From Micromonospora pallida (GTDB lineage Bacteria > Actinomycetota > Actinomycetes > Mycobacteriales > Micromonosporaceae), in contig NZ_FMHW01000002.1 of NCBI RefSeq assembly GCF_900090325.1, positions 1,488,001 to 1,552,000 of the forward strand: DNA of 64,000 bases. Direction: 5' to 3'. Every line of letters starts with the position of its first letter. Position 1 is the first letter of the stretch. The translations under genes were made by a program, and so were the position numbers. Under the pieces are notes generated by a model. It had not been told where the DNA came from. It saw only the letters and a program-made list of their open reading frames with translations, and ran no database searches. Positions 1-64,000 of the stretch are shown one piece after another.

Positions 1-1
1 C

Positions 2-454
2 CGGGGCTGGCTGCGCGCCGCCGGCAAGACCGGTGACCGGCTGGTGGTCGAGTGCGGCCGACTGCTCGACCCGTGGCAGGTGGTCCGGGCCGGGCTGGTG
101 CCGTACTGGTGTGAGAACGCGACCCGGCGCCGGGTCTCGGCCGTCGAGTGGTGGCTCGCCGGCAGCGAGCCGTTCACCTCGGTGGACGTCCTGCCGGAGC
201 CGCCGGGGGTGCCCTCGCCGGCGTTGGCCGGACTGCCGCAGTGGCTCGCCGTCGCCGCGTTCGGCCGCCGCCGCCGGGCCGTGGACCGGACCGCCGCGCG
301 GGGCTACCCGGTCACCTCGGTGCCGACCCGCCGGGCCACCGAGGTCCTCCGAAACCAGCCGTACGACCTGCCGGTCCCGCCGCCACTGCGGGCGGACGCG
401 GCACTGGCCGCGCTGCGGGCCAGCGGCAGCGCCCACGGGCTGCTGGTGGGCTGA
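2..454 (+). CDS. C-terminal part of an unrecognised protein (cut by window edge)
   Basis: An open frame runs from the window edge to a TGA at 452-454, with actinobacterial third-position GC throughout. About 150 residues are visible and the true start lies outside the window. The visible part is rich in Arg, Ala and Trp, has no signal peptide or membrane segment, and shows no motif I can assign. A Trp-containing middle (AVEWWLAGSE) and a basic stretch (FGRRRRAVDR) are the only landmarks. It ends about 310 bp before the sigma factor gene, so it is probably not in the same transcript. Function unknown. Confidence 0.55.
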   Translation, partial: RGWLRAAGKTGDRLVVECGRLLDPWQVVRAGLVPYWCENATRRRVSAVEWWLAGSEPFTSVDVLPEPPGVPSPALAGLPQWLAVAAFGRRRRAVDRTAARGYPVTSVPTRRATEVLRNQPYDLPVPPPLRADAALAALRASGSAHGLLVG

Positions 455-765
455 GTCCGCTGCCGGCCGGTGGCCTGCTGGCGCCCACGCGGACCAGCGG
501 ACCTCGCCGGGCCCGCGTGACGGCCCGGAACCCGGCCGGGCCAGCCTGGCGAAACATCCTCGTGACCTGGTCGTCCCGTGGTTGAGTACCTACAGAGCGG
601 AAACACCGCTGGCTGCCACGGCCCGGTCGGCACGGGCTGCGCGGCATGCTGTTGTCGCTCGTCGGCATTCCCTACCTTCCGCCCTTTTCCGCACCGGGTG
701 CGGCGCCTCGTCGCGTCCGTGACCGTCCTGCGGGTGGGGCGGGGACCTTCCCGAGGGAGGCGCGG
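455..765 (+). other. Intergenic region upstream of the sigma factor gene
   Basis: No gene is supported here; the overlapping open frames lack ribosome binding sites and are shadows. It must contain the sigma gene promoter, but none is clear. The best SigB-like match (GCGT at 713-716, 15 nt, GGGTGG at 732-737) lacks the conserved A of the -10 element. A GAGGGAGG ribosome binding site lies just before the start codon at 766. Confidence 0.4.
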
Positions 766-1908
766 ATGTTCGGACAGCCCACGACAACCACCCCGTCACC
801 GACCGACCGGGGCCTGGAGGACCTCGACGCGGCAGCGTTGGCCTACGCGGCGCGGATCGAGGGCCTTCCGCCCGAACGGCGGCAGGAGGCCCGGGACGAC
901 CTGGTCCGGTTCGCCCTGCCGTTCGCCGGCCGGCTGGCCCGGCGGTACCGGGGCCGGGGCGAGCCGTTGGAGGACCTGGAACAGGTCGCCCGGCTGGGGC
1001 TGGTCAACGCCGTCGACCGGTACGACCCGGAACGTGGTTCGTTCACCGCGTACGCGGCGATCACCATCGTGGGGGAGATCAAACGGCACTTCCGGGACCG
1101 CACCTGGGGAGTGCACGTGCCCCGTCGGCTGCGCGACCTGATCCTCGAGGTCGGCCAGGCCACCGCCGCGCTGACCAGCGAACTCTCCCGCACCCCGACG
1201 GTGGCGGAGTTGGCCGAGCGGTTGGAGACCCCGCAGGAGGAGATCCTCGCCGCCCTGGAGTCGGCGGCCGGGTACAGCCCCGCCTCGCTGAACGCGCCGG
1301 TGGGCGGGGAGAGCTCGGCGGAGTTCGGCGACCTGGTGGGGGAGTCGGACAACGCGCTGGAGTCGGTCGACGACCGGGTCACGGTCAGCGGCCTGCTGCA
1401 CCGGTTGCCCTGGCGGGAACGGCGGATCCTGGCCATGCGCTTCTACGGCAACCAGACCCAGGCCGAGATCGCCGCCCGGTTCGGCATCTCCCAGATGCAC
1501 GTCTCCCGGCTGCTGTCCCGGGCGCTGACCTGGCTGCGCCAGGCGATGCTCGCCGACGCCCCGCCGCCCTGGCAGAACGGCGCGGAGGCGGAGAGCGCCC
1601 GGACCCGGATCGCCGTACGGCACGCCGGTGACCGGGTGGTGGTGGAGGTCGGCGGCGAGGTGGACCGGGACAGCGCGGACCAGTTGCGTCGGGCCGTGCT
1701 CGGCGCGTTGACTGGCCAGCCCCGCGAGGTGGTGGTGGACCTGGACGGCGCGGGTGGCGTCGACGCCGGTGGAGTCGCCGCGCTGGTGGCCGGCCGGGAC
1801 GCCGCCCAGCGCAGCGGGGTGCCGCTGCGGCTGACCGGGGCGCAGCCGGCCGTACGGCGTTCGCTCACCGCTGCCGGTCTCGCACCCGCCACCGCGCCCC
1901 GCCGCTGA
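766..1908 (+). CDS. SigB/SigF-type RNA polymerase sigma factor with a C-terminal STAS domain
   Basis: The product is 380 aa. ATG 766 is preceded by GAGGGAGG; the frame is open further upstream but without a better start. Residues about 45-260 carry sigma-70 regions 2, 3 and 4 of the SigB/SigF/SigG class: EDLEQVARLGLVNAVDRYD and FTAYAAITIVGEIKRHFRD in region 2, PRRLRDLI at the start of region 3, and the TQAEIAARFGISQMHVSRLL helix-turn-helix in region 4. Residues about 270-370 form an extra STAS (anti-sigma antagonist-like) domain. Its usual phosphorylatable DSSG site reads DAGG, so the Ser is absent. A sigma factor of this class is normally held by an HATPase anti-sigma factor and released by a STAS protein; here sigma and STAS are one chain. 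That role is inference, while the domain calls are clear. Confidence 0.93.
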   Translation: MFGQPTTTTPSPTDRGLEDLDAAALAYAARIEGLPPERRQEARDDLVRFALPFAGRLARRYRGRGEPLEDLEQVARLGLVNAVDRYDPERGSFTAYAAITIVGEIKRHFRDRTWGVHVPRRLRDLILEVGQATAALTSELSRTPTVAELAERLETPQEEILAALESAAGYSPASLNAPVGGESSAEFGDLVGESDNALESVDDRVTVSGLLHRLPWRERRILAMRFYGNQTQAEIAARFGISQMHVSRLLSRALTWLRQAMLADAPPPWQNGAEAESARTRIAVRHAGDRVVVEVGGEVDRDSADQLRRAVLGALTGQPREVVVDLDGAGGVDAGGVAALVAGRDAAQRSGVPLRLTGAQPAVRRSLTAAGLAPATAPRR

Positions 1909-1960
1909 CCGATCAGCCCGGTTCCGTCCGCACCGCACCGTCCCGCCGGTCCGCCTGGGC

Positions 1961-2020
1961 CAGGTGGTAGCAGGGGTCCCCTGTTACCGCTTTCTGTCGA
2001 GGAGGGGACCCCTGCAAACA
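1961..2020. repeat. Dispersed palindromic element A, copy 1
   Basis: Perfect 13-bp inverted arms (1970-1982 and 2003-2015, GCAGGGGTCCCCT and its complement) flank a 20-nt centre with the conserved TTACCGCTTT core. Each arm is itself near-palindromic around a central T or A. It lies between the convergent sigma and ctaD genes, beside a separate terminator. Further copies are near 9588, 17838 and 59918. Confidence 0.85.
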
Positions 2021-2031
2021 AACAAACCACT

Positions 2032-2075
2032 GGGCCGCTGGCCGTCCGGCACAGTGACCAGACGGCCAGCGGCCC
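2032..2075. terminator. Bidirectional intrinsic-type hairpin between sigma factor gene and ctaD
   Basis: A perfect 15-bp stem (2032-2046, GGGCCGCTGGCCGTC, with 2061-2075) and a 14-nt loop lie 7 bp past the ctaD stop. The genes converge, so it can end transcription from both sides. There is no long U-tract, which is usual in high-GC actinobacteria. Confidence 0.75.
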
Positions 2076-2082
2076 GGCGGGG

Positions 2083-4092
2083 TCACCGCTGCGGTGGTTG
2101 GTCGTCGTCCGGACCGTGTGGGTGCCGCCAGCGCTCGTCGCCCACGTGGGGTTCCGACTGGGAACCGAACGGGTTCTCCGGCTCCTCGGTCTCCTCGAAG
2201 CTCGGCCGGAGCACCTCCTCCGGCGCGGGCACGTCCACCGGACGGGCCCCGGACTGCGGCGCCGGTTGGTAGGCGGCGGCTTCCCGGGCCCCCTGCGCCC
2301 CCGCCGCGCTCGGCGACTCCGGTATGTGCCGCTCGTGGTGCAGTTCCTCGCTGAACCGCTGAGGCGGACGGGTGGAGCGTTGGGGCAGGTCGCGGCCGAG
2401 GTCGGCGACGAGTGGCCCGTACTTGGCGTCGAAGGCGGGACGTTCAGAGCGGATCCGGGGCATCCGGTCGAAGTTGCGCAGCGGAGGCGGGCAGGTGGTC
2501 GCCCACTCCAGCGAGTTGCCGAAGCCCCACGGGTCGTCGACCGTGACCATCGCCCCGTACCGCCAGGACTTCCAGGCGTTCCACATGAAGAACAGGGTGG
2601 AGATGCCGAGCACGAACGAGGAGATCGTCGACACCGTGTTCAGGGTGGTGAAGCCGTCGGTGGGCAGGTAGTCGACGTACCGGCGGGGGAAGCCCTCGGC
2701 GCCCAGCCAGTGCTGGACCAGGAACGTGCCGTGGAAGCCGATGAACATCGTCCAGAAGTGCGCCTTGCCGAGTCGTTCGTCGAGCAGCCGCCCGGTCATC
2801 TTCGGCCACCAGAAGTAGAAGCCGCCGAAGAGCGCGAAGACCACGGTGCCGAAGAGCACGTAGTGGAAGTGCGCCACCGCGAAGTACGTGTCGGTGAGGT
2901 GGAAGTCGGCCGGCGGGGAGGCCAGCAGCACCCCGGTCAGCCCGCCGAGCAGGAAGGTCACCAGGAACCCGACGGCGAAGAGCATCGGCGTCTCGAAGGT
3001 GATCTGCCCCTTCCACAGGGTGCCGATCCAGTTGAAGAACTTCACCCCGGTGGGCACCGCGATCAGGTAACTCAGGATGCTGAAGAAGGCCAACAGGACC
3101 TGGCCCGTGCCGAACATGTGGTGCGCCCAGACGGTCATCGACAGGATGGTGATCGCGATCGTCGCGCCTACCAGGCCCTTGTAGCCGAAGATCGGCTTGC
3201 GGGCGAAGACCGGGATGATCTCGGTGATGATGCCGAAGAACGGCAGCGCGATGATGTACACCTCGGGATGGCCGAAGAACCAGAACAGGTGCTGCCAGAG
3301 CAGCGGGCCACCGGTGTCCGGGTCGTACACGTGCGAGCCGAGGAGGCGGTCGGCGGCGAGCGCGAGCAGCGCGGCGGCCAGCAGCGGGAAGACCAGGACC
3401 ACCAGCAGGCTGGTGAGCAGCATGTTCCAGGTGAAGATCGGCATCCGGAACATGGTCATGCCCGGGGAACGCAGGGTGAGGGTCGTGGCGATCAGGTTGA
3501 CCGCGCCGAGGATGGTGCCGAGGCCGGAGAGCACCAGGCCGATCACCCACATGTTCGCGCCGATCCCGGGGGAGTTCTCGATCCGGCTCAGCGGGGTGTA
3601 CGCGGTCCAGCCGAAGTCCGCCGATCCGCCGGGGGTGAAGAACCCGCCGAGGACCAGCAGGCCACCGAACAGGTAGAGCCAGTAGGCCAGCGCGTTGAGC
3701 CGGGGAAAGGAGACGTCCGGCGCGCCGATCTGGATCGGCACCAGGTAGTTGCCGAAACCGAACGCGGCCGGGGTGGCGAAGAGCAGCAGCATGATCGTGC
3801 CGTGCGAGGTGAAGAGCTGGTTGTACTGCTCGGGGGAGAGGTACTGCAGTCCCGGCCGGGCCAGCTCGCCGCGCATGAGCATGGCCTGCACCCCGGCGAC
3901 CAGGAAGAAACCGAACGAGGTGAGCAGGTACAGCAGCCCGATCTGCTTGTGGTCGGTGGTGGCGAGGAACCGGACCAGCTTTCCGCCGGGCAGCGCCGGT
4001 CGGACCGGACCCGGATAACCGCCGAACCGGGCCGGCGCGAGGATCGCCGGCCCCCGGTCCCGGCCCGGACCTGTGGTGGTCGATGTCGTCAT
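2083..4092 (-). CDS. ctaD: Cytochrome c oxidase subunit I (aa3 type)
   Basis: Catalytic heme-copper subunit that reduces O2 to water and pumps protons in the cytoplasmic membrane. About 670 aa with twelve hydrophobic segments. FGHPEVYI near residue 275 carries the CuB His and the Tyr of the His-Tyr cross-link, WAHHMFGTG supplies further CuB ligands, and [10 protein letters not shown] near 408 holds the heme ligands. The C-terminal 100 or so residues are a hydrophilic, Pro/Glu-rich extension. ATG 4092 is preferred over GTG 4104 because AGGGTGAG lies just upstream of it. The gene stands alone, without ctaC or ctaE beside it, and has a SigB-type promoter at 4137-4161. It may be a stress-induced second copy; that is inference. 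Confidence 0.95.
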
Positions 4093-4136
4093 GCCGTTTC
4101 TCACCCTGCCCCGCGCGCCGGATCGGACGGGCGTGG

Positions 4137-4161
4137 CTACCCGCCGCCCTCCCTATGAAAC
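4137..4161 (-). promoter_or_regulatory. SigB/SigF-type promoter upstream of ctaD
   Basis: On the minus strand GTTT (4161-4158), a 15-nt spacer, then GGGTAG (4142-4137), about 45 nt before the ctaD start. This fits the actinobacterial SigB/SigF pattern GTTT-N15/16-GGGTA. Confidence 0.6.
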
Positions 4162-4191
4162 CAGGCGAGAAGGGAAAAATTGGGCGCAATG

Positions 4192-4920
4192 CTACACGGC
4201 GGGCAGCATGGCCCAGACCACCTTGCCGTCCCCGGCCGGGGTGCTGCCCCAGCGCTGGGTCAGCTCCCGCACCAGCAGCAGCCCGCGCCCACCCTCCGCG
4301 CGGTGGTCCGGGTCGGCGGGGCGGGCGGCGGACCGGCTGCCGTCCTCCACCGCGACGTGCAGGTACGGCCGGCGCAACGTCAGCGTGACCTGCATCGGGG
4401 TGCCGGCGTGCCGGACCACGTTGCCGACCAGTTCGCTGAGCACCAGCGTGGTCGGGCCGACCATCTCCGGCACGTTCCACCGGGCGCAGGCGTCCCGGGC
4501 CAGCTCCCGGGCGCGACGGCAGGCGTCCGCGACCGGCTGGAGTCGGGCCCGCAGGCGGGGCGCGGCGGTGGCGCCGGCCTCCCGGGTCGCCTCCGCGCGG
4601 TCGCGGCAGACCGGCAGCACCCGGCAGGTGGTGGACTCGGCGAGCCAGGCCGCCGCCTCCGGCGGTGGGGCGCAGAGCACCATCGGCACCGCGGGCCAGT
4701 CCGCCGCCTGCCGGGCGGCGGCGGCGAAGACGGACAGCGCCAGCCGGTCCCGGACGGTCAGCGCGGACAGGTCGACGACGAGCGCGTCCGGCTGGGCGGT
4801 GAGGCACCGGTGCAGCACGGTGTGCACCGACCGCATGCTCGCCACGTCGAGGATGCCGGCGAGCCGGACCTCCGTCACCGGCGAGTCCTCGCGCACCTGA
4901 CAGGTGATCCGCCTCGACAT
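4192..4920 (-). CDS. STAS domain fused to a SpoIIAB/RsbW-like HATPase
   Basis: The product is 242 aa. Residues about 10-105 resemble a STAS domain (LAGILDVASMRSVH, then VVDLSALTVRD), but the usual DSSG phospho-site reads DRLA, with no Ser. Residues about 145-240 form a GHKL ATPase: N-box SELVGNVVRHA, G1 VEDGS and G2 GGRGLLLVRE, as in anti-sigma-factor kinases. Anti-sigma kinases of this family bind a SigB/SigF-type factor and are displaced by dephospho-STAS proteins. One chain holding both an antagonist-like and a kinase domain, two genes from a sigma-STAS fusion, suggests a rewired partner switch. It has its own SigB-type promoter at 4967-4991, which would make a feedback loop. The domain calls are firm; the pairing with the sigma factor is inferred. 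Confidence 0.88.
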   Translation of the reverse strand: MSRRITCQVREDSPVTEVRLAGILDVASMRSVHTVLHRCLTAQPDALVVDLSALTVRDRLALSVFAAAARQAADWPAVPMVLCAPPPEAAAWLAESTTCRVLPVCRDRAEATREAGATAAPRLRARLQPVADACRRARELARDACARWNVPEMVGPTTLVLSELVGNVVRHAGTPMQVTLTLRRPYLHVAVEDGSRSAARPADPDHRAEGGRGLLLVRELTQRWGSTPAGDGKVVWAMLPAV

Positions 4921-4966
4921 GGGCCTCGCTCCGTAGTAGCTGGGGTCCGTTGTTGGTGATCGACAA

Positions 4967-4991
4967 GTACCCCCGGACAGCGCGTCGAAAC
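4967..4991 (-). promoter_or_regulatory. SigB/SigF-type promoter upstream of the STAS-HATPase gene
   Basis: Minus strand: GTTT at 4991-4988, 15-nt spacer, GGGTAC at 4972-4967, about 47 nt before the start codon at 4920. This is a full match to the SigB-type consensus. Confidence 0.65.
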
Positions 4992-5029
4992 GCCGTCCGG
5001 GGGTGCCCGCCGCCGCGGGGTGCGAAGGG

Positions 5030-6184
5030 TCAGGCCGGCTGCAACCGGGCCGAGGCGAGCTGCCGGACCCGTTCGTACAGCTCGACGTACCGCTGGGCCA
5101 TCACCGCCGGGGTGAACCGGGCGGCGGCCTCCCGCCGGCACTCCGTCGGGTCGATCCGACCGGCCGCCAGCACCAGCTCGCCGAGTTGCTCCTCGTCGTC
5201 GGTCAGCAGGCCGGTGCGGCCGTGGTCGATCAGTTCCGGCAGGCAGCCCCGCGCGGTGGCGACCACCGGGGTGCCGAGCGCCAGCGACTCCACCACCGCC
5301 GTGCCACCCGGCTCCTCCCAGCGCAGCGGGAACAGGGTGACCCGGGCGGAGGCCACCAGGTCGTCGCGGTCCCGACCGGCCACCGTGCCCACCCAGCGCA
5401 CCCGGTCGCCGTCGACGTGCGGGGCCACCTCGTCCAGGAAGAACCGCACGTCCGGGTTCTGCCGGGCCTCGTCACCCGCCGCGGCGAGGTCCTGCGGCCG
5501 GTGGTACGGCCCGACCGGGCCGGCCAGCACCAGCGGGAAGCCGCACCGGTGGGCCAGCCGGGCCGCGACGTCCTGTCCCTTGCCCGGGTTGATCCGGCCC
5601 AGTACGACCACGTGGTCGCCCGTGAGCGGCCGGGGTTGGCGGAGGGCGTCCACGGCCAGCGGGGTGGCCAGGTGCACGTGCCCGACCGAGTGTTCGCGTA
5701 GCGCCTGCGGGGCCCGGGCGACCTGGGACGCGGACACCCCGTTGACCCGGACCCGGTCCCCGCCGTCGAGGTGGCCGTAGAGCGCGGGGTGCTTGGCGAG
5801 ATCCCAGTGCAGGGTGTGCAGGGCCGGCGGGGCGTCCGGGCCCATCGCGGCCAGGGTGGCCAGCCCGACCGCCTCCACGTGGTCGTGGACCAGGTCGATG
5901 TCGTCGCGGGAGTGCAGCTCCCGGACCACCCCGGCCAGGTGCGCCTGGGCCACCCCGCAGACCTGGTTGTACGGGCGTTGCAGCGCGGAGAACTGCCCGT
6001 CGGGGAAGACCGACACCAGTTCGTCGACCGGCAGGGCGCTGGTGTCGACCGAGGCGAGGACCACCCGCACCCCGAGCCGGCGCAGCTCCGGCACGAGCGT
6101 GGCGACCACGTTCTCGATCCCGCCGTACCCGGGCGGCGGCACCGACAGCCACGGGCCGGCGTTCATCAGGACGGTAAGGCTCAT
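5030..6184 (-). CDS. GT-B glycosyltransferase, family 4
   Basis: The product is 384 aa. ATG 6184 has AGGAGAGG about 10 nt upstream; a longer open frame continues into gpgS and is rejected. The N-terminal Rossmann half contains the Gly-rich acceptor loop PPPGYGGIENVVATL; the C-terminal half has VLGRINPGKGQD and the EX7E-type nucleotide-sugar region EPGGTAVVESLALGTPVV. Such enzymes move a sugar from an NDP- or GDP-sugar with retention of configuration. It follows gpgS by 37 bp on the same strand, so the two are probably one operon. The acceptor could be glucosyl-3-phosphoglycerate or a polyprenyl or lipid sugar; the sequence alone does not decide. Confidence 0.9.
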   Translation of the reverse strand: MSLTVLMNAGPWLSVPPPGYGGIENVVATLVPELRRLGVRVVLASVDTSALPVDELVSVFPDGQFSALQRPYNQVCGVAQAHLAGVVRELHSRDDIDLVHDHVEAVGLATLAAMGPDAPPALHTLHWDLAKHPALYGHLDGGDRVRVNGVSASQVARAPQALREHSVGHVHLATPLAVDALRQPRPLTGDHVVVLGRINPGKGQDVAARLAHRCGFPLVLAGPVGPYHRPQDLAAAGDEARQNPDVRFFLDEVAPHVDGDRVRWVGTVAGRDRDDLVASARVTLFPLRWEEPGGTAVVESLALGTPVVATARGCLPELIDHGRTGLLTDDEEQLGELVLAAGRIDPTECRREAAARFTPAVMAQRYVELYERVRQLASARLQPA

Positions 6185-6221
6185 CCGGCTTTCCTCTCCT
6201 GGGAGCCGGCTCGGCCGGCGG

Positions 6222-7244
6222 TCACGCCGCGGCCACGCGGCGACGGGGAACGAGATGGCGCAGCTCCGCCAGCGGCGGACGCTCCTCGATCGAGACGTCG
6301 TTGACGACGATCTCCCGGTCGAGGTTCGGCAGCGTGTCCGAGCCGCCCCGCCGGAACTGGGTGAGCAGCCCGGCCGGCCAGGCGTCCGGGTGGGCCCAGC
6401 CCCGTCGTTGCAGCCGGGACCAGACGGTGAGCATGATCTGCGCCGACATCCGCCCGAGGGCGGCGGTGTCCTGGTGGCGGTGCTTGCGCTCACCCAGGTC
6501 GACCTGGGCCAGCGCGTCCAGGCCGACCAGCTCCAGCAGGTCGATCAGCATGGCCGTCTCCACGCCGTAGCCGGAGACGAACGGCACCCGGGACAGCACC
6601 TCGCGGCGCCCGGCGTACTCCCCGGCCAGCGGTTGGACGAAGCCGGCCAGCTCGGGCCAGAACAGGTTGAGCAGCGGACGGGCCATCAGCTCGGTCACCC
6701 GGCCGCCCCCGTCCGGCTCGACGCTTGCCTGCCCGACCAGCGGCCGGTGGTAGAAGCCCTTGACGAAGTCGACGCTGGGATCGGTCAGCAGCGGCCCGAG
6801 CAGCCCGGTCACGAAGTGCGGACGGAACTCCCGCAGGTCGGCGTCGACGAAGGCCACCACGTCCCCCCGGGCGGCGGCCAGCCCGGCCCAGAGCGCGTCC
6901 CCCTTGCCGGTCAGCCGGGGCAGCGACCGGGTCATCTCGTCCTGACTGACCACCTCGGCCCCGGCGGCGCGGGCCACCCGGGCGGTCCGGTCGGTGGACC
7001 GGGAGTCCACCACGATCAGCTCGTCGACCAGGGGCACCCGGTCCACCAGGTGCTCCCGGATCGTCGACACGATCGCCCCGACCGTGGCCTCCTCGTTGCG
7101 GGCCGGCAGCACCACGCTGACCCGACTGTCCCCCTTCGCGTGGACGAGATGCCGTGCCGTCCACTCTCGCGCCGAGGCGGTCCGATAGGTCGCCCACGCC
7201 TCGACCACCGGTGAGACCATCGCATCCGTGTCCCGCACGAGCAC
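6222..7244 (-). CDS. gpgS: Glucosyl-3-phosphoglycerate synthase (GT81)
   Basis: Transfers glucose from an NDP-glucose to 3-phosphoglycerate, the first step to glucosylglycerate and to the cap of methylglucose lipopolysaccharides. 340 aa from GTG 7244; ATG 7220 is an alternative. The GT-A fold is evident: VVLPARNEEATVG near residue 43, the metal-binding DAD in FVDADLREF, and the family block VDFVKGFYHRPLVG followed by GGGRVTELMARPLL. EYAGRREVL and SGYGVETAML also match the GpgS family. Downstream is a GT4 glycosyltransferase in the same direction; upstream and divergent are two oxidoreductases. No partner phosphatase (gpgP) is recognised in the window. Confidence 0.9.
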   Translation of the reverse strand: MLVRDTDAMVSPVVEAWATYRTASAREWTARHLVHAKGDSRVSVVLPARNEEATVGAIVSTIREHLVDRVPLVDELIVVDSRSTDRTARVARAAGAEVVSQDEMTRSLPRLTGKGDALWAGLAAARGDVVAFVDADLREFRPHFVTGLLGPLLTDPSVDFVKGFYHRPLVGQASVEPDGGGRVTELMARPLLNLFWPELAGFVQPLAGEYAGRREVLSRVPFVSGYGVETAMLIDLLELVGLDALAQVDLGERKHRHQDTAALGRMSAQIMLTVWSRLQRRGWAHPDAWPAGLLTQFRRGGSDTLPNLDREIVVNDVSIEERPPLAELRHLVPRRRVAAA

Positions 7245-7449
7245 ACCTCCGTCTTCGATGCCGTCCGCTAAAGAATCGCGCGCGGGACGTGGGCCGGAGT
7301 GTTCCCCACCACGACCGCCTATAACCGCGTCGCCACCACCATCCTGACCAGAAGGCCCGGCTGTCCCATTTCCCCCAGGTAAACGTTTGTACCCAGCGTC
7401 ACCGGGGCAGTCCCCTCAGGTACGGACAGTCGTGCTGGGAGGACGCTGG

Positions 7450-8445
7450 ATGGGTACGTGTCGGGTGGGACTGGTGGGTGCCGGAGGCGTGGCGCAACGG
7501 CACGCCGAGGTGCTCAGCGGATTCGAGGATGTCGAACTGGTCGGGGTGACCGACGTCGCCCACGACGCGGCGGCCGACCTCGCCGGCCGGTACGGCGGCC
7601 AGGTGTTTCCCGACGTCGGGGAACTCCTTGCCACGGCACCGGACGCGGTGTACGTCTGCGTGCCGCCATTCGCGCACGGGCCGGTGGAGGAGGCAGTGAT
7701 CGACGCCGGGGTGCCGATGTTCGTCGAGAAGCCCGTCGCCATCGACCTGGACACCGCCGAGCGGATCGCCGAACGCGTCGCCCGGCGGGGGCTGCTCACC
7801 GCGGTCGGCCACCACTGGCGCTACCTGTACGTGGTGGAGCAGGCCCGCGAACTGCTCGCCGACCGCCCGGTCCGGCTGGTCAGCGGCAGTTGGCTGGACA
7901 AGGTCCCGCCGGTGGCCTGGTGGACCCGCCGAGACCGCTCCGGCGGACCGGTCGTCGAGCAGGCCGCGCACGTGCTCGACCTGATCCGGGTGCTGGTCGG
8001 CGAGATCACCGAGGTCACCGCGTACGGCGACGGCACACCGCCACCGGTCGACGGCGCCGACATCGACTCGGTCACCGTGGCCGCGGCACGGTTCGCCAAC
8101 GGCGCGGTCGGCACCCTCACCGCCGCCTGCGTGCTCGGCTGGAAACACCGGGCCGGGCTGGAGATCGTCGCCGACGGGCTGGCGTTGACGCTGGCCGAGG
8201 ACGGCCTCGTGGTGTGCGACGCCGACGGGCAACACCGGTACGACGCCGACCCGGACGGGGCCAGGGTCGCCGTCGACCGGGCCTTCGTCGACGCGGTCCG
8301 GGGCGTCGGCGACGACGTCCGGGTCCCGTACGCCGAGGCGCTCGGCACCCAACGGCTGGCCTGCGCGGTCGCCGAGAGCGCGCGCACCGGCCGAGCGGTG
8401 GCCCTGCCCGCGCCGAGCCGGATGGGGGTGACCGTCGGTGCGTGA
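7450..8445 (+). CDS. Gfo/Idh/MocA family NAD(P)-dependent oxidoreductase
   Basis: The product is 331 aa. ATG 7450 is preceded by GGGAGGA, which decides the start. The N-terminal Rossmann fold begins RVGLVGAGGVAQRHAEVL; the family signature VEKPVAIDLDTAE, with its catalytic Lys, is near residue 98. The C-terminal alpha/beta substrate domain has AAHVLDLIRVLVGE. It overlaps the next gene by 8 bp, so the two are co-translated. Family members oxidise or reduce sugars, inositols or related polyols. Its divergent position from gpgS and the GT4 gene suggests a carbohydrate substrate, but that is only context. Confidence 0.88.
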   Translation: MGTCRVGLVGAGGVAQRHAEVLSGFEDVELVGVTDVAHDAAADLAGRYGGQVFPDVGELLATAPDAVYVCVPPFAHGPVEEAVIDAGVPMFVEKPVAIDLDTAERIAERVARRGLLTAVGHHWRYLYVVEQARELLADRPVRLVSGSWLDKVPPVAWWTRRDRSGGPVVEQAAHVLDLIRVLVGEITEVTAYGDGTPPPVDGADIDSVTVAAARFANGAVGTLTAACVLGWKHRAGLEIVADGLALTLAEDGLVVCDADGQHRYDADPDGARVAVDRAFVDAVRGVGDDVRVPYAEALGTQRLACAVAESARTGRAVALPAPSRMGVTVGA

Positions 8446-9526
8446 CAAGGTCGTGGTGGTCAGCGGCCCCGGCCGGGTCGAGCTGGTCGAGCAGGACGCG
8501 GGCGAACTGCGCGAGGGCACCTTTCGGGTCGAGACGCTCTATAGTGGCGTCTCCGCCGGCACCGAGCTGAGCTACGTCAAGGGCACCAACCCGTACCTGC
8601 ACGTCACCTGGAACACCGACCTCGGCCTGTTCCAACCCGGCGCGGCGAGCACCCCGTACCCGGTCCGACGGCTGGGGTACATGCAGGTCGGCCGGGTCGT
8701 GGAGAGCGCCACCCCGGCGGTGCCGGCCGGCGCCGTCGGTGCGATGACCTACGGCCACCGCACCGGCTACCTGGCCGACCCGGTCGCCGAGCGGTTCGTC
8801 CCGCTCCCGGACGACCTCGACCCGCTGCTCGGCGTCTACGTCGCGCACATGGGACCGATCTGCGCCAACGGCCTGCTGCACGCCGCCGCCGACCTGCACG
8901 GCACCGACGTGCGGTCGCTCGCCGACGGGGTGGCCGGCCGCCGGGTCGCAGTGGTCGGCAGCGGCGTGGTGGCCCTGCTCACCGCCCTGTTCGCCCAGCG
9001 GGGCGGTGCCGCCTCGGTGGTGGTGCTCGACCCGACCCCGCAGCGTCGTCGGGTCGCCGAGGCGCTCGGCCTGGAGACCCTCGACCCGGACGCCGACGAT
9101 CCGGCGGTGGTGCTGAAGACCCGCTGGGCGCACGGTCCGGGGGACCGGGGCGCGGACGTGGTGTTCCAGTGCCGGGGCCAGGCCTGGGCGCTGCACCTGG
9201 CGTTGCGGCTGCTGCGCCCGCAGGGCACCGTCGTCGACCTGGCCTTCTACCAGGCCGGCGCGGACGAGGTACGGCTCGGCGAGGAGTTCCACCACAACGG
9301 GCTCTCGGTGCGCTGCGCCCAGATCGGCCGGGTGCCACGCGGCCTCGCCCCCACCTGGGACCGGGAGCGGCTCTCCGCCGAGACGATCGAGTTGCTGCGG
9401 GCCCACGGTGACCTGATCCGCAAGCACCTGGTCTCGGCGACCGTCCCGTTCGACGAGGCCCCGACCCTGCTGACCGACCTGGCCGAGCGCCGCCGCCAGG
9501 AACTCCAGGTCGTACTGACCTGCTGA
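8438..9526 (+). CDS. MDR-family (zinc-type alcohol dehydrogenase-like) oxidoreductase
   Basis: The product is 362 aa, starting at a GTG that overlaps the previous stop. The N-terminal GroES-like part contains LYSGVSAGTELSYVKG, and the cofactor fold has VAVVGSGVVALLTALFA near residue 170. The canonical Cys/His catalytic zinc ligands and the four-Cys structural zinc loop are not seen; this resembles the BchC-like or bi-domain dehydrogenase branch rather than classical alcohol dehydrogenases. It forms a two-gene operon with the Gfo/Idh-type oxidoreductase. Substrate unknown. Confidence 0.82.
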   Translation: MRDKVVVVSGPGRVELVEQDAGELREGTFRVETLYSGVSAGTELSYVKGTNPYLHVTWNTDLGLFQPGAASTPYPVRRLGYMQVGRVVESATPAVPAGAVGAMTYGHRTGYLADPVAERFVPLPDDLDPLLGVYVAHMGPICANGLLHAAADLHGTDVRSLADGVAGRRVAVVGSGVVALLTALFAQRGGAASVVVLDPTPQRRRVAEALGLETLDPDADDPAVVLKTRWAHGPGDRGADVVFQCRGQAWALHLALRLLRPQGTVVDLAFYQAGADEVRLGEEFHHNGLSVRCAQIGRVPRGLAPTWDRERLSAETIELLRAHGDLIRKHLVSATVPFDEAPTLLTDLAERRRQELQVVLTC

Positions 9527-9546
9527 GGTGGTCGCGCGCACTGTTT

Positions 9547-9649
9547 GAGGTGGTTGCGCTCAATGCTGAGGTGGTTGCAGGGGTTGAGGTGGTTGCAGGG
9601 GACCCTTCCTACCGCTTTTTGATGAGCAGGGGACCCCTGCAACCACCGG
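9547..9649. repeat. Dispersed palindromic element A, copy 2, with tandem edge duplications
   Basis: A 14-bp perfect inverted pair (9588-9601 and 9634-9647) encloses the conserved TACCGCTTTTTG core at 9610-9621. To its left the edge sequence GAGGTGGTTGC is repeated in tandem at 9547, 9568 and 9586, so part of the element has been duplicated or left behind. It sits between the MDR dehydrogenase stop and the ABC exporter start. Confidence 0.8.
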
Positions 9650-9694
9650 GCAGGGTGGCGCGGGGTGGAGGCGGGCGGCGGCTACCGTGATCCG

Positions 9695-11605
9695 GTGACC
9701 ACCGGAGCCACCCCGCGTGTCGGACTCGCCGCCCTCCTGCCGTACCTGCGCGCCCACCGGGGCACCCTCGTCGTGGTGGCGGTGTTGTCGCTGGCCGGCG
9801 CCGGGGCGGCGCTCGCCCAGCCGCTGCTCACCCGGGCGTTGCTCGACGCGGTCTCCGCGTCCCGGCCGGTAGGTTCCCTGGTCGGTGTGCTCCTCGCCGT
9901 GCTCGTGGGTGGGGCTGTGCTCTACGGCTTCCGTGACTACCTGCTGCAACGCACCGCCGAGGGACTGGTGCTCACCACCCGCCGCCGGCTCGCCAGCCAC
10001 CTGCTGCGGCTGCCGATCGGCGAGTACGACCAGCGCCGTACCGGCGACCTGCTCTCCCGGGTCGGCGCGGACACCACCCTCCTGCGGGCGGTGGTCACCT
10101 CGGGACTGTTCGAGCTGGTGACCGGGGTGGTCACCGTGGTCGGCGCGGCCATCGCGATGATCCTGCTCGACCCGTTCCTGTTCGGCGTCACCCTCGCCGG
10201 GGTGGCGGTCGGGCTAGGCTTCGCCCTCACCGTGGCCCGACGGGTGCGTGACCTGTCCCGCGCCGCCCAGGAACGCATCGGGGAGATGACCTCCGCCGTC
10301 GAGCGGGCCATCTCGGCGGCCCGGACCATCCGGGCCAGCCGGGCCGAGCAGCGGGAGACCGGCACCGTCGTGACCAGCGCCGAGCAGGCGTACGCGGCGG
10401 GGCTGCGAGTCGCCCGGGTACAGGCGGTGGTCGGCCCGATCGGCTCGATCACCATCCAGGGGGCGTTCCTGCTGGTGCTCGGGGTGGGCGGGGCCCGGGT
10501 GGCCGCCGGGGCGCTCAGCGTCGGGGACCTGGTCGCGTTCATCATGTTCCTCTTCTTCCTGGTCCTGCCGCTGGGACAGGCGCTCAGCGCGTTCACCCAG
10601 CTCCAGACCGGCCTCGGCGCGCTCCAACGGATCGAGGAGATCCTCACCGTGCCGGTCGAGGGGGCGGCCGACGCACCCCGCCGGGCGGAGCCGGTCGGCG
10701 CGCACCCGGCCACCGTCGGGCAACCTGCCCCGATCGCCGTCGCGGAGGACCCGGCCCCCGCCAGCGTCGCGGAGCGCCCGACGCCCGCCAGCGTCGCGGA
10801 GGGCCCGGCTGCCGTCGGGGAGCGGCTCCCGGTGGCCGTCGCACCGCGCCCGCCGGTCGCCGGCGGCGGCCACCCGGCGACGATCGAGTTCGACCGGGTC
10901 GGCTTCGGCTACCCGGGCGGACCGCCGGTGCTGCACGAGGTCAGCTTCACCGTCCCCGCCGGGACCCGCACCGCTCTGGTCGGCCCCTCCGGTGCCGGCA
11001 AGTCCACCCTGCTGGCGCTGGTCGAGCGCTTCTACGAGGTCAGTGCCGGCAGCCTGCGGTTGGACGGCGTCGACGTCCGCGACCTGCCCCGCGACGCGCT
11101 GCGGGCCCGGCTCGGCTACGTCGAGCAGGAGGCTCCGGTGCTCGCCGGCACGCTGCGGCAGAATCTCCTGCTCACCGCCGCCGACGCCACCGAGGAGCGG
11201 CTGCTCGCCGTGCTGGACGAGGTCAACCTGCGTCACCTGGTGACCCGGACGGCGGAGGGCCTGGACGTGCAGGTAGGTGAGGGCGGGGTGCTGCTCAGCG
11301 GCGGGGAGCGGCAACGGCTGGCCATCGCCCGGGCGTTGCTGGCCGGGCCGCCGGTGCTGCTGCTCGACGAGCCGACCAGCAACCTCGACGCCCGCAGCGA
11401 GGCGGCACTGCGCCGGGCCATCGACGCGGTCGCTGTCCGGCGGACCCTGCTGATCGTCGCGCACCGGCTCTCGACGGTGGTCGACGCCGACCAGATCGTG
11501 GTGCTCGAGGGCGGTCGGGTGGTCGCCGTCGGCCCCCACGACGAACTGACCGACACCAGCCCGCTCTACCGCGAACTCGCCACCCACCAGCTTCTGGTGA
11601 ACTGA
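9695..11605 (+). CDS. ABC exporter, fused transmembrane and ATPase domains
   Basis: The product is about 636 aa (GTG 9695; GTG 9665 is an alternative 10 codons earlier). Six membrane segments span residues about 15-310. The ATPase follows: Walker A GPSGAGKST near 430, signature LSGGERQR near 533, Walker B LLLDEPTSNLD and a switch His in VAHRLS. Between them is an unusual linker of about 75 residues, rich in Pro, Ala and Val, with loose repeats of the type ASVAERPTP / ASVAEGPAA. Half-transporters of this class act as dimers and export drugs, lipids or peptides. No substrate clue is nearby. Confidence 0.92.
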   Translation: MTTGATPRVGLAALLPYLRAHRGTLVVVAVLSLAGAGAALAQPLLTRALLDAVSASRPVGSLVGVLLAVLVGGAVLYGFRDYLLQRTAEGLVLTTRRRLASHLLRLPIGEYDQRRTGDLLSRVGADTTLLRAVVTSGLFELVTGVVTVVGAAIAMILLDPFLFGVTLAGVAVGLGFALTVARRVRDLSRAAQERIGEMTSAVERAISAARTIRASRAEQRETGTVVTSAEQAYAAGLRVARVQAVVGPIGSITIQGAFLLVLGVGGARVAAGALSVGDLVAFIMFLFFLVLPLGQALSAFTQLQTGLGALQRIEEILTVPVEGAADAPRRAEPVGAHPATVGQPAPIAVAEDPAPASVAERPTPASVAEGPAAVGERLPVAVAPRPPVAGGGHPATIEFDRVGFGYPGGPPVLHEVSFTVPAGTRTALVGPSGAGKSTLLALVERFYEVSAGSLRLDGVDVRDLPRDALRARLGYVEQEAPVLAGTLRQNLLLTAADATEERLLAVLDEVNLRHLVTRTAEGLDVQVGEGGVLLSGGERQRLAIARALLAGPPVLLLDEPTSNLDARSEAALRRAIDAVAVRRTLLIVAHRLSTVVDADQIVVLEGGRVVAVGPHDELTDTSPLYRELATHQLLVN

Positions 11606-11724
11606 GCGCCGCCGGTCCGGCCAGCGTCGATCTCCGGTGCCGGCGGCCGGTGCGGCGACACGTCGGGCCCGGTCGCGGTGACCGGGCCGCACGAGCCGGC
11701 CCGGGTCGCGTACCGTTGCCGCTC

Positions 11725-14022
11725 ATGGGTGTGTCGCAACGGTTGAAGAGCAGGTTCCGGCGCTTCCTTCAGCGGCCGGGCAGCACGGTTGACCTGGCCC
11801 CGCTGGAGAAGCTGCTGCCGCAGATCGAGGCGCGGGAGGAGGACCTCGCCGCGCTCGACGACGGCGAGCTGACCGAGGCCGCCGGGGCCGCCTCCGGGTA
11901 CGTCGAGATCTGCGCGATCGGCCGCGAGGCGGCCCGCCGAGGGCTCGACCAGCGCCCGTACGATGTGCAGTTGCTCGGCGCGATGGCGCTGCTGTCCGGC
12001 AAGGTCGCCGAGATGGCCACCGGTGAGGGCAAGACGCTCACCGCGGCCGTCGCCGCGTACGGCCACGTCCGGTTGGGCAACGGCCCGGTGCACGTGCTCA
12101 CCGTCAACGACTACCTGGCCCGCCGGGACGCGCAGTGGATGGAGCCGGTCTACACCCTGCTCGGGCTCACCGTCGGCTGGGTCAACGAGTCCTCCACCCG
12201 CGAGGAGCGGCAGGAGGCGTACGGCCGGGACGTCACCTACGTATCGGTCAGCGAGGCCGGCTTCGACTACCTGCGCGACCAGTTGGTCACCGACGTCGAC
12301 GACCGGGTGCAGCCGGAGCTGCGCACCGCGATCGTGGACGAGGCCGACTCGATCCTGATCGACGAGGCCCGGGTGCCGATGGTGCTGGCCGGCGCGGTGC
12401 CCGGCGAGCAGGACCCGGTGCACGCCGCCGCCGCGATCGTGCGCGGCCTGCGCAAGGGCAAGCACTACACGGTCGCCGAGGACGGCCGCAGCGCCGCCTT
12501 CACCACCGCCGGCCTGGCCGCCGTCGAGGCCAAGCTCGGCGACGAGGTCGACCTGTACGCCGAGGAGAACGTGGAGCAGCTTTCGGCGGTGAACGTGGCG
12601 CTGCACGCGCACGCGCTGCTGCACCGGGACGTCGACTACATCGTCCGCGACGGCACGGTGGAGCTGATCGACGAGATGCGCGGCCGGGTCGCCCAGCGCC
12701 GCCGCTGGCCCGACGGGCTCCAGGCGGCGGTGGAGGCCAAGGAGGGCCTCGACGCCACCGCCGAGGGCGAGGTGCTCGGCACCATCACCGTCCAGGCGTT
12801 CATCGGCCTCTACCCGAAGCTCTGCGGGATGACCGCCACCGCGGTGCTCGTCGGCGACCAGCTCCGCGAGTTCTTCTCCCTCGAGGTCGCGGTGATCCCA
12901 CCGAACACCCCGTGTGTACGGGAGGACGACCCGGACCGGATCTACGCGACCCGGGCGGAGAAGGAGGAGGCGCTGATCGACGAGATCAAGCGCTGCCACG
13001 AGGTCGGCCGGCCGGTACTGGTCGGCACCCTCGACGTCAAGGAGTCCGAGCAGCTCGCCGCCGGGCTCAACGCGGCCGGCGTGCCGTGCGTGGTGCTCAA
13101 CGCCAAGAACGACGACGAGGAGGCGACGATCATCGCCGAGGCCGGCGCGTACGGCGCGGTGACCGTCTCCACCCAGATGGCCGGTCGGGGTGTCGACATC
13201 CGCCTCGGCGGCAGCGACCAGTCCGACCGGGAGCGGGTCGCCGAGCTGGGCGGCCTGTACGTGATGGGCAGCGGCCGGCACGACAGCCGCCGGGTCGACG
13301 ACCAGCTCCGGGGTCGCGCCGGTCGGCAGGGTGACCCGGGCGGGTCGGTCTTCCTCGTCAGCCTGGAGGACGACCTGGTCACCCGGCACGCCGGCGACAC
13401 CGTCCCGGCGTCGCCTCGGATGAACGCCGACGGTCTGGTCACCGACACCCAGGTCGACTACGCGGTGGAACACGCCCAGCGGGTCGCCGAGGGCGTCAAC
13501 CACGAGATCCACCGCAACACCTGGCGGTACAGCGTGGTCATCGAGCAGCAGCGCAAGGCGCTCGCCGAGCGGCGCGAGCGGCTGCTGACCAGTGAGGTCG
13601 CCGCGCTGATGCTGCTGGACCGGGTGCCGGAGAAGGCCGGCGAGATGGACGAGGACCTGCTCACCCGGGCCGCCAGGTGGATCGCCCTCTACCACACCGA
13701 CCGACTCTGGGCAGAGCACCTCGCCGAGCTCTCCGAGGTTCGCGAGGGTGTGCACCTGCGGGCGCTGGGGCGGCTGGACCCGCTCGACGAGTTCCACCGG
13801 GCCGCCGTACCGGCCTTCAACGCGTTGATCCCCGAGATCGAGACGCGGACCATCGCGACCTTCACCGAGACCGAGTTCGACGAGGACTGGGAGCCGGACG
13901 CCGGAGAGCTCGTCCGGCCCAGCGCCACCTGGACGTACCTCGTGCACGACAACCCGTTCGGTTCCGAGCTGGACCGGTTGATCGCCTCGGTGGGACGGCG
14001 ACTGAGCAGCGGTTCCCGCTGA
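11725..14022 (+). CDS. secA2: Accessory preprotein translocase ATPase SecA2
   Basis: The product is 765 aa. ATG 11725 is chosen because the family N-terminus fits; open frame upstream is shadow. It has all SecA helicase motifs: Walker A MATGEGKT near residue 98, motif II VDEADSILIDEARVP near 205, and motif VI QLRGRAGRQGDPG near 525. It is shorter than housekeeping SecA (usually above 900 aa in this group) and has no C-terminal Cys/His zinc-binding tail, both SecA2 traits. SecA2 powers export of a small set of proteins through SecYEG. No dedicated SecY2 or substrate gene is adjacent. A strong terminator follows the stop. Confidence 0.92.
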   Translation: MGVSQRLKSRFRRFLQRPGSTVDLAPLEKLLPQIEAREEDLAALDDGELTEAAGAASGYVEICAIGREAARRGLDQRPYDVQLLGAMALLSGKVAEMATGEGKTLTAAVAAYGHVRLGNGPVHVLTVNDYLARRDAQWMEPVYTLLGLTVGWVNESSTREERQEAYGRDVTYVSVSEAGFDYLRDQLVTDVDDRVQPELRTAIVDEADSILIDEARVPMVLAGAVPGEQDPVHAAAAIVRGLRKGKHYTVAEDGRSAAFTTAGLAAVEAKLGDEVDLYAEENVEQLSAVNVALHAHALLHRDVDYIVRDGTVELIDEMRGRVAQRRRWPDGLQAAVEAKEGLDATAEGEVLGTITVQAFIGLYPKLCGMTATAVLVGDQLREFFSLEVAVIPPNTPCVREDDPDRIYATRAEKEEALIDEIKRCHEVGRPVLVGTLDVKESEQLAAGLNAAGVPCVVLNAKNDDEEATIIAEAGAYGAVTVSTQMAGRGVDIRLGGSDQSDRERVAELGGLYVMGSGRHDSRRVDDQLRGRAGRQGDPGGSVFLVSLEDDLVTRHAGDTVPASPRMNADGLVTDTQVDYAVEHAQRVAEGVNHEIHRNTWRYSVVIEQQRKALAERRERLLTSEVAALMLLDRVPEKAGEMDEDLLTRAARWIALYHTDRLWAEHLAELSEVREGVHLRALGRLDPLDEFHRAAVPAFNALIPEIETRTIATFTETEFDEDWEPDAGELVRPSATWTYLVHDNPFGSELDRLIASVGRRLSSGSR

Positions 14023-14027
14023 TTGAC

Positions 14028-14058
14028 GGGCTCCTCCCGCGGTTGCCGGGAGGAGCCC
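14028..14058 (+). terminator. Intrinsic-type terminator after secA2
   Basis: A perfect 12-bp stem (GGGCTCCTCCCG, 14028-14039, with 14047-14058) and a 7-nt loop begin 6 bp past the secA2 stop. Confidence 0.8.
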
Positions 14059-14068
14059 GCTCTACCTC

Positions 14069-14094
14069 GTTTCGGGCCAGGTTCCCTGGGGTAG
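14069..14094 (+). promoter_or_regulatory. SigB/SigF-type promoter upstream of the GAF-ANTAR gene
   Basis: GTTT at 14069-14072, 16-nt spacer, GGGTAG at 14089-14094, directly after the secA2 terminator and about 100 nt before the next start codon. Confidence 0.65.
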
Positions 14095-14193
14095 AAGCGC
14101 GGGTCCGTCGAGTCGGGAGACAAGGAAACTGATGACGATGCTGGCGGTGCGGAAAGCCGCGTCCGGCGCGGGGGCCACGGAGGCCGTGCCCCG

Positions 14194-14934
14194 GTGAACC
14201 TGGAAACACACGAACCGGTCACGGAGCACCTGGGCGTCCTGGAGACCGCGGCACTGCTGCGCGAACTGACCGCCGCCCTGCTCGACACCACCGACTTCGA
14301 CGAGGCGCTGACCCGGCTGGTCACCGTCGCCCGGGACGCGGTACCCGGGGTGACCTGGTGCGGGTTCACCGTACTGCGGGCCGGCGAACCGGCCGGCGTG
14401 GCCGCCTCGGACCCGCGCCTGGCCGAGTTGGACGACTTCGGGCACGGCCCGGAGTCCCCGGCGATGAGCGCTATCCACCGCCGGGAGATGCTCCTCTCCG
14501 CCGACCTGGCGACCGAGGAACGCTGGCCGGCCTGGACGGCGCGGGCCCGGGCGCTCGGCGTCCGGGGGGTGCTCGCTGCCCCGGTGGACGTCGACGACCA
14601 GGTCATCGGCGCGATCAACCTGTACGCCGACGCGCCGGACGCGCTGACTGCCCGGCGCCAGCTCACCGCCATGCTCCTCGCCGAGCACGCCGGTCTGCTG
14701 CTGGCCGGGGTACGTGGCCGGGCGCGGCAGGCGGCGCTGGCCGATGAGATCGACGAAACTCTACTTCAGGAGGGTGTGGTGGGGCAGGCCATCGGTGTCA
14801 TCATGACCCAGCGGGGTTGTCCGGCACCGGAGGCGCTCCAGGTGTTGCGCAGCGCCGCCTCGGCGCTCTCCATCCCGTTGCGGGAGGTCGCCGAGCGGCT
14901 GGTGGTCACCGTCTCCCGGCCTCGGGAGGGATGA
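14194..14934 (+). CDS. GAF and ANTAR domain transcription antiterminator-type regulator
   Basis: The product is 246 aa from GTG 14194, with GGAGG about 10 nt upstream. Residues about 20-165 are a GAF sensor domain (AVPGVTWCGFTVLRAGEP, then VLAAPVDVDDQVIGAINLY). Residues about 180-240 are an ANTAR RNA-binding three-helix domain, with conserved VGQAIGVIMTQRGC and AEALQVLRSAA-like spacing. ANTAR proteins bind tandem RNA hairpins and prevent termination; GAF-ANTAR forms are frequent in actinomycetes and often stress-related. It has a SigB-type promoter of its own. Its stop is only 3 bp before the promoter of the next gene. Confidence 0.92.
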   Translation: MNLETHEPVTEHLGVLETAALLRELTAALLDTTDFDEALTRLVTVARDAVPGVTWCGFTVLRAGEPAGVAASDPRLAELDDFGHGPESPAMSAIHRREMLLSADLATEERWPAWTARARALGVRGVLAAPVDVDDQVIGAINLYADAPDALTARRQLTAMLLAEHAGLLLAGVRGRARQAALADEIDETLLQEGVVGQAIGVIMTQRGCPAPEALQVLRSAASALSIPLREVAERLVVTVSRPREG

Positions 14935-14936
14935 CC

Positions 14937-14961
14937 GTTTCGTCGCGCCGGGTCCGGGTAG
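14937..14961 (+). promoter_or_regulatory. SigB/SigF-type promoter upstream of the DUF2231 gene
   Basis: GTTT at 14937-14940, 15-nt spacer, GGGTAG at 14956-14961; the start codon of the downstream gene is 37 nt away. A second such promoter within 900 bp. Confidence 0.65.
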
Positions 14962-14997
14962 CAACTCCGGGGCCGCAGCCGAACCGGGGGAGGGCAC

Positions 14998-15510
14998 ATG
15001 CAGAGCCGACTGCGGGTGCAGGGGCACCCGATCCAACCCATGCTGGTGACCTTTCCGTTCGGACTCTTCGTCTGCGCGACCCTGTTCGACCTGTTCCACC
15101 TCGTCGGTGGTCCGGCCTTCCTCGGTGAGGTGGGCTACTGGACGGCGGTGGCGGCGCTGGTCGCCGCCGGGATGGCCGGGGTGGCCGGGATGGTCGACCT
15201 CTGGGACGTGCCGGCCGGTCGCACCCGCCGCACCGCGATCAGCTTCAATCTGGTCAACGTCGCGATGGCGGCGATCTTCGTGGTGAGCTGCCTGGTCCGG
15301 GCCGACACGCCCGGCCGGGGCGCCTCCGCCGCGCTGCTGGTCACCGAGCTGGTCGCGCTCGGGGTGGGCGCGGTCGGGGTCCGGCTCGGCACCCGCCTGG
15401 TCCGGGTCTTCGACCGTGGTCGTGTTGAGGCGGGCGGGCTGGAGTCGCTCGGCGCGGTGAGCGGGTCCACCGTCGACCTGACCCGCCCCGCCACCCGTCC
15501 GGTCAACTGA
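14998..15510 (+). CDS. DUF2231 family membrane protein
   Basis: The product is 170 aa from ATG 14998 with GGGGGAGGG upstream. It opens with the family block GHPIQPMLVTFPFGLFVCATLFD and has four hydrophobic segments; a conserved DLWDVPAGRTRRTA loop lies between segments two and three. DUF2231 proteins are small inner-membrane proteins of unknown function, sometimes linked to stress or metal genes. The own SigB-type promoter suggests a general-stress role here. The last 40 residues are hydrophilic and variable. Confidence 0.9.
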   Translation: MQSRLRVQGHPIQPMLVTFPFGLFVCATLFDLFHLVGGPAFLGEVGYWTAVAALVAAGMAGVAGMVDLWDVPAGRTRRTAISFNLVNVAMAAIFVVSCLVRADTPGRGASAALLVTELVALGVGAVGVRLGTRLVRVFDRGRVEAGGLESLGAVSGSTVDLTRPATRPVN

Positions 15511-15600
15511 CCCAACCGCCGGCCGGACCAGCCGGGTGCCGGCCAGCCTCGGGCCGGAAACGCGTTGCCGGGGCAGGTCCGTCCGGCCGAGACTGCTGCG

Positions 15601-16359
15601 ATGGCCGACACCGACTTCGACGACCTGGTGGCCGAGGGCGCTGCCGTGCCCGTCCAGGGCTGGGACTTTTCCTGGCTGCGCGGGCGGGCCAGCGAGGAGC
15701 GTTCCCCCTGGGGCTACGCCGGGCTGCTGGCCGACCGGATGACGCGAGCCGACGCCGCTCTCGACATCGACACCGGCGGTGGCGAGGTGCTCGCCGGCAT
15801 ACCCCGGCCGCCCCGCCTGCTGGTCGCCACCGAGGCGTGGCCGCCGAACGTCGAGGTCGCCCGCCGTACCCTCGAGGGTCTGGGCGCGACCGTGGTGGCC
15901 GTCGCGGACCGGCCGGCGCTGCCCTTCCGGGACGCCGCGTTCGACCTGGTGGTGAGCCGGCACCCGGTGCGCCCCCGGTGGCCGGAGGTGGCCCGGGTAC
16001 TGCGCCCCGGCGGTCGTTTCCTGTCCCAGCAGATCGGCGCCGGCACGGTCCGGGAACTCGCCGAGGCGCTGGTGGGCCCCCGGCCGCTCCGCGACGACCA
16101 GCGGCCGGAGTGGGCGGCGGCCACCGCCGAGGCCGCCGGGCTGCGCGTGGTCGACCTGCGTACGGCCACCCTGCGGACGGTCTTCCACGATGTCGCGGCG
16201 GTGGTCTACTTCCTGCGCAAGGTGATCTGGACGGTCCCGGACTTCACCGTGGACCGGTACCGGCCGCAACTGCGCCGCCTGCACGACCGGATCGTGGCCG
16301 AGGGGCCGTTCGTCGCGTACGCCCGACGCTTCCTGATCGAGGCGGTCAAGCCCGGCTGA
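15601..16359 (+). CDS. Class I SAM-dependent methyltransferase
   Basis: The product is 252 aa from ATG 15601; there is no strong ribosome binding site, and an upstream GTG in frame (15565) is possible. The Rossmann-like core has DIDTGGGEVL (motif I, slightly divergent), FRDAAFDLVVSRHPV (motif II) and VARVLRPGGRFL, the post-II signature of small-molecule methyltransferases. Substrate unknown; the nearest relatives by pattern are the 11-/13-type methyltransferases annotated only as class I. It sits between DUF2231 and the convergent DUF3500 gene. Confidence 0.88.
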   Translation: MADTDFDDLVAEGAAVPVQGWDFSWLRGRASEERSPWGYAGLLADRMTRADAALDIDTGGGEVLAGIPRPPRLLVATEAWPPNVEVARRTLEGLGATVVAVADRPALPFRDAAFDLVVSRHPVRPRWPEVARVLRPGGRFLSQQIGAGTVRELAEALVGPRPLRDDQRPEWAAATAEAAGLRVVDLRTATLRTVFHDVAAVVYFLRKVIWTVPDFTVDRYRPQLRRLHDRIVAEGPFVAYARRFLIEAVKPG

Positions 16360-16399
16360 CCACCCCGCGCGGCGTTGCCCACCGGCGGCCCGGCCGGCT

Positions 16400-17398
16400 T
16401 CACCCGGTACGGGGATGGGCCTCGGCGTGGTGGGCGGCGAGCAGGTCCGCGCCGAAGTCGGCCGACGGGCGGCGTAGCACGGTGTGCGCGTGGTTGCCGT
16501 CGGCGGCGGTGTTGTCGTACTCGATCAGCAGGTCCTCGCCCTGGACCCGGTAGTAGTGGCGCTGTCCGGGTCCGGTCGGTCCGGCCCAGGCGAAGTGCAG
16601 CTCCCCGCCGTCGATCCGGCGGGCCTCCCGGGCGGCCAGTTCGGGCGGGAGCCGGTCCAGGTAGAGGGCGACCAACTGGTCGAGCAGCGCCCGGCCGGTC
16701 GGCCCGAGACGGCTGGCGGACACCCCGAGCGGGTCGATCCGGTCGGGCGCGGTGGGGCGGGTCGCGCTGATGATGTCGTCGGGAGCCTGGTCGGTGACGA
16801 TGGCGGCGGCCCGGGCGGGCGCGCCCATCGTCTCCAGCAGCGCCCGTGCGAGATCCTCCTCGGCGGCCAGGGGCCGGGAGACGGTACGGCCGGCGTACCG
16901 GACCGTGGCCGGGTTCGCGCCGAGGAAGACCGGGGCGGCGGCGACCTGGTCGTCCACCACGGTCATGCTGACCGACATGTGGTGCCCCTCCACCCGCCAC
17001 GCCCACCGGTCGTCGCGCGCCGGATCGCCGAAGACGGCCACCCAGTAGTCGTCGCTGTGCCGGCCCCGGCGCCAGCCCTCCGCCCGGTCGAGCACCTCCT
17101 CGAGGGCCATGATCGCCATAGCCTGGGCGTACGCGTGCGGGCTCAGCGCCGTGGCGAGCAGCCGGTGGGTGGCCTTGCGGCCGGCCCGGTCGAGGTCCGC
17201 CAGGCAGGCCCCGGGCCGGGGACGCGGGCGGTACTCCAGGTGGCGGCGGGCGTCGTCGTCGAAGGCGTGCACGGCCCGGGTCCGGGCCGGGTCGTCCAGG
17301 GCGGCCAGCAGCGTCCCGGCGGCGACCCGCATCTGTTCGGGTAGGGGATCCTCCACGGTCTCCTGTATACCGGTCGCGCGGGTATCGCGGCGGGCCAC
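16400..17398 (-). CDS. DUF3500 family protein
   Basis: About 332 aa from GTG 17398; ATG 17335 is an in-frame alternative. Recognisable family blocks are WAWRVEGHHMSVSMTVV, VFLGANPATVRYAG, ELHFAWAGPTGPGQRHYYRV and IEYDNTAADGNHAHTV, the last two rich in conserved His, Asn and Asp. No signal peptide is seen. DUF3500 has no established function; the conserved polar residues hint at an enzyme. It converges with the methyltransferase gene and diverges from the cupin gene. Confidence 0.85.
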   Translation of the reverse strand: MARRDTRATGIQETVEDPLPEQMRVAAGTLLAALDDPARTRAVHAFDDDARRHLEYRPRPRPGACLADLDRAGRKATHRLLATALSPHAYAQAMAIMALEEVLDRAEGWRRGRHSDDYWVAVFGDPARDDRWAWRVEGHHMSVSMTVVDDQVAAAPVFLGANPATVRYAGRTVSRPLAAEEDLARALLETMGAPARAAAIVTDQAPDDIISATRPTAPDRIDPLGVSASRLGPTGRALLDQLVALYLDRLPPELAAREARRIDGGELHFAWAGPTGPGQRHYYRVQGEDLLIEYDNTAADGNHAHTVLRRPSADFGADLLAAHHAEAHPRTG

Positions 17399-17445
17399 TT
17401 TCCGTGCTGTTAACCTGCTGCGCCTCGCGACGGATGGGGAGAAGC

Positions 17446-17823
17446 GTGGACGAGACCGTGTACGTGGGCAACGCGGGCGTGGACGGGGCCGGTGACGGCG
17501 GCTGGCTGCTGGGCCACTTCATGCCCGCCGGACACCCGCGCCACAGCACTGACGTGGAGGTGAAGTGGGGGGTGCACGCGGCGGGGGAGAGCCGCTCCCG
17601 GTGGGCGACCGGCGAGCGCCGTACCGCCCTGCTGGTGCTGGTCAGCGGGGCGTTCCGGGTGGAACTGCCGGACCGGACAGTCTGTCTGCGCGAGCCTGGT
17701 GACTACGTCGTCTGGGGTCGGGGCGTCGACCACTCCTGGTACGCCGAGCAGGAGTCCGTGCTGTTAACGGTCCGCTGGCCCTCGGTGCCCGGCTACCGGG
17801 TGGAGCCACCGGTCCGACGCTGA
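17446..17823 (+). CDS. Small cupin-fold protein
   Basis: The product is 125 aa from GTG 17446 (GGGGAGAAG upstream). The opening WLLGHFMPAG and EVKWGVHAAGESRS, followed by LLVLVSGAFRVELPDR and LREPGDYVVWGRGVDHSWYAE, form one double-stranded beta-helix. Similar proteins have been labelled signal peptidase I in automated annotation, but no Ser-Lys dyad or membrane anchor is present. A metal-binding or ligand-sensing role is possible. Element A copy 3 follows its stop. Confidence 0.75.
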   Translation: MDETVYVGNAGVDGAGDGGWLLGHFMPAGHPRHSTDVEVKWGVHAAGESRSRWATGERRTALLVLVSGAFRVELPDRTVCLREPGDYVVWGRGVDHSWYAEQESVLLTVRWPSVPGYRVEPPVRR

Positions 17824-17837
17824 CCTCGACGGGGTGA

Positions 17838-17895
17838 GGTGGTAGCAGGGGTCCCCTGTTACCGCTTTTTGTCGAGGAGGGGACCCCTGCAAACA
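17838..17895. repeat. Dispersed palindromic element A, copy 3
   Basis: Perfect 13-bp arms at 17845-17857 and 17878-17890 with the conserved TTACCGCTTTTTGTCGAGG centre; nearly identical to copy 1. It begins 15 bp past the cupin stop, so it could serve as that gene's 3' end. Confidence 0.85.
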
Positions 17896-17930
17896 TCTCA
17901 GCACCCCCGCGACCCGCATCCCGACATTCG

Positions 17931-17955
17931 GGAATGCCTACTAACCAGATAGGTT
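17931..17955 (+). promoter_or_regulatory. Possible ECF (SigR-like) promoter of the sulfur operon
   Basis: GGAAT at 17931-17935, 17-nt spacer, GTT at 17953-17955, in an unusually AT-rich gap about 50 nt before the cysteine dioxygenase gene. TAACCA and TGGTTA half-sites (17942-17947, 17959-17964) form an imperfect dyad that could be an operator. The spacer is one shorter than the best SigR sites, so this is tentative. Confidence 0.35.
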
Positions 17956-18007
17956 TTAGTGGTTATTCTGGGTTCGCTGCCCCGCTTAGCGTCCCGAGGA
18001 GCCAGCC

Positions 18008-18451
18008 ATGGACCATCCGCGTGAGCCGGACCTGCTCGCCGTCGCCCGCCGGCACGCCGTGCCGCCGCTGCCGGTCCGGTTCGACCCCGTCGAGCGGTGG
18101 TACACCCGGCTCGCGTCCGGACCGGACCACGAGGTCTGGCTGCTCACCTGGCTGCCCGGTCAAGGCACCGACCTGCATGACCACGGCGGTTCCGCCGGTG
18201 CCTTCCTGGTGGTCTCCGGCACGCTGACCGAGGAGGTCGTCTCCGGTGGGCGGCTGCGCCCGCATTCGCTCCCCGGGGGCACCGGCCGCCGGTTCGGGGC
18301 GCGCCACGTGCACCGGGTGACCAACCGGGGCGACGAGCCGGCGGTGAGCCTGCACGTCTACCGGCCGGCCCTGCGCCGGATGACCCGCTACCTTCTCACC
18401 GACGGCCGCCTTCGGGCCGCCGAGGTCGCCCGCGCGGGCGTCGCCTGGTGA
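18008..18451 (+). CDS. Cysteine dioxygenase family protein
   Basis: The product is 147 aa from ATG 18008 (CGAGGAG upstream). Cupin fold with the iron ligands HDHGGS near residue 57 and HVHRVTN near residue 99, as in bacterial thiol dioxygenases. The family oxidises cysteine or related thiols to sulfinates. The rhodanese-like gene follows within 65 bp, a pairing common in actinomycetes, and fits cysteine sulfur catabolism. Substrate specificity (cysteine, 3-mercaptopropionate or another thiol) cannot be read here. Confidence 0.88.
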   Translation: MDHPREPDLLAVARRHAVPPLPVRFDPVERWYTRLASGPDHEVWLLTWLPGQGTDLHDHGGSAGAFLVVSGTLTEEVVSGGRLRPHSLPGGTGRRFGARHVHRVTNRGDEPAVSLHVYRPALRRMTRYLLTDGRLRAAEVARAGVAW

Positions 18452-18513
18452 GTTCCCGAACCCCGTTGCCCGCCGGCGGCGTCGGCGACCCTCGTCCCAC
18501 CGGAGGACCCACC

Positions 18514-19185
18514 ATGCCCCACCGCTGTCTGCCCGACCCGTCCGTCACCCCGCCCGGCTCGTCCGCCACCCGGCCTGCATCGTCGGTGACCGCGCTGTCC
18601 GGCCCGTCCGTTGCCCCGTCGCTGGGAGCGACCACCACGCCGACCAGCCCTTCCGCGACCGCGCCGGCCAGGCCCTCCGTGACCGCGCCGACCGGCGCCT
18701 CCGTGACCGCGCCGACTGGTCCCTCCGTGACCGTGCCGGCCGGCTCCCGGGGCATCGACGAGATCCTCGCCGCCGCGCGGGCCCGGTTGCGTCGGCTCGA
18801 CCCGGAGCAGGCCCACGTGGCGTACCGGCGTGGCGCGTTGCTGGTCGACATCCGGCCGGCCGCCCAGCGGGCCGCGTACGGCACGGTCCCGGGCGCGCTC
18901 GCCATCGAGCGCAACGTCCTCGAGTGGCGGTTCGATCCACGCTGCGCCGCGCGGCTGCCGCAGGCCGTCGACTACGACCTGCGGGTCGTGATCCTCTGCC
19001 AGGAGGGCTACACCTCGTCGCTCGCCGCGGCCGCGTTGCAGGACCTCGGCCTGCACCGGGCCACCGACGTCGTCGGCGGCTTCGCCGCCTGGTCCATCGC
19101 CGGGCTACCCACGCTCGGCCCGACCGTTCTGCGGCCCCCGGCGTCAACCGTCGCGCCGGTGGCCGTCCGACCCACGCCGTACTGA
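18514..19185 (+). CDS. Rhodanese-like domain protein with a repetitive N-terminus
   Basis: The product is 223 aa. ATG 18514 has GGAGGA 7 nt upstream; GTG 18448, overlapping the previous stop, is an alternative. The first 80 residues are low-complexity, with repeats of the type PSVTAPTG. The rhodanese domain follows (AYRRGALLVDIRPAAQRAAYG), and CQEGYTS provides the active-site Cys loop near residue 165. Rhodaneses carry persulfide sulfur on that Cys. It is operonic with cysteine dioxygenase. The repetitive N-terminus is probably a flexible, non-conserved extension. Confidence 0.85.
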   Translation: MPHRCLPDPSVTPPGSSATRPASSVTALSGPSVAPSLGATTTPTSPSATAPARPSVTAPTGASVTAPTGPSVTVPAGSRGIDEILAAARARLRRLDPEQAHVAYRRGALLVDIRPAAQRAAYGTVPGALAIERNVLEWRFDPRCAARLPQAVDYDLRVVILCQEGYTSSLAAAALQDLGLHRATDVVGGFAAWSIAGLPTLGPTVLRPPASTVAPVAVRPTPY

Positions 19186-19230
19186 CCGCCGACCCCGGCG
19201 CGTCGCGCGGCAGCCCAGCAGGGAGGCAGC

Positions 19231-19809
19231 ATGTCCGTCTTCGCCACGTCCGCGCGTCCGTACCCGACGCCACGCCTGGTCGCGCCGCCGCGACCCCGGG
19301 CGACCCCGGTCCTGACCATCACCGTCGACGTCGCCTCCGGTGCGGTCACCCCGCGCCTGGCCCGCCTGGTCGAACTGCTCAACGAACTGGCCGAGACCGG
19401 TGAGGGGGTCCTGCGGGTACGCGGCACGGACCGGCTCGCGCCGGCCGTCCCCGCGCCCGCGGAGCCCCACCCGGAGCCGGCACCCCGCCCTGATCCGTCC
19501 AGCCCGGACACCGTGCTCGTCGCGGTCGCCGCCCGGGACGCGCGCCGCGGCTCCCGGGTCCTGGGCCTGACCCGCATCGAGTTCGACCTGCTGCTCTTCC
19601 TCGCCGAGCACCCGCGGCGGGTCTTCACCCGGCGACAACTGCTGACCGGAGTCTGGGGTCACGAACACTCTGTCACCCGAACGGTGGACGTGCATGTCCG
19701 TCGGTTACGTGCCAAGGTCGGTGACGACGTCCCGCTGGTGACCACCGTGCACGGGGTCGGCTACCGGCTCGCCGACGACGCGCCGGTGCTCATCGACCGC
19801 GACCACTGA
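19231..19809 (+). CDS. OmpR/PhoB-type winged-helix protein lacking a receiver domain (paralog 1)
   Basis: The product is 192 aa from ATG 19231 with AGGGAGGCAGC upstream. Residues about 105-185 are a typical trans_reg_C winged helix: [42 protein letters not shown] and TVHGVGYRL. There is no phospho-acceptor receiver domain; the N-terminal 100 residues are Pro-rich with one helical stretch. Its neighbour at 20074 has the same architecture, so the two arose by duplication. A receiver-less DNA-binding protein may act constitutively or through protein contacts. Confidence 0.88.
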
Positions 19810-19837
19810 CCCTGGCGGCCGGGGTCGGATCTCCCGA

Positions 19838-19899
19838 AAGCGCCGACAGATGGAGGTGAAAGCCGCAAGGTACCCCCGTTCCTTTTCATCTCGGCGCTT
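19838..19899 (+). other. Structured leader or terminator hairpin between the paralogous regulators
   Basis: A 9-bp stem (AAGCGCCGA at 19838-19846 with 19891-19899), a 2-nt bulge, then a GATG/CATC stem (19849-19852 with 19887-19890) enclose a purine-rich centre. There is no U-tract. It could end the upstream transcript or act as a leader for the gene at 20074. It matches no riboswitch I can recall. Confidence 0.45.
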
Positions 19900-20073
19900 C
19901 TGCTGTAATCATCAAACGCCGTACGCAGAGCGAGCACTCGGCTCCAAAGCGTTCGTCGATTGTCACATTCCAGCAACACGGCCGCCCTTGATTCTCGAAC
20001 GGGGACCGGGAAATATCGATCCACAGGAGCGTTCCCGGGCCGTGGGGAGACACTGGACCAGCCAAGGAGGACC

Positions 20074-20682
20074 ATGTCGGTCAGCCCCGCCTCGTCGCGC
20101 GCCGGATGGCATACGTCCCAGCCCGCAGTCCCCGGTCGTCCTCCCGCCGGCCAGCGCCGTCCGTCCAGCACAGCGGCCCCGGTCCTCACCGTGACCCTGT
20201 CCATCCCGCTCTATTCCGAGGAGGCGCTGACCCCACCCGCCCGGCGGCTGCTCGAAGCGGCCCGGGAGCTGTTGGAACGGGGAGAGGGGGTCGTCGTCAC
20301 CGGCCCCGCGCCGGAACGGCGACCGGATCCCGTCCCGGCCGGCCGGTCGTCGTCCCGCCCCCAGGCCGCGCCGACCGTGCCGGCGCTGCACATCCTCGCC
20401 GCCTCCCGGTCGGTGCTGCGCGACGGGGAGCCGCTGCCGCTGACCCGGCTGGAGTTCGACCTGCTGTTGCACCTGGTCGCGCACCCCCGCCGGGTCTTCA
20501 CCCGGCTGCAACTGCTCAACGCCGTCTGGGGGTACGAGCACGCCGGGGTGCGCACCGTCGACGTGCACGTCCGGCGGCTACGCGGCAAGGTCGGGGTGGA
20601 CGTGCCCCTGGTCACCACGGTCTACGGCGTCGGTTACCGGCTCGCCGACGACGCCCGGATCACCGTCGACCGTACCGGCTGA
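20074..20682 (+). CDS. OmpR/PhoB-type winged-helix protein lacking a receiver domain (paralog 2)
   Basis: The product is 202 aa. ATG 20074 is preceded by AAGGAGG, which decides it over the longer open frame. Residues about 120-200 repeat the winged helix of the previous gene: [40 protein letters not shown] and TVYGVGYRL. The N-terminal half shares only the LxxAxELLxxGEGV helix with paralog 1. A 264-bp, relatively AT-rich gap upstream shows it probably has its own promoter. Target genes are unknown. Confidence 0.88.
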   Translation: MSVSPASSRAGWHTSQPAVPGRPPAGQRRPSSTAAPVLTVTLSIPLYSEEALTPPARRLLEAARELLERGEGVVVTGPAPERRPDPVPAGRSSSRPQAAPTVPALHILAASRSVLRDGEPLPLTRLEFDLLLHLVAHPRRVFTRLQLLNAVWGYEHAGVRTVDVHVRRLRGKVGVDVPLVTTVYGVGYRLADDARITVDRTG

Positions 20683-20687
20683 CGCCA

Positions 20688-20716
20688 CCGGCCCCGAGCC
20701 CCGCTCGAGGGGCCGG
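20688..20716 (+). terminator. Probable terminator after winged-helix paralog 2
   Basis: An 8-bp perfect stem (CCGGCCCC at 20688-20695 with 20709-20716) plus extra partial pairing in the loop, starting 5 bp past the stop. Confidence 0.5.
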
Positions 20717-20768
20717 TCTGTGTTCCGGTCCGGGGGAACGCCCCGGGCCGGTCCGGCACCATGGTCGG

Positions 20769-21407
20769 ATGCGGATCCGCCCCATCTCCCCCGAACGGCT
20801 CGTCGTCGCGTTGACCGAGCGGCTGGTCGGGGCCCCGGTCGCCGGACGACTGCGGGTCGCCGTGGACGGTCCACCCGCCGCCGACCCGGACGCCCTGGCC
20901 GGGGCGCTGGTCGACCCGTTGCGCGCGGCGGGCCGGCCGGTGCTGCACGTACGCACCACCGACTTCCTGCGTCCGGCGTCGGTCAGACTCGAACACGGCC
21001 GGACCAACCCCGACTCGTACTACCTGGGCTGGTTCGACGAGGCGGGGCTGCGCCGCGAGGTCCTGGACCCGGCGGGCCCCGACGGCACCGGCCACCTGCT
21101 GCCGTCCCTCTGGGACGCCCGCGCCGACCGGGCCAGCCGCGCCGGGTACGTGCACCTGCCACCCGGCGGTGTGGTCCTGGTCAGCGGCCCGTTGCTGCTC
21201 GGCGGCGGACTGCCCTTCGACGTCACCGTCCACCTGGTGCTCTCGCCGGCCGCGCTGCGCCGCCGGACCGACGCCGCGCAGGCGTGGACGCTGCCCGCCT
21301 TCGCCCGGTACGCCGAGGAGGTCGCCCCGCAGGACTTCGCTGACGTGGTGGTCCGCCTCGACGACCCTCGGCACCCGGCGCTGGTGGAGACCGCACCGAC
21401 CGGATGA
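20769..21407 (+). CDS. Uridine kinase-like protein with a degenerate P-loop
   Basis: The product is 212 aa from ATG 20769; the long open frame upstream is a shadow of the regulator gene. The layout follows actinobacterial uridine kinase-like P-loop proteins: VAVDGPPAADPDALAGAL where G-x-x-x-x-GKT/S is expected, VLHVRTTDFLRPASVRLEHG, YYLGWFDEAGLRREVLDP and late GVVLVSGPLLL. The Walker A Gly-Lys-Ser/Thr is absent (ADPDA), so classical ATP binding is doubtful. It may be catalytically dead, bind something else, or be decaying. A 52-bp tandem duplication begins at its stop codon. Confidence 0.75.
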   Translation: MRIRPISPERLVVALTERLVGAPVAGRLRVAVDGPPAADPDALAGALVDPLRAAGRPVLHVRTTDFLRPASVRLEHGRTNPDSYYLGWFDEAGLRREVLDPAGPDGTGHLLPSLWDARADRASRAGYVHLPPGGVVLVSGPLLLGGGLPFDVTVHLVLSPAALRRRTDAAQAWTLPAFARYAEEVAPQDFADVVVRLDDPRHPALVETAPTG

Positions 21408-21509
21408 GCCACCCGGCGAGCGAACGACCCCGGGCCGCCCGGAGAGCGAACGACGCCGAGCCACCCGGCGAGCGAACGACCCCGGGCCGCCCGGAAGGGG
21501 ACGACGCCG
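21406..21509. repeat. 52-bp tandem duplication at the 3' end of the kinase-like gene
   Basis: Two direct units (21406-21457 and 21458-21509), each beginning GAGCCACCCGGCGAGCGAAC, match except near the end. The first unit overlaps the TGA stop of the kinase-like gene. The duplicated part is non-coding. Confidence 0.75.
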
Positions 21510-21532
21510 GAGCCGGCTGCCGAAAATCCCCG

Positions 21533-21558
21533 GTTTGATCGTCGGTGGGCGTGGGTAA
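21533..21558 (+). promoter_or_regulatory. SigB/SigF-type promoter upstream of the DksA/TraR gene
   Basis: GTTT at 21533-21536, 16-nt spacer, GGGTAA at 21553-21558, about 80 nt before the start codon at 21640. Confidence 0.65.
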
Positions 21559-21639
21559 TCGCCCGGCTCACAAGCGGACCGTCGTCGGGTGCACACCCGG
21601 CTACCCGGGGTCCAGGAACCCGAGGAAAGGCAGACAGCG

Positions 21640-22038
21640 ATGCTCGTCCACGACACGGTCGGTACGGGGCGATCCCAGGAGGAGATCGACCGGATCCGCC
21701 TCGCCCTGCAGGCCCGCTACGACGAACTCTCCACGGAGTACGAGCAGGCGATGGTGGAGAGCCAGGTGCTCCGGCTGGTCGAGGTCGGCGACACCGCCGG
21801 GGACGACCAGGCCGACAGCGGCACCAAGACCGCCGAGCGGGACACCGCCCAGTCCCTGCTGCGGACCATCCTCGACCGGCGGGCCCAGTTCGAGCACGCC
21901 CTGGCCCGACTGGAGGAGGGCACCTACGGCCACTGCGAGGGCTGCTCCACGTCGATCCCGGTCGAGCGGCTCGAGATCTTCCCCTCCGCCACCACCTGTG
22001 TGACCTGCAAGCAGTCCCGGGAACGGCGGGCCGCCTGA
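21640..22038 (+). CDS. DksA/TraR family zinc-finger protein
   Basis: The product is 132 aa from ATG 21640, with GAGGAAAGG upstream. It has a long coiled-coil (about residues 8-90), then a C4-type zinc finger GHCEGCSTSIPVERLEIFP...CVTCK near residues 102-128. Family members bind the RNA polymerase secondary channel; DksA works with ppGpp. Actinobacterial TraR-like proteins of this kind occur beside stress genes, and the SigB-type promoter supports stress control. The acidic coiled-coil tip pair of true DksA is not obvious, so the mode of action is uncertain. Confidence 0.88.
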   Translation: MLVHDTVGTGRSQEEIDRIRLALQARYDELSTEYEQAMVESQVLRLVEVGDTAGDDQADSGTKTAERDTAQSLLRTILDRRAQFEHALARLEEGTYGHCEGCSTSIPVERLEIFPSATTCVTCKQSRERRAA

Positions 22039-22053
22039 GCGCCCGTACGCCAT

Positions 22054-22085
22054 CCACCGCCCCGGTCCCGCCGCCGGGGCGGTGG
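22054..22085 (+). terminator. Intrinsic-type terminator after the DksA/TraR gene
   Basis: A perfect 12-bp stem (CCACCGCCCCGG, 22054-22065, with 22074-22085) and an 8-nt loop. It covers the GTG at 22082, which argues for a later start of the next gene. Confidence 0.75.
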
Positions 22086-22096
22086 CGTTGACCGCC

Positions 22097-22969
22097 GTGG
22101 ACCGGATCCTGGTCGGCACCGCCTCCTGGACGGATTCGACGCTGCTGGAGTCCGGCTGGTACCCGTCGGAGGCGGACACCCCGGAGCGGCGACTGGCCCA
22201 CTACGCCCGCCAGTTCCCGCTGGTCGAGGTGGACGCCACCTACTACGCGCCGCCGGCCGAGCGGACCGCCCGGCTCTGGGCCGAACGCACCCCGGCGGGC
22301 TTCACCTTCAACGTCAAGGCGTTCAGCCTGCTCACCGGACACCCGACCCGGGTGGGCGCGCTGCACAAGGATCTGCGCCCGGAGACGGAGAAACGGAACA
22401 TCTACCCGGGTGACCTGCCGGCCCAGGCGTACGAGGAGGTCTGGACCCGGTTCCTCACCGCCCTGGATCCGCTGGTCGCCGCCGGCAAGCTCGGCGCGTT
22501 GCTGTTCCAGTTCCCGCCCTGGTTCACCATCCGCAGGGAGAACAAGCAGTACCTGCTGGAGGTGGCCCGGCGGTGCGCCCCGCTGCGGCCGGCCTTCGAG
22601 TTCCGGCACGCCTCCTGGTTCGCCGGGGACAACGCCGAGGAGACCCTCGACTTCCTGCGCCAACACCGGCTGACGTACGTCTGCGTGGACATGCCCCAGG
22701 GTCACCGTTCGTCGGTGCCACCGGTGCTGGCAGCCACCGCCGACCTGGCGGTGGTCCGCTTCCACGGCCACAGCGACCGGTGGACCAGCAAGGACATCCA
22801 CGAGAAGTTCGGCTACCACTACTCCGACCGGGAGCTGCGCGACTGGGCCCCGAGGCTGCGCGAGCTGGCCGGCCAGGCCGAGCGTACGCACGTGCTCCTG
22901 AACAACTGCTATCGCGACTACGCCCAGACCAACGCGGCCACCCTGGCCCGGCTGCTCGGCACCGGCTGA
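22097..22969 (+). CDS. DUF72 (YecE-like) family protein
   Basis: About 290 aa. GTG 22097 gives the family start MDRILVGTASWTD; an earlier GTG lies inside the terminator. The TIM-barrel-like family blocks are FPLVEVDATYYAPPAE, PAGFTFNVKAFSLLTGH, GALLFQFPPWF, AFEFRHASWF and VVRFHGHSDRW. DUF72 is widespread and has no firm biochemical role. No partner is evident from the neighbours. Confidence 0.9.
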   Translation: MDRILVGTASWTDSTLLESGWYPSEADTPERRLAHYARQFPLVEVDATYYAPPAERTARLWAERTPAGFTFNVKAFSLLTGHPTRVGALHKDLRPETEKRNIYPGDLPAQAYEEVWTRFLTALDPLVAAGKLGALLFQFPPWFTIRRENKQYLLEVARRCAPLRPAFEFRHASWFAGDNAEETLDFLRQHRLTYVCVDMPQGHRSSVPPVLAATADLAVVRFHGHSDRWTSKDIHEKFGYHYSDRELRDWAPRLRELAGQAERTHVLLNNCYRDYAQTNAATLARLLGTG

Positions 22970-23273
22970 CCCGCCGGAGGTGATTCACCCGGTCGGGGTG
23001 ACGCCACCTCACCCGGCCCCGGGCCATCGTGGCAGCTGTGTGCGGTTGTCGCCGCGCACGCGCGACGACGCGGAGACGGGGTGGTCGAGATGACGGTTCG
23101 GGTCGTACCGGACCACCGGCGCGTGGTAGGCGTGGCCGGGACGCGGACGCACCCGTCCGGCTGTGCGGCCCGGCCGCGTCGGGTCGGCCCGGCCCGGCAG
23201 TGGCGGGGGCCGACCGGGCCGCCGTGGCGTGACGACCATCGACGGTGGGAGACCGACGGACGGGGGTAGGCAC
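22970..23273 (+). other. Intergenic region without a supported gene
   Basis: Short overlapping open frames (up to 67 codons) lack ribosome binding sites. A GGGTAG at 23264-23269 has no GTTT at the right distance and is too close to the start at 23274 to be a SigB promoter. Nothing else is seen. Confidence 0.4.
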
Positions 23274-23702
23274 ATGGCTAACGAACCGAACTCGGTGTTC
23301 GAGTCATCGCTGGACAAGACCAATCTGATCCTCAAGGACATCGAGCAGGCCTACGGCTGGTCGAAGGACCGTCGCAACCAGTCCTTCGCGGCCCTGCGTA
23401 CGGTGCTGCACCTGCTGCGGGACCGGATGCCGGTGCAGGAGTGCGTGGAGTTCTCCGCGCAGTTGCCGGTGCTGGTGCGGGGCGTCTACTTCGACGGCTG
23501 GGACCCGTCGAACGTGCCGGTGAAGCTCAACCGGGACGACTTCCTCTTCGAGGTCCGGCAGGGCTTCCCGTTCGACACCGAGGGCGGCCCGGAACAGGTG
23601 GTACAGGTGGTGCTGGACACTTTGCGCCGGCACGTCACCCAGGGCGAGTGGGACGACGTACGGGCCACCATGCCCAGCGACCTGGCCCGGATGATTCCCT
23701 GA
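23274..23702 (+). CDS. DUF2267 family protein
   Basis: The product is 142 aa from ATG 23274; longer open frame upstream is not supported. It is a compact helical protein: DIEQAYGWSKDRRNQSFAA, then TVLHLLRDRMPVQECVEFSAQLPVLVRG and DDVRATMPSDLA are the DUF2267 signature. Family members are found near stress, cell-envelope and pyridoxamine-oxidase genes but have no proven activity. Inverted repeat family B follows its stop. Confidence 0.9.
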   Translation: MANEPNSVFESSLDKTNLILKDIEQAYGWSKDRRNQSFAALRTVLHLLRDRMPVQECVEFSAQLPVLVRGVYFDGWDPSNVPVKLNRDDFLFEVRQGFPFDTEGGPEQVVQVVLDTLRRHVTQGEWDDVRATMPSDLARMIP

Positions 23703-23758
23703 CCGACCTCGCCCGGCCCCGACGGCCCACCGACCCGGCGGGCCGTCGGGCCACGCCC

Positions 23759-23850
23759 CCCACTCCGTCGATCATGGAGTTGTGGCGCCACTGTTTGTGG
23801 CGGTTGTACGGGTTGGAGCGGTGCCCTAACTCCATGATCGACGGGGTGGG
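23759..23850. repeat. Dispersed inverted repeat family B, copy 1
   Basis: Arms of 23 bp (23759-23781 and 23828-23850) pair with a single mismatch around a 46-nt centre. The left arm contains CGTCGATCATGGAGTTGTGG. A degenerate second copy is at 42835-42925, sharing 27 of the first 29 left-arm bases. Confidence 0.8.
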
Positions 23851-23909
23851 TGAGCGTGACCGGATGTCTGGAACCAGCGGTATGTCGGGGAAGTGCGGCC
23901 TACCGTGTG

Positions 23910-23935
23910 GTTAGAGGAGATCGTGCGCCGGGTAC
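23910..23935 (+). promoter_or_regulatory. Probable SigB/SigF-type promoter of the repeat-peptide/JmjC operon
   Basis: GTTA at 23910-23913 (one off GTTT), 16-nt spacer, GGGTAC at 23930-23935, about 60 nt before the repeat-peptide start. Confidence 0.5.
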
Positions 23936-23995
23936 CACCGGCGGCACGACGAACCCCTGACCCAGGACGGGGCGGCGCATCCCGAGGGAGTACCG

Positions 23996-24238
23996 ATGGC
24001 ACTGAACGACGACGACATCACCACGACCAGCGGCGGCGGCGCGGAGGGTCCGGCTGACGGTGGTGCCACTCCGGGCCAGCAGGACGGTGGCGCCGACGGT
24101 GGCGCGGAGGGACCGGCCGACGGCGGTGCCACTCCGGGCCAGCAGGACGGTGGCGCCGACGGTGGCGCGGAGGGACCGGCCGACGGCGGTGCCACTCCCG
24201 GTCAGCAGGACGGTGGCGCCGACGGCAGCGCCCGGTAA
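23996..24238 (+). CDS. Small acidic peptide of three perfect 21-residue repeats; candidate JmjC substrate
   Basis: The product is 80 aa from ATG 23996, with CGAGGGAG upstream. A short leader (MALNDDDITTTSGGG) is followed by three copies of a 21-residue unit, AEGPADGGATPGQQDGGAD plus GG, ending SAR. The DNA repeats are exact 63-bp steps (24041, 24104, 24167) with a few silent changes. It contains no aromatic residue, Cys, Lys or His, so it should be disordered. The JmjC oxygenase gene starts 6 bp after its stop, so the two are translationally coupled. Leader plus identical repeats plus an adjacent hydroxylase resembles a multi-core RiPP precursor, but this is inference; it could also be a low-complexity tail of no function. 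Confidence 0.78.
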   Translation: MALNDDDITTTSGGGAEGPADGGATPGQQDGGADGGAEGPADGGATPGQQDGGADGGAEGPADGGATPGQQDGGADGSAR

Positions 24239-24244
24239 CCGGCA

Positions 24245-25516
24245 GTGCCGACCATCGACCCGCCGGGTGGCCACGGCCGCCCGGCGGTTCCGTCCGCCGC
24301 TCTCGCGGCGCTCGCCCGGTGTGTCGCCGTCGAGCCGGACAAGTTCGCCGCCGCCCACTGGGGACGCACGCCGCTGCTGTCCCGGGCCGACGAACTGCCC
24401 AACCCGGCCGGCTTCACCGACCTGTTCAGCCCCGCCGACGCCGACGAGCTGCTCAGTCGGCGCGGACTGCGTACCCCGTTCCTGCGGATCGCCCGGGACG
24501 GCCAGCTCGTGCCGGCGGCGCGCTGGACCGGCGGTGGCGGGGCCGGCGCCGAGATCAGTGACCAGGTCCTCGACGAACGGGTCCTGGAGCAGTACGCCAA
24601 CGGGGCCACCCTGGTCCTGCAGGGACTGCACCGCACCTGGCCGGCGCTGATCGACCTCGCCCGCGACCTGGGCCTGGCCGTCGGCCAGCCGTTGCAGGTC
24701 AACGCCTACCTCACCCCGCCGGGCAACCAGGGCTTCGCCACCCACTACGACACCCACGACGTCTTCGTGCTCCAGGTCGACGGCCGTAAGCGTTGGCGGA
24801 TCCACCCCCCGGTGCTCCCCGACCCGCTGGAACGGCAACCGTGGGGCGGGCGCGCCGACGAGGTCGGTGCCACCGCCGAGGGACCCGCCGCGCTGGACGT
24901 GGTGCTCGCCCCCGGCGACGCGCTCTACCTGCCCCGGGGCTGGCTGCACAGCGCTCAGGCGCAGGAATCCAGCTCGCTGCACCTGACCATCGGCGTCCGG
25001 GCGCTCACCCGGTACGCGATCGTCGAGGAACTGCTCGCCCTCGCCGCCGAGGACCCGCGCCTGCGGGCCACCCTCCCGTTCGGCGTGGACCTGGCCGACC
25101 CGGACGCGGTGGAACCCGAGCTGACCGAGACGGTCGAGGCGCTGCGGGACTGGCTGCTGCGCGCCGACCCGACGGCGGTCGCCGGCCGGCTGCGGCAACG
25201 GGCCTGGCCCGCCGCCCGCCCCGCGCCGATCCGTCCGCTCGCCCAGGCCGCCGCGATCCGCGAGCTGACCGCCGACAGCACGGTCACCGTGCGGGCCGGA
25301 CTGCGTTGGCAGCTCGTCCCCGCCGGCGCGGACCGGATCGCCCTGCGCGTCTTCGACCGCACCATCTCGCTGCCGGCGCAGTGCGCCGAAGCGGTACGGG
25401 CACTGCTCACCGGCGCCGTGTCCCGGGTCGGCGACCTGCGGGGCCTCGAGTCCGACGCCGACCGCCTCGTCCTGACCCGCCGCCTCCTCCACGAAGCCAT
25501 CCTCATCCCCGCCTGA
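24245..25516 (+). CDS. JmjC/cupin-4 2-oxoglutarate oxygenase, ribosomal-oxygenase (ROX) type
   Basis: The product is 423 aa from GTG 24245. Residues about 130-260 are the JmjC core: HYDTHDVFVLQVDGRKRWRI gives the first Fe(II) ligands (His-x-Asp) and the Lys region, and LPRGWLHSAQ gives the second His. The C-terminal third is helical and winged-helix-like, as in YcfD, MINA53 and NO66. The family hydroxylates Arg or His side chains of ribosomal proteins. Here it is coupled to a repetitive peptide gene and not to a ribosomal gene, which suggests a dedicated peptide substrate (inference). It reads under the SigB-type promoter at 23910. Confidence 0.9.
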   Translation: MPTIDPPGGHGRPAVPSAALAALARCVAVEPDKFAAAHWGRTPLLSRADELPNPAGFTDLFSPADADELLSRRGLRTPFLRIARDGQLVPAARWTGGGGAGAEISDQVLDERVLEQYANGATLVLQGLHRTWPALIDLARDLGLAVGQPLQVNAYLTPPGNQGFATHYDTHDVFVLQVDGRKRWRIHPPVLPDPLERQPWGGRADEVGATAEGPAALDVVLAPGDALYLPRGWLHSAQAQESSSLHLTIGVRALTRYAIVEELLALAAEDPRLRATLPFGVDLADPDAVEPELTETVEALRDWLLRADPTAVAGRLRQRAWPAARPAPIRPLAQAAAIRELTADSTVTVRAGLRWQLVPAGADRIALRVFDRTISLPAQCAEAVRALLTGAVSRVGDLRGLESDADRLVLTRRLLHEAILIPA

Positions 25517-25653
25517 CCCGCCGCGTCACGCCGCCGCGCAGAAGCGGGGTAGCGGGGTAGCGGTCAGGAGCCGCGCGGGGTGACCGACGTGCTGCCCGTG
25601 TGGTGGGCCCCGCTCAGCCTCGGCGCGACCGGACGCAGAAGCGGGGGCGGGGG

Positions 25654-26319
25654 TCAGAGGCGGAGGGCCAGGAGGAGGGCGGTGGTGAGCAGGCCGGCGA
25701 CCAGGACCACGGTCATCGGGCGAGGGCCGAGCAGCGCGTGCCGCCGGTCGGCGAGCAGCTTGGCCGGCCCCAGCCCGATCAGCGGCCCGAGCAGCGACAC
25801 CACCAACGCGATCACCGGCATCCCGACCGCCAGGTCGCCGCCGTACCGCTCACCCAGTGTCCGGGCGCCGACCCCCACCGCGTACGCCAGCACCGCGCCG
25901 ACCACCCCGCAGAGCGCCAGCAGCGGGTTCACCGATCCGGGTAGGTCACCCGGCTGCCGGGTACGGTCCAGCAGCTCGCGCGCTCCGTCCAGCAGCATCG
26001 TCGGGTCACCCGACGCGTTCCGCGCGGCACCGGGCGGATCACCGAGGCGGCGGGCGCCGGCGCCGAGCCGACCGCGCAGCACCTGCCACAGGTGGGCCGC
26101 CTCCGCGTCCACCCGTTCCACCAGCTCGGTCGCCTCGGCCACCTCCGCCTCGGCCTGGTGGACCTGTTCGGTGGCCTCCCGTACGGCCCGCTCGGCGGCG
26201 GCGCACTGCCGGTCGTGCCAGCCCACCGCCTCGGCACGCTGCGCTGCCGCCTGCGCGGTCAGCTCCGCCAGCCGGCGCAGGTGCGCGGCGTACGACTCAC
26301 TGGTCACCGGTTCGTTCAT
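25654..26319 (-). CDS. Coiled-coil protein with three C-terminal membrane helices
   Basis: The product is 221 aa. ATG 26319 overlaps the FtsK-like stop by 4 bp (ATGA), so they are co-translated. Residues about 10-90 form a long Ala/Glu/Arg coiled-coil (EQVHQAEAEVAEATELVE). Three hydrophobic segments follow near 125-150, 160-182 and 200-221, the last ending the protein. I do not recognise a family. It would put a cytoplasmic coiled coil at the membrane, a plausible anchor for the ATPase upstream. Confidence 0.75.
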   Translation of the reverse strand: MNEPVTSESYAAHLRRLAELTAQAAAQRAEAVGWHDRQCAAAERAVREATEQVHQAEAEVAEATELVERVDAEAAHLWQVLRGRLGAGARRLGDPPGAARNASGDPTMLLDGARELLDRTRQPGDLPGSVNPLLALCGVVGAVLAYAVGVGARTLGERYGGDLAVGMPVIALVVSLLGPLIGLGPAKLLADRRHALLGPRPMTVVLVAGLLTTALLLALRL

Positions 26320-29000
26320 CGAGGAAGTCCATACGGGATGATCGTCTGACCGGTCCGGTGCACCGCCCGGTCGAAGAAGAGGCCCCGCCAGGGGCGCGGG
26401 TACCAGTCCGGGCCGCCGGTGCCCGGGTAGAGCGACGAACCCAGTTCCCCGCCCTGCACGTCCAGGGCCACCCACGCCCCGATCTGGTCGGTCCGCGAGG
26501 CCGGTCCGCCCAGGTCGTTGCGCATCCGCGCCACGCCCCGCCACCAGGCCAGCACGTGGGTGCGCCGCTCCGGCCCGTCGTGCAGGATCTGCCGCAGGTG
26601 CTCCAACCCGGTGCGCCGGCCGACCCGCGCGCCCAGCCGGCCCGCCGCCGCGTCGACCGCGTAGAGCAGTAGGTAGTGCGGGGTGGTCGGGGTGCCCGGC
26701 CCGGCCAGCGCCTCGGCCGTCTCGGCGACCAGTTCCGGCACCGTTTCCTCGTCGTACCAGGCTGCGTCGTCGGCGAGGTCCTCGTAGAGGGACCGGGCGG
26801 CGTGGTCGGCGTCCGGGTCGAGGCAGGCGATGGAGAACCGGGCCGACCCGGGCTCGTGTTGCCGGGCCAGGGAACGGCCGACGGCGTCGAGCACCGCGCA
26901 CGCCTCGTCGACCCGGGTGCCGAGCACCGCGAGGTTCCGGCCGGGCGCCCGGGGCAGCCGCAGCGCCGCCGAACGGGCCTGCACGTCGATGATCTCCCCG
27001 AGCAGGGCGACCGGGCCGCGCGGCCCGCCGGGTTGCCGGGCCGGGGCCAGCGCCCGGAAGTCGGGGGCGTCGGCGAGCCGGGGGATCGCGTCACCGTCGA
27101 AGAGGCGGGCCGGGGCGGCGTCCGGCGGGCGCATCCGCCACAGCCTGTGCTGGAGTTCGCTCCAGGTCTCCCACTCGCTGGCTGACGGGATCCGGGCGAT
27201 CTCGTTCCCCTCCACCATCCCGGACTCCGCGTTGATCACCGCGTGGTGCCGGGGCAGGGACTGGGCCGCGTCGTTGCGCTCGGCGAGGATCCGCAGTGCC
27301 TTCGGCAGCGCGATCCGGAGGGTGAACTGGGCGACCAGCGCGGGACGGCCCCACAGCGCCTCGATGCCCCGTACGTCCTGCGAGGCGAGCACCAGGTGGA
27401 TGCCCTGCGAACGGCCCCGGCGGGCCAGGTCCTCCAGCAGGTCGGCGGCCTCCCGGGCGACCACGTCCCGGCCGGCGAGCAGCATCTGGAACTCGTCGAC
27501 CACCGCCACGATCCGGGGCCAGTGCCCCTTCGGGTCGACCGCCCGCAGCTCGGCGAGCTTGGTGACCTCGTGCTGCTTGGCCGCGTCCGCCCGGCGGCGC
27601 AGCTCCTCGGCGAGGAAGCGCAACAGGGCCAGCCCGAACTCCCGGTCGGTGTTGACGTTGATGCCGACCAGGCGCATGTGCGGCAGCCAGCTCGGGTCCC
27701 GCCGTCCCTGCGCGAACCGGGCGAAGGACACCCCCTCCTTGAAGTCGAGCAGGTAGAACTCCAGCTCGGCGGGGGAGTAGCGGGAGGCCAGCGCGCCGAT
27801 CCAGGCGAAGATCAGATTGGTCTTGCCGGTGCCGGACGGGCCGCCGATCAGCGCGTGCGGTGGGTAGTCGCCGAGGGTGAGCAGCACCGGCCGGCCGCTC
27901 GGCCCCTCGCCGATCGGCGCGACCAGCGCGGTCGACGAGTCCTCCTGCCACATCTCGCCGGGCGGGGGGAGCAGCTCGGTGAACGGGGTCGGGGCCGGGC
28001 CGGCGTTGACCGTGCTCGCCACCTGCCGGCAGGTCTCGGTGACCAGTGTCGCCGGGGGCGGCGGGTCGAGGCGTACCGGCAGGCCGGTGGGGCCGCCGAT
28101 CCGTACGTCGCCGCGGGCGACCAGCACCCGCTGCACGGTCGGGTCGTCCGGCAGCGGAATGCCCCGGACCACCAGGTGCACCCCGCAGGCCGCCCCGGTG
28201 CGGACCACCCGGTCGAGCTGGCCGCGCTCGTGCCGGGAGAGTTCGTCCCCGCCGAGCAGTACGGCCACCCGCCACGGCTCCGGCCGCCGCCCGGTGGCCG
28301 CGGCCAGCTCCCGCAGCGAGGAGTGCTCACCGGCCAGCACCGTCTCGTTGATCCGGCGGATCTGCTCCACCAGGTCGTCCAGGAGCCGGGCCAACCCGCC
28401 CGGACCGACGAAGGTGAGCAGCCCGGCGGTGCCGAGCGGGGCGAACCCGGCCAGACCGCCACCGAGGTGCTCCGGGTCGTACCCGATCAACCGGACAGTG
28501 CCCGGGTCGGTGCGGCCGATGCTGCGTAGCAGCAGCGCGGAGACCACCGCGTCGCAGGCAGCGCGGTGCTCGCCGGTGAGGTGGACGTGCCCGGCGTCCA
28601 GCAGCGGCACCAGGGCGGGCACCGGCTCCGCGCCGGGGATCCGGACGGTGCCGACGCGGACCGCGCCCGGTGTGTCGGCCCGTCCGGTCGGGGTGGGCGC
28701 CCATCTGGACCAGTCGGCCGACGCCGCGCCCGGCGCCTCCCGCTCGGCGGCGGCCGCGGCCCGCCGGACCAGCTCCGCGATCCGCGTCGAGTACCGGGAG
28801 TCGATCTCGGCGAGCCGGCGGTCCCGCTCGGCGCCGACCCGCTGCGGCACCGTGGCGGCGGCCCGCCGTACCCGGGTCAGCCGGTCCTGCCCGGTCTCCA
28901 GCTCGGCCCGGGCGGCGGTCAGTCGGCCCCGGGCCGAGCCCAGCGCCTCGGAGAGCAACCCCCGGACCCGGCCCACCAGCTGGGCCCGACGGTCAGCCAT
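26316..29000 (-). CDS. FtsK/SpoIIIE-EccC-type P-loop ATPase with a coiled-coil N-terminus
   Basis: The product is 894 aa from ATG 29000, which overlaps the previous gene by 8 bp. No membrane segment is seen. A coiled-coil fills residues about 1-80. The active ATPase has Walker A GGPSGTGKTN near 388, LLDFKEGVSF, Walker B IVAVVDEFQMLL near 500 and LVLASQDVRGIEALW. The C-terminal third is a second, degenerate EccC-like module without a Walker A. EccC ATPases drive type VII secretion. Here the membrane helices typical of EccCa are missing and may be supplied by the next protein in the operon (inference). Confidence 0.85.
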   Translation of the reverse strand: MADRRAQLVGRVRGLLSEALGSARGRLTAARAELETGQDRLTRVRRAAATVPQRVGAERDRRLAEIDSRYSTRIAELVRRAAAAAEREAPGAASADWSRWAPTPTGRADTPGAVRVGTVRIPGAEPVPALVPLLDAGHVHLTGEHRAACDAVVSALLLRSIGRTDPGTVRLIGYDPEHLGGGLAGFAPLGTAGLLTFVGPGGLARLLDDLVEQIRRINETVLAGEHSSLRELAAATGRRPEPWRVAVLLGGDELSRHERGQLDRVVRTGAACGVHLVVRGIPLPDDPTVQRVLVARGDVRIGGPTGLPVRLDPPPPATLVTETCRQVASTVNAGPAPTPFTELLPPPGEMWQEDSSTALVAPIGEGPSGRPVLLTLGDYPPHALIGGPSGTGKTNLIFAWIGALASRYSPAELEFYLLDFKEGVSFARFAQGRRDPSWLPHMRLVGINVNTDREFGLALLRFLAEELRRRADAAKQHEVTKLAELRAVDPKGHWPRIVAVVDEFQMLLAGRDVVAREAADLLEDLARRGRSQGIHLVLASQDVRGIEALWGRPALVAQFTLRIALPKALRILAERNDAAQSLPRHHAVINAESGMVEGNEIARIPSASEWETWSELQHRLWRMRPPDAAPARLFDGDAIPRLADAPDFRALAPARQPGGPRGPVALLGEIIDVQARSAALRLPRAPGRNLAVLGTRVDEACAVLDAVGRSLARQHEPGSARFSIACLDPDADHAARSLYEDLADDAAWYDEETVPELVAETAEALAGPGTPTTPHYLLLYAVDAAAGRLGARVGRRTGLEHLRQILHDGPERRTHVLAWWRGVARMRNDLGGPASRTDQIGAWVALDVQGGELGSSLYPGTGGPDWYPRPWRGLFFDRAVHRTGQTIIPYGLPR

Positions 29001-29946
29001 GCGGACCGGGCCTGCCGCGCGTGGGGTCGGACGCCGCCCGGGGCGGCGGTGCGTCCGCGCCGCCGGCAGCCCCCGGTGCCCGCTCGTCGTCGGGCCGTTC
29101 GGCCGGCAGGTCCCGGCCGAGCCGGGCCAGCAGCAGGCCGGTCACCACGCCGGCGGTGACCGCCGGGTCGGCCGGATGCGGCTGCTCGTCGCCGTCGCGC
29201 TGCCGTGGCGGGGGCATCCGGCAGACCCGGGTGAGTACGGTCTCCAGCACCGGCGGCGGCAGGCCGGGCAACAGGTCGCGGACCCGCCCGTCCAGCTCGT
29301 TGCGGAGTTTCGGCAGGTCGGGGGCCTTCGGTGGATGTCCCAGCAGTTCCCCGGCCAGCTCCCGCAGCAGCGGCGGGGTCACCGTCGCCAGGCCCAGCCC
29401 GACGTCGGCGTGTGCCCGGCGTAACTCGGTGTGCAGCCGGGTCCGGTCACCGGCCTTCACCCCGCCGACCACCCGACGCAACAGCTCCCGGGAGTCGGCC
29501 ACCTGCTCGTCCGGGCCGGTCGGTTCGCCCTCGGACCCGCCGGTCAGCTCCGCGACCCGCACCGCCCACCAGCGGCGCACCGCCGGGGCCGGGGACGGGT
29601 CGTCGGTCGGGACCGCACCCGGCGGCGCGTCGCCGCGGGGCGCGTCGTGCCCCGGCTGGCGGGGCTGCGGCTTCGCCGCCGGAGCGCCGTCCGCGCCCAG
29701 TCCGATGGCCGCCAGGTAGCTGGCGAGCTGCTCCTGGGCCACCCGCAGGGCGTGCCCGGCCGACTCGGCGTGCTCGACGGCCGCCGACAGCTCCGGCACC
29801 CCCATCGGGTTCGACGACTCCTGCCGGACCCAGCGCAGCCGCTCGGTGGCCAGGGCGAACTTCTCCAGCGCCTGGGCCAGCGGGGCCAGCGGCAGCTCGT
29901 CCGACGCGGCGCGGACCTGGGCTCCGATGTCCTCGATGATCGACAT
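28993..29946 (-). CDS. Hypothetical protein of the FtsK-like operon
   Basis: The product is 317 aa from ATG 29946, 4 bp after the small helical protein. The first 80 residues are helical (ALEKFALATERLRWVRQES, HALRVAQEQLASYLAAIG) and could form a hairpin; a Pro/Ala/Asp linker follows, then a helical domain near 120-265 (VKAGDRTRLHTELRRAHAD, LPKLRNELDGRVRDLLPG). No signal peptide or membrane helix. I do not recognise the family. The tight spacing on both sides says it works with its operon partners. Confidence 0.7.
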   Translation of the reverse strand: MSIIEDIGAQVRAASDELPLAPLAQALEKFALATERLRWVRQESSNPMGVPELSAAVEHAESAGHALRVAQEQLASYLAAIGLGADGAPAAKPQPRQPGHDAPRGDAPPGAVPTDDPSPAPAVRRWWAVRVAELTGGSEGEPTGPDEQVADSRELLRRVVGGVKAGDRTRLHTELRRAHADVGLGLATVTPPLLRELAGELLGHPPKAPDLPKLRNELDGRVRDLLPGLPPPVLETVLTRVCRMPPPRQRDGDEQPHPADPAVTAGVVTGLLLARLGRDLPAERPDDERAPGAAGGADAPPPRAASDPTRGRPGPHG

Positions 29947-29950
29947 GGGC

Positions 29951-30211
29951 TCAGAGCGTGGAGACGTAGAGCTGCGCCTGCTCCACCGCGACCAGCGTCG
30001 CGGCGAGACACTCCTCCAACTCCTGGCTGGCCTGGGTCAGTGAGGCCTGCGCCGCCTCGACGGTCTCGTGTCCGCTGCCCTCCAGCGCGCCGGCGAGGGT
30101 CTGCTGTGCCTCGGCCAGCTTCTCGCCGGCCGCCTGCACCGCTGTCTGCCCTTCACCGATCTGCTGAAGTGCGACATCGATGGCGGCCTTGAGCTCGGCG
30201 ACGCTCGCCAC
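29951..30211 (-). CDS. Small helical-hairpin protein (WXG100-like size; GSG at the turn)
   Basis: The product is 86 aa from GTG 30211, with AGGAGG 8 nt upstream; the frame is open earlier but without a site. Two amphipathic helices (about 3-48 and 55-85) are split by LEGSGHE, where a WXG100 protein would have W-x-G. The size, Ala/Gln/Glu composition and first position in an operon with an EccC-like ATPase all resemble ESX substrates or partners. It probably belongs to a family of unknown function (a DUF6244-like protein is my best guess, not certain). Confidence 0.7.
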   Translation of the reverse strand: MASVAELKAAIDVALQQIGEGQTAVQAAGEKLAEAQQTLAGALEGSGHETVEAAQASLTQASQELEECLAATLVAVEQAQLYVSTL

Positions 30212-30306
30212 GGTGCAACCTCCTGGGGGCGGGGAGGACTCCATTAGAGCCTATTCCGGTGTGGGAGAGAACATCCGCCCTGTGCGCGTTACCGCCACGC
30301 TGTCCC

Positions 30307-30747
30307 TTACCGACCCCCGACGTGCGTGCCGGCCGGACCGGTGTCGCCGCCGGGGATCGGCGTGTCGCGCTCGCCGCGCAGCCAACGGGGCCCGTACACC
30401 TCCGCGCCGAGCGTCCGGACCCGTTCCCGCAGCGCCCGGTCCGCGGTCACCACCACGAGCCGCCGTCCCGTCTCGGCGCCGACCAGGTCGACGATCGCGT
30501 CGTCGCCGGACCCGGCGGCGGACACCACCCGCACCCCGTCGGTGGCCGGCACGTCCCGGGCGGCCCCCTCCACCACCAGCACCACCTCGACCGGGGCGGG
30601 AAGCTCCGGTGGTACGCCCCGACCGCCCACCGGCACCAGCCGGTCGCGCAGCCGGGTGGTCGCGCCGACCCGGTCCCGCCACCACCCGTCCGGGCGGCTC
30701 CCGACCACGTTGGCGGCGTCCACGATCAGCAGCGGGGTCGTCTCCAT
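30307..30747 (-). CDS. NYN/PIN-like domain protein
   Basis: The product is 146 aa from ATG 30747. The PIN/NYN pattern is clear: LLIVDAANVVGSRPDGWW at the N-terminus with two Asp/Asn residues, AGSGDDAIVDLV near residue 85 and VVTADRALRERVR near residue 105, giving an acidic metal site. Such proteins are usually single-strand RNases. It diverges from the ClpC-like gene and lies upstream, on the same strand, of the FtsK-like operon with a 95-bp gap. Confidence 0.82.
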   Translation of the reverse strand: METTPLLIVDAANVVGSRPDGWWRDRVGATTRLRDRLVPVGGRGVPPELPAPVEVVLVVEGAARDVPATDGVRVVSAAGSGDDAIVDLVGAETGRRLVVVTADRALRERVRTLGAEVYGPRWLRGERDTPIPGGDTGPAGTHVGGR

Positions 30748-30771
30748 GCCTCCACCCTGCCACCCGGACGC

Positions 30772-30796
30772 GTTTGTCGGGGCCAGCCTCGGGTAG
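30772..30796 (+). promoter_or_regulatory. SigB/SigF-type promoter upstream of the ClpC-like gene
   Basis: GTTT at 30772-30775, 15-nt spacer, GGGTAG at 30791-30796, 45 nt before ATG 30841. Confidence 0.65.
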
Positions 30797-30840
30797 CCCT
30801 GCGTGTCGATCCTGTCGCCGCCGATCCGGGAGGACTGCTC

Positions 30841-33393
30841 ATGTGGGGACCCGCTGACTTCGGCGCCGACCCGTGGGACGAGTTCCTGGCCCGCTACTTC
30901 GGCCGGGGGGAGGGCGGCGGCCGGCCCGCGCACCGGGTGGACATCACCCGGCTGATGACCGCCGACGCCCGGGAGATGCTGGCCGACGCGGCCCGCCGGG
31001 CGGCCCAGCGACGCAGCAACGACCTGGACACCGACCACCTGCTCTGGGCCGCCCTGCAACGCCAGCCGCTACGGGAACTGGTCGGTCGGGCCGGCGCGGA
31101 CCCGGACACCCTGCTCAACGCCCTCGGCGGGCGCGGCGACGGGGCACCCGGCGGCGAGGTCCCGCCGAACCTCTCCCTCACCCCGGCGGCCAAGCGGGCG
31201 CTGCTGGACGCCCACCAGCTCGCCCGGGCGATCGGGGCCAACTACATCGGCCCCGAGCACATCCTGATGGCCCTACCGCTCAACCCGGAGTCGCCGGCCG
31301 GGCGGATGCTGGCGGCCGGGCGGATCCAACCGGAGTCCCTGCAGGCGGCGGGGGCGGAGCGGGGACCGATGACTGCACCACCGGACCGGGGCACGCCCAC
31401 ACTGGACCAGTACGGCCAGGACCTGACCGACCTCGCCAAGGCCGACCGGATCGACCCGGTGATCGGCCGTAGCGACGAGATCGAGCAGGCGGTGGAGATC
31501 CTGTCCCGCCGTACCAAGAACAACCCGGTGCTGATCGGCGAGGCCGGGGTCGGCAAGACCGCGATCGTCGAGGGGCTGGCCGAGCGGATCTGCGACGGCG
31601 ACGTACCGCAGACGCTGCTCGGCAAGCGGGTGATCCAGCTCGACCTGGCCGGTCTGGTCGCCGGCACCCGCTACCGGGGCGACTTCGAGGAACGGCTGAA
31701 GAAGGTGGTCGACGAGATCCGCGCCCACCGCGACGAGCTGATCATCTTCCTGGACGAGATCCACACCCTGGTCGGGGCCGGCGGGGCCGGCAGCGAGGGC
31801 GGCATGGACGCGTCCAACATGCTCAAGCCGGCCCTGGCACGGGGCGAGCTGCGGGTGATCGGCGCGACCACGCTGGACGAGTACCGGCGCAGCATCGAGA
31901 AGGACGCCGCGCTGGCCCGCCGCTTCCAACCGGTGCTGGTGCCGGAGCCGACCGTCGAGGACACCGTGGCCATCCTGCGCGGCCTGCGCGACCGGTACGA
32001 GGCCCACCACCAGGTGCGCTTCACCGACGAGTCGCTGGTCGCCGCCGCCGAACTCGCCGACCGGTACGTCACCGACCGGTACCTGCCGGACAAGGCGATC
32101 GACCTGATCGACCAGGCCGGCGCGCGGGTGCGGCTGCGGACCCGGACCCCGGCGGCGGACGTGCGGGAGCTGGAGCGCCAGCTCGACGACGTACGCCGGG
32201 ACAAGGACCAGGCCGTCGCCGACGAACAGTACGAGCGCGCCTCGTCCCTGCGCGACCGGCTGCACGAGATCGAGGAGCAGCTCCGGATGGCCCGGGGCGA
32301 GACCGAGGCTCCCCAGGTGCCCGAGGTGGGGCCGGCGGAGATCGCCGAGGTGGTCTCCCGGGCCACCGGCATTCCGGTCAGCCAGCTCACCGAGGAGGAA
32401 CGGGACCGGCTGCTGCGCCTGGAGGGGCACCTGCACGAGCGGGTGGTCGGCCAGGAGGACGCGGTGACCGCGGTCGCCGAGGCGGTCCGCCGCTCCCGGA
32501 CCGGGCTGGCCGACCCGGACCGGCCGATGGGCAGCTTCCTCTTCCTCGGCCCCACCGGCGTCGGCAAGACCGAACTGGCCCGGGCTCTGGCGGAGGCGCT
32601 CTTCGGCGACGCCGACCGGATGGTCCGGCTGGACATGAGCGAGTTCCAGGAACGGCACATGGTCAGCCGACTGGTGGGCGCGCCGCCCGGCTACGTCGGG
32701 TACGAGGAGGCCGGCCAGCTCACCGAGGCGGTCCGCCGCCGCCCGTACGCGGTGGTGCTGCTGGACGAGATCGAGAAGGCCCACCCGGACGTGTTCAACA
32801 TCCTGCTCCAGGTGCTCGACGACGGGCGGCTCACCGACAGTCAGGGCCGGACGGTCAACTTCCGCAACACCGTAATGATCATGACCAGCAACCTGGGTTC
32901 CGAGCTGATCACCGGCGCCCAGCGCGCGGTCGGCTTCGGGGCCGGCGCGGCCGGCACCGACCAGGAACGCGACGAACTGCGGGAACGGCTGATGCGCCGG
33001 CTCCAGGAGAACTTCCGTCCGGAGTTCCTCAACCGGATCGACGAGATCATCATCTTCCGCCGGCTGGAGGCCGAGCAACTCCGGCAGATCACCGGCCTGC
33101 TGCTGGAGGAGACCCGCCGCCGGCTGCACGGGCAGGACATCACCGTCGAGGTCACCGAGGCGGGCGTCGACTGGCTCGCCGAGCACGGGTACCAGCCGGA
33201 GTTCGGGGCCCGCCCGCTGCGCCGGGTGATCCAACGCGAGATCGACAACCAGCTGTCCCGGATGCTGCTGGAGGGGGAGATCTCACCCGGCCAGCGGGTG
33301 ACCGTGGACGCCCGGGAGGGCGCGCTCGCCTTCGACGTCACCGCCGGGGAACGAGGCGGGCACCAACCGGCGACGACGACCCATCCCCGATGA
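30841..33393 (+). CDS. ClpC-like Hsp100 ATPase, second copy type
   Basis: The product is 850 aa; ATG 30841 has GGGAGGA upstream and a matching N-terminus. Clp_N repeats fill residues about 35-170, AAA1 has GEAGVGKT near 233, a UVR-type coiled-coil module lies near 455-485 and AAA2 has GPTGVGKT near 571, with [19 protein letters not shown] as pore loop. Hsp100 ATPases unfold proteins for ClpP or disaggregate them. It is diverged from the housekeeping ClpC in its N-terminus ([20 protein letters not shown]). The SigB-type promoter points to stress use. No ClpP gene is near. Confidence 0.93.
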
Positions 33394-33418
33394 CCGTCCC
33401 GACGAGCGGAGGCCGCCG

Positions 33419-33580
33419 GTGAGCGAGCCCGAGGAGTACCAGGACGACGCGGAGCGGACCGAGCCCATAGTGGCCCCGCCGACGGCGAACCCGACCCGGG
33501 TACAGGTGCCGCCGGAGGGGCCCGGGGCCCTGTCGGACAACGTGCAGCCGGCCGAGCCCGGACCCGGAGAGGAGGCGTGA
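33419..33580 (+). CDS. Short acidic, disordered protein (53 aa)
   Basis: GTG 33419 has CGGAGG 7 nt upstream; the stop overlaps the next start (TGATG). The product is rich in Glu, Pro and Asp (SEPEEYQDDAERTEP, QPAEPGPGEEA) with no fold expected. The ribosome binding site and tight coupling to neighbours support translation. Function unknown. Confidence 0.5.
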   Translation: MSEPEEYQDDAERTEPIVAPPTANPTRVQVPPEGPGALSDNVQPAEPGPGEEA

Positions 33581-33930
33581 TGGTACGCGAGGCGAGACTC
33601 GACGCGGACGTGGAACTGCTCTGGGAGGAGTTCCACGAACGGGTGAACATGCCCTCGGAGCAGTTGCGGCAGTGGCTGCTCACCCGCGGGTCGGGGGAGG
33701 CGGCGTTCGGCCCGAACCCCGACCTCGACCTGCCCCAACCGGGCCGGCACATCCTCGCCGTACTCAGCAAGCGCAAGGTGGACCTGACCCCGGACGACAT
33801 CCGGGTCATGCAGGACGCGGTCGACCGGATCGACGGCCTGACGGCGCAGAAACCGTCCGGCGGCAACGCCGACAACGCGTGGCGGCACTCCCTGCTCGAC
33901 ATGGGACACGACCCGCTCGTGGAGCGCTGA
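33580..33930 (+). CDS. DUF3140 family protein
   Basis: The product is 116 aa from ATG 33580, overlapping the previous stop by 1 nt; GTG 33577 is one codon earlier. Family pattern: ELLWEEFHERVNMPSEQLRQWL at the start, GRHILAVLSKRKVDLTPDD in the middle and NAWRHSLLDMGHDPL at the end. DUF3140 proteins are small, single-domain and often occur near stress genes or as DNA-binding-like helical proteins. It ends the ClpC-like transcript before a hairpin. Confidence 0.88.
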   Translation: MVREARLDADVELLWEEFHERVNMPSEQLRQWLLTRGSGEAAFGPNPDLDLPQPGRHILAVLSKRKVDLTPDDIRVMQDAVDRIDGLTAQKPSGGNADNAWRHSLLDMGHDPLVER

Positions 33931-33948
33931 CCACACCGATGTGACAGT

Positions 33949-33972
33949 GGCCCGGGCCGGGTGGCCCGGGCC
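33949..33972. terminator. Hairpin after the DUF3140 gene
   Basis: Two identical self-complementary 10-mers (GGCCCGGGCC, 33949-33958 and 33963-33972) with a 4-nt loop form a very stable stem between convergent genes. Confidence 0.65.
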
Positions 33973-34037
33973 TCCTGCGTCTCGACGCCACCCACGGCGC
34001 AACTCGAGCGTGGCGAGCCGACCGCACGGTCAGGCGC

Positions 34038-34274
34038 TTACTGCGCCTCGATGCTGCCCACGGTGAGGCCGAGAGCGTCCACGGCGGCCTGCCGGTCGGA
34101 GCGGGCCCGCTCCTCCCGGCTGAGCAGGTTGGCGTACTCGGCGACGTGTTCCGGTCCGGGCGTGGCCGGCAGGGTACGCAGGAAGGTCTCCACGTCCCGG
34201 GCGGCAGCGGTGTGCGTGGTGGCGGCCCGCCGGGCGGTCTCCCGGTCGTCGCCGGGCCGGTCGATGTCGGTCAT
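34038..34274 (-). CDS. Small hypothetical helical protein
   Basis: The product is 78 aa from ATG 34274. It is hydrophilic and mostly helical: DDRETARRAATTHTAAARDVE, then EHVAEYANLLSREERARSDRQAAVDALGL. No ribosome binding site of note and no known motif. It stands between the DUF3140 and LysR genes, facing the former. Confidence 0.6.
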   Translation of the reverse strand: MTDIDRPGDDRETARRAATTHTAAARDVETFLRTLPATPGPEHVAEYANLLSREERARSDRQAAVDALGLTVGSIEAQ

Positions 34275-34408
34275 GTTCCCCCTGTTACCCGGCGTCCGGG
34301 ACTTCGCACCCGCCACCGGCTGCCAGCCGCGGTGCTGATCGAGGAGTTCCTGACCGCCCGTGCCACCCGCAAGCCGTCTCCGCCGGAGTCGCTCCGGGAA
34401 CTGCCGGC

Positions 34409-35380
34409 TCACACCGGGGTTCGTCGCCGTGCGCCGAACTCCGGGTTGTCCACCAGCCACCGCAGGTACGCCGGGTGCGGCGCGAGGGAGTCACGGTACG
34501 CCGCGATCGCCGCCGCCAGCACCCCCTCGGCGAACCGGGCTGCCGGAGACTCCGGATGCCAGCCGAGCAGCAGCCGCCAGCGCAACGGGTTACCGGCCAG
34601 CCGCCGGGTCACCAGGCCGGGCATCGGCCGGAAGGTGGCCTGGCACAGCGCCACCGCGACCCCCGCCTCGACCAGGTCCACACAGCCGCGCATGTCCGTC
34701 TCGTACACCTTCCGGGGAGTGAAGCCGGCTCGTGCGCAGGCAGCGGCGAAGCAGTCGCCGAAGCAGCCGTCGCCGGGCGCTGCCGCCCACTGCTCGTGCC
34801 GCAGCGCCGTCAGCGGGACCTCGTCCCCGTCGGCCGCCGGATGCGGCTCCGGCAACAGCACGAAGACCGGGTCGACGGCGACCTCCCGCCAGCTCAGCCC
34901 GAACTCCGCCGACGGGGCGGCGTCGCCGCACACCCCGGTCAACACGTAGTCCAACCGCCCGTTGAAGACCAGTTGGGACAGCTCGTCGACCGACCACGAG
35001 GCGTACGTGCTGATCGGCGCGGTCGGCTGGTCGGCGGCGATCCGGTGCACCAGTCGTCCCAGGATGGGGCTGTTCACCCCGCCGAACCGGTATCGGCTCA
35101 ACGCGTCCCCCGCGCTGGCCAGCCGGGCCGCCTCGTCCTGGAGGCCCTTCATCGCCGGCAGCAGCACCCGGGCCCGGGCCAGCACCAGTTCGCCGAGCGC
35201 GGTCGGCCGGGCGCCGCGCCGGTCACGGTCGAACAGCGCACCGCCGAGCGCCCGCTCGATGCGCTGGAGCTGCGCGGTGAGCGCCGGTTGTGCCAGTCCG
35301 AGGGTCGAGGCCGCCTTCGTCACGCTGCCGGTCTCCGCGATCGCGCAGACCACCCTGAGGTGTCGCAACTCCAGGTTCAT
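34409..35380 (-). CDS. LysR family transcriptional regulator
   Basis: The product is 323 aa from ATG 35380. Winged-helix HTH at residues 1-60 (LRHLRVVCAIAETGSVTKAASTLGLAQPALTAQ), then a two-lobed effector-binding domain about residues 90-300. LysR proteins usually control a divergent neighbour, but here the next gene (hemerythrin) lies on the same strand behind it, so its target is unclear. A 96-bp gap upstream holds its promoter. Confidence 0.92.
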   Translation of the reverse strand: MNLELRHLRVVCAIAETGSVTKAASTLGLAQPALTAQLQRIERALGGALFDRDRRGARPTALGELVLARARVLLPAMKGLQDEAARLASAGDALSRYRFGGVNSPILGRLVHRIAADQPTAPISTYASWSVDELSQLVFNGRLDYVLTGVCGDAAPSAEFGLSWREVAVDPVFVLLPEPHPAADGDEVPLTALRHEQWAAAPGDGCFGDCFAAACARAGFTPRKVYETDMRGCVDLVEAGVAVALCQATFRPMPGLVTRRLAGNPLRWRLLLGWHPESPAARFAEGVLAAAIAAYRDSLAPHPAYLRWLVDNPEFGARRRTPV

Positions 35381-35476
35381 GACGTGACGGTATGACCAGG
35401 TCGGGACTTCCGGAAGACCTTTCGCGTTTCGATGACGTCCGATGGATGATGAGACCTGACCAGCGGGCCTTTCCGA

Positions 35477-36079
35477 TCACTCGCGATCGAGATCCGTTGG
35501 GTACGTCCGGCGGCCGGTCACCGCGTCGCGGATCTTGTCCACCACGCCGACGGCCGGCTCGACGATCCGGTTCCACGGTGGGGCGGTCGGCGTCCCCGGG
35601 TGCGGACGGGTCGGCGCCGCCTCCTCGGCGATGACGAACCGGTTGCCGAGCCGGATCAGCTCCTCCTCGGTGGCCGCCGCGCGCAGCCGGCCCAGGGCCG
35701 GGTCGACCGCCGCCACGTGCTGACGCCACCGCTCGCGTACCTCGGCGGCGTGCCCGGGGTCGGCCGCCTGGACGGCCCGCCGCAGCGCCGTGTCGGTCTC
35801 GACGTCCCGTTCGGCCAGCTCCGCGCCGTCGGGCAGCGCGCCGCGCAACGCCGGGTAGAGGTACTGCTCCTCGCCGGAGAGATGCCGGGAGACCTCGGCG
35901 GCGAACACCTCGGCCACCGCCCGTCGCCGGTCGGGGCCGGTGGCCGGGTCGGCCAGCTCCTCGACCAACGCGGTGAGCCGTCGGTGCTCCTCGCCGATGA
36001 TGTCGACCACGCTCCGGCCGCCGGGCCGGTACCCCTCGTCGCCCTCGGCGGGCGGCAACGGTGGCAGCGAGACGCTCAT
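35477..36079 (-). CDS. Hemerythrin HHE domain protein
   Basis: The product is 200 aa from ATG 36079 with a GGAGG upstream; the longer open frame overlaps the M20 peptidase and is rejected. The four-helix hemerythrin pattern is IIGEEHRRLTALVEEL, EVSRHLSGEEQYLYPAL and the last-helix His in WRQHVAAVDP, giving a likely diiron His/Glu site. Bacterial single-domain proteins of this type sense or store O2 or react with peroxide. The SigB-type promoter at 36140-36165 suggests stress control. Confidence 0.9.
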   Translation of the reverse strand: MSVSLPPLPPAEGDEGYRPGGRSVVDIIGEEHRRLTALVEELADPATGPDRRRAVAEVFAAEVSRHLSGEEQYLYPALRGALPDGAELAERDVETDTALRRAVQAADPGHAAEVRERWRQHVAAVDPALGRLRAAATEEELIRLGNRFVIAEEAAPTRPHPGTPTAPPWNRIVEPAVGVVDKIRDAVTGRRTYPTDLDRE

Positions 36080-36139
36080 GGGTGCCTCCTCGGCGGGGAC
36101 GGGCCCGACCGGCGGCCGGCGCCGGCGGTGGCACCGGCG

Positions 36140-36165
36140 GTACCCGGCCGGCCGTCGGCCGAAAC
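36140..36165 (-). promoter_or_regulatory. SigB/SigF-type promoter upstream of the hemerythrin gene
   Basis: Minus strand: GTTT at 36165-36162, 16-nt spacer, GGGTAC at 36145-36140, about 60 nt before the start codon at 36079. Confidence 0.65.
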
Positions 36166-36280
36166 CGGCCCGCCGAACCCGGCGGGGACCAACGGTCGCA
36201 GATGGAGCGTCCGGGGCGGGTCCGGCACATCGTGCGTACGGGCTCGTGGCCGGCGTGGTACGGCTGGTAAGAAGAACCCC

Positions 36281-37606
36281 ATGACCGACCCCGTAGCCGC
36301 CCTGCCCGACCCGACCGCCGAGGTCGTGGACCTCTGCCGCGACCTGCTCCGCATCGACACCACCAACACCGGCGACAACGCCACCAGCGCCGGGGAGCGG
36401 CAGGCGGCCGAGTACGTCGCGGAGAAGCTCGCCGAGGTCGGCGTCGAGGCCACCCTGCTGGAGTCCGCCCCCGGCCGCGCCAACGTGGTCGCCCGGATCC
36501 TCGGCACCGACCCGGGCCGGGGCGCGCTGCTGGTGCACGGTCACCTGGACGTCGTCCCCGCCGACGCCGACGAGTGGTCGGTGCACCCCTTCTCCGGGGA
36601 GGTCCGCGACGGGTACGTGTGGGGACGCGGCGCGATCGACATGAAGGACTTCGACGCGATGGTGCTGGCCGTGGTCCGCCACTGGCAGCGCACCGGCGTC
36701 CGGCCGCCGCGCGACATCGTGCTGGCGTACACCGCCGACGAGGAGGCCGGCAGCGACTACGGCGCGCACTTCCTCGCCGAACAGCACCGGCACCTCTTCG
36801 ACGGCTGCACCGAGGCGATCGGCGAGGTCGGCGGCTTCTCCTACACCGTCGACGAGGCCACCCGGCTCTACCTCATCGAGACCGCCGAGAAGGGCATCGA
36901 CTGGCTGCGGCTGCACGCCAAGGGCCGCCCCGGGCACGGCTCGTTCGTCCACGACGACAACGCGGTCACCCTGCTCGCCGAGGCGGTGTCCCGGATCGGG
37001 CGGCACCGCTTCCCGCTGACCGTCACCCCGACCGTCCGGGCCTTCCTCGAGGCGGTCTCCGAGGTGCTCGACGTCGAGCTGGACCCGGACGACCCGGAGA
37101 CCGCCATCGCCAAGCTCGGCCCGATCGCCAACATCATCGGCGCCACGGTCCGCAGCACCGCCAACCCGACCCGGCTGGCCGCCGGCTACAAGGACAACGT
37201 CATCCCCGGCCGGGCCACCGCCACCATCGACTGCCGCAGCCTGCCCGGCCAGTCGGAGATGCTGGAGCGGCAACTGCGTGAGCTGGCCGGTCCGGGCATC
37301 GAGATCGAGTACGTCCAGCGTCAGCCCGCGCTGGAGACCACCTTCGACGGGGAGCTGGTGGAGGCGATGTCCGCCGCGCTGCGTGCCGAGGACCCGGGTG
37401 CCCGCCCGGTGCCGTACATGCTGTCCGGCGGCACCGACGCCAAGGCGTTCTCCCGGCTCGGAATCCGTTGCTTCGGGTTCGCCCCGCTCCGGCTGCCGCC
37501 CGACCTCAATTTCTCCGCGTTGTTCCACGGCATCGACGAGCGGGTCCCGGTGGACGGACTACAGTTCGGCGTGCGGGTTCTCGACCGGTTCCTCCGCACC
37601 TGCTGA
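36281..37606 (+). CDS. M20 family metallopeptidase
   Basis: The product is 441 aa from ATG 36281; open frame upstream is antisense to hemerythrin. Dinuclear zinc ligands and catalytic residues are visible: LVHGHLDVVPAD (His, Asp), GRGAIDMKDFDAM (Asp), YTADEEAGSDYG (Glu pair) and the late LFHGIDERVP (His). The dimerisation domain is in the middle (KGRPGHGSFVHDDNAV). Family members cleave acyl-amino acids or dipeptides; the substrate is not decided. Confidence 0.93.
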   Translation: MTDPVAALPDPTAEVVDLCRDLLRIDTTNTGDNATSAGERQAAEYVAEKLAEVGVEATLLESAPGRANVVARILGTDPGRGALLVHGHLDVVPADADEWSVHPFSGEVRDGYVWGRGAIDMKDFDAMVLAVVRHWQRTGVRPPRDIVLAYTADEEAGSDYGAHFLAEQHRHLFDGCTEAIGEVGGFSYTVDEATRLYLIETAEKGIDWLRLHAKGRPGHGSFVHDDNAVTLLAEAVSRIGRHRFPLTVTPTVRAFLEAVSEVLDVELDPDDPETAIAKLGPIANIIGATVRSTANPTRLAAGYKDNVIPGRATATIDCRSLPGQSEMLERQLRELAGPGIEIEYVQRQPALETTFDGELVEAMSAALRAEDPGARPVPYMLSGGTDAKAFSRLGIRCFGFAPLRLPPDLNFSALFHGIDERVPVDGLQFGVRVLDRFLRTC

Positions 37607-37671
37607 CCGGCGCCGCCGCGACGCGCCTCCGGTACGGCTTTCTTCCCCCATCGCGAAAGGGACTTTCTCTG

Positions 37672-38331
37672 ATGACCGACCAGCACGCTGAGCTGGACGC
37701 TGCCCTCGAGCGGGTGATCGACGCGGCCCGTCGGCACCTGGCCGCGGTACGCGCCGCCCAGGGCCGAGTCGACGACGACGACGTCTGGCAGGCGTACGTC
37801 GAGTTGAACAACGCCTCCTTCGCCTACGACGAGCAGCTCCTCGACGCCTTCGGCGAGGTCACCCCGTGGGACGTGGAGTCGATCGACCCGAACGAGGCCG
37901 ACGCGCACTTCGGCCCGGGTGGCGAGGGCGTCGAGCCCACCGACCCGCACCCGCAGGTGATCTCCGTACGCCAGCGCCGCGACTACCGGGTGCCGAGCGT
38001 GTCGGCGCTGATCCGGGCGGCCGAGGCGGCCCGCCGGGAGGGCACCCCGCCTGACGACGAGCCGGCCCCGGTCGAGGGCGTCGGCGAGGCCGTGCTGGAG
38101 CTGTTGCAGAGCGGCGACGGGTCGCTGAGCGCGCTGGACGTGCCCGAGCTGGAACCACTCGACGGGGTGGTGATGGTCAGCGAGGTGGGCACCCCGGTCG
38201 ACCTGGAGTCGTTCGACGACGACGACCCGGTCGGCCCGTTCCAGCCGGCCGCCGACGACCGGCTGGTCGGCCGGCTCGACGAGCACCCCTTCCTCGACCT
38301 GGACGAGGACGAGGTGGGGCACACCCACTGA
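37672..38331 (+). CDS. Conserved acidic hypothetical protein
   Basis: The product is 219 aa from ATG 37672. Helical N-terminus (ELDAALERVIDAARRHLAAVRAAQG) followed by VWQAYVELNNASFAYDEQLLDAFGEVTPWDVESI, then a segment with VISVRQRRDYRVPSVSAL and a very acidic C-terminus. The pattern occurs widely in actinobacteria near the M20 gene, but I know no function for it. A good terminator follows. Confidence 0.75.
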   Translation: MTDQHAELDAALERVIDAARRHLAAVRAAQGRVDDDDVWQAYVELNNASFAYDEQLLDAFGEVTPWDVESIDPNEADAHFGPGGEGVEPTDPHPQVISVRQRRDYRVPSVSALIRAAEAARREGTPPDDEPAPVEGVGEAVLELLQSGDGSLSALDVPELEPLDGVVMVSEVGTPVDLESFDDDDPVGPFQPAADDRLVGRLDEHPFLDLDEDEVGHTH

Positions 38332-38341
38332 CCACCCCGCC

Positions 38342-38371
38342 GGACACCGGGCCCGTGCCGGCCCGGTGTCC
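38342..38371. terminator. Bidirectional hairpin between convergent genes
   Basis: A perfect 12-bp stem (GGACACCGGGCC, 38342-38353, with 38360-38371) and a 6-nt loop between the acidic protein gene and the convergent DUF5703 gene. Confidence 0.8.
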
Positions 38372-38389
38372 TTCGGTCGGGCGCCGTCG

Positions 38390-38581
38390 TCAGTAGGACA
38401 GGCCGGGCTGCGGCTGGTTGACCCGACGGCGGCGGAGCATCACCTGCCGGGTGCCGTCCCGGTACAGCCGTACCCGGGCCAGCTCCCAACCGGCGTACTC
38501 GGCCTGGATCGCCAGTTGCACCGCGGCGGTCACCCGGTCGACGTTCGGCGGCAACCGCAGCGGCGCGTACTCGTAGTCCAT
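38390..38581 (-). CDS. DUF5703 family small protein
   Basis: The product is 63 aa from ATG 38581. The family pattern DYEYAPLRLPPNVDRVTAA, QAEYAGWELARVRLYRDG and VMLRRRR is complete. It is a short, basic, probably single-domain protein restricted to actinobacteria, with no known role. Confidence 0.85.
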   Translation of the reverse strand: MDYEYAPLRLPPNVDRVTAAVQLAIQAEYAGWELARVRLYRDGTRQVMLRRRRVNQPQPGLSY

Positions 38582-38747
38582 GGCCCCTATGCTGCCCAGC
38601 CCGGCGACGCGACGCCACCCCGCTCGCCGTGACGCCCGCCGCCCCCAGCACGAATGTGTCGCGCCGTCGGGAAACGGTCCGTCCCGGTGCGAACGTGCCA
38701 CCCCGCCGGGAGACGTGCCGGCCCGCCGCCGGGACGCGGCGGGCGCG

Positions 38748-39719
38748 TCAGCCGTCCCGCTCCGGATAGCCGACCTCCAGCGCCGAGACGTCGTCGAGCG
38801 CAATGGTGATCTCCTCCGGCAGGGTCATCCGCTCGACCTGCAACGCGCCGAGGAGCTGCCCGACGGTCCGGGCGCCGAGGATCGGAGCGACCACGCCCGG
38901 CCGGTCCCGTACCCAGGCCAGCGCCACCTCCAGCGGCGACACGCCGAGCCCACCGGCGGCGATCACCACCGCCTCCACGATGCTGGAGCAGCGCGGCTCC
39001 AGGTAGGTGGCGACGAACGGGCCGAAGTGCGCCGAGGTGGCCCGCGAGTCGGCGGGCCGGCCGTGCCGGTACTTCCCGGTCAGCACCCCCCGGCCGAGTG
39101 GGGACCAGGGCAGCACACCGAGCCCCATGGCCGCGCAGGCCGGCAGCACCTCCCGTTCGACGCCCCGTTCCAGCAGGGAGTACTCGACCTGCGCGGCGAC
39201 CACCGGCGCGCGGCCGGGGTAGGCGGCCTGCCAGGCGGCGGCCCGGGCAGTCTGCCAGCCGGAGAAGTTCGACACCCCCACGTACCGGACCCGGCCGCTG
39301 GTGACCGCGTGGTCGAGCGCCGACAGCGTCTCCTCCAGCGGGGTCTCCGGGTCGTACCCGTGCACCTGCCACAGGTCGACGTGGTCGGTGCCGAGTCGGC
39401 GCAGCGAGGCGTCCAGCGTACGCAGCAGGTGTCCCCGGGACCCGTCCCGGCGGCGCCGGGTGCCCGGCCGTAGCCCCGCCTTGGTCGCGATGAGCAGGTC
39501 CTCGCGGGGCACGAGGGTGCCCAGCAGTGAGCCGATCACCGCCTCGGCGTCCCCGTCGCCGTAGACGTCGGCGGTGTCGACCAGGTTGCCGCCCGCGTCG
39601 AGGTAGCTCTTGAGTTGGGCAGCCGCGTCGTCGGCGTCGGTGTCCCGGCCCCACGTCATGGTGCCGAGCGCGAGCCGGGAAACCGCCAGCCCGCTTCGGC
39701 CGAGCGGTCGCTGTTGCAT
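38748..39719 (-). CDS. Aldo/keto reductase
   Basis: The product is 323 aa from ATG 39719. TIM-barrel NADPH reductase with the catalytic tetrad visible: Asp and Tyr in DTADVYGDGD, Lys in ATKAGLRPG and His in WQVHGYDP. LDASLRRLGTDHVDLWQ and GVSNFSGWQ are standard family blocks. It reduces aldehydes or ketones; physiological substrate unknown. Confidence 0.92.
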   Translation of the reverse strand: MQQRPLGRSGLAVSRLALGTMTWGRDTDADDAAAQLKSYLDAGGNLVDTADVYGDGDAEAVIGSLLGTLVPREDLLIATKAGLRPGTRRRRDGSRGHLLRTLDASLRRLGTDHVDLWQVHGYDPETPLEETLSALDHAVTSGRVRYVGVSNFSGWQTARAAAWQAAYPGRAPVVAAQVEYSLLERGVEREVLPACAAMGLGVLPWSPLGRGVLTGKYRHGRPADSRATSAHFGPFVATYLEPRCSSIVEAVVIAAGGLGVSPLEVALAWVRDRPGVVAPILGARTVGQLLGALQVERMTLPEEITIALDDVSALEVGYPERDG

Positions 39720-39768
39720 GGGTGAACCTTATTCGGAATCGGGGCTTGGCCGACATCCTCGCCTCCGT

Positions 39769-39813
39769 CACTTCTCCGACGCTCACTTCTCCGACGCTCA
39801 CTTCTCCGACGCT
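39769..39813. repeat. 15-bp tandem repeat, three exact copies
   Basis: The unit CACTTCTCCGACGCT occurs three times in a row (39769-39783, 39784-39798, 39799-39813) between the divergent reductase and LLM oxidoreductase genes. It lies where their promoters should be, so copy number could affect expression or protein binding. Confidence 0.85.
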
Positions 39814-39892
39814 CCGGCACACGGTGCACGAGCGAGGCGGTGATCGGTCCGTTCGCCGCCATTGCGTAACCTTGTGCGACTCGTGGTGCGGG

Positions 39893-40960
39893 ATGGGGGA
39901 GGACCAGTTGCGACTCGGGCTCAGCCTCGGATACCAGACGGCGTGGAGCACGCCGGCCGACCATCTGGCTCTGGTCCAGGAAGCGGACCGGCTCGGCTAC
40001 TCGGTGGTGTGGGCGGCGGAGGCCTACGGCTCCGACTCGCCGAGCATGCTGGCGTGGATCGCCGGGCAGACCGAACGGATCGACGTGGGCAGCGCGGTGA
40101 TGCAGATCCCGGCGCGTAGCCCGGCGGCGACCGCGATGACCGCGACCACCATCGACGCGCTCTCCGGTGGCCGGTTCCGGCTCGGGCTCGGCGTCTCCGG
40201 CCCGCAGGTCTCCGAGGGCTGGCACGGCGTCCGGTTCGCCAAGCCGCTCGCCCGCACCCGCGAGTACGTCGACATCGTCAAGCTCGCCGTCGCCCGCAAG
40301 GAGGTCGCCTACGCCGGCGACCACTACACACTCCCGCTACCCGACGGCCCCGGCAAGGCCCTCCGGCTCGGGTTCCACCCGCCGCGCCAGCACATCCCGA
40401 TCTACCTCGCCGCCGTGGGCCCGAAGAACCTGGAACTGGCCGGGGAGATCGCCGACGGCTGGCTGGCCATCTTCTACGCGCCCGAGTTCGCCGAGGAGCA
40501 GCTCGCCGCCGTCCGCGCCGGCCGGGCGAAGGTCGGCAAGGACCTCGCCGGCTTCGACGTCGTACCGTCGGTGCCGGTGGTGGTCGGCGACGACGTCGAC
40601 GCCTGCGCCGAGCTGGTCCGCTGGTACGCCGCGCTCTACATCGGCGGCATGGGCAGCCGCCAGCAGAACTTCTACAACCAGCTCGCTACCCGGATGGGCT
40701 ACGGCGACGCGGCCCGCGAGGTGCAGGACCTCTACCTCGCCAAGCGGCAGCGGGACGCGGCCGCCGCGGTGCCGCTGGAGTTCGTCGACCGCACCTCGTT
40801 GCTCGGCCCGAAGGAGCGCATCGCCGAGCGGATGCGCGAGTACGCCGCCGCCGGCGTCACCACCCTGTCGCTGACCCTCTTCGTCGCCGACCGGGAGAGC
40901 GGGGTACAGACCCTGCGTACCTGCGCCGAGGCTCTGGAACTGGCCGGGGTGGGCGAGTGA
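39893..40960 (+). CDS. LLM-class (F420-dependent type) flavin/deazaflavin oxidoreductase
   Basis: The product is 355 aa from ATG 39893; the earlier open frame crosses the tandem repeat and is rejected. Luciferase-like TIM barrel: [49 protein letters not shown] and [14 protein letters not shown] match F420-dependent actinobacterial enzymes. Cofactor F420 is inferred from family, not shown. The stop overlaps the uppP start by 4 bp. Confidence 0.9.
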
Positions 40961-41793
40961 GCTGGATCGAGGCGATCGTCCTCGGCATCGTCCAGGGACT
41001 CACCGAGTTTCTCCCGGTCAGCTCGTCCGGCCACCTGCGGATCACGTCGGCGATCTTCTTCGAGCGGGACGCCGGGGCGTCGTTCACCGCCGTCACCCAG
41101 CTCGGCACCGAGGCGGCCGTGCTGCTCTACTTCGCCAAGGACATCTGGCGGATCACCAAGGTCTGGCTGATCGGCATCCGCGACAAGTCGGTGCGGTCCA
41201 GCCTCGACTACCGGATGGGCTGGTACGTGATCGTCGGCTCGATCCCGATCGGCGCGTTCGGTTTCCTGTTCAAGGACCAGATCCAGACCGCCGCCCGCAA
41301 CCTGTGGCTGGTGGCGACCACCCTGATCCTCTTCGCGTTCGTGCTGGCCTTCGCCGAGTACTGGGGTCGGCAGACCCGCACCCTGGAGAACTTCCGGATG
41401 AAGGATGGCATCGTGATGGGCTTCGCCCAGGCGATGGCGCTGATCCCGGGCGTGTCCCGCTCCGGCGGTACGCTCACCGCCGGCCTCTTTCTCAACCTGA
41501 CCCGGGAGGCGGCGGCCCGCTACTCGTTCCTGCTGGCCATCCCGGCCGTGGTGATGTCCGGGGTGTTCAGCCTGGGTGACGTCTTCGAGCCGGCAGCACC
41601 GGGCACCTCGGTGCCCAGCGTGGCCCAGATGGTGGTGGCAACGGTGATCGCCTTTGCCATCGGCTACGCGGCCATTGCCTGGCTGCTCCGCTACGTCGCG
41701 CACCACACCCTGTACGTCTTCGTCCTCTACCGCGTCGCGCTCGGCACTCTCGTGCTGGCGCTGCTGATGACCGGCACCATCTCGGCCACCTGA
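40957..41793 (+). CDS. uppP: Undecaprenyl-diphosphatase
   Basis: Recycles undecaprenyl diphosphate to the monophosphate carrier for peptidoglycan; also known as BacA. 278 aa from GTG 40957, overlapping the previous stop. Catalytic blocks are [17 protein letters not shown] at residues 13-29 and [14 protein letters not shown] near residue 165; about eight membrane helices. A strong terminator follows. Confidence 0.95.
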
Positions 41794-41808
41794 CCGACCT
41801 GGGTACGC

Positions 41809-41849
41809 GTGTGGGCCGGCACCCCGGGGTTCGGGGTGCCGGCCCACAC
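41809..41849. terminator. Strong bidirectional hairpin between uppP and the lysozyme-like gene
   Basis: A perfect 18-bp stem (41809-41826 with 41832-41849) and a 5-nt loop serve both convergent genes. Confidence 0.9.
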
Positions 41850-41878
41850 GGTGTTTGGTGTGTCAGGCGTTCTGTGTG

Positions 41879-42472
41879 TCAGCTGTTCCAGTGCTGGGCG
41901 ACGAGGTCAGCGGCCTGGGTTTCCCACTGGGCGTAGTGGTCCGGGTAGGCGGACACCTGCACGGTCTGGGCGGCCTGGGTGAGCGGCATGTCCTGCCAGC
42001 CGTCCACGCCCTTCAGCCCGTTGAGGAACGCGGTGGTCGAGTATTCGGGGTCGGTGATCTGCTCGACCGTGCCCCAGCCGCTGGAGGGGCGCTGCTGGAA
42101 CAGGCCCTGCGAGTCGTGGTCGTTGCGGTCACCGAGGTGGCCCAGGTTCTCCAGCTTCGACTCCTGCAGGCTCGTGGCGATGGCGACCACGGCGGCCCGT
42201 TCGTTCATGCCGGTCTTCTTGGTGGCCTTGATGATCGCCTTCGCGTTGTCGGTCTGCTCGGTGTTGAGCGGGATCCGCGACTGGGCGCCCTGCACACCGT
42301 GCGGGATCAGCTTGCTGGTGTCCGGCTTGTCGGCCTGCACCACGGCGGCCGGGGTGGCGGCGTGGGCGGCAGTGGTGTCGAGGACGGTGCCGACCGGACC
42401 GCCGATGACACCACCGGCGAAGGCCAGACCAGCAACACCGAGAACAGTCTTACGCAGCAGCTTCGTAGCCAT
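41879..42472 (-). CDS. Secreted lysozyme-like (transglycosylase-fold) protein
   Basis: The product is 197 aa from ATG 42472. Residues 1-38 are a Sec signal peptide (KLLRKTVLGVAGLAFAGG core, cleavage after AAHA). The mature part has a lysozyme/transglycosylase fold: AAVVAIATSLQESKLENLGH with the likely catalytic Glu, then NDHDSQGLFQQRPSSGWG and AYPDHYAQWETQAADLVAQHW. Such proteins cut or bind peptidoglycan. Upstream lie two tandem SigR-like promoters in a 57-bp direct repeat and a hairpin next to the start. Confidence 0.85.
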   Translation of the reverse strand: MATKLLRKTVLGVAGLAFAGGVIGGPVGTVLDTTAAHAATPAAVVQADKPDTSKLIPHGVQGAQSRIPLNTEQTDNAKAIIKATKKTGMNERAAVVAIATSLQESKLENLGHLGDRNDHDSQGLFQQRPSSGWGTVEQITDPEYSTTAFLNGLKGVDGWQDMPLTQAAQTVQVSAYPDHYAQWETQAADLVAQHWNS

Positions 42473-42498
42473 GAGAGGGGTACTCCATTCGGGGGTCG

Positions 42499-42525
42499 GC
42501 ACACCCCAGGGGGACAGGGGTGTGC
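42499..42525 (-). other. Hairpin just upstream of the lysozyme-like start codon
   Basis: A 9-bp perfect stem (42499-42507 with 42517-42525, GCACACCCC/GGGGTGTGC) and a 9-nt loop end 27 nt before the start codon. It may act as attenuator or protect the mRNA end. No riboswitch consensus fits. Confidence 0.5.
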
Positions 42526-42612
42526 GAGCACCGTCCGGCGCCCAAAAGAGGGGGGAAAGATCAAAGGGGGGGTGCGGCGGGGAGCGGGGCTCACCACGCC
42601 GGGTCCAGATGT

Positions 42613-42638
42613 AACGACCGCCAGCCCGCCGGCATTCC
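42613..42638 (-). promoter_or_regulatory. SigR-like ECF promoter, proximal copy
   Basis: Minus strand: GGAAT at 42638-42634, 18-nt spacer, GTT at 42615-42613. Exact match to the Streptomyces SigR pattern GGAAT-N18-GTT. Confidence 0.55.
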
Positions 42639-42702
42639 ACCCGACCACCACCCGAGGGGGTGGGGGGTGCGGGGCCTGCTACCTCGGTCGTCCAGAGAGT
42701 GT

Positions 42703-42728
42703 AACGACGGCTGACCGGCCGACATTCC
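42703..42728 (-). promoter_or_regulatory. SigR-like ECF promoter, distal copy
   Basis: Minus strand: GGAAT at 42728-42724, 18-nt spacer, GTT at 42705-42703, 90 bp upstream of the proximal copy. Confidence 0.55.
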
Positions 42729-42834
42729 AGCCGAGCCCCAGCCGAGGCCGCCACCCGTAACCTGACACACACCGTCGAACCGGACACCGATCCCCGGGAG
42801 CGACACAAACCAAAGCCCGAGCCACACCAACCAG

Positions 42835-42925
42835 CACTCCGTCGATCACCGAGTTGTGGCGCCTGATTGATGATGAATGCGAGGTTTGGGAGGTGCCCAA
42901 AGCCCATGATCGACAAGGTGGGAGA
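42835..42925. repeat. Dispersed inverted repeat family B, copy 2 (degenerate)
   Basis: Left arm 42835-42863 (CGTCGATCACCGAGTTGTGG) is 27/29 identical to the copy at 23761; the right arm keeps CATGATCGAC and GGTGGG but pairs imperfectly. It lies in the gap before the phosphatase gene, so it is clearly the same family but older. Confidence 0.65.
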
Positions 42926-43055
42926 GGGTGAGCCGACCGGAGCTGCTCGACGCCGTCGGGAGGCCGGCGGCGGAGCGGGGCCGGGCGGGGAGCGGGGCCG
43001 GGCGGGGGAGTGGGGGAACAGGGGGAGTGCCGAGTCAGGCCATAGGGTGGTCAGC

Positions 43056-43760
43056 GTGGCGACCCTTCTGCTTCTGCGACACGGCCGGACGACGGCGAAC
43101 GCCGACGGTGGGCTGGCTGGTCGACAACCGGTCGAACTGGACGAGACGGGTCGACACCAGGCTCGCGCGGTGGGGGAGCGACTGCGTGTCCTGCCGCTGG
43201 CCGCCGTGGTGACCAGTCCGCTGATCCGCTGTCGGCAGACCCTGGAACTGGCCCTGCCCGGGACGGCCCCCACCGTCGAGGACGGGCTGATCGAGTGCGG
43301 CTACGGGGAGTGGGAGGGGCAGCCGCTCAAGAAGCTGGCGAAGGACCCGCTCTGGCCGGTGGTGCAGCAGCATCCGAGCGCGGTGGTGTTCCCCGGTGGA
43401 GAGGCGATGGCCGCGATGGCGGCCCGCGCGGTCGCGGCGGTGCGCTCCTGGGACGCCCGGATCACCGCCGAGCACGGACCGGAGGCGGTCTGGCTGGCGT
43501 GCAGCCACGGCGATGTGATCAAGGCCATCGTGGCGGACGCGCTCGGCGTACACCTGGATCTGTTCCAGCGGATCGTGGCCGACCCGGCGTCGGTGACCGC
43601 GATCCGCTACACCCCGACCCGGCCGTTCCTGCTGCGGCTCAACGACACCGGCGGTGATCTGGCCGGGCTCGTCCCCCCGGCCCGGAAACGGCGACGCCGG
43701 GCGGCCCGGTCGACGGACTCGGACGCCGCGGTGGGCGGCGGCGCGGGAGCCGGCCGGTGA
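43056..43760 (+). CDS. Histidine phosphatase (phosphoglycerate mutase-like) protein
   Basis: The product is 234 aa from GTG 43056. LLRHGRTTAN supplies the catalytic His, and LACSHGDVIKAIVADAL supplies the second. The tail is basic (PARKRRRRAARS). In actinobacteria this gene stands before DUF3090, the kinase-like gene and mshC. Function is probably phosphate removal from a small substrate; not resolved here. Confidence 0.9.
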   Translation: MATLLLLRHGRTTANADGGLAGRQPVELDETGRHQARAVGERLRVLPLAAVVTSPLIRCRQTLELALPGTAPTVEDGLIECGYGEWEGQPLKKLAKDPLWPVVQQHPSAVVFPGGEAMAAMAARAVAAVRSWDARITAEHGPEAVWLACSHGDVIKAIVADALGVHLDLFQRIVADPASVTAIRYTPTRPFLLRLNDTGGDLAGLVPPARKRRRRAARSTDSDAAVGGGAGAGR

Positions 43761-43881
43761 CCGCGCCCGGCCGGGTGACGATCGGGACGGCTGGCCGCCC
43801 GGCCCGGTCCCGGCAGCCCGGACGACGATTCTGGGTCGGTGGGGTGCGCGCCCGTTCCGATGGCCGGATAGGGTCGTGGTT

Positions 43882-44472
43882 ATGACCCACCAGGTGCACG
43901 CCTTCGAGCCGCCGGAGCGGTTCGTCGCTGGGACCGTGGGGCCGCCGGGGGAGCGGACGTTCTTCCTCCAGGCACGCGGCGGTGGCCGGGTGGTCAGCGT
44001 CGCGCTGGAGAAGGTCCAGGTCTCTCTGCTGGCCGAGAAGCTGGAGGAACTCCTCACCGAGGCGCAACGGCGGTTCGGCGTCGAGTTGCCCGAGCTGCCG
44101 GCCACCGGGATCGCCGACAACGACCCCCTGGACACGCCGGTGGACGAGGAGTTCCGGGTCGGCACCCTGGGCCTGGCGTTCGACGTCGACACGTCGACCG
44201 TGGTGATCGAGGCGATCGCCGTGGGCGAGGCGGAGGTCGAGGTCACGCTGGGCGCGGAGGACGACGACGAGGACGACGAGGACGAGGACGACGACGAGCC
44301 GGACGACGACCTGGACCGGCTCCGGGTGCGGTTGACCCCGCAGGACACCCGTCGGTTCATCGAGCGGGCCCGCCGGGTGGTCAACGCGGGACGGCAGCCC
44401 TGCCCGCTCTGCGGCCAGCCGCTCGACCCGTCCGGCCACCTCTGCCCCCGGCACAACGGCTATCACCGGTGA
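43882..44472 (+). CDS. DUF3090 family protein with a C-terminal zinc ribbon
   Basis: The product is 196 aa from ATG 43882. FLQARGGGRVVSVALEKVQVSLLAEKLEELL is the DUF3090 core; an acidic loop (DDDEDDEDEDDDEPDDD) near residue 135 is unusually long. The C-terminal CPLCGQPLDPSGHLCPRHNG is a Cys/His zinc ribbon. It overlaps the next gene (GTGA). Function unknown, although always linked to the mshC neighbourhood. Confidence 0.88.
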   Translation: MTHQVHAFEPPERFVAGTVGPPGERTFFLQARGGGRVVSVALEKVQVSLLAEKLEELLTEAQRRFGVELPELPATGIADNDPLDTPVDEEFRVGTLGLAFDVDTSTVVIEAIAVGEAEVEVTLGAEDDDEDDEDEDDDEPDDDLDRLRVRLTPQDTRRFIERARRVVNAGRQPCPLCGQPLDPSGHLCPRHNGYHR

Positions 44473-45287
44473 CCTTGTCGGACATCCGGCCCTCCGAGGA
44501 GGAGAGCGCTGCGCTGCGGCTGCTCCACGAGGGTGAGTTCGCTCTGGAGGGGCGGCTCGTGGACGCCTCCAACACCACCCTGCGAGGCACGCTGACCCTG
44601 GACGGGGTGACCGTCCGCTGCGTCTACAAGCCGGTCCGGGGCGAGCGTCCGCTCTGGGATTTCCCCGACGGCACCCTTGCCGGCCGGGAGGTCGCCGCGT
44701 ACCTGGTCTCCCGGGCCACCGGCTGGGACCTGGTGCCGCCGACGGTGCTGCGGGACGGGCCGTTCGGCCTCGGCTCCTGCCAGCTCTGGATCGACGAGCC
44801 GGCCGATGCCGAGCCGTTGGTCGAGTTCGTGCCGGCGGACGCGGTGCCGCCGCGCTGGTTTCCGATCGCCGCCGCCCGGGACGACGACGGCACCCCGTAC
44901 GCGCTGGCGCACGCCGACGATCCACGCCTGGCCCGGCTGGCGGTGCTGGACGCAGTGCTCAACAACGCCGATCGCAAGGGCGGGCACGTGCTGGTCGGTC
45001 CGGACGACCGGATCTACGGCGTGGACCACGGGGTGACCTTCCACGTGGACGACAAGCTGCGTACGGTGCTCTGGGGCTGGGCCGGCCGGCAGTTGCCGCC
45101 GGACGCGACGGGGATGCTCGACGGGCTCTCCCGCCAGGTACACGGACCGCTCGGCGAGGAACTGGCCGCGCACCTGACGCTGACCGAGATCCGCCGGCTG
45201 GCGGCCCGGGTGGCGGCGTTGCGGGAGGCCGACCGCTTTCCCCAGCCGTCCGAGGAATGGCCGGCGATGCCCTGGCCGCCCATCTGA
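44469..45287 (+). CDS. SCO1664-type, PI3/4-kinase-like fold protein
   Basis: The product is 272 aa from GTG 44469, overlapping the DUF3090 stop. VYKPVRGERPLWDFPDGTLAGREVAAYLVS gives the ATP-binding Lys and Glu, and LDAVLNNADRKGGHVLVG plus YGVDHGVTFH give the catalytic loop and metal Asp of a PI3/4-kinase-like fold. The S. coelicolor neighbour of the same type lies beside mshC. Real substrate unknown. Confidence 0.85.
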   Translation: MTLSDIRPSEEESAALRLLHEGEFALEGRLVDASNTTLRGTLTLDGVTVRCVYKPVRGERPLWDFPDGTLAGREVAAYLVSRATGWDLVPPTVLRDGPFGLGSCQLWIDEPADAEPLVEFVPADAVPPRWFPIAAARDDDGTPYALAHADDPRLARLAVLDAVLNNADRKGGHVLVGPDDRIYGVDHGVTFHVDDKLRTVLWGWAGRQLPPDATGMLDGLSRQVHGPLGEELAAHLTLTEIRRLAARVAALREADRFPQPSEEWPAMPWPPI

Positions 45288-45392
45288 TCTGCGCTCCCGT
45301 CCCCGTACGCGGCCACGCCGTCGGGGAGCCTGTCGGCTTGATCACCAACTCGGGTCGTCCCCGGTGTCGTACGGCTCGTTAGGCTGGCGGGC

Positions 45393-46631
45393 ATGGAGTC
45401 ATGGGCGGGACACGAGGTGCCACGGCTGCCGGGCAGGGGCGAGCCGCTGACGTTGTTCGACTCGGCGCGGCGCGGTGTCCACCGCAGTGATCCGGAAGGT
45501 ACGGCGACCATGTACGTCTGCGGCATCACGCCGTACGACGCTACCCATCTCGGGCACGCCGCCACCATGATCACGTTCGATCTCGTCCAGCGAATGTGGC
45601 GGGACGCCGGCCGTCCGGTCCGGTACGTGCAGAACGTCACCGACATCGACGACCCGCTGCTGGAACGGGCCGAGCGCGACGGCGAGGACTGGAAGGTCCT
45701 GGCGATGCGGGAGACCGCCCTGTTCCGCGAGGACATGGAGGCGCTGCGGATCATCCCACCGGCGCACTACGTCGGCGCGGTCGAGTCGATCCCGGACATC
45801 GCCGACCGGGTGTTGCTGCTGCTCAAGGAGGGCGCCGCGTACCGCCTTGACGACGGCACCGGCGACGTCTACTACGACGTCACCGCCACCGGCCGCTTCG
45901 GCTACGAGTCCAACCTCTCCCGTGCGGAGATGCTGGAGATCTTCCCGGAACGGGGCGGCGACCCCCAGCGGCCCGGCAAGCGCGACCCTCTCGACCCGTT
46001 GCTGTGGCGCGGCGAGCGCCCGGACGAGCCGTCCTGGCCCGGCGGCGACCTGGGCCCGGGACGGCCCGGCTGGCACATCGAGTGCACGGTGATCGCGTTG
46101 AACCTGCTCGGTGACCGGATCGACGTCCAGGGCGGCGGCAACGACCTGATCTTCCCGCACCACGAGTGCTCGGCGGCGCACGCCGAGCGGCTCACCGGGC
46201 AGGCCCCGTTCGCCACGCACTACGTCCACGCCGGCATGATCGGCCTGGACGGCGAGAAGATGTCCAAGTCCCGGGGGAACCTGGTCTTCGTGTCCCGGCT
46301 GCGGGCCGACCGGGTCGACCCGATGGCGGTGCGGCTCGCCCTGATGGCCGGGCACTACCGCGACGACCGCTCCTGGACCGACGACCTGTTCGCCGCCGCC
46401 GCAGAGCGGCTGGCCCGCTGGCGGCAGGCCGCCGCCGCCCCCGCCGGGCCGTCCGGCGCGGCGCTGCTGGCCGGGGTACGCGGACGCCTCGCCGACGACC
46501 TGGACACCCCGGGGGCGTTGGCGCTGGTCGACCAGTGGGCGGACGGGACGCTGGCCGGCGCGGCCGACGACCCGGACGCCCCGGCACTGGTCACCACGAC
46601 GGTGGACGCCCTGCTCGGCATCCGCCTCTGA
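45393..46631 (+). CDS. mshC: Cysteine:1D-myo-inosityl 2-amino-2-deoxy-alpha-D-glucopyranoside ligase
   Basis: ATP-dependent ligation of Cys to GlcN-inositol, the third step in mycothiol biosynthesis. 412 aa from ATG 45393. Class I aminoacyl-tRNA synthetase fold related to Cys[19 protein letters not shown] with the HIGH variant HLGH near residue 53, and [13 protein letters not shown] near residue 288. The Cys of CGITPYD and a late [10 protein letters not shown] zinc site complete the pattern. The ligase form and not CysRS is shown by [11 protein letters not shown] and the shorter C-terminus. Confidence 0.95.
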
Positions 46632-46646
46632 CCTGACCGGGGGTAT

Positions 46647-46673
46647 GGCCGCCGGCCGCGTCGGTCGGCGGCC
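46647..46673. terminator. Hairpin between mshC and the GntR gene
   Basis: GGCCGCCG (46647-46654) pairs with CGGCGGCC (46666-46673) around an 11-nt loop that can extend the stem by CCG/CGG. Confidence 0.6.
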
Positions 46674-46688
46674 GGCCCGGTGTGCCGG

Positions 46689-47480
46689 TCAGCCGAGTAC
46701 GAGCCCCGGGTCGGGATCGGGGTCCGGGGTCGGGCCGGGGACCTTGTACTCCTCGGTGAGCGTGGTCATCGGCCCCGGCCAGGTGGCCTGGGCCACCTCG
46801 ATCGGCTTGCGCGCGGCGTCGTACGCCACGTGCAGCAGGTGCAGCACCGGCGTGTCCGGCCGAATCTGGAGGGTCTCCGCCTCCTCCCGGCTGGGCTGGC
46901 GGGCGCTGATCGTGTCGGTCGCGGTGACGTACCGTCGGCCGGTGGCCTCTTCCGCCTCCTGGTAGAGCGGCCGGCCGAACGCCTCGGCCCGTTCCAGCGA
47001 GGTGCCGGCGGTGTCGGTCGGCAGGAACCACGACGCCCCCACCTCGACCGGGGTGTCCTCGGTGCGGACCAGGTGCCGCCGGACCAGCAGTTCGGTGCCG
47101 TCCGGTACGCCGAAGACATCGGCCACCTCGGGTGGGGCGGGGGCGCGCCCGACGCCGACCAGGTGTTGCCGGTACCGGGCGGCCAGGTCGGCGTGGTAGC
47201 CCCGGAAGCCGCCATAGCGGCCCCGGGAGAGCCGGTTGAGCCGGCGCCGGGTGCCCCGGACGTACGTACCCGAGCCGGGTTTGGTGATCAGGATGCCCTC
47301 GACCCGTAGCTGGTCGACGGCGCGCTGGACGGTCTGCTTGGCCACCCCGAACATCTCGGCGATGGCCGGGATGGAGGGCAGCCGCTCGCCGGGCGCCCAG
47401 TCCCCGCGCCGCACCCGTGCCTTCAACTGGTCGGCGATCTGGCGGTGCGGGAACTCGGCGGCCCCCGGGTTGATCTGCAC
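46689..47480 (-). CDS. GntR family transcriptional regulator (HutC/UTRA subfamily)
   Basis: The product is 263 aa from GTG/ATG 47480. Winged helix at residues 10-75 (LPSIPAIAEMFGVAKQTVQRAVDQL, then GILITKPGSGTYVRG), followed by a UTRA effector-binding domain about 95-245 (FGVPDGTELLVRRHLVRTED, ATDTISARQPSREEAETL). HutC-type proteins answer small metabolites. A palindrome at 47505-47516, 25 bp upstream of its start, is a candidate own operator. Confidence 0.9.
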   Translation of the reverse strand: MQINPGAAEFPHRQIADQLKARVRRGDWAPGERLPSIPAIAEMFGVAKQTVQRAVDQLRVEGILITKPGSGTYVRGTRRRLNRLSRGRYGGFRGYHADLAARYRQHLVGVGRAPAPPEVADVFGVPDGTELLVRRHLVRTEDTPVEVGASWFLPTDTAGTSLERAEAFGRPLYQEAEEATGRRYVTATDTISARQPSREEAETLQIRPDTPVLHLLHVAYDAARKPIEVAQATWPGPMTTLTEEYKVPGPTPDPDPDPGLVLG

Positions 47481-47504
47481 GACACTCCTCCCATCCCAGA
47501 ACAG

Positions 47505-47516
47505 CTAGGTTCCTAG
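47505..47516. promoter_or_regulatory. Candidate operator upstream of the GntR gene
   Basis: A perfect 12-bp palindrome with a 2-nt centre (CTAGG-TT-CCTAG) sits 25 bp before the GntR start. Its position suits autoregulation, though typical HutC sites are GT-N-AC rather than this form. Confidence 0.4.
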
Positions 47517-47607
47517 GATGCGGTAGAGGGTGCTGCCTCCGCCACCCCGCCGCGCCTTCCCAGTCGACAGGAACGGCAGACGCGAACGATCGGCGGGCGA
47601 ACGACGA

Positions 47608-47642
47608 CGGGCCCGGGACGTCGCACTGACGTCCCGGGCCCG
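47608..47642 (-). terminator. Strong terminator after the PAC2 gene
   Basis: A perfect 14-bp stem (47608-47621 with 47629-47642) and a 7-nt loop, 26 bp past the PAC2 stop. Confidence 0.85.
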
Positions 47643-47667
47643 GTCGGCTCGTCGGGGGAGTGGGCGG

Positions 47668-48537
47668 CTACCAGGAACCGGCGGTCGGCCCGGCGGAACC
47701 ACCCCGCCGGCGCAGGTACTTCTCGAACTCCTGGGCGATCTCGTCCCCGGTCAACGGGGTAATGCCGGCGTCGCCGACCCGCTCCTCCAGCTCCCGGACG
47801 TACTCACCGAGTTCGGCGTCCTGCTCGGCGGCGCTGCGCACCCGCTGCTCCCACTCGGCGGCCTCCTCGGCCAGGTCGGCCATCGGCACCGGCAGGTCGA
47901 GCACCTCCTCGACCCGGTGCAGCAGGGCGAGGGTGGCCTTCGGGCAGGGCGGGTTGTTGGCGTAGTGCGGCACGTGCACCCAGAACGAGACCGCGTCGAC
48001 CTCGGCCCGGGTGCAGGCGTCGTGGAGCACCCCGACGATGCCGGTCGGGCCGTCGTAGCGGGTGGGGGTGAGCTGGTAGCGCTGGGCGGCCTCTGCGTCC
48101 GAGGCGCTGCCGCTGATCGGCAGTGGCCGGGTGTACGGCACGTCCGCCAGCAGCGCGCCGAGCAGCACCACCCGCTCGACCTCGAGGCTGTGGCACAACT
48201 CCAGCACCTGTTCACAGAAGGTGCGCCAGCGCATGCTCGGCTCGATGCCCCGGATCAGCACCACGTCCCGGTCGGTCCCCTCCGGGCTGGCCACCATGAA
48301 CCGTGTGGTGGGCCACTCGACCCGCCGGGTCTCGCCCTCGGCCATGGTGATCGTCGGCCGGCTGACCTGGAAGTCGTAGAAGTCCTCCGGATCCAGCTCG
48401 GCGACCTGGCGGGCCTCCCAGACCTGCTCCAGGTGCTCCACGGCAGCGGTGGAGGCGTCCGCGGCGTCGTTCCAGCCCTCGAAGGCGGCGATGGCCACCG
48501 GAGAGCGCAGCACCGGCAGCCCGTCGAACTCGGTCAC
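47668..48537 (-). CDS. PAC2 family protein
   Basis: The product is 289 aa from GTG 48537. Blocks AIAAFEGWNDAADASTAAVEHL, VVLIRGIEPSMRW and VERVVLLGALLADVPYTRP plus a C-terminal helical part match the PAC2 family of proteasome-assembly-chaperone relatives. In actinobacteria the gene is often near metH and mshC. Biochemical role unknown. Confidence 0.9.
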   Translation of the reverse strand: MTEFDGLPVLRSPVAIAAFEGWNDAADASTAAVEHLEQVWEARQVAELDPEDFYDFQVSRPTITMAEGETRRVEWPTTRFMVASPEGTDRDVVLIRGIEPSMRWRTFCEQVLELCHSLEVERVVLLGALLADVPYTRPLPISGSASDAEAAQRYQLTPTRYDGPTGIVGVLHDACTRAEVDAVSFWVHVPHYANNPPCPKATLALLHRVEEVLDLPVPMADLAEEAAEWEQRVRSAAEQDAELGEYVRELEERVGDAGITPLTGDEIAQEFEKYLRRRGGSAGPTAGSW

Positions 48538-48826
48538 GCCGTCACCTCACCCTGCTCGTCCCGGCCGGCACCGGCACCACGCGTGGTGGTGTGACCGTCC
48601 CGCGCGGTGGCGTCCCTGTTGTCCCTCACGTCGCCAGCCTACGTGCCGGCGTCGCGTGCGGCCCGTCGGCCGCGCCGGTCGGGGCGGCGGCCGGCCGCCC
48701 ATGGCGCGCGGACCGGGGCGAACCGGGACGACCAGTCGGCGCGGCGGACGGGTGGGTCGGCGGCAGAATGTGAGAGCGCCGAGTACCGCTCCACCACGAC
48801 ACGAGAGTTCGCACTAACCTGAACGG

Positions 48827-52342
<3,516 letters not shown>

Positions 52343-52379
52343 CCTGTCGTGGGGCTTGAGCTGCGGAAACGCTGTCCCC

Positions 52380-52530
52380 GTGGCGCTCTGGGTCGTGGCC
52401 AGGCCGTCGGGTCCGGCAGGCCGTGGCCGAAGGCGGCACCGATTGTGCGGCGGGACGGTCCTCGCTGCTCGATAGGAGGTGGGTGTAGACCCGCAGGGTG
52501 AAGCCGGGGCCGGCGTGGCTGAGGTGGAGC
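52380..52530 (-). pseudogene. Remnant of a tyrosine recombinase (phage-type integrase) C-terminus
   Basis: In one frame (52529-52455) it reads GFTLRVYTHLLSSSEDR, the usual integrase end with the catalytic Tyr, and in a second frame (52408-52385) DGLATTQS, a common tail. Both frames carry no further integrase sequence upstream, and the switch of frame indicates a frameshift. Most of the gene has been lost. It lies just beyond the metH stop, at the edge of the accessory patch. Confidence 0.6.
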
Positions 52531-52542
52531 GTGGCGGTTCGC

Positions 52543-53040
52543 TCACCGAGGCGGATCGGCGTTAACCAACTCGACGTCCAGCAGATCGGCTGTTTCCTCG
52601 ACGGTGGCCACAAACTCTTTCGGTGGGATCCTGGCGACGAAGACCTTGCCCAGGTCCTCTGGAAAGGGATGGTCTGCCTGCCAGAACGCGAAGAGGATTA
52701 CTAGATCGTCGTCCAGGTAGGCGTACATGGAGACGTTGTCGACGGTCTCCCCCCACTGCAAGAACCAGAACTGCTCCCGGAACTCCGTCTCGTCTGTGTG
52801 GAGCAGCCGGAAGATCTCCTCCGGCGTGCGGCCCGGGAAGGGACAGGGCTTGACGTCGCGTCGGCGCACCTGTGCCGCGCTCGACCGCACAACGCGGATG
52901 AAGAACGGGAGGAAGGCCCAGTCGTCCTCGGTCGTCAGCCTTCTGCCAGCCGCCCACAAGTCGACGACGCGGAGTTGGTGCGGCTCGACCTCGCCGATCT
53001 CCACCGCGAACGTGGCCCGGTCACCGAAGCGTCGTGTCAT
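52543..53040 (-). CDS. Hypothetical protein, possibly an immunity-type protein
   Basis: The product is 165 aa. ATG 53040 shares one base with the previous stop. It is an alpha/beta protein without signal peptide: FGDRATFAVEIGEVEPHQLR at the start is reminiscent of Imm42-like contact-toxin immunity proteins, then EDDWAFLPFFIRVVRSSA and DDDLVILFAFWQADHP. Identification as immunity protein is weak. Co-operonic with the gene at 53040-53354. Confidence 0.65.
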   Translation of the reverse strand: MTRRFGDRATFAVEIGEVEPHQLRVVDLWAAGRRLTTEDDWAFLPFFIRVVRSSAAQVRRRDVKPCPFPGRTPEEIFRLLHTDETEFREQFWFLQWGETVDNVSMYAYLDDDLVILFAFWQADHPFPEDLGKVFVARIPPKEFVATVEETADLLDVELVNADPPR

Positions 53041-53354
53041 CAGCCCACGGACGCAGTCAAATGGAAGGCCGTGCCTGGCCGGGTGGGTTGCCACCCCTCG
53101 GCCAATGCCCTCCGGACAATCACCGCGACCGTCGACGGGAGAACAGGCGCTGCCGGCCCGCCAATCCAGTTGCTTGGATGGTCCTGAGGCATGCTGACCA
53201 GCAACAACCTGCCCTTGCAGTCGACCTGTTCCACAGCGACAGCGAGGGGTCGCTCACACAGCCCCTGGGCGTAGGTTGGTCTGCCGCGCACTCGCCACCT
53301 GTAGGCGGTCCCGTCAACCGTGATGAGCCGAGAGCCCTTCTTGACCAACGCCAT
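53040..53354 (-). CDS. Hypothetical protein, widespread small actinobacterial family
   Basis: The product is 104 aa from ATG 53354 with an AGGAGG-type site upstream. ITVDGTAYRWRVRGRPTYAQG, AVAVEQVDCKGRLLLV and the end RRALAEGWQPTRPGTAFHL form a recurring small protein. I know no function. TGATG coupling with the next gene indicates an operon. Confidence 0.7.
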   Translation of the reverse strand: MALVKKGSRLITVDGTAYRWRVRGRPTYAQGLCERPLAVAVEQVDCKGRLLLVSMPQDHPSNWIGGPAAPVLPSTVAVIVRRALAEGWQPTRPGTAFHLTASVG

Positions 53355-53574
53355 GACGATCCTCCTCGACGTCAGATGACAGTGCCCGTAGCGTGCCCGA
53401 TGCGGCGGTCAGTACGGGGCAGCAACGGACGCCCGATTGGCGAGGCAGACACGCCGCGTGCCGCCTGACCTCAGGATGTCGCTATGCAGCATCTAGATCA
53501 ACGCGATTTCCGAGCTGACAGTGCGGGCAGGTCCCGCACCCGGGCGACTCCGGGACCGAAGTGGGGAAGCTGCA

Positions 53575-53976
53575 GTGCGCGTCATGGTGGGTGACGGAGT
53601 ACGCGAGATTCACGGCTTGCCGGATGACATGTACGGACACGTCGTCGAGACGGATGGCGCTGTCGTGCAATTCATGCTCGGCGGCGGTCAAGAGCCCGAG
53701 ACGGTCGACAACGTCGATGCCCACATCTACCTTGATGACGGCGCCCACCGGTACGCCACCTTCTTCACTCTCGACGCAGTAAGAGAAATTCTGAACAAGG
53801 ACGCCAGGACCGGGGAAACCGGCGGTGGTCGCTACTTCTGGTGTTCTGACCAGGTGATCGTCCCTGAGCCCGGTGTTGCGGCGATGGTGGCAGCGGTTGA
53901 CGAGATGATCCGTTCTGGCGACATCGAGGTCATGTGCAGCCGAATCGAGGCCCCCGAGGAGGATGGCACTGCCTAA
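53575..53976 (+). CDS. Hypothetical protein in the accessory patch
   Basis: The product is 133 aa from GTG 53575 with GGGGAAG upstream; ATG 53584 is an alternative. MVGDGVREIHGLPDDMYG and FMLGGGQEPETVDNVDAHIYLDDGAHRYATFF, then GGGRYFWCSDQVIV. No known domain; composition and size recall immunity or small accessory proteins. Its codon use is less GC-biased than flanking core genes. Confidence 0.6.
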   Translation: MRVMVGDGVREIHGLPDDMYGHVVETDGAVVQFMLGGGQEPETVDNVDAHIYLDDGAHRYATFFTLDAVREILNKDARTGETGGGRYFWCSDQVIVPEPGVAAMVAAVDEMIRSGDIEVMCSRIEAPEEDGTA

Positions 53977-54022
53977 TCGTGTCGTCGGGTACGTCCGTCC
54001 CGAGTTCGCCTGACCGCGTACG

Positions 54023-54643
54023 TCAACAAGCGGTACTTGAGGGAGTTGCCATTCGGCACAGGGTCAGGTCGTGGCTGAGGTCGGTGTGGAAAACGAGCCC
54101 GTCTGCCTCGAATTCGATGCGGATGGCGGTGATGCGATGTGTGCCTGTTTGAACGCTGAAGCCGATTATGAGCTCGTAGGCGGAGGCGGCGCTTTCTGGC
54201 TCGATCATGGCGCCCACAGCGTCCTGCCAGCGGTCTGCCACGGACCGGCTCGGTGGGAACTGTCGCCGTATCCCAACCCGCTCGTCTGAAGCGTTCCGAA
54301 GCGGAGCGATCTTGGTGCCCACAACCTCCAGGCCGTTGCCGCCACTCCCAAGCACAGGTTCTACCTGTTTGATGCGTATCGCGGTGTCGGAAGAGTTCTT
54401 GAAGACGACGGCGCCGTCGGCAATGACTTCCTGATTTCTCGTGGGTATCTCGTACGCGGCTTTTCGCTCAAGGGATACGAGGGCGTCTGCGTCAATCGGG
54501 CGGGACGCTGTGGCCGGGGTGGTCATGGGCGCAGATGCGGTGATGTCGTCGGCAGGTGGCTCGCCCGTAGTGGTGCAGCCGGACGTCATCCCGAGCGCCA
54601 AGACGGTCATCGCGAATGCCGTGGGCCGTGCCAACTTCCTCAT
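54023..54643 (-). CDS. Putative lipoprotein
   Basis: The product is 206 aa from ATG 54643. A signal peptide with the core RPTAFAMTVLALGMTSGC gives a lipobox-like Cys near residue 23, followed by a Thr/Ala-rich linker and a beta-rich domain (AVVFKNSSDTAIRIKQVEPVL, HRITAIRIEFEADGLVFHT). The lipobox -3 position is not Leu, so acylation is likely but not certain. Low GC relative to neighbours. Function unknown. Confidence 0.65.
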   Translation of the reverse strand: MRKLARPTAFAMTVLALGMTSGCTTTGEPPADDITASAPMTTPATASRPIDADALVSLERKAAYEIPTRNQEVIADGAVVFKNSSDTAIRIKQVEPVLGSGGNGLEVVGTKIAPLRNASDERVGIRRQFPPSRSVADRWQDAVGAMIEPESAASAYELIIGFSVQTGTHRITAIRIEFEADGLVFHTDLSHDLTLCRMATPSSTAC

Positions 54644-54723
54644 AGGTCGATCGTCGCCAGCGGTGATGGCCACAGCAACAGGGCCGGACGAGGAGGCTCT
54701 GCCGGGGCGTGTCGCGCCGCCGG

Positions 54724-55227
54724 TCACCCCTGCGTCGCAGCGGTCAGCAGCTCGTACGTTTCTTCGTCGAAGGCGACCAGCCGGACGCGTTCGACATTCG
54801 TGGGCGTTGCTCTGATGGTCGAGATCGCAATTTCTGCTGCCCGGGCGGCGGGGAATCCGTACACGCCGGTGGCGATGGCGGGGAAGGCGACGCTGCGGGC
54901 CCCGACCTCGTCGGCAACCTCGAGGCTACGTCGATAGCACGACGTCAGGATGTCGGCCTCACCATGGCCGCCGCCCTCCCACACCGGACCGACCGTGTGG
55001 ATGACATGGCGTACTGGTGGGTCCAGGTCGAACGCCGGGGTGGCGACCGCATCGCCGGTATCGCAGGGCGCCAGTGCGGCACCCGCATGGGCCAACTGCG
55101 GTCCGGCCGCACGGTGAATCGCCCCATCCACGCCGCCGCCACCCAGCAGCGACTCGTTGGCAGCGGTGACGATGGCGTCGACGGCCTCGCTGGTGATGTC
55201 ACCGAGCACAACTTCGATCACGGGCAT
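54724..55227 (-). CDS. Macro domain ADP-ribose hydrolase/binding protein
   Basis: The product is 167 aa from GTG/ATG 55227. Macro fold: VVLGDITSEAVDAIVTAANESLLGGGGVDGAIHRAAG, VIHTVGPVW and FPAIATGVYGFPAARAAEIA, close to the O-acetyl-ADP-ribose deacetylase type. Binds or hydrolyses ADP-ribose modifications. It lies in the accessory patch, where a role in countering ADP-ribosylation or in stress is possible but not shown. Confidence 0.93.
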   Translation of the reverse strand: MPVIEVVLGDITSEAVDAIVTAANESLLGGGGVDGAIHRAAGPQLAHAGAALAPCDTGDAVATPAFDLDPPVRHVIHTVGPVWEGGGHGEADILTSCYRRSLEVADEVGARSVAFPAIATGVYGFPAARAAEIAISTIRATPTNVERVRLVAFDEETYELLTAATQG

Positions 55228-55355
55228 CCCTCGATGATGTCACCACGGCAGTCCGGGAAGTCCTCCACTGGCACGTGCCGACTGTTTAACCTCCGATGTC
55301 GACGTCCCCGCCGGTCGCCTCGGGTGGTCCTGAGGTACTCCGTCCGGGGCGCCGG

Positions 55356-55823
55356 TCAGTCGGAAGGGTTCGGGTCGCTGTTCCCGGTGCGTCGACGCGC
55401 TGACTGGCGTAGGTGCTCGATGTAGGTCATCGCCACGGTCATCGCCACCGGTACGGCAAGGGCCCACCACGTGCCGTAGACCACCCCGAGTACGACGGCC
55501 ACCGGCAGGCCCAGCCCCAACGTCAGGCAACCCGCCACCGCGACCGGGGGCATGTCCTCGTCCGGTTCGGCTCGGGAAGCGGGAGCGGCAGACGGCAGTT
55601 CGGGGTGGGGCGCCGGAAGGTCGGCGAATATCCGTACTAGCTCCGTCTGGTGGCGTGCCAGTCGGCAGGCCCGTACCCGCCGCTCGAACTCGTCCGGGTC
55701 CAGTCGCTTCTCACCGAGATGGACCTCGAGCGCGGCCTCCGCTGCGCGACGTTCCGGTGTGCCGATGCGCACCTCGGGTGGGGGCTCGCCAGGGCGCGAG
55801 CCTCGGTCGTCGGCGCTGTGCAT
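55356..55823 (-). CDS. DUF1707 (SHOCT-like) membrane protein
   Basis: The product is 155 aa from ATG 55823. The DUF1707 domain (VRIGTPERRAAEAALEVHLGEKRLDPDEFERRV) is followed by a linker and two membrane helices (VAGCLTLGLGLPVAVVLGVVYG and ALAVPVAMTVAMTYI). These are common small actinobacterial envelope proteins of unknown function. Confidence 0.85.
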   Translation of the reverse strand: MHSADDRGSRPGEPPPEVRIGTPERRAAEAALEVHLGEKRLDPDEFERRVRACRLARHQTELVRIFADLPAPHPELPSAAPASRAEPDEDMPPVAVAGCLTLGLGLPVAVVLGVVYGTWWALAVPVAMTVAMTYIEHLRQSARRRTGNSDPNPSD

Positions 55824-55937
55824 CGCAGAAGTCTAGACTCGTCGATCAGGCTGGAGCGAGGGGACCGACTGGGCCCCGGACGAGAACACGATCAGATTCG
55901 TCTGGACAGGGTTCACCGGCGTCATGAGACTCGGCTT

Positions 55938-56426
55938 GTGATCGACATGCGAGACGTCGGGGTACGCGTGCTGCTGGGTGAGGTGGCCAGCGAGAAGCTG
56001 CCGCTGATCGCGGCGCAGGCGCTTGCTGACGGGCTGGACAGTCCGTCGCTGCGAGAACTCGCGGGCCTCTCGCACGAGGAGCACCGCGAGGCGCGTGAGC
56101 TGTTGGACCAGGTGATCGACGAGTTGGGTCTGCCCGGGCTGCCCGACGAGGACCAGGCCATCTGGGAGACGGTCTGGTCGTATGCGCGTCGTATCGTGTC
56201 CGGGGCCATCCCGCCGGTGGACGGCGCGCATGCCATCGCCTGCTACGCCGGTGGGTTGATGTACCCGGAGTCCCTTGTCAGGTTCGCCTTCCTGGCCGAC
56301 TTGTGGGAGGACGGCGCGGCCAGACGCGCTCCTCTCGAGCAGGACATCGTGCGCGAGGCAGCGGTCATGCTGAGGACGACGGGTGGCCAACTGGGCGCGG
56401 TCGGCTCGGACTGCGATGGACAGTGA
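55938..56426 (+). CDS. Unrecognised helical protein
   Basis: The product is 162 aa from GTG 55938; ATG 55947 also fits. It is mostly helical: LIAAQALADGLDSPSLRELAGLSHEEHREARELLDQVIDELGL, then YARRIVSGAIPPVDGAHAIACYAGG. No motif I can name. It diverges from the DUF1707 gene, so its promoter lies near 55830-55930. Confidence 0.6.
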   Translation: MIDMRDVGVRVLLGEVASEKLPLIAAQALADGLDSPSLRELAGLSHEEHREARELLDQVIDELGLPGLPDEDQAIWETVWSYARRIVSGAIPPVDGAHAIACYAGGLMYPESLVRFAFLADLWEDGAARRAPLEQDIVREAAVMLRTTGGQLGAVGSDCDGQ

Positions 56427-56559
56427 GGACGACCTCCGGGCGGGCTGGGCCGCTGCGGTGCCGGGCGTACCGGCTCCTCTGCGGGCCGTCCGCTGTCGTC
56501 GCCATACCGGCTCCACGTTCGTCGCGGCGGTTGGTCAAACCCCGACGGAGAGCAGCCGG

Positions 56560-57066
56560 TCAGGCTCCGACGACGCCGTCGATGCCCTCGCGGAGGAAGT
56601 CGGCGTGCCCGTTGTGTCGGGCGTACTCAAGGGTCACGTGCACCATCACCAGCCGCAGCGACACGTCCTTGCCCCAGCGCGCCTGGTGGCCGGTGACGTC
56701 GAGCGACTCGGCGTCCCGTTCGATCCGGCGGGCGTGGGCGATCTCGGTCTGCCAGGCGTCGAACGCCTCGGCGCGGTCGGCCGTGCGCGCGTCGTACGCC
56801 ATCTGGTAGTCACCCCGGTCGGACCAGACCAGCGGGATGTCCTCGGCGTTGATGACCCGGCGGAACCAGGTGCGCTCGACCTCCGCCATGTGCCGGACGA
56901 GCCCGAGCAGGGTGAGTGTCGACGGCGGCATGGAGCGGCGGCGCAGTTCCTCGTCGGTCAGGTCCGCGCACTTCATCGCCAGGGTCGCCCGCTGGTAGTC
57001 GAGGAAGGCGCGGAGCGTCTCGCGTTCGCCGCCGGTCAACGGCGGCCCGATGCGGTCGATGGCCAC
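56560..57066 (-). CDS. DinB/DUF664 family protein
   Basis: The product is 168 aa from GTG 57066. Four-helix DinB fold with metal ligands in LVRHMAEVERTWF and LEYARHNGHADFLRE. DinB-type proteins include mycothiol-dependent hydrolases and transferases in actinobacteria. mshC lies 10 kb away, so a mycothiol role is possible, not proven. Confidence 0.85.
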   Translation of the reverse strand: MAIDRIGPPLTGGERETLRAFLDYQRATLAMKCADLTDEELRRRSMPPSTLTLLGLVRHMAEVERTWFRRVINAEDIPLVWSDRGDYQMAYDARTADRAEAFDAWQTEIAHARRIERDAESLDVTGHQARWGKDVSLRLVMVHVTLEYARHNGHADFLREGIDGVVGA

Positions 57067-57224
57067 TGAGCTGTCCTTTCCGACGGCCCTGCCGCCGCCC
57101 CCGTCGTGCGACGCCGAGCGTAGTTCCGTTGTCCCGCCGTGGGACGCCCGGGAGGTCCGCCGCGCACCGTCGCCGCAGGAGGAGGGACGTGCCCGAACCG
57201 CCTTGTCGAGGCAGACTGCACCGA

Positions 57225-58247
57225 ATGACCGGCGGACATGGACATCTGACGGCCGAGGATCTGGGCGCGGTGGCGTGGGCGGCGTACGGGCGGAGGCTGC
57301 GGTCGGCGCAGCGGCTCACCGGGGGCACCCGCAAGGGCGTCTACCGGCTGAGCCTGGATGGCGGGACGACTGGCATCGGGTACGTGTGGAACGACGACGA
57401 GAACTACTGGCCCGCTGCCGTGGACCCGGATCGGAACACCTTCTTCGCCGACGATACCGGCATCGATCTCTTCGTGGCCGCCCACCGGGAGTTCACCGAG
57501 GCCGGGGTGCGGGTTCCCGGGATCGTCCTGCTGGACCGGAGCCGGCGCTTGGTTCCCGGCGACGTGGCGGCGGTCGAGGATGTCCGGGGCGGCAGCCTGG
57601 AACGGCTGACCGTGCGGGATCCGGACCGGGCCGGGGCGGTGTTGCGTCGACTCGGCGCGGCCGTCCGGACCATGCACGGACGGACGCGGGACCACGCCGG
57701 CCGCCCCGGGGACGGGAGATTGTCGCCGGGCCGCGCCGGCCGTCCCGGGAACGGTGGGCCGTCGCCGAACCAGCCGAACCAGTCGGTCGAGCAGGTGGTG
57801 TTGGACCGGGCGCTCCGCCAGCTTGCCGTGGTCGCTTCTCGGGTTGACCGGATCGCCGACGTGCGGGATCGACTGGCCGACACACTCCGTGAGCGGTGCG
57901 CGGTGCTGTCCCCACGTACCCGGTTCGGGCTGATCCACAGCGAACTCGGACCCGACCACGTGCTCGTCGACGACCGCGACGAACCGGTGCTGATCGATGT
58001 CGAGGGAGCCGGCTACCTCGACGTCGAGTGGGAGCACGCCTTCCTGGAGTTGCGGTTCGGCGCGGGCTACCGGCACCTCGCCGTCGGCGGCCTGGACGTC
58101 GACCGGCTGCGGTTCTACCGGCTGGCGCTTCACCTGTCGCTGGTGGAGGGACCGTTGCGGTTGCTCGACGGCCCCTTCCCGGACCGCGCCGGCATGCTGG
58201 CGATCGTCGAGCACAACATCGGTCGGACGCTGGCGCAGCTCGACTGA
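57225..58247 (+). CDS. Phosphotransferase (APH/choline kinase fold)
   Basis: The product is 340 aa from ATG 57225; the longer open frame is antisense to DinB. Protein-kinase-like fold with HSELGPDHVLVD as Brenner motif (Glu and Asp where HGDxxxxN is usual), then VLIDVEGAGYLDVEWEHAFLELR. The N-terminal GTRKGVYRLSL is the nucleotide-loop region. The linker near residue 165 has two Gly/Pro-rich repeats. Small-molecule kinase; substrate unknown. Confidence 0.8.
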   Translation: MTGGHGHLTAEDLGAVAWAAYGRRLRSAQRLTGGTRKGVYRLSLDGGTTGIGYVWNDDENYWPAAVDPDRNTFFADDTGIDLFVAAHREFTEAGVRVPGIVLLDRSRRLVPGDVAAVEDVRGGSLERLTVRDPDRAGAVLRRLGAAVRTMHGRTRDHAGRPGDGRLSPGRAGRPGNGGPSPNQPNQSVEQVVLDRALRQLAVVASRVDRIADVRDRLADTLRERCAVLSPRTRFGLIHSELGPDHVLVDDRDEPVLIDVEGAGYLDVEWEHAFLELRFGAGYRHLAVGGLDVDRLRFYRLALHLSLVEGPLRLLDGPFPDRAGMLAIVEHNIGRTLAQLD

Positions 58248-58363
58248 ACAACGGACGCGGCACGACGACCAGGGCACGCGTGCCGGGGCCGGTACCGGTG
58301 GCAGGCATCATCGCGACCCGCTCGGGGTACTGCTGGCGTACCGCCGACGCCGGGGAGGGCACC

Positions 58364-59107
58364 GTGACGCGTACCGCCGCTGGCCGATCCCGGGGCCCGC
58401 TCACCGGCCTGGTCGTGGCGCTGGTCGCGGTGGCGGCCTGCGCGGTCGGCCCGGTCACCGACGACGGCGACCCCGGCCCGGGAGGGCCCACCCCCGGTAC
58501 GACGTCGCAGGACGGAACCACCCGGGCGGACTCCCCGACCAGCGTCGAGGCGTTCAAACAGGACATCAGCGACGCGGTCAGCTCGGCGGAGACCTACTGG
58601 TCGGCACAGTTCCGGGGTTCCGGGCAGCGGTTCCAGCCCGTCCGGCGGATCGTCCCGTACCAGCGGGAGGGTGAGGTCGCCTGCGGTGGGCAGGCGGTGC
58701 CCCGCAACAACGCGGTGTACTGCCCGGCGGGGGACTTCATCGCGTACGACGTGGCCTGGGCGGTGGCGGCGTTCCGGCAGATCGGCGACGCGTTCCTGTA
58801 CTACCTGCTCGGCCACGAGTACGCCCACGGCGTCCAGGCCCGGCTCGGGGTCCGCCACGAGTTCACCATCGAGCAGGAGCTGCAGGCCGACTGCATGGCC
58901 GGGGCGTACCTGGGCGGGTCGGTCCAGGCGGGCGTGCTGGCCCTGGAGGACGGCGATCTTGCGGAGTTCCGGGAGGGGCTGCTCGCGGTCGGCGACGAAC
59001 CGGGCCAGCCGTGGTTCGCCGAGGGCTCGCACGGCACCGCCCGGCAGCGCACCGAGGCGTTCTTCTCCGGGTACGAGAAGACCCTCTCCGCCTGTGGCCT
59101 GAGCTGA
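58364..59107 (+). CDS. Putative lipoprotein neutral zinc metallopeptidase
   Basis: The product is 247 aa from GTG 58364, with GGGGAGGG upstream. A signal peptide and lipobox Cys (LVVALVAVAAC near residue 25) precede a Thr/Gly/Asp-rich linker. The zinc motif HEYAHG near residue 165 lies in YLLGHEYAHGVQARLG, with a third ligand in EQELQADCMAGAY, matching neutral zinc metallopeptidases of the YpfJ type. It is probably anchored outside the membrane. Confidence 0.88.
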   Translation: MTRTAAGRSRGPLTGLVVALVAVAACAVGPVTDDGDPGPGGPTPGTTSQDGTTRADSPTSVEAFKQDISDAVSSAETYWSAQFRGSGQRFQPVRRIVPYQREGEVACGGQAVPRNNAVYCPAGDFIAYDVAWAVAAFRQIGDAFLYYLLGHEYAHGVQARLGVRHEFTIEQELQADCMAGAYLGGSVQAGVLALEDGDLAEFREGLLAVGDEPGQPWFAEGSHGTARQRTEAFFSGYEKTLSACGLS

Positions 59108-59212
59108 CCGCCGGCGACTGTTTGATCCACGTCTCCCTCGCGGGGACCGGTGCCACCGGTGGCGGGCGGGGCTGCGAGGATCGCCGGGACCGCCGCACCC
59201 TGGGAGGATCCG

Positions 59213-59896
59213 CTGAGCAGCCCGCATCCCGCCGCCGTGCTCTTCGACATGGACGGCACCCTCGTCGACAGTGAGAAGCTCTGGGACATCGCGCTGCACG
59301 AGCTGGCCGTCGAGTACGGGGGGAAGCTCTCCGAGCGGACCAGGCTCGCCATGGTGGGCAGCAGCATGGCCGCCTCGATGGCCATGCTGCACGCCGACCT
59401 GGGGCAGCCGTGGCGCGATCCGGAGGTCAGCGCGGCGTGGATCAATGACCGGATCGTGGGGCTGTTCCGCACCGGGCTGCGGTGGCGGCCCGGCGCGTCG
59501 GACCTGCTGCGCGCGGTACGGGCGGCCGGCCTGCCGACCGCCCTGGTCACCTCCAGCGGCCGGCGGCTGGTGGAGATCGCGTTGGACACCCTCGGCCGGG
59601 ACAACTTCGACGTGGTGGTCTGCGGCGACGAGGTGGTGGCGGCGAAACCGCATCCGGAGCCGTACCTGACGGCGGCGCGGCTGCTCGGGGTGCCGATCGA
59701 CCGTTGCGTGGCGATCGAGGACTCGCCGACCGGGGTGGCCAGCGCGTTGGCCGCCGGGGCGGCGGTGCTCGCCGTGCCGTTGGAGGTGCCGGTCGAGGTG
59801 GTCGACGGGGTGCACCTGCGGGAGAGCCTGACAGCCGTGGACCTGGCCGTGCTGGCCGCCCTGCTCCACCCGCCCGCCGCCCCACCCGCCGGATAG
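59213..59896 (+). CDS. HAD-superfamily phosphatase, start probably CTG
   Basis: About 227 aa. GGGAGGA at 59202-59208 lies 4-5 nt before CTG 59213, giving the usual short N-terminus; GTG 59150 or 59159 are longer alternatives. HAD motifs: FDMDGTLVDSEKLWD (motif I), VTSSGRR (II), KPHPEPY (III) and IEDSPTGV (IV), with a cap domain between I and II as in beta-phosphoglucomutase-like enzymes. Element A copy 4 follows. Confidence 0.88.
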   Translation: MSSPHPAAVLFDMDGTLVDSEKLWDIALHELAVEYGGKLSERTRLAMVGSSMAASMAMLHADLGQPWRDPEVSAAWINDRIVGLFRTGLRWRPGASDLLRAVRAAGLPTALVTSSGRRLVEIALDTLGRDNFDVVVCGDEVVAAKPHPEPYLTAARLLGVPIDRCVAIEDSPTGVASALAAGAAVLAVPLEVPVEVVDGVHLRESLTAVDLAVLAALLHPPAAPPAG

Positions 59897-59917
59897 CTGG
59901 CTTCCCCTGCTGCTCGT

Positions 59918-59976
59918 CAGGTGGTAGCAGGGGACCCCTGCTCCGCAAAAAGCGGTAACAGGGGTCCCCTCCTACC
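59918..59976. repeat. Dispersed palindromic element A, copy 4 (inverted)
   Basis: Inverse orientation relative to the other copies: a GGTAG-c-AGGGGACCCCTG arm (59923-59940) pairs with 59959-59976; the centre has CCGC-AAAAA-GCGG as an inner stem-loop. It lies between the HAD gene and the convergent permease. Confidence 0.85.
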
Positions 59977-60015
59977 AACCAACCAACCTGCCCATCAACC
60001 AGCCAAGCTGCCTCA

Positions 60016-62568
60016 TCAGTCGTGGGCGATGGCACCGAGGACGTTGATCCGGGCGGCGCGGGCCGCCGGAACGGCCGCGGCGATCACCCCGATCAGGGCG
60101 GCGAGCCCCAGGAACACCCCCATCTGCGACCACGGCAGGACCAGGTCGGTGATGCCCTCGTCCTCGAGGGCCCGGACCACGGCCGCGCCGAGCCCGGAGC
60201 CAACCGCCACGCCGAGCAGCGCGCCGAAGACCGAGATCACCACCGCCTCCACGGTGATCATCCGCATGGTCTGCGACCGCCGCAGTCCGATCGCCCGCAG
60301 CAGGCCCAGCTCGCGGGTACGCTCCAGCACCGACAGGGCCAGCGTGTTGATGATCCCGAGTACGGCGATCACGATCGCCAGCGCGAGCAGGATCTGGATC
60401 ATCGTGAGCAGTTGGTCGAACACGCCGGTCTGCTGCTCGACGAAGGCGGCCCGGTCGGCGACCGACACCTCCGGGCTGTCGGCAACCAACTCCTCCAGGC
60501 GGGGCTGCACCTGCTCGATGCTGGTGCCGTCGGCGAGCTGCACCAGCGCCAGGTACGGCTGGGGGACGGTGAAGTCCGCGGCGCTCTCGCGGGGCAGCAG
60601 GTACGAGCCGGGCAGCCGGTCCTCGGGCACGATCGCGACGACCGTGTAGGTGTGCCGGGCACCCCGGGCGAACTGGACGGTGAGGGTGTCGCCGACTGCC
60701 TTGCCACGGTTCTTCGCCACCGGCTCGCTGAGCGCGATCTGGTCCGGCCGGAGCGTGGCGAGGGTCCCGGAGGTGGCCGTCGCCTGGTAGATCCGGCCGG
60801 CAGCAGCCAGGTCGGTAGCGGCGTTGACGTACCGCCGTTCCCCCTCGACCTCGGCGAAGTCGTTGAACAGCCCGACGGCGGCGCTCACCCCGGGCAGCGC
60901 GGCGGCCCGGTCCACCACCGCCGGGTCGAAGGTCGGCTGCCGGGGGCCGCTCTGCGACCCGGAGATGGTCAGCTCGGCGTCGATGGTGTCCGCCGCGCGG
61001 TCGGCGATGCTCGACTTCGCCGAGTCCAGCACCACGGTCACGCCGGTGACCAGGGCGATACCGACCATCAGCGCGGCGGCGGTGATGGCGGTGCGGCGCG
61101 GGTTGCGCCCGGAGTTGAGCCGGCCCAGCTTGCCCGGCACCGACCAGGCGAAGAGGGCACCGAGCAGGGACACCACCGGTCGGCTGATCAACGGGGTGAG
61201 CAGGGCCACCCCGACGAACGCGAACAGCACCCCGCCGAGGATGGTCGCCAGGGTGTTCCCGCCGGCGTTGCCGGTCAGGCCCAGCGCCAGCAGGACGGCG
61301 CCGACACCGGTGACGACCACGCCGGCGACGGTGACCTTGGTCAGCGGCCGGTCCGGCGTGGCCACGTCCTGCATCGCCGCGATCGGCGGGATCCGGGCCG
61401 CCCGCAGCGCCGGCAACAGCGCCGCCACCAGCGTGATCAGCATGCCCACCGCGAAGGAGCTGATCACCGCCGCCGGGGGCACGGCCAACCCGGCCAGGGC
61501 GAGCCCGCCGGCGACCTGCCCGAACACGTACGCCAGCAGCGCGCCGATGCCGATGCCGGCGGCGAGGCCGAGCACCGAGGCGAGCAGCCCCACCGCGATC
61601 GCCTCGAGAACCACCGAGCCGATGACCTGCCGGCCGCTCGCCCCGATCGCCCGCATCAGGGCCAGTTCCCGGGTGCGCTGCGCCACGATGATCGAGAACG
61701 TGTTGAGGATGAGGAAGGTGCCGACCAGCAGCGCCACCGCGGCGAAGCCGAGCAGGATCTGGTTGAAGAACGACAGCCCCTCCTTGAGCCCGGCCGCGGC
61801 CGCCTCCGAGGCCTGCGCGCCGGTCTTCACGTCGTACTCGGCGCCGAGGACCCCCGCGACGTCGTCCCGCAGCGTCTCCGGGCGTACGCCGTCCTCGGCG
61901 CGCAGGGCGATGCTGCTGTACGTGTCGGGCTGGCCGAGCACCAGCCGCTGCGCCACCGGCGTGGTGAACACGACCTCCTGCGCGCCGCCGATGCTGTCCC
62001 GGTCGCCGCTGTAGCCGAAGATCCCGACCAGGGTGAACTCGCGCTTCGGTGCGAAGGTGGACACCACCCCGACCCGGTCCCCGACGGACACCTTCGCCGC
62101 CTCGGCGAGGGCCACGTTGACCACGATCTCGTCGTCGGTCCGGGGTTCGTGTCCCTCGCGCAGTCGCACCAGGTCGCTCTCGCCGAGCCAGTTGCCACCC
62201 ATCTGCGGCGGTCCCAGGCTGGGGACCACCTTGCCGTTGTGGCCGATCAACTGGGGGCCCGGCGCGCTGACCATGCCGGTGGCCCCGGCCACCCCGGGCA
62301 GCGTGTCGACCCGGTCCAGGGTGGCGGCCGGGAACGGCGTCACGACCTGCTGGGGCTGGGTCGGGTCGACCGCGACCTTCGGCTTGGCGGTGACGTCGAC
62401 GTCGACGCCCTCGTAGACGTCGGCGAAGATCGAGTCGAAGGAGCGGCCGAGGGTGTCGGTGAGCACGAACGCCCCGGAGACGAACATGACGCCCAGCACC
62501 ACCGCCAGACCGGACAGGAGCAGCCGGACCTTCCGGGCCAGCAGGCTCTTCAGCGTCGCCCGGATCAT
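60016..62568 (-). CDS. MacB/FtsX-type ABC transporter permease
   Basis: The product is 850 aa from ATG 62568, overlapping the ATPase stop by one base. Two repeated halves each have an N-terminal periplasmic MacB_PCD-like domain and a four-helix FtsX module (for example VALLVGTFLILNTFSIIVAQRTREL and AIVIAVLGIINTLALSVLERTREL). Such carriers do mechanotransmission or lipoprotein/peptide export and not classical import. The partner ATPase is adjacent. Confidence 0.92.
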   Translation of the reverse strand: MIRATLKSLLARKVRLLLSGLAVVLGVMFVSGAFVLTDTLGRSFDSIFADVYEGVDVDVTAKPKVAVDPTQPQQVVTPFPAATLDRVDTLPGVAGATGMVSAPGPQLIGHNGKVVPSLGPPQMGGNWLGESDLVRLREGHEPRTDDEIVVNVALAEAAKVSVGDRVGVVSTFAPKREFTLVGIFGYSGDRDSIGGAQEVVFTTPVAQRLVLGQPDTYSSIALRAEDGVRPETLRDDVAGVLGAEYDVKTGAQASEAAAAGLKEGLSFFNQILLGFAAVALLVGTFLILNTFSIIVAQRTRELALMRAIGASGRQVIGSVVLEAIAVGLLASVLGLAAGIGIGALLAYVFGQVAGGLALAGLAVPPAAVISSFAVGMLITLVAALLPALRAARIPPIAAMQDVATPDRPLTKVTVAGVVVTGVGAVLLALGLTGNAGGNTLATILGGVLFAFVGVALLTPLISRPVVSLLGALFAWSVPGKLGRLNSGRNPRRTAITAAALMVGIALVTGVTVVLDSAKSSIADRAADTIDAELTISGSQSGPRQPTFDPAVVDRAAALPGVSAAVGLFNDFAEVEGERRYVNAATDLAAAGRIYQATATSGTLATLRPDQIALSEPVAKNRGKAVGDTLTVQFARGARHTYTVVAIVPEDRLPGSYLLPRESAADFTVPQPYLALVQLADGTSIEQVQPRLEELVADSPEVSVADRAAFVEQQTGVFDQLLTMIQILLALAIVIAVLGIINTLALSVLERTRELGLLRAIGLRRSQTMRMITVEAVVISVFGALLGVAVGSGLGAAVVRALEDEGITDLVLPWSQMGVFLGLAALIGVIAAAVPAARAARINVLGAIAHD

Positions 62569-63338
62569 CAGTTGGTCACCTCGACGGCCGGGACGTCCAG
62601 CTTCTTCATGGTGTCCAGCACCGTGTCGGCGGTCGGCTCGATCAGTTCGGAGACGATCTGTCCGTCGGCGAGGAACACCACCCGGTCGGCGTACGCGGCG
62701 GCGGTCGGGTCATGGGTGACCATCACGATGGTCTGCCCGTGCTCGCGGACCGAGTCGCGCAGGAAGCGGAGCACCTCCGCGCCGGAGCGGGAGTCCAGGT
62801 TGCCGGTCGGCTCGTCGGCGAAGATCACGTCGGGGCGGGAGACCAGGGCACGGGCACAGGCGACCCGCTGCTGCTGACCGCCGGAGAGCTGGCTGGGCCG
62901 GTGGTCCAGCCGGTCCCGCAGGCCGACCGTGTCGATCACCGTGTCGTACCAGGCCGGGTCGGGTTTGCGGCCGGCGATCGACAGCGGCAGCAGGATGTTC
63001 TCCTTGGCGGTCAGCGTCGGCAGCAGGTTGAACTGCTGGAAGATGAAACCGACCTGGTCGCGGCGGAGTTTCGTCAGCCCGGCGTCCTTCAGCCCGGTCA
63101 CCGTGGTGTCGCCGATCGATACGGTGCCCCGGGTGACCGTGTCCAACCCGGCCAGGCAGTGCATCAACGTCGACTTGCCCGACCCGGACGGGCCCATGAT
63201 CGCGGTGAAGCGTCCGCGTTCGAACTCCACGCTCACCCCGCGCAGCGCGAGAACCTGGGCCTCGCCGCTGCCGTACACCTTCCACACCTCACTGGCGCGG
63301 GCTGCGACCTGCGCGTGGCGGTCCACCGTTACGGTCAC
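62568..63338 (-). CDS. MacB-type ABC transporter ATPase
   Basis: The product is 256 aa. GTG 63338 has GAGGGGG upstream; GTG 63365 would add 9 residues. Walker A GPSGSGKST, Q-loop FQQFNLLPTLTAKEN, signature LSGGQQQRVA, Walker B VIFADEPTGNLD and His switch MVTHDP. The LolD/MacB-type LSGGQQQR pattern fits the permease next to it. Confidence 0.94.
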   Translation of the reverse strand: MTVTVDRHAQVAARASEVWKVYGSGEAQVLALRGVSVEFERGRFTAIMGPSGSGKSTLMHCLAGLDTVTRGTVSIGDTTVTGLKDAGLTKLRRDQVGFIFQQFNLLPTLTAKENILLPLSIAGRKPDPAWYDTVIDTVGLRDRLDHRPSQLSGGQQQRVACARALVSRPDVIFADEPTGNLDSRSGAEVLRFLRDSVREHGQTIVMVTHDPTAAAYADRVVFLADGQIVSELIEPTADTVLDTMKKLDVPAVEVTN

Positions 63339-63629
63339 CGTTCCCCCTCGAGTAGCTTCTGCCACCGCACCGCCCCCGCTGGTCGGTGCGGCTTGTTTCT
63401 CATCGTCGGCGCCCGGCCGGGCCGAACCGTCCCCCCGGAGGCGGACCGGGAACGGATTTCCCGCTGCGGGGTGGGCCCCGATCCCTACTCGGGGTCACCC
63501 CTGAGCGACGTCGGGCCGGGCATCGACAGGGCCGATTTTCGGTGCTGACGCCACGTCAGGGTCAAACGACACAGCGGGTCACTCGTTCCCGTGCGTCACG
63601 CTACGTGGCCCCGTCAACCCACCGAGGCA
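63339..63629. other. Intergenic region upstream of the ABC transporter
   Basis: No gene is supported. It should hold the promoter of the ATPase-permease operon; no SigB, ECF or clear -35/-10 pair is seen. Confidence 0.4.
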
Positions 63630-63734
63630 GGTCGGCGCGAGTCAGCCCAGGGGCGGTCGGCGTGGGTCAGCGCCGGGAGCGGTCGGCGCGAGTCAACTCG
63701 CCGGAGCAGGTCGGCGTGGGTCAGCCCCGGGGGC
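63630..63734. repeat. Imperfect tandem repeat of about 26 bp, four units
   Basis: Units begin GGTCGGCG at 63630, 63655, 63681 and 63709 and alternate CGCGAGTCA with CGTGGGTCA. The last unit covers the stop codon of the regulator gene at 63721, so the array extends into coding sequence. Confidence 0.7.
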
Positions 63735-64000
63735 GGACCAGACCCGACTCGTACGCCAGCACCACCGCCTGCACCCGGTCGCGCAGGCCGAGCTTGGTCA
63801 GGACGTGCCCGACGTGCGTCTTGATCGTCGTCTCGCTGACCGACAACGCCCGGGCGATCTCGGCGTTGGACAGGCCCCGGGCGACCTGCACCAGCACCTC
63901 CCGTTCCCGGTCGGTCAGCGACCCCAGCGCCTTCGGCGGCGTGGCCGACGGGTCGGGCAGCAGGTCGGCGAAACGGTCCAGCAGCCGCTTCAGGATCCGG
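63721..64000 (-). CDS. NarL/FixJ-type response regulator, C-terminal part (cut by window edge)
   Basis: An open frame on the minus strand enters at the right edge and ends at TGA 63723-63721. It shows a full LuxR-type helix-turn-helix: LTDREREVLVQVARGLSNAE, then IARALSVSETTIKTHVGHVL and LGLRDRVQAVVLAYE. The receiver domain and start lie outside the window. It probably partners a histidine kinase outside the window and could control the ABC transporter beside it. Confidence 0.9.
   Translation of the reverse strand, partial: RILKRLLDRFADLLPDPSATPPKALGSLTDREREVLVQVARGLSNAEIARALSVSETTIKTHVGHVLTKLGLRDRVQAVVLAYESGLVRPRG

Follow-up and report, generated by a model that had tools for sequence, protein, structure and literature searches.

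A leader and aspartate-repeat peptide encoded beside a ROX-like JmjC oxygenase in Micromonospora pallida and other Actinomycetota

The window analyzed here, a 64,000-nucleotide stretch of Micromonospora pallida DNA, encodes a small peptide with a leader and Asp-containing repeats directly upstream of a ROX-like JmjC oxygenase. The finding is broader than was claimed in the first-pass annotation of this DNA: a recurrent leader and Asp-repeat peptide is found with a ROX-like JmjC enzyme and often with a Suc_Fer-like partner gene. The arrangement is more than chance, as the leader and repeat recur in at least 176 proteins and beside the same enzyme across Actinomycetota. Judging from this distribution, peptide and enzyme apparently constitute a widespread actinobacterial peptide-modification system. 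The best explanation, which we consider reasonably probable, is that the leader recruits the peptide to the JmjC enzyme, which would then oxidize the repeats, with beta-hydroxylation of Asp as the most likely reaction.

The peptide gene and the oxygenase in the window

The peptide gene (23996..24238, forward strand) encodes 80 residues, MALNDDDITTTSGGGA followed by three 21-residue units, and both the open reading frame (ORF) and TRF bear out the short leader and three units originally described. The leader, MALNDDDITT (23996..24025, forward strand), is a motif that recurs in relatives and has a confident fold in a predicted model. The repeat core (24044..24232, forward strand) consists, by ORF translation and TRF, of three units of the form EGPADGGATPGQQDGGADG(G/S)A; the third ends in GSA, so the three are not all identical as first reported. 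Each unit (EGPADGGATPGQQDGGADGGA) contains two Gln, as had been noted, but three Asp rather than two. The DNA repeat is in register (63 bp, 3.0 copies, 95% matches, at 24034-24225 by TRF) but not exact: pairwise, the first 57 bp of the units show 3, 6, and 3 base differences. All of these fall at synonymous third codon positions, indicating that the protein sequence is what is kept. Among 4000 random pairs drawn from 288 units of 19 residues (loci up to L111), third-position differences number 34599, versus 8165 and 7149 at the other two positions.

The window genome carries one copy of the peptide gene. A phmmer search that scored 7980 candidates identified 176 database proteins with the leader and repeat at E ≤ 0.001, of which 120 are listed. 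Genera among the matches listed include Micromonospora, Salinispora, Amycolatopsis, Leifsonia, Mycobacterium, and Rhodococcus, and the names attached to those listed are "hypothetical protein" or "BatC protein" (the latter for two of them, by a source). The window peptide and two deep-branching peptides gave no match in Pfam or NCBIfam apart from PF14406, far below its cut-off (E 0.36).

Six base pairs separate the TAA of the peptide gene from the GTG start of the JmjC_2 oxygenase gene (24245..25516, forward strand), confirming the JmjC/ROX-type gene described at that distance downstream. The 423-residue product is ROX/NO66-like and matches JmjC_2 (PF08007) at 1.3e-28; its best sequence relatives in the PDB are NO66, MINA, and YcfD. 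Residues H167, D169, H235, N153, Y155, and K182 are invariant in 47 aligned rows. By analogy with NO66, we take H167, D169, and H235 to be the HxD...H iron triad and N153, Y155, and K182 to be the 2-oxoglutarate (2OG)-binding Asn, Tyr, and Lys. The AlphaFold model of the enzyme has a pLDDT of 93.8. The match to NO66, at about 25-28% identity, extends to the end of the chain and reveals the JmjC plus C-terminal winged-helix architecture; both structural hallmarks of the ROX subgroup, the domain with its metal/2OG residues and the winged helix, are therefore present. Given intact Fe/2OG residues and an NO66-like fold to the chain end, an active, ROX-type enzyme is very probable.

A SigB-like promoter, GGTT-N17-GGGTAC, lies at 23909..23935 on the forward strand, 60 nt before the peptide start codon. 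We scanned the 300 nt upstream of peptides for the pattern G[GT]T-N14-18-GGGTA[CT], which is present in 43/52 upstream regions from Micromonosporaceae (shuffle mean, 0.8); 33 of these 43 have it 54-62 nt ahead of the start codon. Outside this family, the pattern was found in 1/40 and 1/32 regions of two other groups. The SigB-type promoter initially proposed is thus conserved in Micromonosporaceae but not elsewhere. A simple scan found no sigma-70 promoter or terminator, and Rfam gave no match at 23600-25700. Just 5' of the promoter is a REP-like palindrome (23767-23842) with arms GTCGATCATGGAGTT; REP-like half-sites occur 19 times forward and 21 times in reverse in the genome, with 0 in a backwards control. 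Elsewhere, the window contains a 52-bp GC-rich tandem repeat at 21406-21514 (2.1 copies, 26-bp sub-period) and a perfect 15-bp tandem repeat, TCACTTCTCCGACGC, at 39768-39814 (3.1 copies). The window neighbors of the pair encode DUF2267, DUF72, a DksA/TraR zinc-finger protein, and an FtsK/SpoIIIE protein, and no signs of a secondary-metabolite cluster were seen among them.

Pairing of peptide and enzyme across Actinomycetota

A contig scan using one genome per species covered the best 80 of 107 confirmed peptide loci. In 77 of these 80, the gene immediately 3' on the same strand encodes a JmjC homologue; these loci span 29 genus labels, a few of which are only family- or order-level names. One locus (L012) was counted as coupled on a weak match because its enzyme region reads N, and in another (L010) the enzyme is split over frames. 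Two of the three uncoupled loci are at contig ends (L044 and L073), and the third is from Dactylosporangium vinaceum (L075). This species retains both genes about 2.4 Mb apart (L075 and L180), a natural split of the pair. In a family sample of 121 Micromonosporaceae genomes, the JmjC enzyme is detected in 68 at E ≤ 1e-10 and in 65 at more than 300 bits (in pieces in G057). The peptide is present in 66 genomes, including all of these 65, and the remaining one (G113) carries it at a contig end. Peptide and enzyme are adjacent in 64/65. These counts strongly support genetic coupling of the leader-repeat peptide to the JmjC oxygenase, and they run counter to the possibility, raised at the outset, that repeat peptides elsewhere might stand without an oxygenase.

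Across 396 Actinomycetota genomes, JmjC matches are found in 58 and peptide profile matches in at least 12, a lower bound since up to 16 peptide candidates were scored per genome. The 12 peptide-bearing genomes are the 12 with the strongest JmjC matches. Further, weaker JmjC homologues (about 33-45% identity) are preceded by a divergent leader and Asp-repeat peptide. A short acidic ORF ends near the JmjC start in 17/18 loci of L122-L139, and the 18th (L138) has one starting from GTG; the upstream protein of L122 is acidic and not clearly alike. Similarly, an acidic upstream ORF is found in 20/23 loci of L140-L162, the misses being a contig end (L144) and two loci (L150 and L158) in which the JmjC enzyme lies outside the peptide-linked tree groups. 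These deep-branching peptides have leaders like GLTDEDIETV (LSDEDIETV-like) and cores that are mostly long runs such as DGTDGDATDGTDGDA. The acidic-tail criterion missed L010, L043, L098, L103, L138, and L144, and peptides are visible in all of these but L144, where the contig ends.

By the same criterion, none of 17 further JmjC paralogues (L163-L179) has an acidic upstream ORF. Once His is allowed in the tail, L170 yields a 50-residue His/Asp-rich peptide ending in HYDHDPSDPAHIGHDTDPTDCCDH that precedes its JmjC_2 enzyme. At L174, a GTG-started repeat peptide with a unit like IAHSAGADDDSAPCGVQLGKQAA precedes another JmjC_2 enzyme, and other JmjC groups may likewise own repeat peptides. Four additional JmjC loci comprise two at contig ends (L184 and L187), one with no acidic upstream ORF (L185), and one with an unlike acidic ORF (L186). 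As a control, we considered 460 other long ORFs in the loci: an acidic ORF lies upstream of 25, and 14 of these acidic ORFs have a leader-like motif. All 14 are known peptides, found beside shadow ORFs or orphaned in L075.

In a JmjC tree of 95 rows, built by a quick method with no bootstrap and containing some long branches, every peptide-linked enzyme falls in one of two groups, of 38 rows (SH-aLRT 100) and 41 rows (SH-aLRT 89). The other 16 rows lie outside both groups, and none of them has the peptide. Within the groups, L010, L103, and L144 have no scored peptide. The 41-row group also includes L170 and L174, with their other peptides, and L166, a long-branched paralogue that has no peptide and whose genome belongs to the same class. 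The tree does not show the two peptide-linked groups to form a single clade, and a test that omitted eight long-branched rows does not reject one (p-AU 0.44). Our estimates rest on gene pairing, so this ambiguity leaves them unchanged.

A third gene accompanies the pair in much of the phylum. In the best 80 of 107 loci, a Suc_Fer-like gene directly follows the JmjC gene in 44, corresponding to 44/47 loci outside Micromonosporaceae versus 0/33 within the family. It is the 3' gene in 42/51 loci of L112-L162 and in 0/17 of L163-L179. One Suc_Fer-like protein tested matches PF06999 with 61 bits; PF06999 has no match in the window genome, and the window locus does not have the three-gene form. This distribution suggests that the Suc_Fer-like gene is probably ancestral and was lost in Micromonosporaceae. 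The partner is probably a [2Fe-2S] protein. Aim32 and Apd1 presumably belong to PF06999, the family they would have in common with the partner gene of other lineages but not with any gene of the window genome. Part of one report (PMC8482512) calls Aim32 a 2Fe-2S protein of redox quality control.

Leader, repeat core, and proposed reaction

A permissive leader pattern is present in 36/36 deep-branching peptides and in 104/114 EGPADGG-type peptides, counts that are favored by the prior trimming of the peptides with a similar pattern. One read-through chain of peptide and enzyme, which happen to share a frame, was modeled with AlphaFold (61 rows, 34 of them paired). Residues 1-10 have a mean pLDDT of 94, with a strand at 9-12, and residues 16-98, comprising the repeats and linker, are under 50. 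A terminus of ten residues, separated from the enzyme by 80 disordered ones, would be unlikely to score 94 unless it were packed on the enzyme. We propose that the leader, DDDITT in the window and LSDEDIETV-like in other peptides, docks on the enzyme, probably at its C-terminal winged-helix (RRE-like) domain, and that docking would keep the flexible repeats, rich in Asp, Gly, and Ala, close to the Fe(II)/2-oxoglutarate center. RRE-like folds on JmjC PF08007 proteins are reported in part of a survey (PMC12710340).

In one subclade (L040, L052, and L119-L122), the peptides have no leader motif or a degenerate one, and the enzymes are shorter by about 10 residues in the C-terminal domain. This co-loss, read by eye and representing one event, is suggestive only. 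The six rows were read by eye because matching the shortened winged-helix segment by regular expression was not precise enough, leaving 36/136 leader-bearing rows unclassified. All six loci still keep the peptide-JmjC pair, indicating that the leader is not needed everywhere. Six other rows were also scored leader-less: a leader is in fact present in L131, L139, and L148, contig ends truncate L079 and L084, and L066 had been trimmed wrongly.

From the gene pairing, the JmjC oxygenase quite likely has the adjacent peptide as its dedicated substrate. It is doubtful, by comparison, that the true substrate is another protein, for example a basic ribosomal protein, with the acidic peptide docking through its leader as an inhibitor, activator, or nucleic-acid mimic. 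Such a role would be in keeping with the full ROX architecture of the enzyme, with repeats that are acidic and modeled as disordered, and with the other JmjC_2 paralogues, 0/17 of which have such a peptide. However, a docking inhibitor needs no repeats, and the cores keep Asp despite wide drift in sequence and length, as expected of substrates. The same expectation fits paralogues L170 and L174, which have other repeat or Asp-rich peptides upstream.

If the peptide is the substrate, the Fe(II)/2OG center would oxidize several repeat residues, most likely beta-hydroxylating Asp. Asp, Gly, and Ala occur in 149/149 cores, followed by Pro (144), Thr (143), Ser (142), and Glu (133); the window locus is counted twice in this set, and three peptides are left out. 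As Gly and Ala are equally universal, and Pro, Thr, Ser, and Glu nearly so, the universality of Asp is no proof that it is the target. The first-pass annotation had considered both Asp and Gln as hydroxylation sites. This set can be narrowed on the basis of core composition: Gln varies or is rare across cores, but no core counted is without Asp. Among the residues of 30 deep-branching cores, 33% are Asp, compared with 2.3% Pro, 1.3% Gln, 1.1% Arg, 1.1% Glu, and 0.5% His. Within the substrate model, we therefore favor Asp beta-hydroxylation, with about an even chance of its being correct.

Of 340 units, 246 have His, 63 have Gln, and 25 have Arg immediately before DGGADG. The predominance of these three (334/340) keeps alive a competing explanation in which this variable position is the oxidized site and Asp is merely part of the recognition sequence. 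The nearest solved relatives of the enzyme are His or Arg hydroxylases, and five of the 36 deep-branching peptides end in HDA. Against oxidation at this position, V, A, or S takes its place in six units, and His, Gln, and Arg are scarce relative to Asp in the deep-branching cores, which leaves it improbable.

The proposed substrate recognition through a leader is also the logic of RiPP biosynthesis. Indeed, a conserved leader, a variable core, and an adjacent modifying enzyme, the features that define a RiPP precursor, are all found here, with the six leader-less loci as the exception. In a true RiPP pathway, a house protease would cut off the leader and the oxidized units would emerge, by release or export, as a small natural product. 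The leader-core organization, the repetition of the core, and the neighboring enzyme all accord with this scheme, and there are precedents for JmjC enzymes in RiPP pathways (BipG, as described in part of PMC12707348). Yet no conserved protease, transporter, or regulator was seen among ORFs of at least 100 residues in flanks of up to 6 kb in the best 80 of 107 loci, and phage and viral-contig relatives are likewise absent; we consider this outcome unlikely, although a protease encoded at a distance would escape this count. As no conserved protease or transporter was seen, the product may instead be a modified intracellular acidic peptide.

ORF clusters extending over at least ten genus labels in the 80 loci consist of the JmjC gene, the Suc_Fer-like gene, and shadow ORFs of both, the latter judged by eye from position and strand. 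This clustering, in which only the JmjC and Suc_Fer-like genes are widespread, counts against a classical biosynthetic cluster. A mobile origin was also considered and rejected, with no phage match at 1e-10 and no viral-contig relative by tblastn. Plasmid matches at 1e-20 comprise 49 records, 45 of them from Streptomyces, all below 60% identity.

It is very improbable that the peptide is a stress-induced, acidic, disordered hydrophilin-like protein sharing an operon with an unrelated oxygenase, as the SigB-like promoter in Micromonosporaceae and the hydrophilic low-complexity core might suggest, given the close phylum-wide co-occurrence of the two genes even where they are separated and a recurrent leader that is confidently folded in the read-through model.

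Returning to leader-guided oxidation of the repeat core, the product would be an oxidized acidic repeat peptide, perhaps metal-binding. In Micromonosporaceae, the peptide would be made under the SigB-type stress promoter, and in most other lineages sampled the neighboring Suc_Fer-like, probably [2Fe-2S], protein would join in.

Relation to known systems and implications

The enzyme resembles the ROX oxygenases NO66, MINA53, and YcfD, but here a dedicated gene for a small Asp-rich peptide precedes it. Ribosomal proteins are the substrates of NO66, MINA, and YcfD, and the window enzyme is only about 25-28% identical to NO66. CinX and canucin CanE are peptide Asp beta-hydroxylases. SmaO, mentioned in one report (PMC13097080), is another. 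What they share with our system is the reaction proposed here, Asp beta-hydroxylation of a ribosomal peptide. SmaO, CinX, and CanE belong to larger RiPP pathways, whereas the constant parts here are a repeat peptide and an oxygenase.

BipG from the biphenomycin pathway is likewise a JmjC enzyme, with a substrate precursor peptide whose gene lies close by, as part of one report describes (PMC12707348). In that account, BipG hydroxylates Orn in a multi-enzyme cluster, in contrast to the unit of two or three genes and the Asp-repeat core described here. Part of the JmjC/RRE-like survey (PMC12710340) reports fish and algal JmjC proteins that carry RRE-like folds, with the closest bacterial homologues in RiPP-like contexts; that portion names no Asp-repeat peptide, no such leader motif, and no Suc_Fer-like partner. 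Among the matches listed in the openly licensed PubMed Central literature, we found no description of a peptide-JmjC system, in agreement with the initial statement that no described system has this combination.

A more ambitious version of the proposed reaction, which we regard as speculative and rather unlikely, is that a ROX-derived JmjC enzyme makes a metal-binding (iron or calcium) poly-beta-hydroxyaspartate polymer phylum-wide, with a [2Fe-2S] partner in most lineages and length tuned by repeat number. If true, the polymer would represent a ribosomally made equivalent of beta-hydroxyaspartate siderophores or, alternatively, a tag that senses oxygen or iron.

The side-by-side placement of the two genes in much of the phylum points to a likely enzyme-substrate pair and offers a testable substrate for an uncharacterized group of bacterial JmjC oxygenases. 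Further, the pairing suggests a recognition domain common to ROX enzymes and leader-guided peptide modification, and the Suc_Fer-like partner provides a lead on an equally obscure ferredoxin-like family.
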